Source: Desulfitobacterium dichloroeliminans LMG P-21439
GTDB lineage: Bacteria; Bacillota; Desulfitobacteriia; Desulfitobacteriales; Desulfitobacteriaceae
Length of the DNA stretch: 64,000 nt
Assembly: GCF_000243135.2 (NCBI RefSeq)
Contig: NC_019903.1
Span: 410,001-474,000 of the forward strand
Direction: 5' to 3'
The notes beneath the pieces were generated by a model. It did no database searches. It was given only the letters and a program-made list of their open reading frames with translations, and was not told the DNA's origin. The translations under genes and the position numbers were made by a program. Position 1 is the first letter of the stretch; the number at the start of each line of letters is the position of its first letter. This document shows, in pieces, positions 1-64,000 of the stretch.

Positions 1-53
1 CCGACCATGTTGCATAAGCTATACTTAATTTAACCGTTAATACGGACAGAGAT

Positions 54-111
54 AAAAGCCATAGACTCAAAAAGAAACCTATCAGGTTTCCTATTGTGGG
101 TAATGGCTTTT
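54..111 (+). terminator. Nested hairpin, possible terminator of an upstream gene
   Basis: The arms AAAAGCCAT (54-62) and ATGGCTTTT (103-111) enclose an inner hairpin GAAACC-tatca-GGTTTC (74-90). A short T-run closes the outer arm. It could end a gene lying before the window or be part of a structured leader. No gene upstream is visible, so the role is inferred from shape alone. Confidence 0.35.
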
Positions 112-433
112 TAAATCCGTTTGAATACTTAAGACATATAGTGGCAAATGTGCCTACCAATATAGATCCTATTAAATATATATATCCCAACAATCTTCAC
201 CTGCCAAATCATAATAAAGAGCTTTTAAGGATAGTGAAAGAACTCCTATACACACACGTGTGTATTTTAACATGGCGAGGGCGCTTTGAATATAGTTTCT
301 AAAAAGTTAAATTCGATACGAATTGTAGGCCAGGCTTTTATCTTGCACAATGAAGGATTTCCCCAAGCTTTCGCGAATCACATTAGCATAAATATAAATC
401 TTTGCGAGGAATATAATAGTGGAGGGATAGATA
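112..433. other. Intergenic stretch before the nitroreductase gene
   Basis: AT-rich, with no convincing gene. The short reading frames here lack ribosome-binding sites. A 12-bp perfect palindrome ACACACGTGTGT lies at 252-263 and could be an operator, but no promoter elements of good quality flank it. Confidence 0.4.
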
Positions 434-970
434 ATGGATTTTCTGGAACTTGTTCAAAAGAGACGGAGCTTGCGATCTTATAAACCCGATCCTGTCGAGC
501 AGAAGAAGCTGGACTACGTTCTAGAGTGTGCTCGTTTGGCGCCCTCTTGGAAAAACCTCCAATGCTGGCGCTTTATCGTTGTAGAGGGTGAAGCTCAGAA
601 GCAAGCCTTGACCACAGCCTATGCAGAGACAAATCCTGGTCGTAAAGCATTACTCCAAGCGCCACTCATCATCGTACTCTGTGCGGTTCCTGCGGAGTCG
701 GAAGTATACGAAGGCAAGGACTACATGATGCTGGATGCGGGATTGGCCATGGAGCATTTGATCTTAGCAGCAGCAGAACAAGGGTTAGGCACCTGCTGGC
801 AAGGGCTGTTTTCAGAAGAAAAGGTACGGGAGATTTTAAGGGTTCCCCAAGATGTTCGTGTTCTGGCCATGACTCCCTTGGGCTACCCGGCTGAGGAAAG
901 AAATCCTCGCCCAAGGAAAGACCTGTCACAAATCGTCTTTAAGGGAAGCTGGGGATCAAGTGATTCGTAG
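434..970 (+). CDS. Nitroreductase family protein
   Basis: A 178-residue FMN-dependent nitroreductase-like protein, expected to be a cytoplasmic NAD(P)H oxidoreductase acting on nitro or quinone-like compounds. The N-terminus has the family signature RRSLRSYKPDPV (residues 10-21), the FMN phosphate-binding RRS motif, followed by APSWKNLQCWRFIVV. The C-terminal half has GLGTCWQGLF and MTPLGYP, which are typical of the fold. The start is ATG 434 behind GGAGGG (421-426). It stands alone, with the next gene 50 bp downstream in the same direction. The physiological substrate cannot be told from sequence. Confidence 0.88.
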   Translation: MDFLELVQKRRSLRSYKPDPVEQKKLDYVLECARLAPSWKNLQCWRFIVVEGEAQKQALTTAYAETNPGRKALLQAPLIIVLCAVPAESEVYEGKDYMMLDAGLAMEHLILAAAEQGLGTCWQGLFSEEKVREILRVPQDVRVLAMTPLGYPAEERNPRPRKDLSQIVFKGSWGSSDS

Positions 971-1020
971 GTTCAGCTGAAATCTGCCTATGAGTATTAA
1001 ATTATTAGGAGCAGGATAAA

Positions 1021-1746
1021 ATGCCTTCTTTGAAGCTAGGAAACACTGTGATTCCTTATGAAGAAAGAAGAAGCCGACGAATCAAGCGGATTTCGATTCG
1101 AGTGACGCCGGAAAAGGTCAGAGTGTCAGCGCCTGCTCGTACATCTAAATCAGAGATCCAAGCCTTTATCGATAAGAATCGGGACTGGATTATTCAGAAT
1201 TGGACCAAGCTTCAAGAGACAATGGTTAAACCCCAACGGGTATATGAGACAGGGGAGAAGATTCCCTTTGTGGGAAAAGAGCTAACCCTAGAGATCATGG
1301 ATACCCCTCAGAAAATGATCCGTGCCTTATATAAGAAGGAAAATGAAGTTTTAGAAATCAAGATCCCCCAAGAACTCCAGGGGGAACAGCGGCAAGAGGC
1401 CCTTCGAGAAATCATTGAGAAGTGGTATAAGCAAAAAGCCCGAACTGTGTTTCTCCAGAAGTTAAATAACTGGAGCCAGCAAATGGGGGTAAGCTATAAC
1501 CAGTTCCGCTTAAAAGAGCAAAAAACCCGCTGGGGAAGCTGTTCCAGCCTTGGTAATATTAATCTGAACTGGCGGGCCATCATGGCTCCAGAGCCGGTGT
1601 TGGATTATTTAGTGATTCATGAGCTTTCTCATCTTCGGCATATGGACCATTCCTCGGAGTTTTGGGAGAATGTAGCCTGTTATTGTCCAGAGCACGCTCT
1701 CCATCGCAGATGGTTGAAGGAAAAGGGGCATGGCTTAGTTATTTGA
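1021..1746 (+). CDS. YgjP-like zinc metallopeptidase domain protein (DUF45)
   Basis: A 241-residue protein of the YgjP/DUF45 family of predicted zinc metallopeptidases. The zinc-site motif HELSHLRHMDHSSEFW (near residues 200-215) supplies HExxH plus a third histidine. The preceding TRWGSCSSLGNINLNWR is the other family hallmark. No signal peptide is seen, so it is probably cytoplasmic. The start ATG 1021 has AGGAGC 7 nt upstream. Biological substrates of this family are poorly known. It is probably co-transcribed with the nitroreductase and ends at a strong terminator. Confidence 0.87.
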   Translation: MPSLKLGNTVIPYEERRSRRIKRISIRVTPEKVRVSAPARTSKSEIQAFIDKNRDWIIQNWTKLQETMVKPQRVYETGEKIPFVGKELTLEIMDTPQKMIRALYKKENEVLEIKIPQELQGEQRQEALREIIEKWYKQKARTVFLQKLNNWSQQMGVSYNQFRLKEQKTRWGSCSSLGNINLNWRAIMAPEPVLDYLVIHELSHLRHMDHSSEFWENVACYCPEHALHRRWLKEKGHGLVI

Positions 1747-1770
1747 TTTGTAAATAAAGGTATACTCTAT

Positions 1771-1802
1771 AAAAACCAGTAGGTTTACCCCTGCTGGTTT
1801 TT
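1771..1802 (+). terminator. Intrinsic terminator after the YgjP-like gene
   Basis: A 13-bp stem (1771-1783 with 1790-1802, one G-U pair) with a 6-nt loop, ending in TTTTT. Confidence 0.9.
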
Positions 1803-1899
1803 CTGGTTATGTCTAGGGACTTTAATCCAAGGGCCGGAGGATAATACAAGTTCGATTGGCTAATAATGAGAGGGAAAGCGGCAAAAGAGGTGAAGTGTT

Positions 1900-2034
1900 T
1901 TGAAAAAGAAGGCCACCCCTGACGATAAAGCTCAACCCAAAAGTCAATCTAGCCAAAGAACTAAAGATCAAGAGACGATTGAAACTGGCTCACCTGAAGA
2001 TAAAAGTCCTGATGATATGGAGATATTTGAGTGA
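1900..2034 (+). CDS. Possible small hydrophilic protein, 44 residues
   Basis: A TTG-initiated frame behind AGAGGTG encodes a 44-residue, lysine-, aspartate- and glutamate-rich peptide beginning MKKKATPDDKAQPKSQ and ending DDMEIFE. It has no hydrophobic segment and no recognised domain. Its stop codon overlaps the start of a second tiny frame (TGATG), which looks like translational coupling. Low complexity and short length leave real doubt that it is expressed. Confidence 0.35.
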   Translation: MKKKATPDDKAQPKSQSSQRTKDQETIETGSPEDKSPDDMEIFE

Positions 2035-2102
2035 TGATACAACGTTTTCTTGTGGATAGTGCCACCGAAGAATTGTTAGATGAGGTGACAATTACATGGT
2101 AA
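2034..2102 (+). CDS. Possible 22-residue peptide coupled to the preceding frame
   Basis: ATG 2034 overlaps the TGA of the upstream 44-residue frame by one base and encodes MIQRFLVDSATEELLDEVTI followed by TW. The overlap is the only support. It has no recognised family and may be a remnant or chance. Confidence 0.2.
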   Translation: MIQRFLVDSATEELLDEVTITW

Positions 2103-2150
2103 TATGTGAATATAGGAACGAGTACATTTTGTGTTAGGAGTTGTGGGAAA

Positions 2151-4040
2151 ATGGATAAGAAAATTAAATACGACTTCGTACCCCATATCATTACTCGACA
2201 AAAGGAGCGGGAACAAGCCTACTTAGCTGAATTCGAGGCGGGTCACTACACCTTGAATAACCCGCTGGTCAAAGTTAACCCTTACGAGATTTGCCCTTTG
2301 ACGGCCATGGTTATGTTTAAAACTCCGATAGCTACTGAAGTTACGATCCTTGTAAAAGGTAAGGAACAGCCTGGGGATATCTGTCATACGTTTCCGGCCA
2401 ATACAACGCATGTTCTTCCGATTTACGGCTTGTATGCCGGCTATGATAACACTATTGAAATTATCCTGAAGAATGGTAAGAGAAATTCTATCACCATCAC
2501 AACCGGGCCACTGCATCCGGAGGTTGTACCGGCAACCAAGATCAAAACCACACCTGAGTATTTTAGAGACAATCTCATGTTTATCACCTCAGCGACTTCC
2601 CGGACGATGGCGGTGGGGATCGACTATGCTGGCGACGTCCGCTGGCACACCACGGTTGCTTTATCCTTTGATATGAAACGGATGCCCAACGGTCATATTT
2701 TGGTCGGTACCGAACGTTTAGTAAAAATGCCGTACTTTACCTCAGGGCTCTATGAAATGGCCTTTAGTGGTAAGATTTTCAAAGAATATCGCGTTCCCAG
2801 TGGGTACCACCATGACCAATTCGTGATGGAGGACGGAAACATTTTGGTGCTCACCTTTGATGGTCATTCCCATACAGTAGAGGACATGTGTGCACTCATC
2901 GACCCTAATACAGGTAATATCTTAAAAACTTGGGACTATAAAACGGTTCTTCCCCAAGATGTGGCCGGTTCTGGTAGCCAGGACGCTCACGATTGGTTCC
3001 ATAATAATGCGGTTTGGTATGACAAAAAGACCCATAGTCTTACCTTCTCCGGACGACACCAGGATGCGGTGATTAACATCGACTTCGAAAGTGGTAAACT
3101 GAACTGGGTTATCGGTGACCCTGAAGGCTGGCCACAGGAAATGGTGGAAAAGTACTTCTTCACCCCCGTTGGAGAAGGTTTTGAATGGCAGTACGAGCAA
3201 CATGCCTGCGTCATTCTTCCCGATGGTGATGTTATGCTCCTCGATAATGGACATTTCCGCTCTAAGAATAAGGAGAAATACCTTCCTAATAAGGACAATT
3301 ATACACGCGGAGTCCGCTACCGGATTGACACAGAGAAGATGACCATTGAACAAGTATGGCAATATGGTAAAGAGCGGGGTGCCGATTTCTTCTCCCCCTA
3401 TATCTGCAACGTGGAATACTATGATGAAGGACATTACTTGGTTCATTCCGGTGGTATCGGTTATGAAAATGGTGAACCCTGTGAAGGAATGGCCGTTATT
3501 AAATCCATGTCACCAGAACTTAAGGACCATAAATTTGAGTTTAATTCCATAACCTGCGAATTAATCGATGATGAGTTAGTGTATGAGATGCAGATTGTCG
3601 GTAACTATTATCGGGCAGAGAAACTCCCCCTCTACTACGCCAATGAAACTGCTGAGCTAGGTGCAGGGCAAATTCTCGGCAGCTTGCTTGATACAGAAAC
3701 TACGAAGATGAAGATTAAGGCCGCGGAAACCGGCGAGCTCATTCCGGAGGATTATCTCGCCAACATCGTTGAAGAAGAAGATCGTTTTTACTTTAATGCG
3801 ATTTTTGAAACGGGTGAAATGGCTCAACTACTTCTAGTTAGCGAAACGGGTGAAACCTTACGCTATCCTATAAACACCGTACCCCAAGTGTTCCAAGCTA
3901 TGTGTGTTGGGACCTTCCAAAAGGAAGACCCGCGTAACGTCGATACCTTCATCAATAAAACCGGCTTATCTGGGAAATACCAAGTTAAATTGGTTGCCCG
4001 TGATAAAGTATTTGAGACAGGTGTGACAATAACCGCCTAA
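2151..4040 (+). CDS. Arylsulfate sulfotransferase (AssT family)
   Basis: A 629-residue protein of the bacterial PAPS-independent aryl sulfotransferase family, which moves sulfate from one phenolic sulfate ester to another phenol. An N-terminal beta domain (about residues 1-110) precedes the propeller. Histidine motifs fitting the active site appear as GYHHDQF (about 220), AHDWFHNN (about 280), SGRHQD (about 300) and EQHACVILPDGD (about 350). In the E. coli enzyme the last-type histidine carries the sulfo group. ATG 2151 is chosen because TAGGAG lies 10 nt upstream; an upstream GTG at 2106 has no ribosome site. No signal peptide is visible, unlike the periplasmic enterobacterial enzymes. It is monocistronic. 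Confidence 0.88.
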   Translation: MDKKIKYDFVPHIITRQKEREQAYLAEFEAGHYTLNNPLVKVNPYEICPLTAMVMFKTPIATEVTILVKGKEQPGDICHTFPANTTHVLPIYGLYAGYDNTIEIILKNGKRNSITITTGPLHPEVVPATKIKTTPEYFRDNLMFITSATSRTMAVGIDYAGDVRWHTTVALSFDMKRMPNGHILVGTERLVKMPYFTSGLYEMAFSGKIFKEYRVPSGYHHDQFVMEDGNILVLTFDGHSHTVEDMCALIDPNTGNILKTWDYKTVLPQDVAGSGSQDAHDWFHNNAVWYDKKTHSLTFSGRHQDAVINIDFESGKLNWVIGDPEGWPQEMVEKYFFTPVGEGFEWQYEQHACVILPDGDVMLLDNGHFRSKNKEKYLPNKDNYTRGVRYRIDTEKMTIEQVWQYGKERGADFFSPYICNVEYYDEGHYLVHSGGIGYENGEPCEGMAVIKSMSPELKDHKFEFNSITCELIDDELVYEMQIVGNYYRAEKLPLYYANETAELGAGQILGSLLDTETTKMKIKAAETGELIPEDYLANIVEEEDRFYFNAIFETGEMAQLLLVSETGETLRYPINTVPQVFQAMCVGTFQKEDPRNVDTFINKTGLSGKYQVKLVARDKVFETGVTITA

Positions 4041-4065
4041 GGATGCTAATCATTATAACTCCACC

Positions 4066-4105
4066 AAGATACTCATGACCTTTTTGGCCATGGGTATCTT
4101 TTTTT
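4066..4105 (+). terminator. Intrinsic terminator after the sulfotransferase gene
   Basis: Stem AAGATACTCATGACC with GGCCATGGGTATCTT around a TTTTT loop, followed by a run of T. Confidence 0.9.
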
Positions 4106-4243
4106 AATCGATTCATCCTGAACTAAGCATAGTAGATGTGTTAAAATGGAGGCGGAGTTTCAGGAATAAGTGCCGATGTAGTTTTGGAGGTTGAAAAGGT
4201 AGATAAATTATGAATCGGTGCTTGTTAAAGTAAGGGAGTAAAC

Positions 4244-5017
4244 ATGCTAAATCGAAAATGGTTTTCTCGACTTTGTATTCTTGTGGGGATCGTCGGGATA
4301 CTCGATACAATCATTGTGGTTGGACTTAACGGGGGAATCAACCTAGGAACTGTCCTGCCTGCTGGGGTAGGAAGTCTTTTGTTGCTGTGGGGAATCTTTG
4401 GGGATGGGGTGAAAACTCATTTAAGGGATCGTTTTCCCTTTCTCCGTAGGTTAATCCGTTGGGGGATTGTTCTGCTTGTGAGTTCCTTTGTCCTGATTGA
4501 GGGATTGCTTCTCTGGAATACGAAGGATTCCGTGCCAGAGCAAGTGGAGTACTTAATCATCCTGGGAGCAGGTCTAAATGGGGATGAACTTTCTTGGACC
4601 CTTTGGGAGCGGGTGGATAAGGGTCTAAGGATTCTGGAGAAAAATCCCCAGATGAAGGTTGTGGTCTCCGGGGGTCAAGGACCGGGAGAAACGATTCCGG
4701 AGGCTGAGGCCATGGCTCGATATCTCAAGGAGCACGGGATCTCCTCGAAGCGGATTCTTTTGGAGGATCAATCGACCAGCACTGCGGAGAATTTCCGATA
4801 TTCACGTACTCTGCTTGACCAAGTAGAGGATTTCAATCCTGCTGAGCCACTGCTGGTCATCACCAGCGATTTTCATATGTTTCGCTCGAAGGTTTTGGCC
4901 CAGCGTAATGGGCTAAATCCCGTGGGAGTTACTTGCTCTACCCCATGGTATATCCGGCCCAATTCTTATCTTCGGGAGTATTTTGCTGTGGTGAAGTCGA
5001 TTCTTTTCGATTGGTGA
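4244..5017 (+). CDS. YdcF/SanA-like DUF218 membrane protein
   Basis: A 257-residue protein with two or three N-terminal membrane segments (about residues 8-30, 36-50 and 68-88), then an extracytoplasmic DUF218 domain. Domain marks are YLIILGAGLNGDELS, VVSGGQGPGE, the EAEAM helix, EDQSTSTAENFRYS and ITSDFHMFRS, with the acidic and histidine residues usual for the family. Members such as SanA and ElyC act at the cell envelope, but the reaction is not established. ATG 4244 follows AGGGAG at a good distance. It is a single-gene unit between two terminators. Confidence 0.85.
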   Translation: MLNRKWFSRLCILVGIVGILDTIIVVGLNGGINLGTVLPAGVGSLLLLWGIFGDGVKTHLRDRFPFLRRLIRWGIVLLVSSFVLIEGLLLWNTKDSVPEQVEYLIILGAGLNGDELSWTLWERVDKGLRILEKNPQMKVVVSGGQGPGETIPEAEAMARYLKEHGISSKRILLEDQSTSTAENFRYSRTLLDQVEDFNPAEPLLVITSDFHMFRSKVLAQRNGLNPVGVTCSTPWYIRPNSYLREYFAVVKSILFDW

Positions 5018-5050
5018 GGCGATAATGTCCGTTTTAGCTATCCAGATACC

Positions 5051-5105
5051 AAAGCCCTCGCGAGTAGATTTTTAATTTAGTCTACTCGCGAGGGCTTTTC
5101 TTTTT
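5051..5105 (+). terminator. Strong intrinsic terminator
   Basis: A perfect 18-bp stem (5051-5068 with 5081-5098) rich in G-C, followed by a T-rich tail. Each arm starts or ends in A/T runs, so it may work on both strands. Confidence 0.92.
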
Positions 5106-5206
5106 TATTTTTTGGATCCCTATAATTTTGGTGCTCTTGGAGAAAAATAGCATATAGCCCTATTTCGTGATGAATCCTTAAAATAAAGCTGGAGGTCACA
5201 AAATTC

Positions 5207-6088
5207 ATGAGCAAAAAAGGGAAGTCCAAATTCAAATGGATTATTTTTGGTATTATAGCAGCGGTTGTTGCTGGAGTGGCATGGACCTCTTTTCTGAAGC
5301 CAGCTCCTTTAGACTACGAAAGCGTGGCTGCTAAAACAGGAGACATTACCACCTATTATTCTTTTTCAGGGAATGTTGAGACAAAGGATCGTCAGAATGT
5401 AATGTCTGATAAGATGCTGCAGGTTTCTGAAATCAAAGTAAAAGAAGGAGACCTGGTGAAAGAGGGTGCCGTCCTAATTAAGACCACCTTCGGAGAGGAA
5501 ATCAAAGCGAAGATTCCTGGGGAAGTTGTTCATCTGAATGTGGAAGAGAAGGCTCAGGTGATGGCGGGTACCCAATTATTAGAGGTTGTCGATTATGAAC
5601 ACCTTGAAGTAAAGGTTAAGGTGGATGAATACGATATCGCGTCCTTAGACCAAGGGAAAGAAGCCTCCATTAAAATCGGGGCAATCAACAAGGAAATCAA
5701 AGGAACGATCCGCTCCCTATCGAAAGAAGGACAGATTATCAATGGAGTAACCTTTTTTACGGCAACCATCGACCTTGAAAAAGATGAAAAGGTTCGCATC
5801 GGCATGTCGGCAGAGGTGAAGGTGATAAGCGATCAGGTGAGCGGGGTCATCACCTTGCCTATGGTGGCGATTCAGTTTGATGAGAATAATAAACCCTACG
5901 TTATAAAAAAGGGTGAGAAGGATACGGTGATACACACTGCAATAGAAACTGGGATCAATGATGGAACAACGGTAGAGGTTAAAAGTGGTGTAATAAGCGA
6001 AGAGGCGATTCTTTATAAAAAGACGACACCTAATGCCGGTATGGATTTTCGAGGAGGCGGGATGAATAGGCCCGGAGGTGAGGATTAA
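5207..6088 (+). CDS. Efflux adaptor protein (HlyD/MacA-like membrane fusion family)
   Basis: A 293-residue protein with an N-terminal membrane anchor (about residues 10-28), then a lipoyl/barrel-sandwich half (LQVSEIKVKEGDLVKEGAVL) and a beta-barrel domain (LEVKVKVDEYDIASLDQGKE). The usual long alpha-helical hairpin between the two lipoyl halves is essentially absent, as in many Gram-positive members. The C-terminus is glycine-rich. ATG 5207 follows GGAGGT. Its stop overlaps the ATG of the ABC ATPase (TAATG), so the two are translationally coupled. It should link an ABC permease to its export path, but no permease gene follows. Confidence 0.85.
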   Translation: MSKKGKSKFKWIIFGIIAAVVAGVAWTSFLKPAPLDYESVAAKTGDITTYYSFSGNVETKDRQNVMSDKMLQVSEIKVKEGDLVKEGAVLIKTTFGEEIKAKIPGEVVHLNVEEKAQVMAGTQLLEVVDYEHLEVKVKVDEYDIASLDQGKEASIKIGAINKEIKGTIRSLSKEGQIINGVTFFTATIDLEKDEKVRIGMSAEVKVISDQVSGVITLPMVAIQFDENNKPYVIKKGEKDTVIHTAIETGINDGTTVEVKSGVISEEAILYKKTTPNAGMDFRGGGMNRPGGED

Positions 6089-6768
6089 TGGCTGAGGTCC
6101 TTCGGATGGAAAATATCTCAAAAAAGTACATGATGGGTGAGGAAGAATTAGAAGTTTTGCATAACGTGAACTTAGTCGTGAACTCAGGGGAGTTTCTCTC
6201 GCTCCTTGGCCCCTCGGGGTCTGGGAAATCGACGATGATGAATATCATTGGCTGTCTGGATGTGCCGACCACAGGAAAGTATCTGCTTTCCGGCAATAAT
6301 ATTGACGATCTGGATGAAACCGAACTTGCCTCTATACGAAATAAGGAAGTAGGCTTTGTATTTCAGAGTTTTCAACTCTTACCGAGGTTGAGTGCGCTGC
6401 AAAATGTCGAGCTTCCGCTCATTTATGCTGGCCTCTCTGCATCTGAGCGTAAACAGAAGGCTATAAAAAAGCTTGAGCAGGTAGGATTAGCCGACAAGTT
6501 AAGAAATCTGCCGAATCAGCTCTCTGGTGGTCAGCAGCAGCGGGTAGCTATTGCGCGGGCACTGGTTACTGAGCCGACCCTTCTCCTTGCGGATGAACCG
6601 ACAGGTGCCTTGGATCAAAAGACGGGAGCCCAAGTGATGGAGCTTTTCGAAGAGCTTCATCATGAAGGAAGAACCATCATTATGATTACCCACGATATCG
6701 ACATTGCCCGTCACGCCCAACGCGTAGTCAATATTCTGGACGGATATCTAACCGAACAGGAGGGGTGA
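6088..6768 (+). CDS. ABC transporter ATP-binding protein, MacB/LolD type
   Basis: A 226-residue cytoplasmic ATPase of the macrolide/lipoprotein exporter group. It shows Walker A GPSGSGKST (about residues 40-48), a Q-loop in VFQSFQLLPRLSALQNV, signature LSGGQQQRVAIARAL, Walker B LLLADEPTGALD and an H-loop MITHD. It overlaps the adaptor gene by one base. MacB-type systems normally have the permease gene next, but the 163 bp that follow contain only a 24-residue hydrophobic frame from GTG 6765 and then a CLC-family gene. The permease is therefore missing or encoded elsewhere. Confidence 0.92.
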   Translation: MAEVLRMENISKKYMMGEEELEVLHNVNLVVNSGEFLSLLGPSGSGKSTMMNIIGCLDVPTTGKYLLSGNNIDDLDETELASIRNKEVGFVFQSFQLLPRLSALQNVELPLIYAGLSASERKQKAIKKLEQVGLADKLRNLPNQLSGGQQQRVAIARALVTEPTLLLADEPTGALDQKTGAQVMELFEELHHEGRTIIMITHDIDIARHAQRVVNILDGYLTEQEG

Positions 6769-6859
6769 CCGAGATCGTATTCCTTTTCATCGTGTGTGGC
6801 ATTATAGTCCCTGATGGGATGCCATGGGATTCCGTGTAGTAAGCGACCCTGACAGATTA

Positions 6860-6907
6860 ACCAAACGACAAAATACTATACAAAGTTTGGTAAATGAGAG
6901 CTATAAT
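6860..6907 (+). promoter_or_regulatory. Possible promoter region with inverted repeat before the CLC gene
   Basis: A consensus -10 TATAAT lies at 6902-6907. The -35 (TACAAA, 6879-6884) is poor. An inverted repeat ACCAAAC (6860-6866) / GTTTGGT (6885-6891) brackets the weak -35 and would suit an activator or repressor. The role is inferred. Confidence 0.4.
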
Positions 6908-6931
6908 TAGTAGACGGGCATTAGCAGGGGA

Positions 6932-8353
6932 ATGAATATGAGCTTCAAGAGTTTTGTTGTTCATATCCAGGAAACTGATAATGCGGATGCCGAAGGCTGG
7001 GTCAAAGGGAGACTAAAAATAATTCGTAGAATGGGAAATTGTGAGGAACAGATGTCAAGTTACCAAAAGAGATATTTACTGAGAAAATTAAAACGGACAC
7101 AATTCGTTTGGCTTTCTTGTCTAGCCGTAATGATTGGAGTTTTGGCTAGTCTCGGGGCAGGTGCCATCCGATTTTTGCCTCGTTTCCTTAATGAATACGT
7201 CCTTGGGATGATCTCGAAGCTCGGTATAGCGACATACATCGGTAGTCTCTCGTTAGCACTCTTCGGATTATTTGTAACGGCCCTTCTATTGTGGTGGGCT
7301 AAGCCTAAGGGCATCGCTGATGTCATGATCGCAGGATATATTAAAGAAATCTCTATGGGTAAAAAAGACGTGGTTTTAAATACTGTCGGGAGTATTCTCA
7401 GCCTTTTTATGGGTCTACCCGTTGGCAGTGTGGGTCCTAGTGTATATTTCGGTGCTGGAGTAGCCAATCAAGTGGCGATGCGCCTTCGTAAAAGTCCAAT
7501 GAAAACCCGCACCCTATTGGCTTGTGGGGCGGCAGGAAGTCTTGCAGCATTGTTCAACGCACCGATCGGAGGTATGATATTTGCTATCGAGATCCTTTTG
7601 CACAGATATAGTACTCAGTACTTTAGCCTTATTATCATCTCATCTTTTTCCGCGTCCTTAATGAGTCAATGGATGTTTGGCCGGAGTTCGATCTTTATGG
7701 TTCCGGAGTATACTTGGAGTTCGGTTGCGGAGATTCCTTTTTTTCTCCTGTTGGGTCTATTGTGTGGGGGCTATGCCTTTATCCATATAAAAACACTCTA
7801 CGGGTTCGAGGCCATTTGGAAAAAGTTTCATCTATCCAAATATCCTGCGATGCTCATCAGTATATTCGTCGCTTGGGGTGCAGCTGTTTATTTTCCGTAT
7901 ATCCGATTTAGTGGTTTTGAAGGGATAGAGAAGGCACTCCTCGGTCAACTATCCCTTGCTTCGCTATTGATGCTCCTCGTCATCTTTCTGCTAGCGCATA
8001 GTATGCTCATATCCTCTGGGTTCTTTGGTGGAATCTTTGGTCCTGTACTCTTTGGTGGTGCGATGCTTGGCGGAGCATATGGTGTGATTCTTCACCTATT
8101 CGTTCCGGGGTTAGCCCCATTTCCGGGATTATATGCTTTACTCGGAATTGCAGGAGCTGTTGCTTCAACGTGTAGGGCTCCCCTGACAGCCATTGTCCTA
8201 TTGCTGGAAATGACGACGGACTATTCTCTGGTACTCCCCTTGATGATAACCAGTGTCGTGGCTTTTACCCTCCACAACAGCCTAGAAGAGCAAAGTGTTT
8301 TTACGGCAAAACTCTTTCAGAGCCGCAGATATAGGCGTTCGATACCCCTTTAG
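6932..8353 (+). CDS. CLC-family chloride channel protein
   Basis: A 473-residue integral membrane protein with about 10 hydrophobic segments and the CLC landmarks LPVGSVGPSVYFGAG, LFNAPIGGMIFAIEIL, SGFFGGIFGPVLFGG and TCRAPLTAIVLLLEMT. The GREGP motif that carries the gating glutamate in proton-coupled exchangers reads GSVGP here (valine 167). The second glutamate of the internal EE pair is isoleucine (221). The anion-selectivity motif is also changed (PKGIADV). Channel-like rather than exchanger behaviour is inferred. ATG 6932 follows AGGGG; ATG 7051, behind GAGGAAC, is an alternative shorter start that would remove a non-conserved N-terminus. No CBS domains are present. Confidence 0.85.
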   Translation: MNMSFKSFVVHIQETDNADAEGWVKGRLKIIRRMGNCEEQMSSYQKRYLLRKLKRTQFVWLSCLAVMIGVLASLGAGAIRFLPRFLNEYVLGMISKLGIATYIGSLSLALFGLFVTALLLWWAKPKGIADVMIAGYIKEISMGKKDVVLNTVGSILSLFMGLPVGSVGPSVYFGAGVANQVAMRLRKSPMKTRTLLACGAAGSLAALFNAPIGGMIFAIEILLHRYSTQYFSLIIISSFSASLMSQWMFGRSSIFMVPEYTWSSVAEIPFFLLLGLLCGGYAFIHIKTLYGFEAIWKKFHLSKYPAMLISIFVAWGAAVYFPYIRFSGFEGIEKALLGQLSLASLLMLLVIFLLAHSMLISSGFFGGIFGPVLFGGAMLGGAYGVILHLFVPGLAPFPGLYALLGIAGAVASTCRAPLTAIVLLLEMTTDYSLVLPLMITSVVAFTLHNSLEEQSVFTAKLFQSRRYRRSIPL

Positions 8354-8373
8354 GAAGTGAGCCCCAACCAAGT

Positions 8374-10515
8374 TTAATTCCCCCATAAACCTTGAAAGAA
8401 GTCTGCCCAAGAGTCATCATAGTTTTCTTCGTCTTGTTCCTTATTTTTGTTGTTCTTCTTTTTATTGTTCTTGTCGTTCTTATCGTTCTTTTTGTCGTCA
8501 TCCTCATCGCCCTCATCTTCGCCCCAATTATTCTCGGGCCAGATATCCCAGTACTTCACATACCCTTCAGGAACATCAAAGGGTTTGACGGGGGTATCCT
8601 TGAGGGCTTGAGAGAGGACCTCTTGGAAGACAACGGCGGGTCCGGAACCGCCAGAGGTGGTGAGATAATGCTCCCGATCGGTTAGGTCATAGCCCATCCA
8701 GACCGCTGCGGTTAGCTCGGGGGTGTAGCCGACGAACCAGACATCCTTTTGGCCCGTGCTAATGCCAGCGAACTCCTCTATGGGAGGAAGCTCTACAGAG
8801 CCTGTCTTACCAGCCACCGGTCGATTGCCTAGGGCAGCTTTCTGAGCAGTCCCCTGTTCTACGACATTTTGGAGAAGAAGGGTCATGGTATAGGCGTTGT
8901 AAGAATCGGTGACTTGGACAGTTTTATTCTTCCCTTCAGCTAGAAGATAACCGTCAGAGGTAGTAATCTTGGTGATAGCATGAGCGGTATGCATGACCCC
9001 TTGGTTGGCAAAGGCGGTGTAGGCTTGAGCCATATCCAGGGGAGAGACTCCCTCGGTGAGTCCGCCAAGTGCGAGGCTGAGTTGGTTATCCGATTTGGCA
9101 AAGGGTATACCCGCTCTTTGGGCAAAGGCCTTTCCTGTCTCGATACCGATTTGATCGAGTAACCAGACGGCGGGGATATTCCAGGACTGCTCGATAGCGT
9201 CCTCCATGGTGACCCAATCTCGGGTTTGGTAATCCCAGTCCTTTGGTGAATAGTCATCGATGGTGAGGGGGCCATCATAGAGATAGCTATCTGGCCGATA
9301 GCCCTTTTCGAGAGCGGGACCGTAGATCATAAAGGGTTTTATAACGGAGCCGGGCTGGCGCTTCAGCTGGGAGGCGCGATTAAACTGGCGAAAGGCACTC
9401 TCTCCCCGATAGCCCACTAGCCCTCGGATGCCGCCGGTGTGCTGGTCGATAAGGATGATACTGCTTTGGACCGGTTGATCTTCTTTGCCCTTGGGGAAAA
9501 ATTGATCGTTCTTATAAACGGCCTCAGCTGCTTGCTGGACGTTCAGATCCATTTGAGTATAGATTTGCAGGCCGCCTGTAAGAAGTTGGTCCTCTGTAAA
9601 GCCTAAGCGCGTGATCGCTTCCTCAATGACATAATCCACATAGGGAGCATATTTCCCCGATAAATTATCCAAAGGTTCGGTGCGCAGAGCGATGGGTGCA
9701 ACGGCGGCCTGGGTTTTCTCTTCCTTCGTGATCAGACCCTGGTCTTGCATGAGGGAGAGAACCAGGTTGCGACGTTCTAAGGCCAGTTCTTTGTTTTTCA
9801 AAGGTGAATAGATGCTGGGGCCTTTTAAAATCCCGGCCAGAAGGGCGGAATCGGTCAGGGTGAGTTCTTCTGTATTTTTGCCGAAGTAGAAGCGCGCGGC
9901 TTCTTGAATCCCCCAGCGTCCCTCTCCGAAGTAGATTTGGTTGATGTAAGCTTCGAGAATCTCCTCCTTAGTGAGGGTGGCTTCAATTTTTATGGCATAG
10001 CCCGCTTCTTTTAGCTTGCGGCTTAAAGTCTTATCTGAGGACAGAAAGAGGTTCTTGGCCAGCTGTTGACTGATGGTGCTGCCGCCTTCGGAGAAATCCT
10101 GAGTCTTAAGGTCTCGGATTAAGGCCCGGAGGATAGCTCGGAGATCTACACCTTGATGCTCATAAAAGCGCTTATCTTCGATGGCGATAATGGCTTCTTG
10201 GGCGTGCTCGGGAACTTGGTCAAGGGTGATGGGCTCAATTCGAGAGGAAGAGAGCTCAGAGATCTTGTTACCTTCTTGGTCATAGATGAAGGTGGGCTTA
10301 GCTAGGGGGCTTTCCAGCTTGCTTACATCGAGAGTGGAGATCCAATAAGTACTGGCGCCCAAGCCAGACAGGGAAACAAAGAGAATAAGAAGGACTAGGT
10401 TACGCCAAAACTTAGGCTTTTTATAAAAGGCTGGAACCTTTAGGTTGCGGAATTTTGTTAAGGCTTTACCAAGCAGGGCTAGCCAATTCCCTTTAGAATC
10501 AGGGGAATTTTTCAT
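8374..10515 (-). CDS. Class A penicillin-binding protein (transglycosylase/transpeptidase)
   Basis: A 713-residue bifunctional peptidoglycan synthase. One membrane anchor (about residues 38-58) is followed by a GT51 glycosyltransferase domain with IAIEDKRFYEHQGVD, EGGSTISQQLAKN, KLKEA and EAYINQIYFGEGRWGIQ. The transpeptidase domain has SVIK (serine nucleophile), SWN and KTGS. The C-terminus ends in a low-complexity tail of about 45 Asp/Glu/Lys/Asn residues, which is unusual in composition. ATG 10515 follows GGAGGC. It is convergent with the CLC gene and separated from it by 20 bp with no clear terminator. Confidence 0.95.
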   Translation of the reverse strand: MKNSPDSKGNWLALLGKALTKFRNLKVPAFYKKPKFWRNLVLLILFVSLSGLGASTYWISTLDVSKLESPLAKPTFIYDQEGNKISELSSSRIEPITLDQVPEHAQEAIIAIEDKRFYEHQGVDLRAILRALIRDLKTQDFSEGGSTISQQLAKNLFLSSDKTLSRKLKEAGYAIKIEATLTKEEILEAYINQIYFGEGRWGIQEAARFYFGKNTEELTLTDSALLAGILKGPSIYSPLKNKELALERRNLVLSLMQDQGLITKEEKTQAAVAPIALRTEPLDNLSGKYAPYVDYVIEEAITRLGFTEDQLLTGGLQIYTQMDLNVQQAAEAVYKNDQFFPKGKEDQPVQSSIILIDQHTGGIRGLVGYRGESAFRQFNRASQLKRQPGSVIKPFMIYGPALEKGYRPDSYLYDGPLTIDDYSPKDWDYQTRDWVTMEDAIEQSWNIPAVWLLDQIGIETGKAFAQRAGIPFAKSDNQLSLALGGLTEGVSPLDMAQAYTAFANQGVMHTAHAITKITTSDGYLLAEGKNKTVQVTDSYNAYTMTLLLQNVVEQGTAQKAALGNRPVAGKTGSVELPPIEEFAGISTGQKDVWFVGYTPELTAAVWMGYDLTDREHYLTTSGGSGPAVVFQEVLSQALKDTPVKPFDVPEGYVKYWDIWPENNWGEDEGDEDDDKKNDKNDKNNKKKNNKNKEQDEENYDDSWADFFQGLWGN

Positions 10516-10564
10516 GAGAAGTCTTGGCCTCCTTTTCAGATCAATAAGTTTAAATAAAGAATCT

Positions 10565-10593
10565 TAGATACTCTATTCGGAGTGACAAGTAAA
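10565..10593 (-). promoter_or_regulatory. Candidate promoter of the penicillin-binding protein gene with embedded CTCCGAATAGAG box
   Basis: Reading the minus strand, TTTACT (10593-10588), a 17-nt spacer and TATCTA (10570-10565) make a weak sigma-A-like promoter. The spacer contains CTCCGAATAGAG. A nearly identical box (CTCCTATTCGGAG) sits at the same place in the promoter of the 75-residue gene at 13378, hinting at a shared regulator. Confidence 0.4.
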
Positions 10594-10612
10594 TAATACA
10601 GACTACCTACAG

Positions 10613-10660
10613 ACTGCGAAACAAACAAATAAACCATCGGTCTTCTGGCGACTGATGGTT
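10613..10660 (-). terminator. Minus-strand terminator after the broken cNMP-binding gene
   Basis: Stem 10632-10642 / 10650-10660 (11 bp, one G-U on one strand) is followed on the minus strand by TATTTGTTTGTTT. It is correctly placed to end the MFS gene and the pseudogene beyond it. Confidence 0.65.
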
Positions 10661-10695
10661 CTGTTAGTGGTGCTTAATAAGCTATACGCTTTGGT

Positions 10696-11010
10696 TTAAA
10701 GCTTTTTGGGGGTAAGAGCAAATTCATTCTTCATGAGTTCATAGTTGCTTCGCAAATAATCTGTGCCTGGGTCAAAGGAACTATCGAGTAACTCAACAGT
10801 GATATCAGTTAAACGCTTTGCGGAGGTTAAGTGAGGATAATTACCATGAATGGTTTCCCCGATAAAATAGCGAGGCTCATGTTAAACTTACCTCTACTCG
10901 CCCCTTCATCAGGAGATAATAGTCATGACTAAGTTCACCTTGGCCAAAAACAATCTCGCTTTTTGTATTCCCCCGACAAAGGAGTAGTGGATTGGCTTTA
11001 ATACTTCTCA
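10696..11010 (-). pseudogene. Frameshifted cyclic-nucleotide-binding-domain protein
   Basis: On the minus strand, a frame open from the end of the MFS gene reads SEIVFGQGELSHDYYLLMKG then RVEVSLT and stops near 10880. A neighbouring frame resumes at once with EPRYFIGETIHGNYPHLTSA then KRLTDITVELLDSS and ends at TAA 10696-10698. Joined across one frameshift, the product resembles the beta-roll of a Crp-type cNMP-binding domain (EIVFGQGE...YYLLMKGRVEV...FIGE). No helix-turn-helix part is present. It starts by overlapping the MFS stop codon (TTGA), so it was probably the second gene of that unit. The family call rests on motif resemblance only; a sequencing error could also explain the shift. 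Confidence 0.55.
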
Positions 11011-12231
11011 AATCGCTTGCTCGTACATGTCTGTTTTTTGACTAAAGGTCTTTTCTCGGCGCTGATAGAGATAGAAAGGAATGATCGACAGAACAACAAA
11101 GGTCAGGGCCAGCCACCAAGCCATATGCCCACCATACAAATCAAAGGCCAATCCGCCGAGGATGGGGCCGAGAGCCCGCCCTCCAGAGGCGGCACCGGCT
11201 ACGACCCCCTGATAGGTCCCGGTTTTCCCTTCCGGAGCGATGAGAGCAGCAGCGGCAGGAACGCCGGGGAGAACCAGCATCTCCCCTAGGGTGACGATGA
11301 GCATCATGATTAAGTAGGAAGGATAGGGGAGTTTGGCTATGAGTATGAGAAAGCCCAGTCCATAAAAGATGCAAGATAAATAAAACTGACGGGAGAAGGT
11401 GGACGCCCAATGGCGGATCAGCCAGCTTATGACAGGTTGGAAGGTTACGATAATGATCCCATTTAGGGTCCAAAGGATGCTGTATTGGGGTAAGGAATAG
11501 CCTAAGTTGGTCATAGTCACGGGGAGAATGGTATTGATCTGAATATAGGCACCCCACATAAGGAAGATTCCGGCGCAAAGAGCGATGAGGACAGGAAACC
11601 CTCGGTCATGAAAAATAGGTGCCTTGACCTTGGACCGGGTTAGGGGTTTTCCCAGTGTATCAGCAAGGGGGAGGAGAAAGAGCACCATGAGAAGGTAGAT
11701 AAAAAATGAAAAACCATTAAGGAGGAAAACCAGCTTAAAGGATATAGCGGCAATGAATCCGCTTAAAGCGGTTCCTACTGCTACTCCGGCATTGTTAAAA
11801 ACGTAAAGAAGATTGAAACCCCGACGTCCGCCCTCGGGCCAAAGGGTAAAAATCATGGCGTTAATCGGAACGAAGATGAAGGCAATAGCGAAGCCGAAAA
11901 ACAAAATGCCGGGGGCATACACTTCCCAGATGGGGAAGATGCCGATTAAGACTAAAGGAACAATCGCTCCGATCAATCCGTAAATCATAACGCGGCGTGA
12001 GCCAAAGCGATCTGCTAGGACACCGCTGATAAACTGTCCGACTAAAGTAGCCAAGGCTTGCAGAGATATTAGCGCTCCTGCTTCGGTCAAGGAACGCCCA
12101 AGAATATTATGCATAAAAATGCTGTTCAGTGGCCACATAAAAGAGTTACCCACTGAATGGATAAAACCGCCAAGGATTAAGATAAGTATGGGTCGTGGGA
12201 TGTTTAATTTAGTTAACTGTTGAGACTCCAT
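11008..12231 (-). CDS. MFS transporter, drug-efflux-like
   Basis: A 407-residue protein with 12 hydrophobic segments. The loop after helix 2 has the MFS motif as GVLADRFGSRRVMIYG (about residues 75-90). The second half has VLPGVPAAAALIAPEGKTGT and GGRALGPILGG, similar to the MdtG/MdtH group of multidrug exporters. The start ATG 12231 has AGAGGTT upstream. The substrate is not predictable. The downstream broken cNMP-binding gene overlaps its stop and shares its terminator. Confidence 0.87.
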   Translation of the reverse strand: MESQQLTKLNIPRPILILILGGFIHSVGNSFMWPLNSIFMHNILGRSLTEAGALISLQALATLVGQFISGVLADRFGSRRVMIYGLIGAIVPLVLIGIFPIWEVYAPGILFFGFAIAFIFVPINAMIFTLWPEGGRRGFNLLYVFNNAGVAVGTALSGFIAAISFKLVFLLNGFSFFIYLLMVLFLLPLADTLGKPLTRSKVKAPIFHDRGFPVLIALCAGIFLMWGAYIQINTILPVTMTNLGYSLPQYSILWTLNGIIIVTFQPVISWLIRHWASTFSRQFYLSCIFYGLGFLILIAKLPYPSYLIMMLIVTLGEMLVLPGVPAAAALIAPEGKTGTYQGVVAGAASGGRALGPILGGLAFDLYGGHMAWWLALTFVVLSIIPFYLYQRREKTFSQKTDMYEQAI

Positions 12232-12522
12232 AGATAGTTACAACCTCTTTGCAAAATAATTGTGGACGCTCTAATAACTTACCACTCCAAGTGGAAAATA
12301 ACAATCTATCCCTCTGGAAAAATGTAGAGATAACAGGTGAGTTAAGGCATGTAAAAGAAAAGCTTATAGGCAGATGAAAATAATAATTACTTTAAAAAGT
12401 TTAAGGAAGATGCAGGAAAATGCAGCGGTTATGAAGAAAATAACAAAGTAGTGAGTTGCATAGTATGAAGTTAATCAGAACTTGGCACACTAAAATAATA
12501 GTAACTAGGGAGGTTTGTTTTG

Positions 12523-13107
12523 ATGGATTTTAAAGATTCGAGGACATTTCAAAATTTGGTTGATGCTTTCGTAGGGGAGTCCCAAGCGCGTAATCGTTAC
12601 ACTTATTATGCCAGTGTAGCTAAGAATGAAGGACATCAAGCGATTCAAAACATCTTCATTTCCACAGCCGATAATGAAAAAGAACATGCGAAGGTGTTCT
12701 ATAAGTTCTTGCAAAAATATGCAGGAGACCAAGCGGAATCCTTCCGTGTCACGGGGGAGTACCCGCTCAACCTACGGGATACTTTGGCGAACCTTAAATC
12801 CGCCGCTGCCGGAGAAGGGGAAGAAGTTGAAGTTTACTCGAAATTCGCAGATATTGCGGATGAGGAAGGCTTTAAAGATATCGCTGTGGCTTTCCGCAAG
12901 ATAGCCTCTGTGGAAGGACATCATGAGAATCGCTATGCAAACTTGGCTAAAAACCTGGAAAACGGTACCCTTTACAAAAAAGAAGAAAAGCTCTCCTGGA
13001 AATGCGAGAACTGTGGATATGTTCATGAAGGTGCTGACGCTCCTGATCTTTGCCCAGCTTGTGAACATCCTCAAGGTTACTTCAAACCTCTACCTGAAGT
13101 GTATTAA
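12523..13107 (+). CDS. rbr: Rubrerythrin
   Basis: A 194-residue non-haem di-iron peroxidase that reduces hydrogen peroxide in the cytoplasm of anaerobes. The four-helix ferritin-like domain carries the iron ligands in GESQARNRYTYYA, DNEKEHAKVFY, EGEEVEVYSKFADIADEEGF and SVEGHHENRY. The C-terminal rubredoxin domain has CENCGYVHEGADAPDLCPAC. ATG 12523 is preferred over TTG 12520 because GGGAGG ends 9 nt before it. It is a single-gene unit with a strong terminator. The 290 bp upstream, shared with the divergent MFS gene, show no clear consensus promoter. Confidence 0.95.
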   Translation: MDFKDSRTFQNLVDAFVGESQARNRYTYYASVAKNEGHQAIQNIFISTADNEKEHAKVFYKFLQKYAGDQAESFRVTGEYPLNLRDTLANLKSAAAGEGEEVEVYSKFADIADEEGFKDIAVAFRKIASVEGHHENRYANLAKNLENGTLYKKEEKLSWKCENCGYVHEGADAPDLCPACEHPQGYFKPLPEVY

Positions 13108-13155
13108 TGCGAAGGTTTTGGTCGATGACCCAATTGAACACGATACAGAAGTCCT

Positions 13156-13193
13156 AAAAGCGAAGAACTCCAATTGGAGTTCTTCGCTTTTAT
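13156..13193 (+). terminator. Perfect-palindrome terminator after rubrerythrin
   Basis: A 36-bp perfect palindrome (13156-13191), a 16-bp stem with an AATT loop, starting in AAAA and ending in TTTT. It could stop transcription in both directions. Confidence 0.92.
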
Positions 13194-13272
13194 AAAGCTT
13201 GTTTCTGGATTGTTCTGGATGTTACTCATCTATGTTGAAGAATGTATAAGAAAAAGCTATTCAACGTATTTG

Positions 13273-13312
13273 CTATTCGGATTTTACATATTCTCCTATT
13301 CGGAGCTATAAT
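13273..13312 (+). promoter_or_regulatory. Promoter with repeated CTATTCGGA boxes
   Basis: TTTACA (13283-13288), an 18-nt spacer and TATAAT (13307-13312) form a good sigma-A promoter. CTATTCGGA occurs at 13273-13281 and again at 13296-13304; the second lies inside the spacer as the near-palindrome CTCCTATTCGGAG. Repressor binding is an inference. Confidence 0.7.
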
Positions 13313-13377
13313 GAAATCAAAGATAACACAGATAGAGAAAACAAACAGAGGGGTTATTTTAATAGGAGGATGATACT

Positions 13378-13605
13378 ATGTATAATAGAGAAGAGATTAA
13401 AGCAATCACTGCAGGGATGCAAGAAGGCAAAACCTATGCACAAATCATGGATGAAATGTATCCGATATCTGAATACCAATGTATGTATGATTGCGCCCTA
13501 GAAAATATGAGATCCTTTTCACTGATTGGAGCAATCTATAACTTCATAACTAAAAAAGAGCCATCCACAGTTCAAAGACCATGTACAGAATGTTATGATT
13601 TTTAA
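13378..13605 (+). CDS. Small protein of unknown function, 75 residues
   Basis: Not recognised. It begins MYNREEIKAITAGMQEGKTY and has a helix-rich N-terminal half, then cysteines at CMYDC and CTEC. The two CxxxC/CxxC-like pairs might bind metal or form disulfides. A strong AGGAGG upstream, a consensus promoter at 13283-13312 and a downstream terminator support a real gene. It is monocistronic. Confidence 0.7.
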   Translation: MYNREEIKAITAGMQEGKTYAQIMDEMYPISEYQCMYDCALENMRSFSLIGAIYNFITKKEPSTVQRPCTECYDF

Positions 13606-13640
13606 CTAACGGATAAAAACCTAAACCTCCCAATATGCGA

Positions 13641-13686
13641 AAACCCTTATTCATAGAGCAGATGCTCAAAGAATAAGGGTTTTTTC
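13641..13686 (+). terminator. Terminator between the small gene and the convergent MFS gene
   Basis: AAACCCTTATTC (13641-13652) pairs with GAATAAGGGTTT (13671-13682), enclosing an inner GAGCA-ga-TGCTC hairpin and followed by TTTTTC. It probably serves both convergent genes. Confidence 0.85.
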
Positions 13687-13697
13687 TTTAAGAGTCA

Positions 13698-15014
13698 TTA
13701 GGTTCCGATCGGTTGTTCTTTCATTAAGAGTGCTGCTATAAAGCCTAAGGTAGCCATGAACAGAATGACCCACCAAGCAGCGCTGGTATTACCGCTATGG
13801 TCGAGCACTAATCCGATAGTTAGGCTGGCGATAGAGCTACCGATGAACTCGGCCATATTGGTCACAGCCGTAGCAATGCCGCTGTATTTTAAGGAATTGA
13901 CAGCAGTGACATTAGAAAAGGCAAGGATATGGGTCATAATCAGGAGCCCAAATAGAAAGAAAAGTACAGGCCAGAGCTGAATAGGCGGCCGGCCAGAGGC
14001 GATCACGGTGATATAGATCCAAAGCAGGAGATTAAGGCCCGTACCGGCTAAGAGGGCGGGGCGAACCCCTTTCAGCAAGCGCACCCATAGGGAGACGAGG
14101 GGAGCTCCGAGAATAAAGCCAAAGGTAGCGAAGGTCACATAGCCGGCAGCGGTCACTTTATCCAAGCCGTAGATTTGCGTAATCAAGGGAATCCCCCAAA
14201 GCCCCAGCAAGGTGGTGCTGGAACCGGTAAAGGCAAAGAGTGTGAGGACATTTGGCCAGGTCCGAGGGTTTCTTAGGACACTGCGCAAGCTTTCTCTTAA
14301 GAACCTCATAAAGGGGACCGACTTTTTCTCAGGTGTGTTGATCTGTTCTTGTGAGGTGATTTTACTAGTTGCCACGACTTGCAAGGAAGCTTTCTTTAAC
14401 TCTTTTTGGGCAGGATCTCCAAGCTTGGGCTTAGCATCTCGTACTCCCCAAAGAACTAAGAGGGCAAGCACCAGAGAGACGGCCGCCATCCAATAAAAGA
14501 CATTTCGCCAGCCAAAGGCCATGGACACAAATGTCAGTGGGTAGAGAGCGAGTAAAGAGCCAAAGTTTCCAAAGAAGGAGGTAAGCCCCGAAAGGGCTGA
14601 GAAACGTGAGAGGGGAAACCAAGTGGCTTGAATCTTAAAGATCGAGACGATGATGACCGAGGAGCCGATGCCGACTAAAAAGCGCGAGAGATAGGCAATC
14701 TCTAGACTATGAGCTAAACCAAAGAGAATGCTTCCTGCTGCGGTAATCAAGAGCCCGCAGAAGTTGAGTTTGCGAACGCCGATGCGGTCGACTAGGATCC
14801 CTACGGGAATCTGCATCAGGGCATAGGCGTAGTAGTTCATAGCGGTCAGGTTCCCCAGAGTTAAGGCATTCATGGGGATCTCTTGGGTCAGCTGATCAGC
14901 GACTGAACCCACCGATAATCGATGAAAGAAGACAGTAATAAAGGCTATGACTAAGATGCTCCAACTGCTCCAGCCATAGCGTGATGTTTTTAAAGCGAAC
15001 TGCAAGTTCTCCAC
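13698..15014 (-). CDS. MFS transporter
   Basis: A 438-residue, 12-helix major facilitator. The cytoplasmic loop has GILVDRIGVRKLNFCG (about residues 73-88), and helix 5 has FFGNFGSLLALYPL. The central loop is long and charged (about residues 190-235). The general shape resembles anion:cation symporter or hexuronate/nitrate-type members, but the substrate cannot be assigned. Translation begins at GTG 15014 with only a weak AGAAAG upstream. It lies alone, convergent with the 75-residue gene and divergent from uspA. Confidence 0.85.
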   Translation of the reverse strand: MENLQFALKTSRYGWSSWSILVIAFITVFFHRLSVGSVADQLTQEIPMNALTLGNLTAMNYYAYALMQIPVGILVDRIGVRKLNFCGLLITAAGSILFGLAHSLEIAYLSRFLVGIGSSVIIVSIFKIQATWFPLSRFSALSGLTSFFGNFGSLLALYPLTFVSMAFGWRNVFYWMAAVSLVLALLVLWGVRDAKPKLGDPAQKELKKASLQVVATSKITSQEQINTPEKKSVPFMRFLRESLRSVLRNPRTWPNVLTLFAFTGSSTTLLGLWGIPLITQIYGLDKVTAAGYVTFATFGFILGAPLVSLWVRLLKGVRPALLAGTGLNLLLWIYITVIASGRPPIQLWPVLFFLFGLLIMTHILAFSNVTAVNSLKYSGIATAVTNMAEFIGSSIASLTIGLVLDHSGNTSAAWWVILFMATLGFIAALLMKEQPIGT

Positions 15015-15180
15015 TTCTTTCTGTTTGTTAAACGAGATATTTGTAGGGCTATGAGCGGATATCTATCAATGAGTGTTCCAAATTATTATTATAAGTTGCT
15101 TTTTGAAAAATAACTACTTAAAATTAGACACAAGAAAGAATTCCTGAGTAGGAGTCTTTCAATAGAAGGGGGGATTATCT

Positions 15181-15609
15181 ATGTACAAAAGAATACTCGT
15201 CCCAACCGATGCCTCAGAGTTTTCGGTGCGCGCTTATAAGACAGCCCTTGAACTTGCTAAACAATTTGGAGCAGAAGTTATTCTCATGCATGTTACTTAT
15301 ACACCACAGGCCCTTTGGGGATATACCGTATCCTATGGATTTACCATGTCTCAAGAAGATATTTTGAAAAATGCTGAATTAGCCTTGGAGGCTACCCTTG
15401 CGGGGATTGATAAAGGAGATGTACCTGTTCGTACCGTTTTAGAAATCGGCCATCCCGTCATGAAGATCCTCGATCAGATCAAGCAGGATGAGATTGATTT
15501 GGTGGTCATCGGTAGTCACGGCTATGGACCGATTACAGGATCTGTCCTGGGTAGCGTCAGTCAGCGCGTTCTACAAAAGGCAACCTGCCCGGTCCTGCTC
15601 ACAAAATAG
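15181..15609 (+). CDS. Universal stress protein, UspA family
   Basis: A 142-residue single-domain Usp protein. It starts MYKRILVPTDASEFS and carries the ATP-binding signature GSHGYGPITGSVLGSVSQRV near residues 117-136 with the G-x2-G-x9-G-S/T spacing. This indicates the ATP-binding subtype. Such cytoplasmic dimers are induced under energy or redox stress. ATG 15181 follows GGGGGG. It is monocistronic with its own terminator. Confidence 0.93.
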   Translation: MYKRILVPTDASEFSVRAYKTALELAKQFGAEVILMHVTYTPQALWGYTVSYGFTMSQEDILKNAELALEATLAGIDKGDVPVRTVLEIGHPVMKILDQIKQDEIDLVVIGSHGYGPITGSVLGSVSQRVLQKATCPVLLTK

Positions 15610-15617
15610 GACTTTAG

Positions 15618-15645
15618 CCCTGCTCTCAGGAGCAGGGTTTTTTTA
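15618..15645 (+). terminator. Terminator after uspA
   Basis: CCCTGCTC (15618-15625) pairs with GAGCAGGG (15630-15637), followed by TTTTTTT. Confidence 0.92.
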
Positions 15646-15705
15646 CTTTAATAAAGAATACCCAAAAGTGCAAGATTAACCCAGCAACAGGAGCGAAAGA
15701 TAGCT

Positions 15706-16038
15706 ATGAAAGAAAAAGAGATTCGGTTGACACCTGAAGAGATTGACTATTTATTAAAAGGAACGATTGATTGGGAGGATCTATCCGCTCGGACGGAACG
15801 CCCCTTACGAAGAACAATCGATCTGGCAGTCCCAAAGAACGTGTCCGGCTCTCTAAGTCATGAGGCTTGGGTTAGGAGTGAGCAGAGTGCTCGAGATGAT
15901 AATGAGCGAGACGACGGGAATGATCAGGATGACGAGGTTGATCAGCTGCCTTTTTGGTCAGGGACAAAAGTGTATATCTTATTATCGGTGATGGGGTGTA
16001 TTACCTTGGGGACGTGGGTATACTTCGTCTTTGCTTAA
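15706..16038 (+). CDS. Unknown protein with C-terminal membrane anchor
   Basis: A 110-residue protein, not recognised. The N-terminal 75 residues are charged, with an acidic stretch (about 67-80, DDNERDDGNDQDDEVD). One hydrophobic helix (about 88-108) ends at the C-terminus, giving a tail-anchored layout. ATG 15706 has AGGAGCG upstream. The stop codon lies in the loop of its own terminator. Confidence 0.65.
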   Translation: MKEKEIRLTPEEIDYLLKGTIDWEDLSARTERPLRRTIDLAVPKNVSGSLSHEAWVRSEQSARDDNERDDGNDQDDEVDQLPFWSGTKVYILLSVMGCITLGTWVYFVFA

Positions 16039-16060
16039 GAGGCGAAGACGAAGTTTTTTT
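16023..16060 (+). terminator. Terminator overlapping the end of the tail-anchored gene
   Basis: CTTCGTCTT (16023-16031), inside the coding region, pairs with AAGACGAAG (16045-16053), followed by TTTTTTT. Confidence 0.85.
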
Positions 16061-16200
16061 ATTGATGTGATTTAGGATTCCCAAGTGTTCTCATTTCTTA
16101 TTTTGTTGCGTTTTTTGGTATGAAGAATGAGGACGAGGGGATTCTGTTAAAGATAGGCTAGAAATTCGTTGAAAAAATCTATGAAAGACTCTTTAGAGTC

Positions 16201-16229
16201 TTTTCAAAAAGAGCATTTTGAGTTAGAAT
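16201..16229 (+). promoter_or_regulatory. Promoter of the ctsR-clpC operon
   Basis: TTTTCA (16201-16206), a 17-nt spacer and TAGAAT (16224-16229) resemble a sigma-A promoter placed just before the CtsR boxes. A hairpin AAAGACTC-TTTA-GAGTCTTT (16184-16203) abuts it. Confidence 0.55.
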
Positions 16230-16238
16230 AATATTAAA

Positions 16239-16273
16239 GGTCAAAGAAGGTCATAAAGTCAAAGAATGTCATG
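16239..16273 (+). promoter_or_regulatory. Two tandem CtsR operators
   Basis: GGTCAAA-GAA-GGTCATA (16239-16255) and AGTCAAA-GAA-TGTCATG (16257-16273) match the CtsR heptad direct-repeat consensus (A/G)GTCAAA-NAN-(A/G)GTCAAA. Both lie between the promoter and ctsR, so binding would block early elongation or initiation, giving autoregulation of the operon. Confidence 0.88.
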
Positions 16274-16291
16274 GTCGAGGGAGTGTCGTAT

Positions 16292-16762
16292 ATGGGAAAT
16301 CTTGCGGACCGTATTGAGATGCATTTGAAGCGAATCATTGAGCAATCGACAGAGGGTTTTATCACCCTCCAAAGAGGGATACTTGCTGAGGAATTCTCCT
16401 GCGCTCCATCTCAAATCAATTATGTACTGGAAACTCGCTTTTCTATAGATCGAGGTTATTTGGTGGAGAGCCGTCGGGGTGGTGGTGGCTATCTAAGGAT
16501 TGTTCGCTTGAGCTTTAGTGATGATGAGGAATTCCAAAGCATTATGAAACAGTTAATCGGCAATCAGTTAACAGAGAACCGAACGAATGATCTCCTGCAA
16601 CGTCTCTTTGAAGATGAAATTGTCACGCGACGAGAAGAAGAAATTATCAAGACGATTCTCCATCGAGACAGCTTGGGAGCGGAAAATATCAAAACCAATA
16701 GTCTTCGGGCCCATATCATGAAGAGAATCCTGCTGACCTTAGGTCGCGAGGATTTGCACTGA
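16292..16762 (+). CDS. ctsR: Transcriptional repressor CtsR
   Basis: A 156-residue repressor of class III heat-shock genes. A winged helix-turn-helix covers about residues 1-70, with the glycine-rich wing SRRGGGGYLRIV that inserts in DNA and is the target of McsB arginine phosphorylation. A helical C-terminal dimer domain follows. ATG 16292, 8 nt after GAGGGAG, is chosen over ATG 16271, which falls inside the second CtsR box and would be mistranslated operator. It is the first gene of ctsR-mcsA-mcsB-clpC. Confidence 0.95.
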   Translation: MGNLADRIEMHLKRIIEQSTEGFITLQRGILAEEFSCAPSQINYVLETRFSIDRGYLVESRRGGGGYLRIVRLSFSDDEEFQSIMKQLIGNQLTENRTNDLLQRLFEDEIVTRREEEIIKTILHRDSLGAENIKTNSLRAHIMKRILLTLGREDLH

Positions 16763-16779
16763 GAACAGGAGGGAACCAC

Positions 16780-17277
16780 ATGCTATGTCAACATTGTCAG
16801 CAAAGAGAGGCAAATGTCCAAATCACCAAAATAGACAATGGAGAGATGGTCAAACTTTTTATATGTGATCAATGCGCCAAAAACGCCCCGGAAGTAAGCT
16901 TCGTCTTCAACCCGGGAATCATTCCAGATTTTTTGCAGTCGCTCTTTAGTGTGACGACCAACTCTAAAGCCTTGCAGGAAGAAGCCTGTCCGCAATGTGG
17001 ACGTCGGCTTTCTGAAATCACCCAAGCCGGTAAGCTGGGTTGCAGTGGCTGCTATGATAAATTCCAGTCGGAGCTGGAGCCCATCCTGAGGAAAATCCAC
17101 GGGGGTGGCTACCATGTAGGTAAGATTCCTGCTCGCAAAGGAGCGTCCCTCCGGGAAAAAATGGAGGTCAAAAAACTTAAGGAAAAGCTTCAGCAACTCA
17201 TTCGCAATGAAGAATTTGAAGCAGCTGCGACGGTTCGCGATCAAATCCGTGAACTCGAGCAGAAGCTGGGGGAGTGA
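16780..17277 (+). CDS. mcsA: McsA, activator of the McsB arginine kinase
   Basis: A 165-residue cytoplasmic zinc protein. Four cysteine pairs are visible: CQHC, CDQC, CPQC and CSGC. A UVR motif follows (KLKEKLQQLIRNEEFEAAAT, about residues 130-150). McsA binds and activates McsB and responds to oxidative stress through its cysteines. It is separated from ctsR by 17 bp and is 4 bp from mcsB. Confidence 0.93.
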   Translation: MLCQHCQQREANVQITKIDNGEMVKLFICDQCAKNAPEVSFVFNPGIIPDFLQSLFSVTTNSKALQEEACPQCGRRLSEITQAGKLGCSGCYDKFQSELEPILRKIHGGGYHVGKIPARKGASLREKMEVKKLKEKLQQLIRNEEFEAAATVRDQIRELEQKLGE

Positions 17278-17281
17278 GACG

Positions 17282-18367
17282 ATGGAGAGAAAAGAACACT
17301 TGTTAAAACACAGTGAATGGATGAAGGAAAGGCCGGATATGCCTGTGGTCTTGAGCAGCCGAATTCGTCTAGCCCGTAATCTGGAGGGAGTTCCTTTCCC
17401 TTTGGGACTTTCTCAGGAAGCCTCTCAAGAGATTGAGGAGAAGCTTTCTCAGCAACTAGAAAAGTTGGCGATTGATGGTCAGAAGCTTACCTATTATTCG
17501 ATTAAGGATTTGACCGCGATTGAGCAATATGTCCTTATCGAAAAGCATTTAATCAGTCCGGCCCTTGTGAGTGCAAGAGGAGCTCGGGGGGTAGCCATAA
17601 ATCCCGATCATCGAGTTTCGGTGATGGTGAATGAAGAGGATCATCTCAGAATTCAGATCCTCCTTCCGGGGAATCAGTTAGAAGAGGCCTTTCGCATGGC
17701 GAATACCCTAGATGATGAGTTGGAACATCGCTTAGATCTGGCTTATCGAGAAAACCAAGGGTATCTGACCGCTTGCCCCACGAATGTCGGAACAGGCATG
17801 CGGGCCTCGGTGATGGTCCATATACCAGCACTTGTCATGACCCATCGGGTCCAGCAATTACTGGGAGCCCTTAATCATCTGGGTTTAGCGGTGCGGGGGC
17901 TTTACGGAGAAGGTTCTCAAGCCTTTGGGCATATCTATCAGGTATCCAATCAGATAACGTTGGGCAAGAGTGAAGAGGATACCCTGACCCATCTGGAAGC
18001 TGTGACTCGTCAGATCGTTGAGCAAGAAGTTCATGCTCGGGAGGGCTTGGGCCGAGAGGCTCGACTCACTCTTGAAGATAAAGTCTGGAGAGCAAGGGGT
18101 ACGCTAGAAAATGCCAGACTACTCAAATCGGAGGATGCTCTACAAAGCTTATCCCTAGATCGGCTGGGGGTAGACATGGGTATACTTCCTCCCCACCAGC
18201 GTAGCTTTAGCACCTTGCTAGTCGAGACCCTGCCTGCTTCCTTGCAATATATTTTAGAAAAAGAACTCACCCCGGAGCAACGGGATGAGCAGCGGGCCAA
18301 CTTTGTGCGCATGGCCATGAGTGAAGTGAAAGAGACCAATAAGGAAGGTGGAAACCAAAATGAATGA
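17282..18367 (+). CDS. mcsB: Protein arginine kinase McsB
   Basis: A 361-residue phosphagen-kinase-like enzyme that phosphorylates arginines in CtsR and in misfolded proteins, marking them for ClpCP. Motifs are [37 protein letters not shown] (catalytic loop with the reactive cysteine) and [20 protein letters not shown] 17282 follows GGGGGAG. An in-frame upstream extension inside mcsA is not used. The 3' end overlaps clpC by 8 bp. Confidence 0.95.
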
Positions 18368-20843
18368 AAAATTTACCGAAAAGGCATTAAAAGCTCTGCA
18401 GCTTGCTGCAGATGAGGCTCAACGCATGGGCTCTAATGTCATTGGGACAGAGCACCTTCTACTCGGCTTAGTCGATGAAGGTGAAGGAATTGCAGCTAAG
18501 TCGCTGCTGGGAATAGGGGTAACGCCGGAAAAGATTCGGGAGCAAATTGGAAATTTAACCGGTATTGGAGAGCCATATGCCGGCGAGGTTAGTCTCACTC
18601 CCCGGGTGAAACGGATTTTAGAATTAGCTAACGAAGAAGCTCGCCGTCATGGGGTGACTTATGTAGGTACAGAGCATCTCCTGCTCGGCCTCTTAATGGA
18701 AGGTGAAGGAGTCGCCGCACGAGTCCTCCGTAATCTTGGGGTGAGCCCGGAGAGAATTTGGAAGCAAGTGGTTCAGCTGTTGGGCGGACAGCCTGATGAT
18801 ACGCCGATGCCGAACGGTGCCCCTGCAAATGTTAATGCAAAGAATCCCGGACCCTCGAACACACCGGCCTTGAACGAGTTCGGCCGCGACCTGACTCAAC
18901 AGGCTCGGGATGGGAAGTTGGATCCGGTGGTTGGCCGCGAGGATGAGATTGAGCGGGTAGTTCAAGTGCTCAGTCGTCGGACCAAAAATAACCCGGTTTT
19001 GATCGGTGAACCGGGGGTGGGTAAAACTGCCATTGCGGAAGGCTTGGCCCAACGGATCATCTCTAATAAAGTACCTGAGACCTTAGCGGGCAAACGGGTG
19101 GTCACTCTGGATCTTTCCGCTGTGGTCGCCGGCAGTAAATATCGTGGAGAATTTGAAGAACGCCTCAAGAAAGTCATGGAAGAAATCCGGGTGGATGGCA
19201 AGATTATCGTCTTCATTGATGAGCTCCATACCCTAATCGGTGCCGGAGCAGCGGAGGGGGCTATCGATGCCGCTAATATCCTGAAACCGGCGTTAGCTCG
19301 TGGCGAACTGCAATGCATCGGCGCCACAACCTTAGATGAATACCGAAAATATATTGAAAAGGATCCGGCCCTCGAGCGGCGGTTCCAACCTATTAAGGTG
19401 GGTGAACCTACTGTTGAGCAGGCGATTCAAATCCTCTATGGTCTGCGGGATCGCTATGAAGCCCATCACCGGACGAAGATTACCGATGAAGCGATTGAAG
19501 CTGCGGTGAAGATGTCCGATCGCTATATCTCTGATCGTTTCCTGCCGGATAAGGCCATTGACTTGATGGATGAAGCGGCTTCTCGGGTGCGTTTGACAGC
19601 CTTTACAGCGCCTCCGGATCTCCAATCCTTAGAAGAAAAGATTGAAGCTCTCAAGAGTGAAAAGGAAGCGGCGGTATCCAGTCAGGAATTTGAAAAGGCT
19701 GCGAAATTCCGCGATGAAGAACACAAGCTTCGGGAAGAGCTTGCCCAACTGCGCAATTCTTGGGAAAGTAAGCGGGATGTTAGCGAAAGCCAAGTGGTTG
19801 CCGATGACATCGCTCAGATCGTCGCAAGCTGGACAGGAATTCCCGTAAAGAAGCTGGCTCAAGAAGAAAGTGAACGACTTCTTCGCCTTGAAGACACCCT
19901 CCATCAACGGGTGGTCGGACAAGAGGACGCTGTAAAAGCTGTGTCCCGGGCTGTACGTCGGGCCAGAGCAGGCCTGAAAGACCCCAAACGTCCCGTGGGC
20001 TCCTTTATCTTCTTAGGACCGACTGGGGTAGGGAAGACCGAGCTTGCTCGTGCCTTGGCTGAAGCGTTATTTGGTGAGGAAGATGCACTGGTACGCATCG
20101 ATATGTCCGAGTATATGGAAAAGCATGCAGTATCCCGCCTGGTGGGAGCGCCTCCCGGCTATATCGGCCATGATGAAGGGGGTCAGCTCACTGAAGCAAT
20201 CCGCCGTAAACCCTATAGTGTCATTTTATTGGATGAGATTGAAAAGGCTCACCCTGAGGTTTTCAATATCTTACTGCAAGTCTTAGAGGATGGCCGTCTG
20301 ACCGATACCAAGGGCAGAACCGTAGATTTCCGCAATGCAGTCATTATTATGACCTCCAATGTGGGTGCTTCCATGATGAAGAAGGAAGCTATGGGCTTTG
20401 CTAACCGCCGCGATGAAACGACAGAATATAAGAATATGAGTGCGCGGGTCATGGAAGATTTGAAAAAGACCTTCCGTCCGGAATTCCTTAACCGGGTTGA
20501 TGAGACTGTGGTCTTCCACTCACTGCAAAGTGAAGGCTTGTTGAAGATTACCGAGATCCTGATGAAGCAAGTCAGCACCCGCCTGAAGGAACAGGACTAT
20601 GATCTGCAAGTGGAGAAGAGTGCTCTTGAGCTTATCGCTAAGGAGGGCAATGACCCAACCTACGGTGCCCGTCCTCTCCGTCGAGCTATTCAACGCTTGA
20701 TTGAAGACGGTTTGTCAGAAAAAATCCTCCTCGGCGAGTTTAAACCCGGAGACAAGATCAAGGTGACGGCTGAAGAGGATAAAATTAAATTCTCCGGCGT
20801 AAAGGCTCGCAAAAGCAAGAAGGCTGTGACTTCTGAAAAATAA
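18360..20843 (+). CDS. clpC: ATP-dependent Clp protease ATPase subunit ClpC
   Basis: An 827-residue AAA+ unfoldase that feeds ClpP. It has two Clp N-repeats (residues 1-145) and a D1 ATPase with [16 protein letters not shown] middle domain has the UVR-like stretch [20 protein letters not shown], followed by a D2 ATPase with [16 protein letters not shown]. The ClpP-contact loop region reads MGF. ATG 18360 has AAGGAAGGTGG 9 nt upstream and overlaps the mcsB end. The next gene is 247 bp away, so clpC likely ends the CtsR operon. Confidence 0.96.
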
Positions 20844-20885
20844 TTCTCCATGAAATTTATCACTTCAATTATTAGCACTTAAATT

Positions 20886-20961
20886 TTGGTACTGGATAAG
20901 AGTTATGGTAAAATAAAAATATGCTATTCTAGGCTAGCCTAATTTCAGGGTTAGCCTAGAA
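20886..20961 (+). promoter_or_regulatory. Putative radA promoter followed by a 5' hairpin
   Basis: TTGGTA (20886-20891), a 17-nt spacer and TAAAAT (20909-20914) form a plausible promoter. A 10-bp stem TTCTAGGCTA/TAGCCTAGAA (20927-20936, 20952-20961) would lie at the very start of that transcript. The hairpin could instead be a weak terminator of the clpC operon, but it lacks a good T-run. Confidence 0.5.
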
Positions 20962-21090
20962 CTTTCTGCTGATGAACTATCGAATACTTAGTTAAAATTG
21001 GTACTTGGACTTAAAACTCGATGACCAAACGTATTGACCTATGAAGGCAAGGCTGAGGTGATCGGTGGCTAGAGAAAGGCGGACGCTCAT

Positions 21091-22440
21091 TTGGCGAAGA
21101 TAAAGACGCGGTTTTTTTGTCAAGCCTGCGGGCAAGAAAGCGCTCGTTGGTTAGGTAAATGTCCAGGCTGTGGGGAATGGAATACCTTAGTGGAGGAGAT
21201 TTTGGAGCGTTCCCCCTCTAAACGCACTTCCACAGGGGTTAGGGCGACGCCGTTGACCGAGATTAAGCTTCAGGAAGAAGAAAGAGTAAGCTCCGGTTGC
21301 CAAGAGCTGAACAGAGTCTTAGGAGGAGGCATTGTGCCGGGTTCCTTCGTTCTTTTAGGTGGGGAACCGGGGATTGGTAAATCTACCCTACTTCTGCAAA
21401 CAGCCGGGTTGTTGGCAAAAAAGATGGATGTCCTCTATATTTCCGGAGAAGAATCGGAAAAGCAGATCAAACTGCGAGCAGAACGTTTAGGAATTACTGA
21501 ATCCCACTTGCATATTCTGACGGAGACCCGACTCGATGTAATTAGGGATGTAGCTATAGCTATGAAGCCGGGGCTCTTGATTGTGGATTCTATTCAGACC
21601 ATGGTCTTGGAAGAACTGCAGGCAGCAGCAGGGAGTGTGAGTCAGGTCCGTGAGGGTGCTGCCTTCCTCATGCGCTTAGCCAAAGAGGAGGAAATCCCCA
21701 TCTTTTTGGTGGGTCATGTAACAAAAGAAGGAGCCATTGCCGGACCTCGGGTCTTGGAGCATATTGTAGATACGGTTCTCTATTTTGAAGGGGATCGCCA
21801 TCATGTGTACCGTTTGTTGAGGGCTGTGAAAAATCGCTTTGGTTCTACCAATGAGATTGGGGTATTTGAGATGCATGAAGATGGCTTGATTGAAGTTCCC
21901 AATCCCTCTCGGGTTTTTTTAGGAGAGAACTCTTCCACTGCACCGGGATCCTCCGTGGCGGTGGTCATGGAAGGCTCTCGACCACTGTTAGTAGAAATTC
22001 AAGCCTTGGTCACCCCAACGACCTACGGACCACCTCGTCGCACGGCCACGGGAATTGATTACAACCGGGTCTTGATGCTTTTGGCGGTGCTTGATAAAAA
22101 AGTGGGTTTCCATCTGGGAGCTCAGGATGTGTTCATCAATATTGCCGGTGGGATACGCATCGATGAGCCAGGAGTTGATTTAGCCTGCATTGCAGCGATT
22201 GCCTCCAGTATGCGAGATCGGCCTCTGAAGCGCTATGCCTTCATTGGTGAAGTAGGACTTACGGGTGAAGTGAGAGGAATTGCTCAGATTGAGAATCGGG
22301 TGAAAGAGGCGATGAAATTAGGCTTTGAAGGCTGCATCCTCCCGCAAGTCAATATTTCCGCTGTAAAAGGCACCCAAAGTTTTACGATTATTCCCGTAAA
22401 AACTGTCGAAGAAGCAGTTCAGGAAATGTTTGAGCCTTAG
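21091..22440 (+). CDS. radA: DNA repair protein RadA
   Basis: A 449-residue DnaB-like branch-migration ATPase that helps RecA in recombination. A C4 zinc finger (CQACGQESARWLGKCPGC, residues 10-27) leads into a RecA-like core with Walker A GGEPGIGKSTLLLQ. The RadA-specific KNRFG motif (AVKNRFGSTNE) and a Lon-like C-terminal domain follow (GGIRIDEPGVDLACIAAIAS). It starts at TTG 21091 with a weak AAAGGCGG. No disA follows, although that gene is the common neighbour in Firmicutes. Confidence 0.95.
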   Translation: MAKIKTRFFCQACGQESARWLGKCPGCGEWNTLVEEILERSPSKRTSTGVRATPLTEIKLQEEERVSSGCQELNRVLGGGIVPGSFVLLGGEPGIGKSTLLLQTAGLLAKKMDVLYISGEESEKQIKLRAERLGITESHLHILTETRLDVIRDVAIAMKPGLLIVDSIQTMVLEELQAAAGSVSQVREGAAFLMRLAKEEEIPIFLVGHVTKEGAIAGPRVLEHIVDTVLYFEGDRHHVYRLLRAVKNRFGSTNEIGVFEMHEDGLIEVPNPSRVFLGENSSTAPGSSVAVVMEGSRPLLVEIQALVTPTTYGPPRRTATGIDYNRVLMLLAVLDKKVGFHLGAQDVFINIAGGIRIDEPGVDLACIAAIASSMRDRPLKRYAFIGEVGLTGEVRGIAQIENRVKEAMKLGFEGCILPQVNISAVKGTQSFTIIPVKTVEEAVQEMFEP

Positions 22441-22445
22441 AAAAA

Positions 22446-22476
22446 ACAAATACCGTACCTTTAAAAAGATACGGTA
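22446..22476 (-). terminator. Minus-strand terminator
   Basis: TACCGTA (22451-22457) pairs with TACGGTA (22470-22476). On the minus strand the stem is followed by TTTGTTTTTT, fitting the end of the gene at 22536-22928. Confidence 0.65.
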
Positions 22477-22535
22477 AAAATTCATATTCGTTCTTGATTG
22501 TCGGGTGTGGAAAGGTACGTCAGAATTGAGTGGGC

Positions 22536-22928
22536 TTAGGTGAGGTTAAAGATGGTCAGGGTGGAGAGCTTCTTTTCTTGCTTCGCAAGGACCTCGCTTA
22601 GGGATATATCCAAGGTGTTGGCTAAAGCAGCTATATAAAAGAATTGTTCCCCTAGTTCTGCCTCGATGATGTCTTGGCAGTTTTCGCAAAGCTTCCCATC
22701 AATTTGGCTGTCGAGCAAATCCTTCAAGTCACTCATATTCGCCTCTTCCGGGATCGGCTTTTTATGGGCGTCAATACCTAAGCAGCCGCAATCGGTCACT
22801 GCCTTTACCACAGCTCGATTGACTCGAGAGGAGGTTTCCTGCCCTTTGGTAATGATATCTAAGATGCTTTGGTGACGAATCAGGAGGGTTTGCACGAGAG
22901 TTTGATAGCGATCTGTGAGATTATCCAT
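22536..22928 (-). CDS. Conserved Clostridia protein of unknown function (possibly annotated DUF1573)
   Basis: A 130-residue soluble protein. The start MDNLTDRYQTLVQTLLIRHQ is at ATG 22928; the GTG at 22943 overlaps the ribosome site and is less likely. Features are a CGCLGI segment with two cysteines, CENC, and an ELGEQFFYIAALANTLDISL stretch that resembles the C-terminal helix of MazG-like pyrophosphohydrolases. I recall similar short proteins beside carD in Clostridia labelled DUF1573, but I cannot confirm that label here. It is divergent from carD with its own consensus promoter. Function unknown. Confidence 0.75.
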   Translation of the reverse strand: MDNLTDRYQTLVQTLLIRHQSILDIITKGQETSSRVNRAVVKAVTDCGCLGIDAHKKPIPEEANMSDLKDLLDSQIDGKLCENCQDIIEAELGEQFFYIAALANTLDISLSEVLAKQEKKLSTLTIFNLT

Positions 22929-22960
22929 AAGTAGTTTCCTCACTCCTTTCTGACCCCTTA

Positions 22961-22990
22961 ATTATAACGAGCGGTTGGTAGAGTTGTCAA
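22961..22990 (-). promoter_or_regulatory. Consensus promoter of the 130-residue unknown protein
   Basis: On the minus strand TTGACA (22990-22985), an 18-nt spacer and TATAAT (22966-22961) give a perfect sigma-A pair, 33 bp before the chosen ATG. Confidence 0.85.
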
Positions 22991-23022
22991 TTTTCTACAT
23001 ACTTGCCAGGGAAAACAAAAAA

Positions 23023-23051
23023 TTGACAGGGATGCTTGTCTATGATATAAT
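23023..23051 (+). promoter_or_regulatory. carD promoter 1 (perfect consensus)
   Basis: TTGACA (23023-23028), a 17-nt spacer and TATAAT (23046-23051) match sigma-A consensus at all 12 positions. Confidence 0.88.
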
Positions 23052-23061
23052 TAAAAAATTT

Positions 23062-23090
23062 TTGACCCCTTATTCAATTGTTGCTATAAT
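23062..23090 (+). promoter_or_regulatory. carD promoter 2
   Basis: TTGACC (23062-23067), a 17-nt spacer and TATAAT (23085-23090). Its transcript would begin near 23097, leaving a leader of only about 14 nt that still holds the GGGGGG ribosome site. Confidence 0.8.
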
Positions 23091-23110
23091 GAGTATAAGG
23101 GGGGATCTCA

Positions 23111-23587
23111 ATGTTTTGTATCGGAGATAGAGTAGTTTACCCTATGCACGGAGCAGGTGTGATCGAAGCCATCGAAGAGAGAGAGGTACTTGGAGAGTCC
23201 CATCACTATTATGTCATGAATATTCCGATCGGGAATATGAAGGTTTTTATTCCTTTAAGTAATGTGAACCAGCTAGGTATTCGGGAAGTGATTTCATCTG
23301 ATGAGGTACCTCAGGTGCTTAAGATTCTTGAGAATGAAAGCACCCTTCCTGTTTTAGCCTGGAATAGACGCTATCGAGCCAATATGGATCGAATCAAGAG
23401 CGGCGATATTTATTCAATAGCGGAGGTGGTGCGCAGTCTTTCTCAGAGGGATCATGAAAAAGGTCTCTCGACTGGAGAGAAAAAAATGTATGACAATGCC
23501 TGTCAAATCATGGTCAGTGAATTGGTTTTGGCCGAGGGTGTAAAAGCTGACGAGATGACGCAGCGAATAAAGGGACTTCTTGCCTAA
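23111..23587 (+). CDS. CarD/CdnL-family RNA polymerase-binding regulator
   Basis: A 158-residue protein with an N-terminal CarD/TRCF RNA-polymerase-interaction Tudor-like domain (FCIGDRVVYPMHGAGVIEAI, then YVMNIPIGNMKVFIPLSN) and a helical C-terminal DNA-contacting domain (KSGDIYSIAEVVRSLSQRDH). Members bind the beta subunit and stabilise open complexes, notably at rRNA promoters. ATG 23111 follows AAGGGGGG. It has two tandem consensus promoters upstream. Confidence 0.93.
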   Translation: MFCIGDRVVYPMHGAGVIEAIEEREVLGESHHYYVMNIPIGNMKVFIPLSNVNQLGIREVISSDEVPQVLKILENESTLPVLAWNRRYRANMDRIKSGDIYSIAEVVRSLSQRDHEKGLSTGEKKMYDNACQIMVSELVLAEGVKADEMTQRIKGLLA

Positions 23588-23596
23588 ATTTTAGAA

Positions 23597-23626
23597 TTGA
23601 AAATATATGGTAATTGCGAGTATAAT
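23597..23626 (+). promoter_or_regulatory. Promoter before yacL-like gene
   Basis: TTGAAA (23597-23602), an 18-nt spacer and TATAAT (23621-23626), 41 bp before the start codon. Confidence 0.75.
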
Positions 23627-23669
23627 GGAAAAAGAATTCAGCCAAAATAATAATAAAGGAGGTGAAATG

Positions 23670-24839
23670 ATGATTCGCAAAATTGTACGCGGTATCATCA
23701 CGGTTTTAGCTGGAGCGTTAGGTTTTTATCTTAATGCTATTCTATTGAGGCTTAATGTATTGCAATCATTGGGATGGCCGATTTCTCCCATCTGGTCCTT
23801 TGTGGCGATGGCGGTAATTTTCGCTGGTGTTGGGTTCCTGATTGCTCCATCAAGTATGCGAGGTTTCTTAAAGATGATGACATGGTTTGACGCTCGCATG
23901 AACAAAGTTCCCACCCATGAGTTAATTGGTGGTGCTCTTGGTATTATCATCGGACTTATAATTGCTAGTTTATTAAGCAATGCCTTAAATGGCATCCCTA
24001 TTATTGGTAGTGTGATATCCATAATTCTAAGTGCTTCATTAGGTTACTTAGGCTTGATTATTGGAGTTAAACGCAAAGAAGAAATATTTGGCTTTTTCAA
24101 TTTTCTTCCGAGATTTAAGGGGGACAAAGGGGATAAGGGTAAAGGTAAAGATGGGCATCTAAGGCAAGGCTCAGATGCTTCTGCCCTCAATTATAAAATC
24201 TTGGACACGAGTGTGATTATCGATGGGCGCATCGCGGACATCGTCCAGACCGGCTTTCTTGAGGGTACGCTTCTCATCCCAGGCTTTGTTCTTGAAGAAC
24301 TGCAGCATATCGCAGACTCATCAGATCTCTTAAAGCGCAATCGTGGTCGCCGAGGGCTGGATATCCTGAACCAGATTTCCAAAGAAAGGTTAGCCAACAA
24401 TGTGGAAATCATGGAAGTGGATTTTGAGGATATCGCGGAAGTGGATAGTAAATTGGTTCGCTTAGGGCAAAATCTTGGCGCGCCGATTCTCACCAATGAC
24501 TATAACCTCAATAAGGTGGCGGAGTTACAAGGGGTAAAGGTCCTCAATATCAATGAACTGGCCAATGCGGTCAAGCCCATCGTACTTCCTGGAGAAGAGA
24601 TGGAAGTTCAAGTGATGAAGGAGGGCAAGGAACCCGGCCAAGGGGTAGCCTACTTGGATGATGGCACCATGATCGTGGTTGATACCGGTCGCAGATATAT
24701 GGGACAAACTATAACTGTGTTAGTCACCAGTGTTTTGCAGACTGCTGCAGGACGCATGATTTTCGCTAAACCGAAAGCCCTCCATGAAAAAAAGTCGATT
24801 GGCCTGTCAGCGACGAATGAGGTGGATGCCCTTGGTTAA
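23670..24839 (+). CDS. PIN/TRAM domain membrane protein (YacL-like)
   Basis: A 389-residue protein. Four N-terminal membrane segments (about residues 5-22, 33-52, 85-105 and 108-128) precede a PIN nuclease-like domain with LDTSVIIDGRIADI, VLEELQHIAD and ILTNDYNLNKVAELQGV, keeping the acidic metal ligands. A TRAM RNA-binding domain follows (PGEEMEVQVMKEGKEPGQGV). It is probably a membrane-tethered RNase; substrate unknown. ATG 23670 lies 7 nt after AGGAGG; the tandem ATG at 23667 is also possible. It overlaps ispD, so the isoprenoid genes are in the same unit. Confidence 0.9.
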   Translation: MIRKIVRGIITVLAGALGFYLNAILLRLNVLQSLGWPISPIWSFVAMAVIFAGVGFLIAPSSMRGFLKMMTWFDARMNKVPTHELIGGALGIIIGLIIASLLSNALNGIPIIGSVISIILSASLGYLGLIIGVKRKEEIFGFFNFLPRFKGDKGDKGKGKDGHLRQGSDASALNYKILDTSVIIDGRIADIVQTGFLEGTLLIPGFVLEELQHIADSSDLLKRNRGRRGLDILNQISKERLANNVEIMEVDFEDIAEVDSKLVRLGQNLGAPILTNDYNLNKVAELQGVKVLNINELANAVKPIVLPGEEMEVQVMKEGKEPGQGVAYLDDGTMIVVDTGRRYMGQTITVLVTSVLQTAAGRMIFAKPKALHEKKSIGLSATNEVDALG

Positions 24840-25518
24840 GCTGGGTGTTGTAATCCCTGCTGCAGGTCAAGGAAAGCGCATGGGAGCATCAATCCATAAG
24901 CAATTCATTCCTTTACGGGGACGACCGCTTCTCGCACATACCCTAGCTCTCTTTGAACAATCTGAGCTAATCAGTGAAATAGTTATTGTCGCCTCCCGAG
25001 AGGATCTGCAAACTATCGGTGAGTTAGTTGAAGCCGAGGGATTGCAAAAGGTTTCTTCCATCGTTATCGGTGGCAAAGAACGTCAAGAATCAGTATCTGC
25101 GGGGCTAAAGGCTCTCAGCCCGTTAATCCAAAGGGTGGCGGTCCATGATGGGGCTCGCCCCCTTTTGACATGTCAAGAATTAAACCGTTTTTTGACAGAG
25201 GCGGAAAAATTTAGGGCGGCAATTATGGCGATTCCGGTCAAGGATACGATCAAGAAGGTGGATTCTCAGGGCAAAGTCCTCGAGACCCCTCCTCGTGACA
25301 CCCTCAGGGCCGTCCAGACCCCGCAAGTCTTTGATCGGGTTCTTCTTGAAGAAGCCCATCAAAGGGCTGTCGAGTCAGGATATATGGCAACGGATGATGC
25401 AGCCTTAGTAGAATGGCTGGGTCACCCCGTTCAAACTCTTATGGGATCATTAGAGAATATTAAGGTCACGACCCCAGAGGATTTGGACTTAGCCGAAAGC
25501 ATCCTAGCCAAGCGCTGA
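24832..25518 (+). CDS. ispD: 2-C-methyl-D-erythritol 4-phosphate cytidylyltransferase
   Basis: A 228-residue enzyme of the MEP isoprenoid pathway, joining MEP and CTP to give CDP-ME. It opens with the nucleotide-binding GVVIPAAGQGKRMG and keeps HKQF, VHDGARPLL, the PVKDTIKKV loop and ATDDAALVEWLG. TTG 24832 is favoured because GAGGTG lies 7 nt upstream and the product then begins MVKLGVVIPAAG. ATG 24826 and ATG 24817 are alternatives inside or before that site. It overlaps the yacL-like stop. ispF follows after 204 bp. Confidence 0.94.
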   Translation: MVKLGVVIPAAGQGKRMGASIHKQFIPLRGRPLLAHTLALFEQSELISEIVIVASREDLQTIGELVEAEGLQKVSSIVIGGKERQESVSAGLKALSPLIQRVAVHDGARPLLTCQELNRFLTEAEKFRAAIMAIPVKDTIKKVDSQGKVLETPPRDTLRAVQTPQVFDRVLLEEAHQRAVESGYMATDDAALVEWLGHPVQTLMGSLENIKVTTPEDLDLAESILAKR

Positions 25519-25545
25519 AAAGTGAATAACATGAATACGTGAATA

Positions 25546-25560
25546 ACGGGGACAGGTCCC
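25546..25560. repeat. REP-like fragment
   Basis: ACGGGGACAGGTCCC, containing the small palindrome GGGAC-AG-GTCCC, resembles the core of REP-type repeats linked to Y1/RAYT transposases. Only one copy was noticed in this window, and it sits in the otherwise empty ispD-ispF gap. Confidence 0.4.
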
Positions 25561-25722
25561 TTGATTCGCTTGCATTCACCTTGAATCATTTTAGTGATGC
25601 TTCAGTTAGAGTAAAAGAAACATACTAAAAACACTTGGTTCGAGAATCGCAGCAAATAAGCGAATAAGGCCAAAATATTAAATGTACTAAATCATATTAA
25701 ATAAGGTTAAGGAGTCTGATTG

Positions 25723-26202
25723 ATGCTTAGAGTAGGGATTGGTTACGATGTTCATGCTCTGATGGAAGGCCGTCCGCTGATATTGGGTGGAATCGAGATT
25801 CCTCATGAAAAGGGGTTGCAGGGTCATTCTGATGCCGATGTTCTCACACATGCTATCATGGATGCGCTTCTCGGAGCCTTGGCCTTGGGTGACTTGGGAA
25901 AACATTTCCCAGATACTGATGAGCAATATCGGGGGATCTCCAGTATAAAGCTACTCGAACTAGTCATGGGACTAATGGCGGAAAGTGGCTATAAAATCGG
26001 TAATATAGATTGCATCATCGCGGCCCAACGCCCAAAACTCGCTCCCCATATACCACAAATGCGCGAGAATTTAGCTCGCGCTCTTAAGATGGATCTGGGG
26101 AGTGTCTCAGTAAAAGCCACCACCACAGAACACCTAGGCTTCGAAGGTAGAGAAGAAGGAATGAGTTCTCAGGCTGTGGTGCTTCTAGTTAAGAATGTCT
26201 AA
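25723..26202 (+). CDS. ispF: 2-C-methyl-D-erythritol 2,4-cyclodiphosphate synthase
   Basis: A 159-residue trimeric zinc enzyme of the MEP pathway, cyclising CDP-ME 2-phosphate. GYDVHAL supplies the zinc Asp and His. [20 protein letters not shown] and [12 protein letters not shown] are diagnostic, as is [13 protein letters not shown] near the C-terminus. ATG 25723 lies 8 nt after AAGGAG; the adjacent TTG is not needed. gltX follows after 15 bp. Confidence 0.95.
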
Positions 26203-26217
26203 GGAGGAAGGATATCT

Positions 26218-27675
26218 ATGCTTAAAGTTCGTTTTGCCCCCAGCCCAACGGGGCCCTTACATATCGGCGGTGCACGTTCCGCTCTTTTTAACTATTTGTT
26301 GTCCCGTAAGGAAAATGGGGTATTTATCGTGCGCAGTGAAGATACAGACTTAGAGCGATCCAGTCGGGAATCGGAACATAATATCCTCGAAGCCTTACGC
26401 TGGTTGAATATCCAGTGGGATGAAGGAATCGAAGTGGGTGGCGACAACGGACCGTATCGACAAACCGAGCGCCTAGCCCTTTATCACGAATACACGGACA
26501 AGCTCATGGCCAGTGGCGATGCTTATCATTGCTATTGTTCGGAAGAAGAGCTGGAGCAAGAGCGTCAGGAATTAATCGCCAAAGGGGATACCCCTCGTTA
26601 TCTAGGTAAATGCCGACATCTTACAGACGAAGATCGTCAGAAATACGAAGCGGCTGGCCGTAAGCCGGTGGTTCGTTTCCGGGTGCCTGAAGGGCAGCAG
26701 ATTGTGATCCGCGATCGGGTCCGGGGCGAGGTCATTTTTGAAAGTGACGGAATCGGGGATTATGTCATTGTAAAATCCGACGGTATTCCTACCTATAATT
26801 TTGCGGTGGTCATTGACGATATGACCATGAAGGTGACCCATGTTATTCGCGGGGAAGAGCATCTTTCCAATACTCCTCGGCAAATTCTTATCTACCAGGC
26901 CTTAGGGCTTACCCCACCAGAATTTGCTCATGTCTCCTTGATCCTCAACACTGAAGGGAAAAAAATGAGCAAACGGGATGGGGATACAGCTGTTATCGAT
27001 TATCAGGGAAAAGGATATTTGCCAGAAGCGGTCGCGAACTTCATTGCTCTGATGGGATGGTCTCCTGCTGGAGAGGAAGAGTTTTTCACCCTTGAAGAAA
27101 TGATTCAGGCCTTCTCTCTCGATCGGGTCTCCAAGAGCCCGGCGGTTTTTGATCTTAATAAATTAAATTATATGAACGCTCATTATATCAAAAAGGCTGA
27201 TCCTGAGCGCTTGACGGATCTCGCCCTACCGTATTTGCAAGAGGTAGGAATCATCCCTCGCGAAGAAATCTCGGACACGGATCGAGCTTGGGCGACCCGC
27301 TATGTTCAAGCCATCATCAATCATCTGGATTACCTGGCTCAAGTCAAGGATTATATTCACTATGTCCGAGGTGGAGAGGCTCCTGCTCCGGAAGGTGAAG
27401 CCTTAGAAATTCTCCAAGGGGAACAAGTGACCTCTGTCTTAGACCTTTTTGTAGAGAAGTTAAAAAGCTTAGATGAAATCACGGTGGATACGGTCAAGCC
27501 CTTGTTCAAGCAGGTGACAAAAGAGTTAAAATTAGGTGGAAAGCAAGTCTTTATGCCGATTCGAATTGCTTTGACCGGGCAAATGCATGGACCAGAGCTT
27601 TACGATATCGTACCTCTCTTAGGGCTGGACAATGTAATGAGTCGTTTAGAAGGGTCGAAGAAGCTGTTGGGATAA
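26218..27675 (+). CDS. gltX: Glutamyl-tRNA synthetase
   Basis: A 485-residue class I synthetase charging tRNA-Glu (and in many Firmicutes tRNA-Gln, to be amidated later). It has the HIGH motif as PLHIGGARSALFNYL (residues 14-28) and KMSKR in KKMSKRDGDTAVIDYQ (about 243-258). A helical anticodon-binding C-terminal half follows. ATG 26218 follows AAGGAGG. It lies upstream of the Cys T-box and cysE-cysS, a common Firmicutes order. Confidence 0.96.
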   Translation: MLKVRFAPSPTGPLHIGGARSALFNYLLSRKENGVFIVRSEDTDLERSSRESEHNILEALRWLNIQWDEGIEVGGDNGPYRQTERLALYHEYTDKLMASGDAYHCYCSEEELEQERQELIAKGDTPRYLGKCRHLTDEDRQKYEAAGRKPVVRFRVPEGQQIVIRDRVRGEVIFESDGIGDYVIVKSDGIPTYNFAVVIDDMTMKVTHVIRGEEHLSNTPRQILIYQALGLTPPEFAHVSLILNTEGKKMSKRDGDTAVIDYQGKGYLPEAVANFIALMGWSPAGEEEFFTLEEMIQAFSLDRVSKSPAVFDLNKLNYMNAHYIKKADPERLTDLALPYLQEVGIIPREEISDTDRAWATRYVQAIINHLDYLAQVKDYIHYVRGGEAPAPEGEALEILQGEQVTSVLDLFVEKLKSLDEITVDTVKPLFKQVTKELKLGGKQVFMPIRIALTGQMHGPELYDIVPLLGLDNVMSRLEGSKKLLG

Positions 27676-27735
27676 CGCACCAGGCCTTGAATAAATCATC
27701 TCAACAATTTCATCCTTTAAGGTATGTTTCGTATA

Positions 27736-27764
27736 TTGACACCATTCTTTTGATTCTCTATACT
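27736..27764 (+). promoter_or_regulatory. Promoter of the cysE-cysS operon
   Basis: TTGACA (27736-27741), a 17-nt spacer and TATACT (27759-27764). It lies about 85 bp before the T-box. Confidence 0.75.
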
Positions 27765-27781
27765 TACAACAGGAACCTCAT

Positions 27782-27842
27782 TGCATATAATGCAACGTTT
27801 ATAATTTGGAAAACAGAGATCTGCATTTTGTGCAACGATTAT
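27782..27842 (+). repeat. Two direct repeats upstream of the Cys T-box
   Basis: TGCAT-ATAA-TGCAACGTTTATA (from 27782) and TGCAT-TTTG-TGCAACGATTATA (from 27822) share 17 of 22 positions, with starts 40 bp apart, about four helical turns. The first is also the hairpin TTGCAT-ata-ATGCAA. They lie downstream of the promoter, so they could be operators or parts of the transcript. Confidence 0.55.
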
Positions 27843-27849
27843 ATGTAGG

Positions 27850-28073
27850 TAGCGTGATGAAGGGAAAGAGTAAGAAGAGTCCTTTGCTCAAGAGAGGATG
27901 GAGCAGGTGGAAACCATCCCCAAGGATCTTTTGAAGTGCATCCCGGAGCGTGAGATGAATGGCTAGGCCATTCTCCGTAAGGCTGCGTTAAGGCCATGAG
28001 TGGAACGGGAAACTGTTCAATCAGAGTGGAACCGCGGAAACCTTTCGTCTCTGGACGAAGGGTTTCTTTTTTA
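27850..28073 (+). ncRNA. T-box leader, probably tRNA-Cys responsive
   Basis: Classic T-box parts are visible: a Stem I apex (AGAGAGGATGG with GGTGGAAACCATCC), a specifier candidate TGC at 27937-27939 in GAAGTGCATCC, the antiterminator T-box AGAGTGGAACCGCGG (28023-28037), and a terminator stem 28037-28049/28054-28066 followed by a T-run. The T-box bulge reads TGGA, not the common TGGT, so it pairs with a tRNA whose discriminator base is U. tRNA-Cys has U73. Together with a TGC specifier and cysE-cysS downstream, the amino acid is cysteine. Uncharged tRNA-Cys would allow read-through. Confidence 0.92.
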
Positions 28074-28117
28074 TATCTTTATATCCTATCCGATTTTTTG
28101 ATTGAAGGTGATTAATA

Positions 28118-28786
28118 ATGTTCCGCCAAGTGAAGCAAGACATCCAAGCGATAAGCGAACGTGATCCGGCAGCCAAAAGCATAGTGGAGATTATTTTTTG
28201 CTATCCTGGCCTGCATGCCTTGATAGCCCACCGGTTTGCCCATTATTTATTCAAAAAGAAAATGGTCCTGTTGCCGCGCTTAATCTCCCAAACTTCGCGT
28301 TTTTTTACGGGGATTGAGATTCATCCCGGTGCCAAAATCGGACAGGGACTCTTCATCGATCACGGCATGGGTGTGGTCATTGGTGAGACAGCAGAGATAG
28401 GGAATAATGTGACGATCTACCAAGGGGTAACCTTAGGTGGAACCGGTAAAGAAAAAGGCAAAAGACACCCCACCATTGGGAATAATGTATTTATAGGATC
28501 TGGTGCAAAAATACTAGGCTCCGTGAAAATTGGTGATAATGTTAAAATAGGTGCGGGTTCGGTGGTTACAAAACCTGTACCCGGTAACACGACGGTGGTT
28601 GGCATACCTGGCAAAGTAGTCGTTCAGCACGGGGTCCCCATGAAAGAACTGCAATTGCGCACGAAAAACATCTGTAACAAAGAGATTCGGGTCGAAGAAA
28701 TGCCAGATCCCGATCAAGAAACCCTTCTCTATTTAGTTCGACGTGTGGAGATGTTGGAGAAGAAACTAGCAGAAAAGGAGAGTTGA
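28118..28786 (+). CDS. cysE: Serine O-acetyltransferase
   Basis: A 222-residue enzyme making O-acetylserine from serine and acetyl-CoA, the first step of cysteine synthesis. An N-terminal helical part is followed by a left-handed beta helix of hexapeptide repeats, seen in [20 protein letters not shown] and [20 protein letters not shown], with the catalytic histidine in IDHG. ATG 28118 follows AAGGTG. It is controlled by the Cys T-box, and cysS starts 4 bp after its stop. Confidence 0.95.
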
Positions 28787-28790
28787 ATTC

Positions 28791-30224
28791 ATGCCACTGA
28801 GACTATTTAATACAATGAGCCACCAGAAAGAAGAGTTTAAACCCCGGGAGAAAGGCAAGGTGGCCATGTACACCTGTGGCCCCACTGTGTACAACTACTT
28901 CCATGTCGGGAATGGACGGATGCTCGTTGTCTTTGATATGATTCGTCGTTATCTGATGTATAAGGGTTATGATGTCACCTTTGTGCAGAACTTTACGGAT
29001 ATTGATGATAAAATCATTAACCGGGGTAACGAAGAGGGTATAGATCCCTTAGAGTTGGCCCAAAAATATATTGAAGAGTACTTTAAAGACGCCAAGGCCC
29101 TGAATTTAATGACCGCAACCATTCACCCTAAGGCTACGGATCATATACCGGAGATGATTGAGATTATCAAAGGTCTGGAAGAGTCTGGCTTAGCCTACGC
29201 TGTGGAGGGTGACGTGTATTTCGCTGTGGATAAGCTCCCTGATTACGGAAAGCTCTCGGGACGGAACTTTGAGGATATGCAAGCTGGAGCTCGAGTAGAA
29301 GTAGAGGAACGTAAGCACAATCCGATGGATTTTGCCCTGTGGAAGAGTGCTAAACCGGGGGAACCCTTTTGGGAAAGTCCTTGGGGAAAAGGTCGTCCGG
29401 GTTGGCATATAGAGTGCACCGCCATGTCCCTCAAATATCTGGGGGCGGGCTTTGATATCCATGGCGGCGGCGGTGATTTAGTGTTTCCTCATCATGAGAA
29501 TGAAATCGCTCAATCGGAAGGCTACCTTCACGGGGAGACCTTCGCTCGTTACTGGATGCATAATGCCTTCCTAACTATCAATCAGCAGAAAATGTCTAAA
29601 TCCTTAGGTAATTTCTTTACGGTCCGGGAAATCTTAGAACATTTCTCTGGGGAAGTTATCCGTTTCTATCTTTTGGGCACCCATTATCGCAGTCCGTTGG
29701 ATTTTGATGATGAGAACCTGCAGATGGCCCAGAAAGGTCTGGAACGTTTGCAAACCAGCATTCGCCTGGCCGATGAGGCTCTTGGGCGCCATGGGGAAAA
29801 ACCTGCAGATGAAGCGAATGACCAGAAGCTAATTGCTGCCGCAGAAGAAGCGCAGCGCGAGTTTGAGAGTGCCATGGACGACGACTTTAACTCCGCTTTA
29901 GCTTATGCGAGCCTATTTGAGCTTGGCAAAGTCATTAACGCCCATGTTCAAGCTTATCCATACGGCTCGGCTGGCCTCCAAAAAGCCCGAGCTACCCTTT
30001 GGGAGTTAGCTGATGTTCTGGGCTTTGACCTCGCTCATCCTGCCAACAGCGCGGAAGCCGGAAATGAAAAACTGGATCAGGTCATGGACCTGCTCTTAGA
30101 AGTGCGGGCTATCGCACGGAAGAAGAAAGACTGGGAGATGTCCGACCTCATTCGGGATCGCCTAAAAGATCTAGGAATTGTCCTCGAGGATACCCCCCAA
30201 GGTGCGCGCTGGACAATCAAATAG
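28791..30224 (+). CDS. cysS: Cysteinyl-tRNA synthetase
   Basis: A 477-residue class I synthetase. HIGH is present as the HVGN variant ([17 protein letters not shown]) and KMSKS as [11 protein letters not shown]. The zinc ligands are in [13 protein letters not shown] and HHENE. ATG 28791 follows AAAGGAGAG. It is the second gene of the T-box-controlled unit, with mini-RNase III next. Confidence 0.96.
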
Positions 30225-30277
30225 GGTGGATAAGTAGCCGAGTCGACAGAATTCGATAGATTATAGATTGAAAAACA

Positions 30278-30802
30278 ATGGTGAGTATAGAAAGGAGGGA
30301 GGGCGTTCTGCCCGAACCCATGCCAAGATCCTGGCAGGAAATGAATGCCCTTACCCTAGCCTATCTGGGGGATGCTGTCTATGAACTTTGGGTTAGGACA
30401 CATCTCCTCAACAGTGGTCATGAAAAGGTAAATGATCTCCATCACTTCGCTACCAAATATGTTCGTGCTGCAACCCAAGCCAAGCTCCTTCATCAAATAC
30501 TTCCTCACTTGGACGAGCAGGAAACATCCGTAGTCCATCGCGGGAGAAATGCTAAAGGAGGTCATCCGAAAAGCACAGATGTAGTGACCTACCGCCATGC
30601 CACTGCCTTTGAGGCCCTTGTAGGCTTCTGGCAGCTCACAGACAGGACGGAACGAATGCTTTGGGCTTTTGAACAGGTGGACGAGCTCATTATTGAAGGT
30701 GATGAGGAAAAGCCAAGCGGTAATAGCCTCAAAGATGATGATGCTGCCAGCGATGAACCGGTCCAAAGTGGGCAATCCGTGATGGATGAGATGGATTGTT
30801 AA
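30278..30802 (+). CDS. mrnC: Mini-ribonuclease 3
   Basis: An RNase III catalytic domain without the double-stranded RNA-binding domain, which matures 23S rRNA ends. It is marked by LAYLGDAVYELWVRTHLL and FEALVGFWQLT. The end coordinate is firm but the start is not. ATG 30278 has no ribosome site, whereas AAAGGAGGGAGG at 30290-30301 lies inside that frame and points to CTG 30308 or ATG 30320 (MPRSWQEMNAL). An acidic C-terminal extension of about 30 residues is present. It follows cysS, as in other Firmicutes. Confidence 0.9.
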   Translation: MVSIERREGVLPEPMPRSWQEMNALTLAYLGDAVYELWVRTHLLNSGHEKVNDLHHFATKYVRAATQAKLLHQILPHLDEQETSVVHRGRNAKGGHPKSTDVVTYRHATAFEALVGFWQLTDRTERMLWAFEQVDELIIEGDEEKPSGNSLKDDDAASDEPVQSGQSVMDEMDC

Positions 30803-30860
30803 AATGATACGGAATAAAGTGTAAACCCTTAATACTATTGGGAAAGGTTTTAAGAGGTTA

Positions 30861-30940
30861 TCGAGGAACTTAGAGAGATTTCGAGGTACATAGATAGACT
30901 TCGAGGGACTTAGAGAGATTTGAGAGATTTAGAGAGGAAG
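30861..30940 (+). repeat. 20-bp tandem repeat array, four units
   Basis: Units TCGAGGAACTTAGAGAGATT, TCGAGGTACATAGATAGACT, TCGAGGGACTTAGAGAGATT and a degraded TGAGAGATTTAGAGAGGAAG lie end to end with exact 20-bp period. The top strand is strongly purine-rich. The array ends just before the thyX ribosome-binding site. Confidence 0.85.
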
Positions 30941-30956
30941 TTAGGAGGAGAGAGAA

Positions 30957-31628
30957 TTGAACGTTGAACTGATTCAATACACCCCGGACCCGGAGAAAGT
31001 CATTGCGGCGGCAGCTCGTTTATGTTACTCGCCTGATCCTGTTCCCGAGTTACTGGAACGATTAGATGATGAAAAGGTGGCCGACTTTGTCCAAAAATTG
31101 CGCTCCATGGGCCATCTTTCACCCTTTGAGCACATTAGCTTTCAATTCTCCATCGATGGTGTATCCCGGGCTTTGTCCCATCAATTGGTTCGCCATCGGA
31201 TCGCTAGCTATTCACAACGCTCCCAGCGATATGTTAAAGAAAGTGGCTTTGAATTTGTCACTCCCCCTAGCATTCGTAGAAATCCCCAAGCTCTAGAGCG
31301 TTTTGAAAAGGTTATGAACACTCTCCAAGAGGAATACCAGGCCTTACTGGACGTAGCTCCGGCAGAAGATGCGCGCTATATCCTGCCCAACGCCTGCACC
31401 ACCTCTTTAATGGCAACCTTTAATGCACGCTCCTTAATGAACTTCTTCGAACATAGAACCTGCATGCGCGCCCAATGGGAGATTCGCATCCTCGCTGAAA
31501 GAATGCTCGAGCTCGCACGGGAAGTGGCTCCTAATGTCTTTGGGCAAGCCGGCCCGACTTGCGTTACTCAAGGCGTTTGTCACGAAGGGGCTATGAGTTG
31601 TGGGCGGATAAAGGGGCTTAGGAAGTAG
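30957..31628 (+). CDS. thyX: Flavin-dependent thymidylate synthase ThyX
   Basis: A 223-residue FAD enzyme making dTMP from dUMP with methylenetetrahydrofolate and NADPH. The signature RHRxxSxxxxSxR is seen in LVRHRIASYSQRSQRYV (about residues 77-93). The C-terminus has FEHRTCMRAQWEIR. It starts at TTG 30957, 8 nt after AGGAGG. It stands between the 20-bp tandem array and the paired structured repeats. Confidence 0.95.
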   Translation: MNVELIQYTPDPEKVIAAAARLCYSPDPVPELLERLDDEKVADFVQKLRSMGHLSPFEHISFQFSIDGVSRALSHQLVRHRIASYSQRSQRYVKESGFEFVTPPSIRRNPQALERFEKVMNTLQEEYQALLDVAPAEDARYILPNACTTSLMATFNARSLMNFFEHRTCMRAQWEIRILAERMLELAREVAPNVFGQAGPTCVTQGVCHEGAMSCGRIKGLRK

Positions 31629-31641
31629 CTTCGTGAGGGGT

Positions 31642-31947
31642 CTCCAGGATTTTGTTTTACCCCGCTCACTCGGTAAGCTGCGCGGACAAAACTAATCGCT
31701 CAAGCTCTCCGCTCCATCGGTACCTGCGCCGCTAAGTTTTCGTCTGTGGCGTTGCGGCTTGGGCGAAAGCCTCATCCGGCTTTCGTCCCGGCTAAATCGG
31801 CTCCTCGAAAGCACTGCTTTCGCACTTGTTCTCGTAGCCGGTTGGAAACGTCCTGTTTCCAACCCGATTCCGCTGCATGCTTTTCGCGAAGTTTTGTTTC
31901 CGCTCGCTTAAAAGTCGCTCACTCTTGTAAATCAAAATCCTTGGGTT
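31642..31947 (+). repeat. Structured non-coding element, copy A
   Basis: A 306-nt element with nested helices. P1 is CCAGGATTTTGTTTTA (31644-31659) with 31928-31944. P2 is TAAGC/GCTTA (31674, 31906). P3 is ACAAAACT/AGTTTTGT (31686-31693, 31890-31897). P4 is CGGCTA/TAGCCG (31789-31794, 31835-31840), and P5 is CGAAAG/CTTTCG (31806-31822). P6 is GTTGGAAAC-gtcct-GTTTCCAAC (31841-31863). A further hairpin GGGCGAAAGCC/GGCTTTCGTCC (31761-31788) is absent from copy B. Conserved unpaired blocks are AATCGCTCAA, CTAAATCG, CGCACTTGTT and TTTTCGCGAAG. No protein is convincingly encoded. I do not recognise the family. Confidence 0.8.
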
Positions 31948-31951
31948 ATCT

Positions 31952-32170
31952 CTGAAGGTTATCTAGGTAGGCTTTCAAGGCTTTAAGTAATTCTTTGTAA
32001 GACACTAAACAAGTTACATATTCTTACTAAACGAACGCATGAACGGCAAAGGTATCCCTTACTAGAATGACAAGTTTCCTTATCTGCTCGGGTACTAAAA
32101 TCGCCTTTGGCTCTTAGTCTATCTGCAGTATTTTGAGTTGCTTCGTTGCAAGTTCTATACCGTGTGAGCA
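31952..32170. other. Spacer between the two structured elements
   Basis: 219 bp lying between copies A and B. Short frames on both strands lack ribosome sites and known domains. No transposase or recombinase fragment could be recognised. Confidence 0.4.
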
Positions 32171-32423
32171 AACCCAAGGATTTTGTTTTAGCGGAGAGAA
32201 CGGCTTTAAGCGAGCAGCTACCCGTTCTTCGCGAAAATCTAACCACGGAGTCTGGTTGGAAACAGGACGTTTCCAACACGCTAGAGAGCCAAACAAGTGC
32301 GAAAAGCTCGCCCGCTTTTCGGGATGGCGATTTAGCGTGGAACCAGACGCAGTGGATAGGTTGAGCGATTAGAACGGGTGCGCGCAGCTTACGGAGTGAG
32401 CGGGGTAAAACAAAATCCTGGAG
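32171..32423 (-). repeat. Structured non-coding element, copy B (inverted)
   Basis: A 253-nt diverged copy in reverse orientation. Read on the minus strand, P1 is a near-perfect 16-bp stem (32406-32421 with 32174-32190). P2 is TAAGC/GCTTA, P3 is AGAACGGGT/ACCCGTTCT (32371-32379, 32220-32228), and P4 is CACGCTA/TAGCGTG (32333-32339, 32277-32283). P5 is CGAAAAGC/GCTTTTCG (32300-32321) and P6 is GTTGGAAAC/GTTTCCAAC (32255-32277). P3, P4 and P5 differ in sequence from copy A but remain paired. The outer 43 bp match copy A as an inverted repeat with one mismatch. Confidence 0.8.
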
Positions 32424-32492
32424 AATTACGACAAAATGCTCTTCTACCCAAACGCCTCAAACGGAGGCTAATGAAAGGACTGACCCTAACGC

Positions 32493-33230
32493 ATGAACGA
32501 AGAAATCGTATACGGCCGTAACGCCGTCTGGGAACTCCTCCAATCAGGTAAGCCCGTCAACAAACTGCTCTTCCAATCAGAAGGCACTGGCGGTCGCTTC
32601 CAAGACATGGTTAGCCATGCTCGAGGGCAGCAAATTCCCTTCCAATTTGTCGACAAAGTCGCCTTGGACCGCTTGACAGAGAAAGCCAAGCATCAAGGTG
32701 TTTTAGCTTACGCCTCTCCTCGAGAATATGCTGAGGTGGAGGACATCCTAGCTTTGGCAAAAGAAAAGGAAGAAGATCTCTTTATCCTTGTTCTGGATGA
32801 AGTAGAAGATCCTCATAATCTAGGTGCTCTCATTCGGACTGCCGATGCAGCTGGAGTCCACGGGGTGATTATCCCGAAGCGCCGTAGCGTATCGCTTACC
32901 TCAACCGTAGCTAAGACTTCTGCAGGTGCCATAGAGCATGTCTTGGTAGCTCGGGTAGGGAACTTAGTCCAGACCTTAAAGGACCTCCAAAAGGCTGGTT
33001 GTTGGGTGTCTGGAGCCGAAGCAGGTGGAACTGAGGTTTATCGCTCAGATCTTACAGGCCCTAGAGTGATTGTTGTAGGCAGTGAAGGAAAGGGCTTGAG
33101 CCGACTGGTCAAGGAAACCTGTGATGAAATAATAAGCCTTCCCATGAGGGGTCAGATTAATTCTTTAAATGCCAGTGTCGCCGGATCCATTTTATTATAT
33201 GAAGTTGTCCGTCAGCGGAGCGGAAAATAG
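32493..33230 (+). CDS. rlmB: 23S rRNA (guanosine-2'-O-)-methyltransferase RlmB (TrmH/SpoU family)
   Basis: A 245-residue SPOUT methyltransferase. The N-terminal substrate-binding domain has YGRNAVWELLQSGKPVNKLL. The catalytic knot shows LDEVEDPHNLGALIRTADAAG (motif 1 with the RNA-contact asparagine and arginine), VVGSEGKGLS (motif 2) and SLNASVAGSILLYE (motif 3). It is expected to methylate G2251 of 23S rRNA, although some Firmicutes paralogues have other targets. ATG 32493 follows AAAGGA at a rather long spacing. The mrnC-thyX-rlmB-sigH order is common in Clostridia. Confidence 0.9.
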   Translation: MNEEIVYGRNAVWELLQSGKPVNKLLFQSEGTGGRFQDMVSHARGQQIPFQFVDKVALDRLTEKAKHQGVLAYASPREYAEVEDILALAKEKEEDLFILVLDEVEDPHNLGALIRTADAAGVHGVIIPKRRSVSLTSTVAKTSAGAIEHVLVARVGNLVQTLKDLQKAGCWVSGAEAGGTEVYRSDLTGPRVIVVGSEGKGLSRLVKETCDEIISLPMRGQINSLNASVAGSILLYEVVRQRSGK

Positions 33231-33291
33231 GGATTAAATCGTTTATTTCATAATTGCATCAGGGCCATACCAATAGTTACCGAATTGAGAC

Positions 33292-33425
33292 ATAGGACAG
33301 GGTAAAATGGGTCCTATAATACAAAGGCCCTAGTCCAATTAACCCAGACTCAGCTTGTAGAGTACATGAGACGACAGAACATCTAAAACTTCGCCTTGAC
33401 GCTTCTGAATTTCCCAAGGTATAAT
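33292..33425 (+). promoter_or_regulatory. sigH promoter and upstream hairpin
   Basis: TTGACG (33396-33401), an 18-nt spacer and TATAAT (33420-33425) make a strong sigma-A promoter. Upstream, ATAGGAC (33292-33298) and GTCCTAT (33311-33317) form an inverted repeat that could end rlmB transcription or bind a regulator. Confidence 0.7.
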
Positions 33426-33502
33426 AGTAATGTTCATGCGGACAAGAGCAATAGCGATACTTAATGAAATATCTTCATCACCATGATACGGGAGGGAACG
33501 CT

Positions 33503-34156
33503 TTGACAGTAAACGCCCAACTTGAAGTGTTGGTAGAGTGCGACACGATTGAAGTCATAGTGGATGAAGAAGTCGTAGAGCTGGCCAAAAACGGTGATTG
33601 TTTAGCACAGGAATATTTAATTAATAAGTACAAGAACTTTGTCAGAGCAAAAGCAAGATCATACTTCCTCATTGGGGCAGATCGTGAAGATATTATCCAA
33701 GAGGGAATGATTGGGCTCTACAAAGCAATTCGAGATTTCCGTGGTGACAAGCTCTCCTCTTTTCGAGCTTTTGCGGAGCTGTGCATAACTCGCCAGATTA
33801 TCACAGCGATTAAGACTGCAACCAGACAAAAGCATATCCCTTTGAATTCTTATGTGTCCCTAAATAAGCCAATTTATGACGAAGATTCGGATAGAACCTT
33901 GCTGGATGTAATTTCGGGCACAAAAATAACCGATCCTGAGGAATTAATCATTAGCCAAGAAGAATTCGATGATATCGAAGAAAAGATGGGCGAAATTCTC
34001 AGTTCCTTAGAGTGGAAAGTACTTATGGCTTACTTGGAAGGAAAATCATATCAAGAAATTGCTGTAGATCTACATAGACACGTAAAATCCATTGATAATG
34101 CTCTTCAAAGAGTTAAAAGGAAACTTGAGCGCTATTTAGAACGTCGCGATGGCTAA
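33503..34156 (+). CDS. sigH: RNA polymerase sigma-H factor
   Basis: A 217-residue sigma-70-family factor of the SigH (Spo0H) group, directing early sporulation and transition-state genes. Region 2 has YKNFVRAKARSYFLIGADRE followed by DIIQEGMIGLYKAIRDF. Region 4 has LEGKSYQEIAVDLHRHVKSI. TTG 33503 is chosen because GGAGGG ends 6 nt before it; the longer frame from ATG 33464 adds an odd histidine-rich leader with no ribosome site. A terminator follows. Confidence 0.95.
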   Translation: MTVNAQLEVLVECDTIEVIVDEEVVELAKNGDCLAQEYLINKYKNFVRAKARSYFLIGADREDIIQEGMIGLYKAIRDFRGDKLSSFRAFAELCITRQIITAIKTATRQKHIPLNSYVSLNKPIYDEDSDRTLLDVISGTKITDPEELIISQEEFDDIEEKMGEILSSLEWKVLMAYLEGKSYQEIAVDLHRHVKSIDNALQRVKRKLERYLERRDG

Positions 34157-34168
34157 ATGGAATAGTTG

Positions 34169-34198
34169 ACCGACTGATTTAGTCGGTTTTTTATTTTA
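34169..34198 (+). terminator. Terminator after sigH
   Basis: ACCGACT-gattt-AGTCGGT (34169-34187) followed by TTTTTATTTTATTT. Confidence 0.92.
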
Positions 34199-34258
34199 TT
34201 TAAATAAAGGTGTATTTTTTCGAGTAAATAGTATATAATAAATAAGTGCTTCGATTTA

Positions 34259-34342
34259 GGGTAGGTGGCCGAGTGGTTAAAGGCGGCAGACTGTAAATCT
34301 GTTCCGAAAGGTACGGTGGTTCGAATCCATCCCTACCCACCA
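34259..34342 (+). tRNA. tRNA-Tyr (GTA)
   Basis: An 84-nt class II tRNA with a long variable arm, acceptor GGGTAGG/CCTACCC, anticodon GTA in CAGACTGTAAATCTG, T-arm GGTTCGAATCC and an encoded CCA. TATAAT at 34234-34239 suits its promoter. Confidence 0.97.
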
Positions 34343-34384
34343 AACTCTAATTTTGAAATTCATGCCTCCACTATTGATTATCGT

Positions 34385-34459
<75 letters not shown>

Positions 34460-34470
34460 AGTAAACTAAG

Positions 34471-34500
34471 GGCTTTCGGAGAATTCCGGAAGCCATTTTT
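34471..34500 (+). terminator. Terminator of the tRNA pair
   Basis: GGCTTTCGG-agaatt-CCGGAAGCC followed by ATTTTT. Confidence 0.8.
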
Positions 34501-34561
34501 AGATGGCGAACATAGATATTAATGCCTGTTTAAAAGAAACAATGGATTGTGGTGAGTTGAT

Positions 34562-35065
34562 ATGAGTAGTAGAAAAATACTGTCTGTGGGACTTGTTTGC
34601 TTGATCGCCTTGTTCGTGGCAATCGCTGATCTTGATGGGAATCCGGAAAAAGATGCGGAAACGCTAGTAACAGGACCCTATACAGTAGAACGGGTTGTTG
34701 ACGGGGATACAATCATACTGAGGATGGAAGGGCAAATAGAAAGAGTACGGCTCATCGGTATCGATACCCCTGAATCCGTTCCCAACAATCCTGATCGTGT
34801 TGTACCCTATGGAAAAGTAGCTGCAGAGTTTACTCGGAATTTACTGGATGATAAAAAAGTGGAGCTTGAACTGGATGTGGAAGAGCGGGATAAGTATGAT
34901 AGACTTCTCGCCTATGTCTACCTCAACGGAGAAATGGTTAACAAACTTCTTCTTCGCGAAGGGCATGCTACTGTAGCTACTTATCCACCCAATGTGAAAT
35001 ATGTTGAAGATTTTATGGCGCTGCAGAAAGAGGCTCAAAGGCAGCGGAAAGGGATCTGGGAATAA
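34562..35065 (+). CDS. Thermonuclease-like SNase domain protein
   Basis: A 167-residue protein with an N-terminal signal or anchor segment (about residues 6-22) and a staphylococcal-nuclease OB-fold. Catalytic features are DGDTI (calcium site), RVRLIGIDTPES (first arginine and glutamate) and DKYDRLLAYVY (second arginine). It likely hydrolyses DNA or RNA outside the membrane. ATG 34562 has only a weak GGTGAG. It lies alone between the tRNAs and rpmG. Confidence 0.9.
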   Translation: MSSRKILSVGLVCLIALFVAIADLDGNPEKDAETLVTGPYTVERVVDGDTIILRMEGQIERVRLIGIDTPESVPNNPDRVVPYGKVAAEFTRNLLDDKKVELELDVEERDKYDRLLAYVYLNGEMVNKLLLREGHATVATYPPNVKYVEDFMALQKEAQRQRKGIWE

Positions 35066-35069
35066 AATC

Positions 35070-35098
35070 TTGACATGCTAATTTTCATGTGATAATGT
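35070..35098 (+). promoter_or_regulatory. Promoter of rpmG-secE-nusG
   Basis: TTGACA (35070-35075) is consensus. The -10 is either TAATGT (17-nt spacer) or GATAAT (15-nt spacer). It starts 5 bp after the nuclease stop. Confidence 0.6.
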
Positions 35099-35155
35099 AT
35101 TATGAGCATGGATTGAATGCGGATTTTTTAGTCGTGCCCAGGGAGGTGTTCGTAA

Positions 35156-35305
35156 ATGCGTGTTGGCATTACTTTAGCTTGTACCGAATGTAAAAACCGG
35201 AATTATGCTTCTATAAAGAATAAGAAAAACAATCCGGACCGTTTAGAAGTTAAAAAGTATTGTAAGTTTTGCAAGTCCCACACATCTCACAAAGAAACCA
35301 AGTAA
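35156..35305 (+). CDS. rpmG: 50S ribosomal protein L33
   Basis: A 49-residue protein, zinc-binding form, beginning [18 protein letters not shown]. Two pairs, CTEC (9-12) and CKFC (36-39), hold zinc. ATG 35156 follows GGGAGGTG. It leads the L33-SecE-NusG group. Confidence 0.96.
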
Positions 35306-35459
35306 GCAAGTGCTTTGCAGGGGTTAATTTCTTTGTACTGTCTGAAAGATTAAAGCAACTAAGGCAATCGCTAAGTATTGTTGATTGTATTTGCCAAATG
35401 TCTGTACGCCGGGCTGCGTTGTCAGTATTGGTGACTCAGAGTTGTAAGGAAGTGATTGG

Positions 35460-35678
35460 ATGGGCGCAGTTAAAAAGCAAACGAATGCTCCTGGAAAAGA
35501 GAAGCAGTTAGAGTACTTCAAAGGAGTATGGAGTGAACTTAAGAAAGTACACTGGCCAGACCGTAAACAGCTTTTGACTTACACAGGAGTGGTCCTCATC
35601 GCTGTTGCTTTCGTAGCTGTTTTGCTATGGATTGTAGACAGTGGATTTAGTATTTTTGTAACTAAGATTCTCGGATAG
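35460..35678 (+). CDS. secE: Preprotein translocase subunit SecE
   Basis: A 72-residue single-spanning subunit of SecYEG. The amphipathic ELKKVHWPDRKQLL segment precedes one membrane helix (about residues 42-64). ATG 35460 follows AAGGAAGTGA. It is 154 bp after rpmG; no tRNA-Trp is found in that gap. Confidence 0.93.
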   Translation: MGAVKKQTNAPGKEKQLEYFKGVWSELKKVHWPDRKQLLTYTGVVLIAVAFVAVLLWIVDSGFSIFVTKILG

Positions 35679-35752
35679 GTACTCAAACAGGTTGCCCAAA
35701 TACTTTTGGCAAGTTGTTTTGGGGCCTTGTATTGGAGGTTCCTGTTCGAAAT

Positions 35753-36280
35753 ATGACTAAGAACTGGTATGTTATTCACACTTATTCTGGCTACGAGAAT
35801 AAGGTGAAGACTAATCTTGAAAAACGCGTAGAGTCTATGAATATGGAGGATAAGATCTTCCGTGTTCTTGTTCCTATGGAAGATGAGATTGAAATCAAAA
35901 ATGGGAAAAAGAAAATCGCCAAGCGTAAGGTTTTCCCAGGCTATGTCCTGGTGGAAATGGATATGACGGACGATTCGTGGTATGTGGTGCGCAATACTCC
36001 GGGTGTGACTGGCTTTGTCGGAACCGGTGCGAAACCAATACCCCTATTAGACCATGAAGTTCAAGCCATCTTGCGCCAAATGGGTGTAGAAGAAGTCCGT
36101 ACGCGGGTGGATTATTCGGTAGGTCAAAGCGTGCGTGTTACCTCTGGTCCTTTTAAGGATTTTATCGCTATTGTTGGTGAAATCCTTGGAGATAAAGGAA
36201 AGCTCCGGGTTTCTGTCTCGATGTTTGGACGGGAAACACCGGTAGAACTTGATTTTGCACAGGTCGAAAAAGTCGACTAA
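35753..36280 (+). CDS. nusG: Transcription termination/antitermination protein NusG
   Basis: A 175-residue protein with an NGN domain (WYVIHTYSGYENKVKTNLEK, then FPGYVLVEMDM and VRNTPGVTGFVG) and a C-terminal KOW domain (GQSVRVTSGPFKDFIAIVGE). It binds RNA polymerase and couples transcription to pausing or translation. ATG 35753 gives the usual N-terminus although GGAGG is 14 nt away; the in-frame upstream TTG 35714 would add unrelated residues. Confidence 0.95.
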   Translation: MTKNWYVIHTYSGYENKVKTNLEKRVESMNMEDKIFRVLVPMEDEIEIKNGKKKIAKRKVFPGYVLVEMDMTDDSWYVVRNTPGVTGFVGTGAKPIPLLDHEVQAILRQMGVEEVRTRVDYSVGQSVRVTSGPFKDFIAIVGEILGDKGKLRVSVSMFGRETPVELDFAQVEKVD

Positions 36281-36311
36281 CTAGTAATTACCCTATTAAG
36301 GAGGTGTAACT

Positions 36312-36740
36312 ATGGCAAAGAAAGTCGTTGGTTTGGTAAAACTAGCTATCAACGCAGGTAAAGCAAATCCGGCACCTCCGGTTGGTCCAGCTCTTGGTCA
36401 GCACGGGGTCAACATTATGGCCTTCTGCAAAGAATACAACGAGCGCACTAAGGATCAAGCGGGACTGATTATTCCGGTTGAAATTACCGTTTATGAAGAC
36501 CGATCCTTTACCTTTATTACCAAAACTCCCCCGGCATCTATCTTATTAAAGAAGGCAGCCAACATTGAGTCGGGTTCTGCAGAGCCTAACCGTAAAAAAG
36601 TGGCTCAAGTCAGCAAAACCAAGGTTCGCGAAATCGCTGAAACCAAGATGAAGGATCTCAATGCAGCAAGTGTTGAAGCAGCTATGAGCATGATTGAAGG
36701 CACTGCACGCAGTATGGGAATCACTATCGTCGAAGGTTAA
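36312..36740 (+). CDS. rplK: 50S ribosomal protein L11
   Basis: 142 residues. The N-terminal domain has [19 protein letters not shown] and the C-terminal RNA-binding domain ends in [14 protein letters not shown]. It forms the GTPase-associated centre. AAGGAGGTG precedes ATG 36312. Confidence 0.96.
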
Positions 36741-36789
36741 ATATTTAAGTGGGAGGGCTAGTCCCGAAGAACCACTAGGAGGTTAAAGA

Positions 36790-37482
36790 ATGGCCAAAGT
36801 AGGAAAAAACTATCAAGAAGCGGTTAAAGCTTATGACCGTGCTGCTCTTTATGAGCCAGCTGAAGCGTTAGCTATCGTTAAAAAGGTTGCTAAAGCAAAG
36901 TTTGACGAGACTGTCGAAGTAGCAATTAAGCTCGGTATTGATACACGTCATGCCGATCAACAAATCCGTGGAGCTATTGTGCTTCCCCATGGAACCGGTA
37001 AAACTCGTAGCGTCTTAGTTTTCGCTAAAGGCGAAAAAGCTAAGGAAGCAGAGGTTGCTGGTGCAGATTTTGTTGGTGCTGAAGACATGATCGCCAAAAT
37101 TGAGCAAGGTTGGTTTGATTTTGATGTCGTTGTGGCAACACCAGATATGATGGGTATGGTCGGTAAACTGGGTCGTGTGCTCGGTCCTAAAGGACTTATG
37201 CCAAACCCTAAAACCGGTACTGTAACATTTGATGTTGAAAAGGCTGTCAAAGAGATCAAAGCTGGTAAGATTGAATATCGTGCTGACAAAGCCGGTATCA
37301 TTCATGCTCCAATCGGCAAAGTATCCTTTAGCGAAGAGCAACTCTTTGAGAACTATAAAGTTCTGGCAGAGACCTTGCTTAAAGCAAAGCCGGCTGCTGC
37401 GAAGGGTCAATATGTCCGTAGCGCAACAGTGTCCTCTACCATGGGACCTGGAGTTCGGATTAGCCCAGTCAAAGCACTGTAA
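36790..37482 (+). CDS. rplA: 50S ribosomal protein L1
   Basis: 230 residues, usual length. The signature [18 protein letters not shown] is present. It builds the mobile L1 stalk and can repress its own mRNA in other bacteria. It follows rplK by 49 bp. Confidence 0.96.
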
Positions 37483-37513
37483 TTTGCATTCCACATAATG
37501 TTTGGAATGTTTC

Positions 37514-37542
37514 TTGACAGGTTTGCATAGATGAGATATACT
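37514..37542 (+). promoter_or_regulatory. Promoter of rplJ-rplL
   Basis: TTGACA (37514-37519), a 17-nt spacer and TATACT (37537-37542), 11 of 12 consensus. Confidence 0.85.
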
Positions 37543-37554
37543 CTAAACGAATTG

Positions 37555-37643
37555 AATAGCCTTCCACTGTAGACAGCAGGGGCTCTTGTAGCTTAATATC
37601 CTGCCGAGGTTGAAGAGATAGCCTTAAATTATTGGGCCTTCTT
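37555..37643 (+). ncRNA. Ribosomal protein L10 leader
   Basis: A leader upstream of rplJ with the L10(L12)4-binding pattern: CCACTGTAGACAGCAGGGGC, a helix, CCTGCCGAGGTTGAAGAGAT, and the TTATTGGGCCTTCTT linker. L10-L12 binding is expected to favour the terminator that follows. Family assignment is by recall of the motif; edges are approximate. Confidence 0.85.
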
Positions 37644-37672
37644 AACCTCTGCAGTCAAGCGGAGGTTTTTTA
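37644..37672 (+). terminator. Attenuator terminator in the L10 leader
   Basis: AACCTCTGC (37644-37652) pairs with GCGGAGGTT (37659-37667), followed by TTTTTT, 40 bp before rplJ. Confidence 0.85.
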
Positions 37673-37712
37673 ATGAGTGTGAGTCGTATCGTTCGGAAGG
37701 AGGTGGACTTAA

Positions 37713-38243
37713 ATGCCAAATATCGAAGAAAAAGCACTGGTGGTTGCTGAGATTAAGGAAAAGTTCCAAAACTCAACAGGGGTTGTTCTCGCCGATTATC
37801 GCGGTTTGACCGTTGCCCAAGTCACACAATTACGTGCTCAATTGCGTGAAGCTGGTGTAGACTACCGCGTCTTAAAAAACACCATGGTGCGCCGTGCAGC
37901 TCATGAAGTCGGTATTGAAGGTTTAGATGGATATCTTGAAGGACCTACAGCCGTTGCGTTCAGTGCTGATCCGGTGGCTCCTGCTAAAGTATTAGCTGAA
38001 TTTCTTAAGGCGACAAAGGTTAAGACATTCGCTATTAAAGCGGGTGTGGTTGAAGGAAAAGTCATTGATGAAGCAGGTGTGAAAGCTTTAGCTGAACTGC
38101 CTTCTCGCGAAGTTCTGCTTGCCCAAGTCCTACGAGGAATGCAAGCACCCCTCGTTGGCATGGCCAATGTACTTCAAGGACCGATCCGCAAAATGGGTTA
38201 TGCCTTGGAAGAAGTGCGTAAGCTTAAAGAGGCCCAAGCATAA
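37713..38243 (+). CDS. rplJ: 50S ribosomal protein L10
   Basis: 176 residues. The N-terminal RNA-binding part has VVLADYRGLTVAQVTQLRAQ. The C-terminal helix binds L7/L12 dimers. ATG 37713 follows AAGGAGGTG. It is autoregulated through the upstream leader. Confidence 0.96.
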   Translation: MPNIEEKALVVAEIKEKFQNSTGVVLADYRGLTVAQVTQLRAQLREAGVDYRVLKNTMVRRAAHEVGIEGLDGYLEGPTAVAFSADPVAPAKVLAEFLKATKVKTFAIKAGVVEGKVIDEAGVKALAELPSREVLLAQVLRGMQAPLVGMANVLQGPIRKMGYALEEVRKLKEAQA

Positions 38244-38257
38244 GCAAGATTCGAAGT

Positions 38258-38345
38258 ACGAGAATCGATGTTTGACCATCGATGTGCGTGTTTTGAGGTA
38301 CGATGTTCTGGTTAGGATGCCGGGCACTGCCCAGATGGTATCGTA
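38258..38345 (+). other. Structured spacer between rplJ and rplL
   Basis: The 173-bp gap holds ATCGATG-tttgac-CATCGAT, and then TACGAT (38299-38304) pairing with ATCGTA (38340-38345) around an inner GGGC-act-GCCC (38322-38332). There is no promoter. It may adjust the L12 excess over L10 by processing or translation; this is inference. Confidence 0.5.
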
Positions 38346-38416
38346 GCTGAATAAATAATGGATTCTAAGATGATTCAAAAAAATAATTTGAAGTGATATT
38401 AGGGAGGAAAATTTCA

Positions 38417-38791
38417 ATGTCTAAAACTGCTGAAATTCTCGAAGCCGTAAAAGGCTTAACTGTACTCGAGCTTGCTGAGCTCGTCAAAGCTTTCGAAGAA
38501 GAATTTGGTGTAAGTGCTGCTGCTCCTGTTGCTGTAGCTGCTGCTCCTGGTGCTGCTGCTCCTGCCGCTGCTGAAGAGCAAACAGAATTCGATGTTATCC
38601 TCATGAATGCTGGCGCTGCCAAAATCAACGTCATCAAAGTTGTTCGTGAAATCACCGGTCTTGGCTTGAAAGAAGCTAAAGAACTCGTTGACGGAGCTCC
38701 AAAGCCTGTTAAAGAAAAAGTCGGCAAAGACGATGCTGAAGCTGTCAAAGCTAAGCTCACCGAAGCTGGTGCAACTGTCGAAGTTAAATAA
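38417..38791 (+). CDS. rplL: 50S ribosomal protein L7/L12
   Basis: 124 residues. An N-terminal dimer domain, an Ala/Pro-rich hinge (about residues 38-55) and the C-terminal factor-binding domain ([20 protein letters not shown]) are present. ATG 38417 follows GGGAGG; the longer in-frame start at 38393 is upstream of that site. Confidence 0.97.
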
Positions 38792-38805
38792 TTTAACCAT
38801 AGACA

Positions 38806-38846
38806 AAAAAAGGAGCTCTCCACTGTGGAGGGCTTCTTTTTTATTT
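38806..38846 (+). terminator. Terminator after rplL
   Basis: A run of A, then a GGAGCTCTCCAC / GTGGAGGGCTTC stem, then TTTTTT. Confidence 0.85.
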
Positions 38847-39378
38847 CAGTAAACGCTCTGATTGCTCTTGTAATACTCTTGACACGAGAAGTGTTACACG
38901 AAACGAATAGTGTCACTTAAATCTTCCCGCTGAAAACGTCGAAGGAGGAAGCGGAACCGGCTATTAGATTGAATTTCTCAATAGATATAGGTATAATGGA
39001 AGAATAAATACGGATTACGGACCAAAATATAGCAAAGAAAGAATCAATTCCCCTTGACATTGAGGAATAATATTGATATCCTTAATAATTGTTACTGTAC
39101 ATAAAATGGTCTATTTATCCATACACTTCCAGACAGTAACATTTCAATGGAAAGATTTCATTGGATACTAAATAAAGGTGACGATGGGGAGATTGTCATT
39201 TGATTGAGACTATCACGCAAAAGGGATCTCCATAGACAGTGAAGCGAGGTTTTACAAATGAGGCCTTGCTTTTGGCTGTTTGTGTCACTATATTGTCTGA
39301 GGGAGTCATACTACTCCGTCAGAAGTAAGTTTCCTATATCCTCGGGCGAGGACATCACACTTGAGGGGTGAAGCGTAC
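38847..39378 (+). promoter_or_regulatory. rpoB upstream region with promoter and long leader
   Basis: TTGACA (39054-39059) with a 17-nt spacer and TATCCT (39077-39082) is the best promoter. The leader of about 290 nt contains AAGCGAGG/CCTTGCTTTT (39242-39273), which resembles a leaky terminator, and a hairpin CTGAGGGAGT-catact-ACTCCGTCAG (39297-39322) with one mismatch. The first 200 bp hold nothing recognisable. Leader attenuation of rpoBC is inferred. Confidence 0.5.
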
Positions 39379-42726
<3,348 letters not shown>

Positions 42727-42750
42727 ACCCGGGTGAAAGGAGAGAGAACC

Positions 42751-45700
42751 GTGCTAGACGTCAACAACTTTGACCGGATGCGTATTGGTCTTGCTTCGCC
42801 GGAGATGATCGAAGAGTGGTCTCATGGTGAAGTTAAGAAACCTGAAACAATCAATTATCGAACCCTAAAACCGGAACGTGAAGGGCTTTTTTGTGAAAAA
42901 ATCTTTGGGCCAACCCGTGACTGGGAGTGCCATTGTGGAAAATACAAACGAGTTCGCTATAAAGGAATTATCTGTGACCGCTGTGGGGTAGAAGTCACCC
43001 GTTCCAAGGTACGGAGAGAACGGATGGGCCACATTAAATTAGCAGCTCCCGTCTCCCATATCTGGTACTTCAAAGGTATCCCCAGCCGGATGGGACTTCT
43101 CTTAGATATGTCTCCTCGATCGCTGGAGAAAGTTCTCTACTTTGTTTCCTATATCGTTACAGATGCGGGTAACACTTCCCTAATGAAAAAGCAACTCCTC
43201 ACGGAGACCGAATATCGGGAGTACCGTGACAAATACGGCGATGACTTCAAAGCGGGTATGGGGGCAGAGGCCATTAAATCCCTTCTTGTCGAGATGGACT
43301 TGGATAAGCTCAATGAGGAATTGAGAACCGAACTGAAGGAAGTATCCGGCCAACGGAAAATTCGTGCCATTCGTCGTTTAGAAGTGGTGGAAGCCTTCAA
43401 GGAATCAGGTAATCATCCCAGCTGGATGATTATGGATGTTGTCCCGGTCATTCCCCCAGAGCTCCGTCCGATGGTTCAGCTTGATGGTGGACGTTTTGCC
43501 ACCTCTGATCTCAATGACCTCTATCGTCGGGTCATCAACCGGAATAATCGCCTTAAGCGTCTTCTGGATCTAGGAGCACCGGATATCATTGTTCGCAATG
43601 AAAAACGGATGCTACAAGAAGCCGTAGATGCGTTGATTGATAATGGTCGTCGGGGTCGCCCTGTGACCGGACCGGGAAATCGCCCTTTAAAGTCTTTAAG
43701 CGATATGCTGAAAGGAAAGCAAGGACGCTTTCGCCAGAACCTCTTAGGAAAACGGGTTGACTACTCAGGCCGTTCGGTTATCGTAGTAGGACCAAATTTG
43801 CGACTTCATCAATGTGGTCTTCCAAAGGAAATGGCCTTGGAGCTTTTCAAGCCCTTTGTTATGAAGAAGCTGGTTAAAGAAGGTCATGCTCACAATATCA
43901 AGAGCGCGAAACGCATGGTGGAACGGGTACGCTCTGAGGTTTGGGATGTCTTGGAAGAAGTCATCACAGAACATCCTGTTCTTCTCAACCGGGCTCCGAC
44001 TCTTCACCGTTTAGGTATTCAGGCCTTCGAACCCGTACTTGTGGAAGGACGTGCCTTGCAGATTCACCCTCTTGTTTGTACCGCCTACAACGCGGACTTC
44101 GATGGTGACCAAATGGCTGTACACGTTCCCCTATCTGCTGAAGCTCAAGCAGAAGCGCGACTCTTAATGCTTTCTGCTCACAATATCTTGAATCCCAAAG
44201 ATGGTCGTCCCGTTGCTTCGCCTACTCAGGATATGGTCTTAGGTTCTTACTACTTGACCATGGAACGTCCGGGAGCTCTTGGCGAAGGAAAGATCTTCAA
44301 GGATCGGGATGAAGGGGTGCTGGCTTATGAAATGAAAGAAGTCAATCTGCAGGCGCAGATAAAGGTTCGCCAGCCCAATGGAGAACTCCTGGAAACTACC
44401 ATTGGTCGCTTGATCTTTAACTCGGTTATTCCCCCTGAAGTAGGCTACATCAATGAAGTAGCTGGGAAAAAGACTTTGAACAACATCGTTGCCAAATGCT
44501 ACCGTGTCGGCGGCTATAAGGCAACGGCTGATTTGCTCGATGGTATTAAAAGCTTAGGCTTTAAATACTCCACGCGGGCCGGAATGACCGTTGGTCTTGC
44601 CGATATTACCGTGCCCGATGAGAAGAGACAGATTCTGGCGGATGCGGATGGCCTTGTCAATAAGACAGAGCAGCAATTCCGTCGTGGTCTGATTACGGAT
44701 GAAGAACGCTACGAAAAGGTTATTGAGATTTGGACGAAAGCGACCGACACCGTAACGAAGGCCCTGATGAACACTCTGGATAAGTTTAATCCAGTCTATA
44801 TGATGGCAACCTCTGGTGCTCGGGGTAATATCCAACAGCTCCGCCAGTTGGCCGGTATGCGGGGACTTATGGCTGATCCTTCCGGCCGGACCATTGAGTT
44901 GCCGATTAAAGCTAACTTCCGTGAAGGCTTGACAGTTTTGGAGTACTTCATCTCCTCCCACGGAGCTCGGAAAGGTTTGGCTGATACCGCACTACGGACC
45001 GCTGACTCAGGTTATCTAACCCGTCGTCTCGTCGACGTATCTCAAGATGTAATCGTTCGGGATGAAGACTGTGGCACCACCGTAGGTATTATGGTGGATG
45101 ATGTCAAAGACGGCCCAGAGGTCATCGAAAAGCTGGAAGAACGCTTAGTGGGCCGCTTCTTACTAGAAGATATGAAGCATCCTGAGACAGGAGAAATCTT
45201 GGCCACGGCTGACGAAGAGATTACTGAAGAACAAGCTCATGAGATTGCCGAAGTTTACGATAAAGTCATCATTCGCTCTGTGCTCACCTGTAAGACACGT
45301 TATGGTGTCTGTCGCAAGTGTTATGGACGTAACCTGGCAACCGGTCATCACGTGGAGATGGGAGAAGCCGTTGGTATTATCGCTGCTCAATCCATCGGTG
45401 AGCCGGGGACACAGTTGACTATGCGTACCTTCCATACCGGTGGTGTGGCAGGGGATGATATTACTCAAGGTTTGCCGCGTGTTGAGGAACTCTTCGAAGC
45501 TCGTAAACCCAAAGGTCAAGCTATTATCTCTGAAAATGCAGGGGCAGTGACCATTCGCGAGGTCAAAGGACGTCGTGAAGTGGAAGTTGTGAGCGACAAT
45601 GAAGAGCGCATGTCTTACACTATTCCCTATGGCTCCCGGTTAAAAGTTCGCGAAGGCGATCGTATCGAAGCTGGGGATGAGCTGACTGAAGGAAGTATCA

Positions 45701-46218
45701 ATCCTCATGATATGCTTAAGGTTAAAGGAATTCGTGGGGTTCAAGTCTATCTCTTAGGAGAAGTTCAACGCGTTTACCGCCTCCAAGGGGTGGATATTAA
45801 CGATAAACACATCGAGGTCATGGTTAGACAAATGCTCCGCAAGGTTAAAGTGGAGGAAGCTGGGGATACTACTCTCTTACCCGGCGGTCTCATTGATGTC
45901 TTTGACTTTGAGGAACAAAATACCAAGGTGATCGAAGCTGGCGGAGAACCAGCCGTAGCACGTCCGGTACTTCTCGGAATCACCAAAGCCTCCTTGGCTA
46001 CCGATTCCTTCCTCTCTGCAGCATCCTTCCAGGAGACGACCCGTGTGCTTACAGAAGCAGCTATTAAAGGAAAAGTGGATCCGCTTCTGGGGCTCAAAGA
46101 AAATGTCATTATCGGCAAGCTCATTCCAGCGGGTACAGGTATGTCTCGTTATCGTAATGTAAAAGTTTTGGATATGGATGAGAAAGAGACTGAAAATCTT
46201 GACACTGTGAACACCTAA
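42751..46218 (+). CDS. rpoC: DNA-directed RNA polymerase subunit beta'
   Basis: 1155 residues. It has the N-terminal zinc ribbon [19 protein letters not shown], catalytic NADFDGD (in [16 protein letters not shown]), a second zinc site ([13 protein letters not shown]) and [23 protein letters not shown] 42751 is chosen because AAGGAGAG lies 6 nt upstream; GTG 42733 is an alternative before that site. Confidence 0.98.
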
Positions 46219-46309
46219 TGATAAAATACTGTGTGTGATTTAACGATTTGAGGAAATGCAGATATTTTTCTGTTGAACTTTCGTTAAACATAAGGAGGAA
46301 AGCATTTTC

Positions 46310-46561
46310 ATGCTTGATGAAGCCTTAAAAAATTCCAATCGAAGAACCGTTGGAGTCAAGCAAACTCAACGGGCTCTGGAAAAAGGGAGTGCACTCCGCG
46401 TTTATGTGGCTAAGGATGCCGAGGGCCATGTGGTTCGTCCCATCCTCGACCAATGTCGAAATCATGGAATTGACGTACAAGATGTCCAGACTATGGTTGA
46501 CTTAGGTAAGGCCTGCGGGATTGAAGTAGGTGCCGCAGTAGCAGCACTACTGACCGAATAG
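46310..46561 (+). CDS. rplGB: L7Ae-family ribosomal protein (YbxF-like, RplGB)
   Basis: 83 residues. An L7Ae/L30e fold that binds RNA kink-turns, marked by KQTQRALEKGSALRVYVAKD and IEVGAAVAALL. B. subtilis YbxF sits at the same place between rpoC and rpsL. ATG 46310 follows AAGGAGG. Confidence 0.92.
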   Translation: MLDEALKNSNRRTVGVKQTQRALEKGSALRVYVAKDAEGHVVRPILDQCRNHGIDVQDVQTMVDLGKACGIEVGAAVAALLTE

Positions 46562-46594
46562 ACGAGGAAGCTCCGAAATCTTACGTTAGTTTTG

Positions 46595-46629
46595 GGGATT
46601 GCTTGCTTTATGCTGAAGCAAGCAATTCC
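46595..46629 (+). other. Hairpin between rplGB and rpsL
   Basis: A 14-bp stem GGGATTGCTTGCTT (46595-46608) / AAGCAAGCAATTCC (46616-46629) with one G-U pair, followed by TTTGATATG. It is too poor in T to be a firm terminator and may be a processing site or leaky attenuator. Confidence 0.6.
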
Positions 46630-46665
46630 TTTGATATGTTCTCATGTTAGGAAGGAGGTGTAGTT

Positions 46666-47088
46666 ATGCCGACGATTAATCAATTGATTCGTCATGGTCG
46701 TTCCAAGTTAGCGAAGAAATCAACAGCTCCTGCTATGCAATGGGGCTATAACTCTTTACAACGCAAGCAATTCGCATCTGGAGGATCTCCACAAAAACGT
46801 GGGGTTTGTACTAGGGTTTACACCACAACTCCGAAGAAGCCGAACTCTGCTCTTCGTAAAGTTGCCCGTGTACGTTTAACCAATGCGATTGAAGTGTCTT
46901 CATACATCCCAGGCATTGGACACAACCTGCAAGAGCATAGTGTTGTCCTTGTTCGTGGTGGTCGTGTGAAAGACCTTCCGGGTGTTCGTTACCATATCGT
47001 TCGTGGAGCTCTTGATACACAAGGTGTTCAAAAACGGATGCAAGCTCGTTCGAAGTACGGTGCTAAACGTCCTAAAAAAGGGAAGTAA
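46666..47088 (+). CDS. rpsL: 30S ribosomal protein S12
   Basis: 140 residues, the longer Gram-positive form. [20 protein letters not shown] and [19 protein letters not shown] include the usual lysines of the streptomycin region, predicting sensitivity. AAGGAGGTG precedes ATG 46666. It is first in the str operon. Confidence 0.97.
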
Positions 47089-47139
47089 GCCGTCTAAAAC
47101 GAGGAAAATACGAATCGCGTAGTAAAGGAGGGAAATGAT

Positions 47140-47610
47140 TTGCCACGTAAAGGATATATTGCTAAGCGTGAGATTCTGCCTGATCCGATTTATAAGAACC
47201 GGACACTGACCAAATTTGTTAACCAAATTATGTTGGATGGCAAAAAAGGTACTGCAGAGTCCATTTGCTATAATGCATTCGATATTATTCAAGAGAAGAC
47301 CGGTAAAGATCCTATTGAAGTGTTCGAAACCGCTCTCAAGAATGTAATGCCGGTACTAGAGGTAAAAGCACGCCGAGTGGGTGGAGCTAACTACCAGGTG
47401 CCCATCGAAGTTCGCACTGATCGTCGTCAAACCTTAGGACTACGCTGGCTTGTGGCTTATGCCCGCAAACGCAGTGAAAAGACTATGGAAGAGAAGGTTG
47501 CCGGTGAACTGATGGATGCTGCTAATAATACTGGCGGTTCTATTAAGAAAAAAGAAGACACTCATAAGATGGCCGAAGCCAATAAGGCTTTTGCGCATTT
47601 CCGTTGGTAG
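47140..47610 (+). CDS. rpsG: 30S ribosomal protein S7
   Basis: 156 residues beginning [21 protein letters not shown] 47140 follows AAAGGAGGG. It assembles the 3' major domain of 16S rRNA. Usual length. Confidence 0.97.
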
Positions 47611-47677
47611 GATGATCAAAGCATATGCTTAAAATCATCACATCTGGGAATGACTATGGCAGAAAGGGGGATTATCA

Positions 47678-49756
47678 GTGGCAAGGCAAGTACCATTAGA
47701 AAGAACCCGGAATATCGGGATTATGGCCCATATTGACGCGGGCAAAACAACCACGACTGAGCGCATATTGTTCTATACTGGACGTGTGCATAAGATTGGG
47801 GAAGTTCATGATGGCGCAGCAACCATGGACTGGATGGTTCAAGAACAGGAGCGTGGGATTACCATTACTTCTGCGGCGACCACTGCCCATTGGAAAAATC
47901 ATCGCATTAACATCATTGATACACCAGGGCACGTGGACTTCACAGTAGAGGTAGAACGTTCGCTGCGTGTACTCGACGGTGCTGTGGCAGTATTCTGTTC
48001 TGTCGGCGGTGTTGAGCCTCAATCTGAAACGGTTTGGCGCCAAGCGGATAAATACGGAGTACCCCGTATGGCGTATATCAACAAAATGGACCGTATGGGT
48101 GCAGATTTCTTCCGGGGAGTAAAAATGATTGCTGACCGGTTAGGTGCTAACCCAGTTCCGATTCAAATTCCGATTGGTGCAGAGGATAAATTCAAAGGAA
48201 TTATTGATCTCGTAACCATGAAGGCTATGATTTATACGGACGATTTAGGCACCACCAGTGACGTTGCCGATATCCCCGGAGACTTAGTCGACAAAGCCAA
48301 CGAATATCGTGAGATACTCCTTGAAGCAGTTGCTGATACGGATGAAGTGCTCATGATGAAATATCTCGAAGGTGAAGAACTGACAGAACAAGAGGTTCGG
48401 ACTGGAATCCGTAAAGGAACCCTCGGATTAAAGTTCATCCCTGTGGTCTGTGGGTCTTCATTCAAGAACAAAGGGGTACAACCGCTGCTTGATGCGGTTG
48501 TAGACTACATGCCATCCCCTCTTGATGTGCCTGCTATTAAAGGGGTACATCCAGAGACCGGCGAGCCTGATGAGCGTCACTCCAATGATGCGGAACCATT
48601 CTCAGCCTTGGCCTTTAAGATTATGGCTGACCCTTACGTGGGCAAATTGGCATTTTTCCGGGTATACTCGGGAGTCCTGGGTTCAGGATCCTATGTTTAT
48701 AATTCAACCAAGGGTAAGAGAGAGAGAATCGGTCGGATTCTCCAAATGCATGCGAATCATCGGGAAGAAATTGCCGAGGTTTATGCGGGAGATATTGCGG
48801 CAGCAGTCGGCTTAAAAGATACCAGCACAGGGGATACCCTCTGTGATGATAAATCTCCGATTATTCTTGAATCTATGACTTTCCCTGATCCTGTTATCAA
48901 CGTGGCTATTGAGCCTAAGACGAAACAAGACCAGGAGAAGATGGGTACAGCTCTAGCTCGTTTGGCTGAAGAGGATCCTACCTTCAGAATGCATACCGAC
49001 CAAGATAGCGGACAAACGATCATCGAAGGAATGGGTGAGCTTCACCTTGAGATCATCGTGGATCGTTTGCAACGTGAATTCAAAGTCGAGTGCAATGTGG
49101 GACGTCCTCAAGTTGCTTATAAAGAAACGATTCGTCGTGCTGTTAAAGCCGAAGGTAAATTCGTACGTCAATCCGGTGGACGTGGACAATACGGACACTG
49201 CTGGGTTGAGTTCGAACCTATGGAGCAAGGCACAGGTTTCGAATTCGTTAATAAGATTGTGGGTGGCGTAATTCCGAAGGAATACATTGCCCCAATCGGA
49301 CAAGGGATCGAAGAAGCTCTGCAGAACGGTATCCAAGCGGGCTACCCTGTTATGGATATCCGAGCTACAGTCTATGACGGTTCCTACCATGATGTCGACT
49401 CCTCCGAAATGGCGTTTAAGATTGCTGGATCCATGGCCTTCAAAGCTGGAGCAGCCAAAGCAGATCCTGCAATTATCGAACCAGTCATGAAGGTTGAAGT
49501 CACGGTGCCTGAAGAGTATATGGGTGATGTCATCGGCGATATTAACTCTCGCCGCGGACGGATTGAAGGAATGGAAGCTACAGGAAACGCTCAAATCGTG
49601 CGTGGATTCGTCCCGCTTTCAGAGATGTTTGGCTATGCCACCGACCTTCGCTCCAAGACTCAAGGCCGTGGAGTTTACGTCATGATGTTCGACCACTACG
49701 AAGAAGTGCCCAAGAATATCGCAGAAGGCATTGTTGCTAAACGCGCTGGCGCTTAA
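47678..49756 (+). CDS. fusA: Elongation factor G
   Basis: 692 residues, a translocation GTPase. P-loop [15 protein letters not shown], switch [19 protein letters not shown] and NKMDRMG are present, followed by domains II-V. GTG 47678 follows AAAGGGGG. Third gene of the str operon. Confidence 0.98.
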
Positions 49757-49792
49757 TCGAAATTCGGGATTCGAAAGACGATTGTTCGAGAT

Positions 49793-49839
49793 GCGAGGTT
49801 CAAGTGCTTCGGTTTTTAACTGAAGATGGAGAGCCTCGC
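49793..49839 (+). other. Two-tier hairpin between fusA and tuf
   Basis: GCGAGG (49793-49798) pairs with CCTCGC (49834-49839) around an inner CTTCGGT-ttttt-ACTGAAG (49807-49825). No T-run follows, so it is more likely a processing or stability element than a terminator. Confidence 0.6.
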
Positions 49840-49884
49840 CCAAATAAAAAAGTATTCTATTATTAGAAGGAGTGAAAATTCAAA

Positions 49885-51087
49885 ATGGCAAAGCAAAAAT
49901 ACGAACGTAATAAACCCCACGTTAACGTTGGAACCATCGGTCACGTTGACCATGGTAAAACCACCACTACCGCCGCAATCACCTCTGTTCTTTCCAAAGC
50001 TGGCGGCGCAGTTGCTCAAGCCTTCGATCAAATCGACAAGGCTCCTGAAGAAAGAGAACGTGGTATCACCATCTCTACTTCTCACGTTGAGTATGAAACT
50101 GCTAATCGTCACTATGCACACGTTGACTGCCCAGGCCACGCCGACTATGTTAAAAACATGATCACTGGTGCTGCGCAAATGGACGGAGCTATCCTCGTAG
50201 TGTCTGCTGCTGATGGCCCTATGCCACAAACTCGTGAGCACATCCTGCTTGCTCGTCAAGTAGGTGTTCCTTATATCGTTGTATGGCTTAATAAAGCTGA
50301 CATGGTTGATGATCCGGAACTTATGGAACTCGTTGAAATGGAAATTCGTGAACTCCTTAGTGAGTATGAATTCCCTGGCGACGATATCCCCATCGTTCCT
50401 GGTTCAGGCCTCAAAGCTCTCCAATGCGGTTGCGGACAACGCGATTGCGAATGGTGTGGTAAGATCTGGAACCTCATGGATGCTGTTGATTCCTATATTC
50501 CTAATCCAGAACGTGCTACTGACAAGCCTTTCCTCATGCCCGTAGAGGACGTGTTCACGATTACCGGTCGTGGAACGGTTGCTACTGGTCGTGTAGAGCG
50601 CGGAGTTATTAAAGTCGGTGACGAAGTTGAAATCGTTGGTTTGACTGAAGCTCCTCGTAAGAGCGTTTGTACTGGTGTTGAAATGTTCCGTAAGCTTCTT
50701 GACCAAGCTCAAGCTGGGGACAACATAGGAGCTCTTCTTCGTGGTGTGGATCGTAAAGATATCGAACGCGGTCAAGTACTTGCTAAACCCGGTTCTATCA
50801 AACCTCACACCAAATTTACTGGCGAGGTATTCATCCTCAGTAAAGAAGAAGGTGGACGTCATACTCCATTCTTCAACAACTATCGCCCACAATTCTATTT
50901 TCGTACAACCGACGTTACCGGCGTTGTAACCCTTCCTGAAGGAACTGAAATGGTTATGCCTGGTGACCGTGTGACTATCTCTTGCGAACTGATCACTCCC
51001 ATCGCTATGGAAGAAGGACTTCGCTTCGCTATCCGCGAAGGTGGACGTACCGTTGGTGCTGGAGTTGTAGTAAGCATCGTCGAATAG
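49885..51087 (+). CDS. tuf: Elongation factor Tu
   Basis: A 400-residue GTPase delivering aminoacyl-tRNA. P-loop [24 protein letters not shown] and NKAD are normal. Between the G5 loop and the final G-domain helix, the usual acidic stretch is replaced by [15 protein letters not shown], giving Cys181, Cys183, Cys188 and Cys191, a cluster fit for zinc or redox use. The G5 motif reads SGL instead of SAL. ATG 49885 follows AAGGAG. Last gene of the str operon. Confidence 0.98.
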
Positions 51088-51136
51088 TTATAATTCGTTA
51101 GTTAGTGCAGGCATAGACTTTAAGTCTAGTGATAAG

Positions 51137-51162
51137 GGATGCCACAGTTGACTGTGGCATCC
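51137..51162 (+). other. Hairpin after tuf, possible attenuator
   Basis: GGATGCCACAGT-tg-ACTGTGGCATCC is a 12-bp perfect stem with no T-run. A second partner TGTGTCATCC (51184-51193) followed by TTCTTTCTG could pair with the first arm (one mismatch) to make an alternative, T-rich-ended structure. Role inferred. Confidence 0.55.
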
Positions 51163-51319
51163 TGACTCATGTCTGAACAAGTTGTGTCATCCTTCTTTCT
51201 GTTTGGTATGACATAACTCACTGATCTTGAAGGTTGCCGTTGAGAGGTACTCCGCTGATCATCGGGGAATTTCAAGACCCAATACCCGTGCAACGGGACA
51301 AAATTTAGGAGGTTTTTAT

Positions 51320-51628
51320 ATGAGTAGTCAAAAAATTCGTATCCGTCTTAAAGCGTTCGATCATAAGATTCTAGATCAATCCGCTGAGAAGATTGTTGAA
51401 ACGGCCAAGAGAACTGGCGCCCGTGTCAGTGGACCTATTCCCCTTCCCACTGATAAAAGCATTTATACCATTCTTCGTTCTCCCCACGTCAATAAGGATT
51501 CTCGTGAACAGTTTGAAATGCGGACTCATAAACGTCTGATCGATATTCTCGAGCCTACTTCTAAGACTGTTGATGCTTTAATGCGTCTTGATCTGCCTGC
51601 GGGCGTTGATATCGAGATTAAAACCTGA
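51320..51628 (+). CDS. rpsJ: 30S ribosomal protein S10
   Basis: 102 residues beginning [23 protein letters not shown] 51320 follows TTAGGAGG; the longer frame from 51227 has no ribosome site. It is also the NusE antitermination factor. It stands apart from rplC by 274 bp with a promoter between. Confidence 0.97.
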
Positions 51629-51746
51629 TTATAATCGAAACAATCATGTTTGTCATAAGCTCTTCATAAGAAACGCTGGTTAAGTAGGATGTATTTGAAA
51701 GTTTAAAGATTCAGACATCCAAAAAAACTAGCGTTCGTTTAGAGTT

Positions 51747-51840
51747 TATGGTATAATACTTTTTGTTTGTAGCGCGAAACACCCGGCGGTGTGGACCGGA
51801 AATCCGGGGGTTCAAGCTTCAAAATAAACAATCTAAATTT
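51747..51840 (+). promoter_or_regulatory. Extended -10 promoter and structured leader before rplC
   Basis: TGG-TATAAT (51749-51757) is an extended -10 element with no good -35. The leader then has ACACC-cggc-GGTGT (51779-51792) and CCGG-aaat-CCGG (51796-51807). This suggests a second S10-operon start after rpsJ, possibly autoregulated by a ribosomal protein. The regulator is unknown. Confidence 0.55.
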
Positions 51841-51902
51841 GGGACACTCTCGTGCTCCGGCTTAGGGCTGGCGCACTTCAAAGTGTTCAGGAGGTGGCAA
51901 TC

Positions 51903-52532
51903 GTGTCGAAAGGAATTTTGGGTAAAAAAGTTGGAATGACCCAGGTATTTGAGGAAGATGGACATCTGATTCCTGTAACTGTGGTCGAAGCAGGTCCTTG
52001 CTTTGTCGTCCAAAAGAAAACCGTTGCAACAGATGGTTACAACGCAATTCAAGTTGGATTTGGCGCTTTGCGGGAAAGACTCGCAAACAAGCCGAAAAAA
52101 GGACATGTTGCAAAGGCTTCTGTGAAGCCAATGCGCTGGATTCGTGAGTTCCGTGTGGACAATGTGGATGCTTACGAAATCGGTCAAGAAATCACAGCAG
52201 ATGTGTTTGCTGCAGGAGATGCAGTAGATGTCGTCGGAATCTCAAAAGGTAAAGGCTTCGCAGGGATGATCAAACGTCACGGCGCAAGTCGCGGACCCAT
52301 GAAGCATGGTTCTAAGTATCATCGCCGCACTGGTTCCCTCGGCGCGAAAGGCCCGGCTCGTGTATTTAAGGGCCGCAACCTGCCAGGACGTATGGGCGGA
52401 GAACGGGTTACTGTTCAAAACCTGAAGATCGTTCGGGTGGATGCGGATAAGAATATGATTCTTGTTAAAGGTGCTGTACCCGGTGCTAAAAAATCATTGC
52501 TTATTCTGAAGCCTTCTGTTAAGGCGAAGTAA
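51903..52532 (+). CDS. rplC: 50S ribosomal protein L3
   Basis: 209 residues. It starts [20 protein letters not shown] and has the [20 protein letters not shown] loop that reaches the peptidyl transferase centre. GTG 51903 follows AGGAGGTG; the in-frame 51852 start is upstream of that site. Confidence 0.97.
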
Positions 52533-52555
52533 CTTGTAAGAAAGGAGGAATAGCA

Positions 52556-53179
52556 ATGCCAAAGGTTCAAGTAGTTAATATGCAAGGTTCTCCTGTTGGA
52601 GAGCTCGAGCTGAATGAATATGTATTTGGGATTGAACCCAATGTCCATGTCCTTCACCAAGCCGTTGTAGGTCAACTAGCTAGTCAAAGACGTGGTACCC
52701 ACTCTACATTACTCCGTGGTGAAGTTCGCGGAGGCGGTCGTAAACCCTGGCGTCAAAAAGGCACAGGTCGCGCCCGTGCCGGTAGCATTCGTTCTCCGCT
52801 ATGGAGAGGTGGTGCAATCCTCTTCGGACCTAAACCACGCAAATATGGTTTTAGCCTTCCTAAGAAGGTACGCCGCTTGGCTTTGCGGTCAGCCCTTTCT
52901 TCCAAGGTTAACGAACAGCAATTGATCGTATTGGAAGATTTGAGCTTGAGCGAAGCAAAGACCCGTGAAATGGTTAAGGTTCTTAAAGCTTTAAATGTTA
53001 GCAAAAAGGCTTTACTTGTCACTGACGAATTTATTGAAGCTATCGATCGTACTGCCCGTAATATCGAAGGGGTCAAGACCACTCCGGTTGAAGGTATGAA
53101 TGTATACGATCTTCTCAATGCCGATGTCATCGTGATGACGAAGGCAGCGGTAATGAAAACGGAGGAGGTGTTAGCGTAA
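52556..53179 (+). CDS. rplD: 50S ribosomal protein L4
   Basis: 207 residues. The exit-tunnel loop is seen in [20 protein letters not shown]. In E. coli L4 represses the S10 operon. Its stop overlaps the rplW start by one base (TAATG). Confidence 0.97.
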
Positions 53180-53466
53180 TGCGCGATGCTCGTGATGTAC
53201 TCAAGCGTCCAGTAGTTTCCGAGAAGTCTGTTGGACTTATTGAGGAAAACAAGTACTCCTTCTTGGTGGACAAAGCTGCCAACAAGATTGAGATTAAAGC
53301 AGCTGTGGAAAAGATGTTTAAGGTGAAAGTCCTTGATGTTCGGACACTCAACGTTGATGGTAAAAAGAAACGTGTTGGTAAATATGTAGGTAAAACAGCA
53401 GACCGTAAAAAGGCGATTGTTACGCTTAAAGCTGGAGATCGCATTGAAGGCTTTGCTGGCCTGTAA
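53179..53466 (+). CDS. rplW: 50S ribosomal protein L23
   Basis: 95 residues. It sits at the tunnel exit and docks trigger factor and [14 protein letters not shown] and [20 protein letters not shown] are typical. ATG 53179 overlaps rplD, with GGAGGTG upstream. Confidence 0.97.
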
Positions 53467-53490
53467 GCTTGAAGCAAAGGAGGGAAAACC

Positions 53491-54321
53491 ATGCCATTAA
53501 GAGGATTTAGACCGTATACTCCTGGTCGTCGTCAAATGACGGTATCGACTTTTGAAGAAATTACAAAAACAACACCAGAGCGCTCTTTACTCGCGCCGCT
53601 GACAGTCAAAGCCGGCCGTAATAATCAAGGTAAGATCACTGTTCGTCACCAAGGCGGCGGTCACAAACGTAAATATCGCTTGATCGACTTTAAGCGCATT
53701 AAGGATAACGTGCCAGCTAAAGTAGCAGCTATTGAATATGATCCAAACCGTTCGTCAAATATTGCTCTGCTCCATTACTTGGATGGTCATAAAGCTTATA
53801 TCTTAGCTCCTAATGGCCTAAAAGTTGGTCAAATGATTGTCTCCGGACCGGATTCCGATATTAAAGTTGGAAATGCACTGCCTATCAAGAACATTCCTGT
53901 GGGTACCTTGCTTCATAATATCGAAATGAAGCCTGGCAAAGGAGCTCAACTTGTCCGTTCAGCGGGTGGTTCTGCTCAGCTCATGGCTAAAGAAGGTAGT
54001 TATGCAACCTTGAGACTTCCTTCCGGTGAAATGCGGATGGTTCATATCGACTGCCGAGCTACCATTGGTCAAGTCGGCAATCTTGAACATGAGAACATTA
54101 ACATCGGTAAAGCTGGTCGTACACGCTGGTTAGGAATTCGTCCTACCGTACGTGGTGCCGTAATGAACCCGAATGATCACCCACATGGTGGTGGTGAAGG
54201 ACGGAACCCTATCGGACGGAACCCTGTTACACCTTGGGGTAAACCGGCCCTTGGAGCGAAGACCCGTAAGAAGAAAAATCCTTCTAATCGCTTCATCGTG
54301 AAACGACGCGGCAAGAAGTAA
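53491..54321 (+). CDS. rplB: 50S ribosomal protein L2
   Basis: 276 residues. The C-terminal [14 protein letters not shown] motif holds the histidine near the catalytic centre. AAAGGAGGG precedes ATG 53491. Confidence 0.98.
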
Positions 54322-54340
54322 TCGAAAGGAGGCCAATTAA

Positions 54341-54622
54341 ATGAGTCGATCTCTGAAAAAAGGGCCTTATGTAGAAGGACGCTTGTTCGCACGTGTGGAA
54401 GGAATGAATGCCTCCGGTGAGAAGCGGGTCCTGAAAACATGGTCCAGAAGTTCAACAATATTTCCGCAAATGGTTGGACATACCATCGCGGTTCATGATG
54501 GACGGAAACATGTTCCCGTCTATATTACGGAAGACATGGTAGGACATAAACTCGGTGAGTTTGCTCCTACACGCACCTACAAAGGGCATGCTGGTAGTGA
54601 AAAATCCAGCGGCCTACGCTAA
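54341..54622 (+). CDS. rpsS: 30S ribosomal protein S19
   Basis: 93 residues. [14 protein letters not shown] and the [11 protein letters not shown] tail are typical. It follows rplB by 19 bp with AAAGGAGG. Confidence 0.97.
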
Positions 54623-54639
54623 AAGGAGGAGTTGAAAAA

Positions 54640-54984
54640 ATGCAACAAGCCAAAGCGATCGCAAGATACGTACGGATCTCTCCTCGTAAGGTGCGCCAAG
54701 TAGTCGATCTTATTCGCGGTAAGGCCGTTAAAGATGCTCTCGCGATTCTTCAATTCACCCCCAAGGGTTCTACAGAGTCTGTAACCAAAGTTCTGAAATC
54801 TGCAGTTGCTAACGCAGAACATAACTACGAAATGGATACAGATGCTCTATATGTCAAAGAAATCTATGTGGATGAAGGACCGACCTTGAAGCGCATTAAA
54901 CCTCGGGCTATGGGACGTGCTGATCAGATTCATAAGCGGTCCAGTCACATCACCGTAGTTGTTGGAGAAAAGAAGGAGGGTTAA
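54640..54984 (+). CDS. rplV: 50S ribosomal protein L22
   Basis: 114 residues. The tunnel hairpin region [18 protein letters not shown], a site of macrolide resistance changes in other species, looks ordinary. AAAGGAGGAG precedes ATG 54640. Confidence 0.97.
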
Positions 54985-54987
54985 AAC

Positions 54988-55647
54988 GTGGGTCAAAAGG
55001 TAAATCCTAAAGGTCTCCGAGTTGGAGTCATTCTTGACTGGGAAGGCCGTTGGTTTGCAGATAAAAACTACTCGGAACTCCTTCATGAAGATTTGAAGGT
55101 CCGTAAATTTGTGAAGAACAAATTACACCAAGCAGGTGTCCCTAAAGTGGAGATTGAACGGGCTGCTAACCGTGTAAAGGTTTCGATTCATGCGGCTAAG
55201 CCGGGAATCGTAATCGGTCGTGGTGGTACCGAAGTAGAAAATCTCCGCAAACAATTAGAAGCTATGACCGGAAAGCAAGTAGCTGTCAACATCGTTGAAG
55301 TGAAAAAGCCTGAACAAGATGCCCAACTCGTTGCTGAGAGTATTGCTCAACAGCTGGAAAAACGGGTATCCTTCCGTCGAGCTATGAAACAAACTGTTCA
55401 GCGTTCTATGCGTCAAGGTGCTCAAGGAATCAAGATTTCCTGTGGCGGACGTTTAGGCGGCGCTGAAATTGCACGGACCGAATGGTATAGCGAAGGGAAA
55501 GTTCCCCTCCATACTCTTCGTGCTGACATTGACTATGGATTTGCTGAAGCAAATACCACCTATGGAAAGATTGGCGTAAAAGTTTGGATATATAAAGGAG
55601 AGGTTCTTCCCGCCAAGAAGGTCGCTCAGGTGGAAGGAGGAAAATAA
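54988..55647 (+). CDS. rpsC: 30S ribosomal protein S3
   Basis: 219 residues with a KH domain ([20 protein letters not shown]) at the mRNA entry. GTG 54988 follows AAGGAGGG, 3 bp after rplV. Confidence 0.97.
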
Positions 55648-56085
55648 ATGCTAGTCCCAACACGAGTAAAGCACCGGAAACAACACCGTGGCCGGATGCA
55701 TGGAAAAGCAACTCGCGGTAACACAATTACCTTTGGCGAGTTTGGATTAGTGGCTTTGGAGCCATCATGGATTACAAATCGCCAAATTGAAGCTGCCCGT
55801 ATTGCAATGACACGTTACATTAAACGTGGCGGTAAGGTTTGGATTAAGATTTTCCCGGATAAGCCGATTACGGCGAAACCTGCTGAAACCCGTATGGGTA
55901 GCGGTAAAGGTTCCCCGGAATACTGGGTTGCCGTTGTTAAACCCGGTCGCGTGATGTTTGAATTGGCTGGTGTGCCTGAAGATATTGCTAAAGAAGCACT
56001 TCGACTCGCTATGCATAAGCTTCCGATTCGTTGTAAGATTGTTCGTCGCGAAGAAGTAGAAGGAGGTGACGCAAATGAAAACTAA
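55648..56085 (+). CDS. rplP: 50S ribosomal protein L16
   Basis: 145 residues beginning [19 protein letters not shown]. Its ATG directly abuts the rpsC stop (TAAATG), with GGAGGA inside rpsC. It contacts the A-site tRNA. Confidence 0.97.
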
Positions 56086-56278
56086 GAATTTCCGTGATAT
56101 GACCGATGAAGAACTCCTTAAGGAGATTGATGGCTTCAAAACGGAACTGTTCAATTTGCGTTTCCAACTGGCTACCGGACAACTGGACAATCCTTCCAGA
56201 ATCCGGGAAGTTAGGAAAGGGATTGCCCGCGGCAAGACCATTCTCCGTGAGCGCGAATTAAAAATTAACCGTGCTTAA
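56075..56278 (+). CDS. rpmC: 50S ribosomal protein L29
   Basis: 67 residues beginning [23 protein letters not shown] 56075, 6 nt after AGGAGGTG, overlaps rplP by 11 bp; an upstream GTG in frame lies inside the ribosome site. Confidence 0.96.
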
Positions 56279-56301
56279 GGTTGGAAAGGAGACTTTTTAA
56301 C

Positions 56302-56562
56302 ATGGAAAGAGCCCAACGTAAAGTTAGAACCGGTAAAGTTGTCAGCGATAAGATGGAAAAAACAGTCGTAGTTGCTGTCGAAATGAAAGTTCGCCATCCG
56401 CTGTACCATAGAACGATTACTCAAACCAAGAAATTTAAAGCTCATGATGAAAATAACGAAGCCAAGACTGGCGATACCGTTGTCATCATGGAGACTCGCC
56501 CTCTTAGTAAGGACAAACGCTGGCGTGTAATTGAAATTACACAAAGAGCCATCGCTCTCTAA
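56302..56562 (+). CDS. rpsQ: 30S ribosomal protein S17
   Basis: 86 residues beginning [23 protein letters not shown] 56302 follows AAAGGAG; TTG 56281 in frame would precede it. Confidence 0.96.
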
Positions 56563-56596
56563 GAACTGACTTTTAATTCGGAAGGAGGGTCAACAG

Positions 56597-56965
56597 ATGA
56601 TCCAAGTTCAAACTCGCCTCAGAGTTGGAGACAATTCAGGAGCTAAAGAACTGATGTGCATCAAGGTGCTCGGTGGCTCAATGCGCCGTTATGCATCAAT
56701 TGGAGATATTATTGTTGCTTCAGTTAAAGAAGCAACACCAGGCGGCGTTGTCAAAAAGGGAGATGTCGTCAAAGCAGTTGTGGTTCGCACAAAAAAAGAG
56801 ATCAAACGCAAAGACGGCAGCTATATCCGTTTCAGTGAAAACGCTGCAGTAGTTATTAAGGATGATAGAAGCCCGCGGGGAACTCGTATTTTCGGACCCG
56901 TAGCCCGGGAATTGCGCGATAAAGATTTCATGAAAATCATTTCTCTCGCACCGGAAGTAATCTAA
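56597..56965 (+). CDS. rplN: 50S ribosomal protein L14
   Basis: 122 residues, exact family length. It starts [30 protein letters not shown] precedes ATG 56597. Confidence 0.97.
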
Positions 56966-56992
56966 GACCCCATACCAGTGGAGGTGAATGAA

Positions 56993-57331
56993 GTGGCTGC
57001 TGTAAAGCAAAAGATACACGTTAAAAAAGGCGATATGGTTATGGTGATCACTGGAAAAGATGCCGGATCTAAAGGCAAAGTCTTGGAAGTTTTACCGAAA
57101 AAGGGTCGCGTGGTCGTTGAGAAGGTTAATATCGTAAAGCGCCACACCAAACCCACTCAAAGCATGCCTCAAGGTGGAATCTTTGAGAAAGAAGCACCGA
57201 TCGCCAGCTCAAATGTCATGCTGTACTGCACCGAGTGCAATAGCGTAACTCGGGTCAGCGTGAAGGAAACTGAGGCTGGAAAAGTCCGCGTTTGTAAAAA
57301 ATGCGGCGTGAACCTGCCCGATAAAAAGTAA
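56993..57331 (+). CDS. rplX: 50S ribosomal protein L24
   Basis: 112 residues. KOW motif KKGDMVMVITGKDAGSKGKV; CTEC and CKKC make a C-terminal zinc ribbon. GTG 56993 is 6 nt after GGAGGTG; GTG 56978 lies before it. Confidence 0.95.
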   Translation: MAAVKQKIHVKKGDMVMVITGKDAGSKGKVLEVLPKKGRVVVEKVNIVKRHTKPTQSMPQGGIFEKEAPIASSNVMLYCTECNSVTRVSVKETEAGKVRVCKKCGVNLPDKK

Positions 57332-57352
57332 TCGAGAAGGGAGGGACCTTAG

Positions 57353-57892
57353 TTGGCTCGTCTAAAAGATAAGTTCACCAGTGAAATAGCTCCTGCTTTA
57401 CAGCAGAAGTTCAACTATAAGAATGTGATGGAAATTCCCAAACTCGAAAAAGTAGTTATCAATGTGGGCGTGGGTGAAGCCATCCAAAACTCTAAAGCAA
57501 TCGACGCTGCCGTCGGCGATTTGATGAAGATCACCGGACAAAAGCCTGTTGTAACCAAGGCGAAAAAGTCCATCGCTGCTTTCAAACTTCGTGAAGGAAT
57601 GCCGATCGGAACGAAAGTAACTTTACGCGGCGATCGTATGTATGAGTTTGTTGATCGTTTAATGAATGTTGCGTTACCTCGTGTTCGTGACTTCCATGGT
57701 GTATCCGATAAAGCATTTGATGGACGCGGTAACTATACTCTCGGAGTTAAAGAGCAGCTTATCTTCCCGGAAATCGAGTATGATAAGATCGATAAGCTCC
57801 GTGGTATGGATATCATTTTCGTCACAACGGCGGGAACCGATGAGGAAGCTCGTGAATTACTCGGAATGCTCGGAATGCCATTCCGTAAGTAG
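57353..57892 (+). CDS. rplE: 50S ribosomal protein L5
   Basis: 179 residues. [20 protein letters not shown] is the family signature. It binds 5S rRNA. TTG 57353 follows GGGAGGG. Confidence 0.97.
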
Positions 57893-57912
57893 AAAAAGGA
57901 GGGTCCTAGAGC

Positions 57913-58098
57913 GTGGCTAAAAAGTCAATGATCGTGCGCAATGAGCGTGAACAAAAATATACAGTTCGCTACCATAACCGTTGCAAACTCTGTGGCCGTC
58001 CCCACGCATATCTCCGCAAGTTCGGAATATGCAGGATTTGCTTCAGGGAATTAGCTTACAAAGGCGAACTTCCTGGCGTGAAGAAGGCCAGTTGGTAA
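57913..58098 (+). CDS. rpsN: 30S ribosomal protein S14 type Z
   Basis: 61 residues. Zinc pairs CKLC and CRIC ([20 protein letters not shown]) define the zinc-dependent short form. GTG 57913 follows AAGGAGGG. Confidence 0.97.
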
Positions 58099-58123
58099 GG
58101 CGTAAGGAAGGGGGAAGACTCTA

Positions 58124-58522
58124 GTGGCAATGTCAGATCCAATTGCAGATTTCTTGACCCGCATTAGAAATGCAGGTACGGTTTATCATGATAAAGTTGA
58201 AGTTCCTGCTTCCAATGTCAAGAAAGCGATTGCTGAAATCCTAAAAGAAGAGGGTTTCATCAAAGATTTTGAATACATTTCCGATAATAAGCAGGGAGTA
58301 ATCCGTTGTTATCTGAAATACGGCCAGAATCGTGAGCGCGTGATCACCGGATTGAAACGGATCAGCCGTCCCGGACTGCGCGTATATGCTAAAAAAGATG
58401 AGGTACCGAAGGTCTTAGGTGGCCTGGGTGTGGCTATTATCTCCACATCCAAAGGTCTAATGACCGATAAACGGGCTCGTCAAGAAGGCCTTGGCGGAGA
58501 AGTGCTCTGCTACATTTGGTAA
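58124..58522 (+). CDS. rpsH: 30S ribosomal protein S8
   Basis: 132 residues. [15 protein letters not shown] opens the protein and [20 protein letters not shown] closes it. GTG 58124 (AAGGGGG upstream) or ATG 58130 is the start. S8 represses the spc operon in E. coli. Confidence 0.97.
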
Positions 58523-58546
58523 TCACATACTACGGAGGTGCAGAGA

Positions 58547-59092
58547 ATGTCTAGAATTGGCAAGCGGCCCATTGGTATTCCTGGTGGCGTCGACGTCAAA
58601 ATAGAAGGCAGTGTTGTCACCGTTAAAGGACCTAAGGGAACTTTAACAAAAGAAATGCATTCGCATATCAACATTGCTCTAGAAGATCAACAAATCGTCG
58701 TGACTCGTCCTGACGATGAGCCACTCAGCCGCTCCCTGCATGGTTTAACCCGTACTCTGATCGCTAATATGGTTGAAGGAGTTACGAATGGTTTTTCCAA
58801 GAGCTTGGACATGGTTGGAGTTGGCTACCGTGCTGCGAAGCAAGGTAATAAATTAGTTCTTTCAGTCGGTAAATCTCATCCGGTTGAGCTGATTCCTTTT
58901 GATGGAATCGACTTCGAAGTTCCTGCCCAAAACAAAATTATTGTTAAGGGTATGGATAAAGAGCTTGTCGGTGATTTTGCCGCTGAGATTCGTAAAGAAC
59001 GTCCTCCCGAGCCTTACAAAGGTAAAGGAATCAAGTATTCTGACGAAATCGTCCGTCGTAAAGCTGGTAAAGCTGGCGCTAAAAAGAAATAA
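58547..59092 (+). CDS. rplF: 50S ribosomal protein L6
   Basis: 181 residues beginning [20 protein letters not shown], with the [16 protein letters not shown] signature. ATG 58547 follows CGGAGGTG. Confidence 0.97.
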
Positions 59093-59144
59093 GACGTAAG
59101 GCAAGGGCAAAAACTCTTGCAACAATGAAAGGAGTGAGTTTCCT

Positions 59145-59513
59145 TTGATCAAGCAAATTAACCGTAAAGCAATTCGGATGAACAAGCATATGCGCGTTCG
59201 GAAAAGCATATTCGGCACAGCGTCACGTCCGCGCTTGGCCATATTCCGGAGCCTGAACCATATTTACGCTCAAGTTATCAATGATGAACTAGGAGTGACT
59301 TTAGTGGCTGCTTCTTCTTTAGACCCAGAGTTTAAAGCTGCAAATCTTGCAGGAGGCAACATTGAAGGAGCGCAAAAAGTTGGCGAATTGGTTGGCAAAC
59401 GAGCACAAGAAAAAGGAGTTTCCAAAGTGGTTTTCGACCGTGGCGGAAACATCTATCACGGACGGATCGCGGCTCTGGCACAAGCAGCTCGTGAGGCCGG
59501 TCTAGACTTCTAA
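59145..59513 (+). CDS. rplR: 50S ribosomal protein L18
   Basis: 122 residues. It binds 5S r[23 protein letters not shown] and [20 protein letters not shown] are typical. TTG 59145 follows AAAGGAGTGAG. Confidence 0.97.
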
Positions 59514-59537
59514 GACACGGTAAAGGAGGGAAATTCA

Positions 59538-60035
59538 TTGGCGAATATCGATGCAAGTAAAGAGTTGACTGAAAAAGTCGTTCACATTGCCCGCGTGGCA
59601 AAAGTTGTCAAAGGGGGACGCCGTTTCAGCTTCAGCGCACTCGTCGTCGTCGGCGATGGCCACGGCAATGTCGGAGCTGGACTCGGTAAAGCCGGAGAGG
59701 TACCTGAAGCCATTCGCAAAGGCATTGAAGATGCCAAAAAGAATATGGTTTCAGTGCCTATGATTAACACAACAATTCCTCATCCAATCGTCGGCAACTA
59801 TGGAGCAGGTTCAGTACTTCTGAAACCGGCACACAAAGGTACCGGCGTTATCGCCGGCGGTGCAGTTCGTGCTGTACTTGAAGCGGCAGGCGTAAAGGAT
59901 ATTCTCACCAAGTCTTTAGGATCAGCAAATCCACATAACATGGTGAATGCTACAATGACTGCCTTAAAATCTCTGAAGCGGGCGGAAGATGTTGCTAAAC
60001 TCCGCGGAAAAACCGTAGAAGAAATTCTGGGTTAG
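59538..60035 (+). CDS. rpsE: 30S ribosomal protein S5
   Basis: 165 residues. [20 protein letters not shown], with the double-stranded RNA-binding fold, is present. TTG 59538 follows AAAGGAGGG. Confidence 0.97.
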
Positions 60036-60047
60036 GGAGGGTTAGCA

Positions 60048-60230
60048 GTGAAAATTATAGTAACACTTGTAAAAAGCCCAATAGGGTATTCAGAGAACCA
60101 ACACAAAGTCCTCAAAGCCCTCGGCTTAGGGAAAATGGGTTCTAGTGTAGTTCATGACGATACACCGAGTATCCTAGGGATGGTTCGCAAATGCGCACAC
60201 TTGGTTGCGGTGGAAAACGTCGCAGAATAG
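60048..60230 (+). CDS. rpmD: 50S ribosomal protein L30
   Basis: 60 residues. [20 protein letters not shown] is the family signature. GTG 60048 follows GGGAGGG. Confidence 0.96.
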
Positions 60231-60248
60231 AAGGAGGTGTTGACGAGC

Positions 60249-60689
60249 ATGAAATTGCATGAACTTAAGCCTGCGCAAGGTTCAACAAAAGCGCCTAAAC
60301 GTTTGGGTCGCGGAATCGGTTCCGGCACAGGTAAAACCTCTGGTAAGGGTCATAAAGGTCAAAAGGCTCGTTCTGGTGGCGGAGTACGCCCTGGATTCGA
60401 AGGCGGCCAACAGCCTCTAGCCCGCCGGATGCCAAAGCGTGGCTTTACAAATATCTTCAAAAAAGAGTTTATTGTATTGAATGTCCGCGATTTGGAGCGT
60501 TTTGAAAATGGGGCAGTCGTAAATTACGAAAGCCTTTTCGAAGTGGGACTCATCAAGGCAGTCAAAGATGGTGTGAAGATACTGGGAACAGGAGAACTGA
60601 CCAAAGCCCTGACTGTACAAGTTGACAAAGTCAGCCCATCCGCAGCAGAGAAGATTGTAGCTGCTGGTGGAAAAGTCGAGGTGGAATAA
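60249..60689 (+). CDS. rplO: 50S ribosomal protein L15
   Basis: 146 residues. It starts [12 protein letters not shown] and has the Gly-rich [20 protein letters not shown] stretch. ATG 60249 follows AAGGAGGTG. The secY start abuts its end. Confidence 0.97.
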
Positions 60690-60690
60690 G

Positions 60691-61980
60691 ATGATTGTCG
60701 ATTCCCTGAAAAACGCCTGGAATGTTCCAGAACTCAGGAAAAAAATCGGATTCACCTTAATGATGTTCCTTGTCTTCCGAATTGGCGCTCACATTCCGAT
60801 TCCCTACATCAACCATGACGTTCTGTCACAGATGTTGGGAACGGGTACTTTATATGATTTCTTAGATACTTTTTCTGGTGGATCGTTTAGAAGGTTTTCG
60901 GTCTTCGCTCTAAGTATTACGCCCTATATTACAGCCTCGATTATTCTTCAGCTCTTGACGATTGTCATTCCCTATCTAGAGCGTTTAGCTAAAGAGGGGG
61001 AATACGGTCGGAAGAAAATCACTCAGTATACCCGTTATGGAACTGTTATTCTTGGCTTTGTCCAAGGTTTCGGTATGACCTTCGGTCTTCGGGGAGCCCT
61101 CGTCATTCCTCAACCAGGAATGGAATGGGCCATCTATCTCCTAGTAGCTTTAATCCTTACCGCTGGAACAGCCTTCCTAATGTGGTTGGGAGAACGAATT
61201 ACGGAGAATGGGATCGGTAACGGGATATCCTTGATCATCTTCGCTGGGATTGTGGCTGGAGTACCTGATGCGATTAAGTACATTGCCGGACTCCTCAAAG
61301 TTGGCGAAATCAATGCTCTTTCCGTTCTCGGACTGGTTGTCATCGGCGCAGCGATTATCGCTGGAGTTGTTTTCATCCAAGAAGGACAACGGAGAATTCA
61401 AGTTCAATACGCGAAGCGTGTGGTCGGACGTCGGACATATGGAGGTCAATCCTCACATATTCCTATGAAGGTCAACCAAGCCGGGGTTATCCCCATCATC
61501 TTTGCAATCTCCTTGCTCGCATTTCCGAGTACGATTGCAACCTGGATGCCGGCAACCTCTGGTTATGTTCAGTTCGTTAACAAGTGGTTTGTTATGAATG
61601 GCTCACTGACCTCGATCCCATATTTATTCACGTATGCAGTGCTGATCATCTTCTTCACCTACTTCTACACCGCGGTATCCTTTAATCCGGTGGATGTGGC
61701 AGATAATCTGAAGAAGTATGGCGGGTTTATACCTGGACTTCGCCCCGGTCGTGCTACGGCCGATTATCTTACTAAGATTTTAAGCCGCCTCACTCTGGCT
61801 GGCGGAACCTTTCTCGCCTTGATTGCAGTTCTTCCGAGTTTAATCATCGGACTGACTGGAATTCAAAACATTTCATTAGGTGGTACCTCACTCCTAATCG
61901 TCGTGAGTGTAGCACTTGAGACCATGAAGCAACTGGAGTCCATGCTTATGCAGCGGCACTACCAAGGTTTCATGAAGTAA
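60691..61980 (+). CDS. secY: Preprotein translocase subunit SecY
   Basis: 429 residues, ten membrane helices, the protein-conducting channel. Plug and helix 2 lie in FSGGSFRRFSVFALSITPYI, and the C5 loop has GFIPGLRPGRATADYL. ATG 60691 follows GAGGTGG, which lies within the end of rplO. It is coupled to the spc operon. Confidence 0.97.
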   Translation: MIVDSLKNAWNVPELRKKIGFTLMMFLVFRIGAHIPIPYINHDVLSQMLGTGTLYDFLDTFSGGSFRRFSVFALSITPYITASIILQLLTIVIPYLERLAKEGEYGRKKITQYTRYGTVILGFVQGFGMTFGLRGALVIPQPGMEWAIYLLVALILTAGTAFLMWLGERITENGIGNGISLIIFAGIVAGVPDAIKYIAGLLKVGEINALSVLGLVVIGAAIIAGVVFIQEGQRRIQVQYAKRVVGRRTYGGQSSHIPMKVNQAGVIPIIFAISLLAFPSTIATWMPATSGYVQFVNKWFVMNGSLTSIPYLFTYAVLIIFFTYFYTAVSFNPVDVADNLKKYGGFIPGLRPGRATADYLTKILSRLTLAGGTFLALIAVLPSLIIGLTGIQNISLGGTSLLIVVSVALETMKQLESMLMQRHYQGFMK

Positions 61981-61988
61981 GGAGGTAA

Positions 61989-63384
<1,396 letters not shown>

Positions 63385-63418
63385 ATACACCCGATGGAGT
63401 GCCGGAGGAGGGCTGAAC

Positions 63419-63637
63419 ATGTCAAAAGAAGACGTTATTGAAGTTGAAGGAAAGGTCCTGGAACCGCTGCCAAATGCTATGTTTTTAGTGGAGTTGTCCA
63501 ATGGACACAAAGTGTTAGCACATGTATCTGGGAAGATCCGGATGAATTTTATACGCATTCTGCCGGGAGACCGGGTTACTGTGGAGCTTTCTCCCTATGA
63601 CTTGTCTCGCGGGCGGATTGTATATCGGTTTAAGTAA
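63419..63637 (+). CDS. infA: Translation initiation factor IF-1
   Basis: 72 residues, exact family length. S1-like OB fold with [20 protein letters not shown] and [30 protein letters not shown] precedes ATG 63419. Confidence 0.97.
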
Positions 63638-63659
63638 GGACCAAAGGGAGGGGATTACG

Positions 63660-63773
63660 GTGAAAGTAAGGCCTTCTGTGAAAAAGATCTGTGAAAAATG
63701 CAAGGTCATTAAGCGCCATGGCAAAGTCATGGTGATTTGTGAAAACCCGAAACACAAACAAAGGCAAGGATAA
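63660..63773 (+). CDS. rpmJ: 50S ribosomal protein L36
   Basis: 37 residues beginning [20 protein letters not shown]. The zinc site is Cys11, Cys14, Cys27 and His32. GTG 63660 follows AGGGAGG. Too short for routine frame listing but unambiguous. Confidence 0.96.
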
Positions 63774-63947
63774 GACGTAGGAGACTCACCGTTGCGCGGC
63801 TGGTTGGAACTAGCACTAGATCCAATGTAGCGGGAGCTGTCTACTTGCTTAACTAGAGTTTGTTGCGGATGGTTTGTTTGGTTAATAATAACAACCATGG
63901 GATTTGAGTCCTATTGGTGTAACAGCTTATGGGGGTGTAAAGTTTAG

Positions 63948-64000
63948 ATGGCACGTATCGCTGGAGTAGATTTACCGCGGGAAAAGCGTGTTGAAGTGGG
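63948..64000 (+). CDS. rpsM: 30S ribosomal protein S13 (5' end only)
   Basis: ATG 63948 opens MARIAGVDLPREKRVEV and runs off the window. GGGGGTG lies 10 nt upstream. It normally heads the rpsM-rpsK-rpsD-rpoA group. The 174-bp gap from rpmJ contains no gene. Confidence 0.93.
   Translation, partial: MARIAGVDLPREKRVEV

What the first reader, a model, noticed from the sequence alone, without database searches (positions are those of the whole stretch)
31642..32423. Inverted pair of structured non-coding elements with covarying helices
Seen directly: two copies (306 and 253 nt) in opposite orientation between thyX and rlmB share a skeleton of nested helices. P3 is ACAAAACT/AGTTTTGT in copy A and AGAACGGGT/ACCCGTTCT in copy B (given in + strand order), completely different sequence but perfectly paired. 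P4 is CCGGCTA/TAGCCGG against CACGCTA/TAGCGTG, with two base pairs covarying, and P5 also re-pairs. Unpaired blocks (AATCGCTCAA, CTAAATCG, CGCACTTGTT, TTTTCGCGAAG) and hairpin P6 are conserved. That pattern means selection on the fold, so this is a structured RNA or a folding-dependent mobile DNA. There is no transposase, no clear target duplication and no family I can name.
Basis: seen in the sequence. Interest (0 to 1): 0.8.

Follow-up and report, generated by a model that had tools for sequence, protein, structure and literature searches.

The report
Repeated folded RNA-like CsrA decoys
Two mirror-image copies of a folded, non-coding DNA/RNA element lie between two genes; they belong to a large, scattered family related to the orphan "TwoAYGGAY" RNA, and its loops and species distribution suggest that it soaks up the regulator protein CsrA.

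Summary
Copy A (31642-31945) and copy B (32168-32423, opposite strand) are two of about 20 dispersed copies in this genome, with 20-30 or more in each of several relatives and diverged full-length homologs across the phylum. Covariation is strong (0 of 500 shuffles reach the observed score). The block holding A and B is missing from the thyX-rlmB junction of four relatives, and convergent pairs recur elsewhere.

The family can be named. Diverged homologs found with a covariance model built from these copies match Rfam RF01731 (TwoAYGGAY, an orphan RNA of 2010) on the opposite strand at the same loci. The window copies do not themselves reach the Rfam score, so this is a divergent relative, not a filed member.

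Read on the RNA strand, all 119 copies tested carry a GGA hairpin loop, often CAGGACG or CAAGGAUG, the CsrA-binding motif. Genomes with these elements nearly always have csrA (66 of 68, against 219 of 330 without; p 1e-8). Best reading: dispersed, non-autonomous hairpin elements whose transcripts bind and titrate CsrA. Binding and transcription are not shown. G-U pairs are not favoured on either strand, which keeps a DNA-level palindrome (mobile or template-switch maintained) as a serious rival.

The parts
31642..31945 (-). Copy A (304 nt). Strand given is the RNA-like strand (purine-rich loops, TwoAYGGAY sense)
32168..32423 (+). Copy B (256 nt), inverted relative to A; RNA-like strand is +
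31646..31660 (.). P1 outer arm of A (AGGATTTTGTTTTAC), pairs with 31927-31941
   Evidence: I6, 93% complementary
31927..31941 (.). P1 inner arm of A
32177..32190 (.). P1 inner arm of B, pairs with 32406-32419 (100%)
   Evidence: I7
32406..32419 (.). P1 outer arm of B
31686..31693 (.).
31890..31897 (.).
32220..32228 (.).
32371..32379 (.).
31840..31864 (-). P5 hairpin of A; on the RNA strand GGUUGGAAAC-AGGAC-GUUUCCAACC, the CsrA-like CAGGACG loop
   Evidence: motif from PMC7652899
32254..32278 (+). P5 hairpin of B, same CAGGACG loop (loop AGGAC 32264-32268)
31806..31822 (.). Optional hairpin module in the P4 loop of A (CGAAAGCACTGCTTTCG, followed by CACTTGTT)
32300..32321 (.). Optional hairpin module in the P4 loop of B (CGAAAAGCGGGCGAGCTTTTCG + CACTTGTT when read on -)
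31946..32167 (.). Spacer between the two copies, not structured as a whole (z +2.4); contains a leftover P4-like hairpin at 32094-32118 (ACTAAAATCGCCTTTGGCTCTTAGT)
31629..32470 (.). Block absent at the thyX-rlmB junction of four relatives (approximate ends; contains A, spacer and B)

Best explanation
The pair A/B belongs to a large family of dispersed, non-coding, nested-hairpin elements of the TwoAYGGAY (RF01731) superfamily. SHOWN: multi-copy in this genome and its relatives; same skeleton with optional modules; strong covariation; absent from this site in four relatives; convergent inverted pairs recur; homologs match TwoAYGGAY on the opposite strand. INFERRED: the elements spread as non-autonomous units by an unknown enzyme. 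INFERRED: where transcribed on the purine-rich strand, the RNA is a rod of helices with purine-rich (tandem G-A type) internal loops that displays GGA in one or two hairpin loops (CAGGACG, CAAGGAUG), so that each element can hold CsrA, and the set of copies acts as a dispersed CsrA decoy, a Bacillota counterpart of CsrB/RsmZ.
For: About 20 copies in the own genome and 20-30 or more in congeners. The covariance model hits 32/46 genomes of the own family and 26/398 of a phylum draw. Rfam RF01731 matches R1-found homologs at 44.8 and 43.4 bits (gathering score 43) and others just below it, on the opposite strand at the same loci. Unpaired positions are 74-77% purine on that strand. GGA terminal loops there: 119/119 copies have one or more, 87/119 two or more; only 8 of 317 loops on the other strand have GGA. 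CsrB repeats are CAGGA(U/A/C)G in hairpin loops and the CsrA consensus is RUACARGGAUGU (PMC7652899). TwoAYGGAY was proposed as a CsrA-binding sRNA with tandem GAs (PMC4333381). csrA co-occurs with the elements: phylum 66/68 against 219/330, p 1.2e-8; own family 30/32 against 5/14, p 8e-5; at least 90% complete 25/25 against 4/10, p 1.3e-4; one genus 24/25 against 1/5, p 9e-4. A Y1 transposase control shows no association, p 0.41.
Against: No binding or transcription data. No promoter-like site in 31550-32520. Within helices G-T and A-C mismatches are equally rare (16 against 23 cells; 23 against 30), unlike the RNA controls, where G-U is 15% of sense pairs, so the helices look like DNA palindromes. 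CsrA SELEX ligands mostly had four or fewer stem pairs (PMC7652899), while P5 here has about nine. The commonest window-type loop, CAGGACG, lacks the R of the SELEX consensus. The csrA association is not corrected for phylogeny or motility. Overall GGA number per element is only slightly above mononucleotide shuffles (8.5 against 6.2). The window copies do not reach the Rfam score.
Confidence: 0.45

Rival explanations
1. A non-autonomous mobile DNA (MITE or REPIN-like): the fold matters as single-stranded DNA or cruciform, recognised by a transposase acting in trans; A and B with their spacer are one composite unit with long structured inverted ends. No RNA function.
For: Dispersed intergenic copies; whole block absent at the same junction in four relatives and copy k absent in two; convergent pairs recur in other genera, e.g. 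alpha+/beta- and beta+/alpha- and alpha-spacer hairpin-gamma composites in two congeners; helices Watson-Crick only, no wobble preference.
Against: No target duplication signal over 74 copies; no Y1/RAYT transposase in the own genome or G009, both rich in copies; no copy with a gene inside found; loops conserved across a phylum on one strand with CsrA-type GGA motifs are not explained.
Confidence: 0.3
2. Covariation is mainly mutational: replication template switching between the arms of quasi-palindromes keeps the stems perfect without selection on RNA; the elements are passive palindromic repeats.
For: G-T and A-C mismatches equally rare, on neither strand preferred; template switching is known to create and fix hairpins (PMC8794818); deletions run between short direct repeats in the loops (copies n, r and 3460584).
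Against: At low divergence one-sided changes dominate (1.38 against 0.23 compensated per pair below 6% divergence) and compensated ones accumulate later, as in stepwise compensation; internal loops stay unpaired and conserved across the phylum, whereas template switching should also make them palindromic.
Confidence: 0.15
3. A structured RNA of the TwoAYGGAY superfamily with a function unrelated to CsrA (for example a scaffold or an mRNA 3' or 5' stabiliser).
For: RF01731 is listed by its discoverers as probably RNA, not cis-regulatory, function unknown (PMC2864571); copies lie at gene starts and gene ends alike.
Against: Loop sequences match the CsrA consensus and the elements track csrA across genomes.
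Confidence: 0.1

Closest known systems
TwoAYGGAY RNA, Rfam RF01731 (Weinberg et al. 2010)
   Same: Two-hairpin junction with GGA loops, purine-rich internal loops, long outer stem, same strand; the two models hit the same loci in G089, G296, G301, G324 and G356.
   Different: Window copies score below the Rfam threshold; extra nested helices and optional modules; many dispersed copies, convergent pairs and several P1 subfamilies are not part of the Rfam description that I could read.
CsrB/RsmZ-type CsrA-sequestering sRNAs
   Same: GGA in hairpin loops, including CAGGACG identical to the CsrB repeat (PMC7652899).
   Different: One to three GGA loops per element instead of about 18, spread over some 20 loci; longer stems; different phylum; no known transcription or regulator.
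MITEs, REPINs and other structured bacterial interspersed repeats
   Same: Short, multi-copy, intergenic, palindromic, no ORF, insertion polymorphism.
   Different: No target duplication found, no Y1 transposase in the host, conserved loops across a phylum with freely re-pairing stems.

Membership tests
TwoAYGGAY RNA (RF01731) | Rfam covariance score of 43 bits or more for the window copies | tested here: not met
   No RF01731 match in the window region or 12 further loci up to E 10 except 26.8 bits in L166
TwoAYGGAY RNA (RF01731) | Homology through intermediates: loci found by the model of the window family also match RF01731 on the same RNA strand | tested here: met
   L213 44.8 and L212 43.4 bits; same coordinates
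TwoAYGGAY RNA (RF01731) | Two hairpin loops with GGA closing a junction | tested here: inconclusive
   Two or more GGA loops in 28/51 genus-level and 59/68 distant copies; A and B clearly show one (CAGGACG)
TwoAYGGAY RNA (RF01731) | Tandem G-A in a stem | tested here: inconclusive
   Symmetric purine-rich internal loops on the RNA strand can be read as tandem G-A by eye; overall purine fraction of unpaired sites 0.74-0.77
CsrA-sequestering sRNA | Binds CsrA | not testable with these tools
   Needs gel shift or CLIP
CsrA-sequestering sRNA | Occurs in genomes with csrA | tested here: met
   66/68 against 219/330
CsrA-sequestering sRNA | Independently transcribed | tested here: inconclusive
   No sigma-70-like match near A/B; no RNA-seq
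MITE / REPIN | Terminal inverted repeats, no ORF, many copies | tested here: met
MITE / REPIN | Target-site duplication | tested here: not met
   No flank match above shuffled pairing over 74 copies
REPIN | Y1 (RAYT) transposase in the genome | tested here: not met
   PF01797 absent from G000 and G009

The most novel reading that the evidence does not exclude
A mobile, multi-copy, genome-wide CsrA sponge: a transposable-element-like family that spreads as convergent hairpin pairs and whose scattered transcripts together set free CsrA in Bacillota that are thought to rely on FliW alone.
Probability: 0.28. Interest if true: 0.85.

Novelty: new variant of a known kind. Interest (0 to 1): 0.62.

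Why it matters
TwoAYGGAY has been an orphan RNA since 2010. This links it to a large family of dispersed, modular elements, gives comparative-genomic support to the 2014 CsrA proposal, and raises the possibility that CsrA activity in Bacillota is tuned by tens of repeat-borne decoys. It also makes a general question testable: whether 'RNA-like' covariation in repeats is selected or produced by template switching, because G-U and A-C mismatches are equally rare here.

Tried and rejected
Rfam on the window itself: nothing real. Phage and plasmid records: no match; exact-pattern scans of viral and genome contigs: none. RAYT/Y1 partner: absent in the host. Autonomous copy with a gene inside: solo halves at 3460584, 1139225 and 3075057 are deletion or truncation products; clustering of flanking ORFs gave only local gene clusters, no shared partner. 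Target duplication or palindromic target: no signal; the empty site at copy k is too diverged for an exact junction. Cis-regulation of a common gene: copies face gene starts and gene ends about equally. Strand by G-U content: symmetric.

Full report
OBSERVATION. The sequence shows copy A at 31642-31945 and copy B at 32168-32423 in opposite orientation between thyX and rlmB, with the helices exactly as quoted. Both fold far better than shuffles on either strand; the 222-nt spacer does not.

A FAMILY, NOT A PAIR. Blast of A and B against the own genome (3.62 Mb, one contig) gives about 20 full copies plus fragments. They share conserved unpaired blocks, while stems differ and re-pair. Sizes of 143-145, 217-220, about 253 and 283-314 nt reflect optional nested modules. 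One copy (2882920-2883160) has the whole outer stem replaced: GCTTCTCACACA/TGTGTGAGAAGC instead of GGATTTTG/CAAAATCC. A covariance model from 49 copies (R1) finds the family in 32 of 46 genomes of the own family, in none of the other families of the same order that were searched, and in 26 of 398 genomes drawn from the phylum, mostly as full-length multi-copy hits. Formal counts: 158 against 44 two-sided cells in 49 copies and 628 against 176 in 80 diverged copies, 0 of 500 shuffles each.

ARRANGEMENT AND SPREAD. Copies are intergenic and face gene starts and ends about equally. Convergent pairs recur: in several genera the partner is a related subfamily with a different outer stem (beta, GAGTTGCGTTACAG/CTGTAATCGCAACTC), 77-332 nt away. 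In two congeners the unit reads alpha, spacer hairpin, gamma in inverted orientation. In G001, G002, G003 and G009 thyX runs directly into rlmB and the whole block 31629-32470 is missing; copy k is missing from two congeners. So the block was gained here or lost repeatedly elsewhere; gain is simpler (inference). I found no target duplication, no copy with a gene inside, and no Y1 transposase in the host. One copy position, beside an FtsW/RodA-like gene, looks shared between genera, so some copies are also inherited in place.

NAMING IT. Rfam finds nothing in the window, but the diverged homologs do match: RF01731 TwoAYGGAY, 44.8 and 43.4 bits with a gathering score of 43, always on the strand opposite to R1. 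Searched independently, RF01731 and R1 hit the same loci in G089, G296, G301, G324 and G356. The RNA-like strand is therefore the reverse of copy A's + strand. This agrees with purine-rich loops (74-77%) and better folding of that strand in 111 of 119 copies. Because the window copies fall short of the Rfam score, I call them a divergent relative in the same superfamily, not members.

FUNCTION. Gardner and Eldai proposed in 2014 (PMC4333381; authors' names from memory) that TwoAYGGAY binds CsrA. Three results here bear on it. First, on the RNA strand every one of 119 copies has a GGA terminal loop and 87 have two or more; the other strand has almost none (8 of 317 loops). The loops CAGGACG, CAAGGAUG and CAUGGAUG match or nearly match the CsrB repeat CAGGA(U/A/C)G or the core of the SELEX consensus RUACARGGAUGU (PMC7652899), while the stems below them change freely. 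Second, genomes with the elements have csrA in 66 of 68 cases against 219 of 330 without (p 1.2e-8); in the own family 30/32 against 5/14; in genomes at least 90% complete 25/25 against 4/10; within one genus 24/25 against 1/5. As a control, Y1 transposase shows no association (p 0.41). Third, many bacteria with CsrA lack known antagonising sRNAs (PMC4894983), so the place is vacant.

WHAT DOES NOT FIT. Inside helices, G-T and A-C mismatches are equally rare, whereas T-boxes of the same genome plus an L10 leader and two tRNAs show 15% G-U on the sense strand and 8.5% on the antisense. An RNA selected on one strand should tolerate G-U there. This points to DNA-level palindromes, kept either because a recombinase or cruciform needs them or by template switching (PMC8794818). 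Against pure template switching, one-sided changes dominate at low divergence. No promoter-like site lies near A or B, P5 is longer than the best CsrA ligands, and the csrA association is not corrected for ancestry or motility.

VERDICT. Identity as a dispersed TwoAYGGAY-superfamily element: about 0.9. CsrA decoy as its function: about 0.45. A mobile DNA without RNA function is the main rival.

Noticed in passing
window 32094-32118: The spacer holds ACTAAAATCGCCTTTGGCTCTTAGT, a P4-like hairpin, probably the remnant of a third copy between A and B.
   Followed up: partly
G000:C1:94572-94599 (L143) and 1685395-1685422 (L144): The small hairpin module CGAAAGCACTGCTTTCG + CACTTGTT also occurs alone, outside the element, as if separately mobile.
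   Followed up: no
G000 whole chromosome: All 18 listed own-genome model hits lie in 2.72-3.62 Mb and 0-0.59 Mb, i.e. in one 41% arc; in G003 they are spread more evenly.
   Followed up: partly
L164 6998-9111 (G009); also L066, L067, L153-L156, L165: Element pairs sit in a sugar-nucleotide biosynthesis cluster (Gfo/Idh-like oxidoreductase, DegT-like aminotransferase, hexapeptide acyltransferase; names read from sequence only) in several genera; in G009 two near-identical pairs lie about 1.6 kb apart with a gene between them.
   Followed up: partly
L131, L128, L125, L094, L096, L099: Two further subfamilies share the core loops but have other outer stems: beta (GAGTTGCGTTACAG) and gamma (GTAGCTTTACGCACA); R1 finds beta weakly, gamma was found by eye.
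   Followed up: partly
window 27848-28055 and 37549-37680: Ordinary T-box leader and ribosomal protein L10 leader (Rfam).
   Followed up: no
L174 1329-1873: Element copy nested inside what scores as a split T-box (68.5 bits, below gathering), so an insertion into a T-box leader is possible.
   Followed up: no
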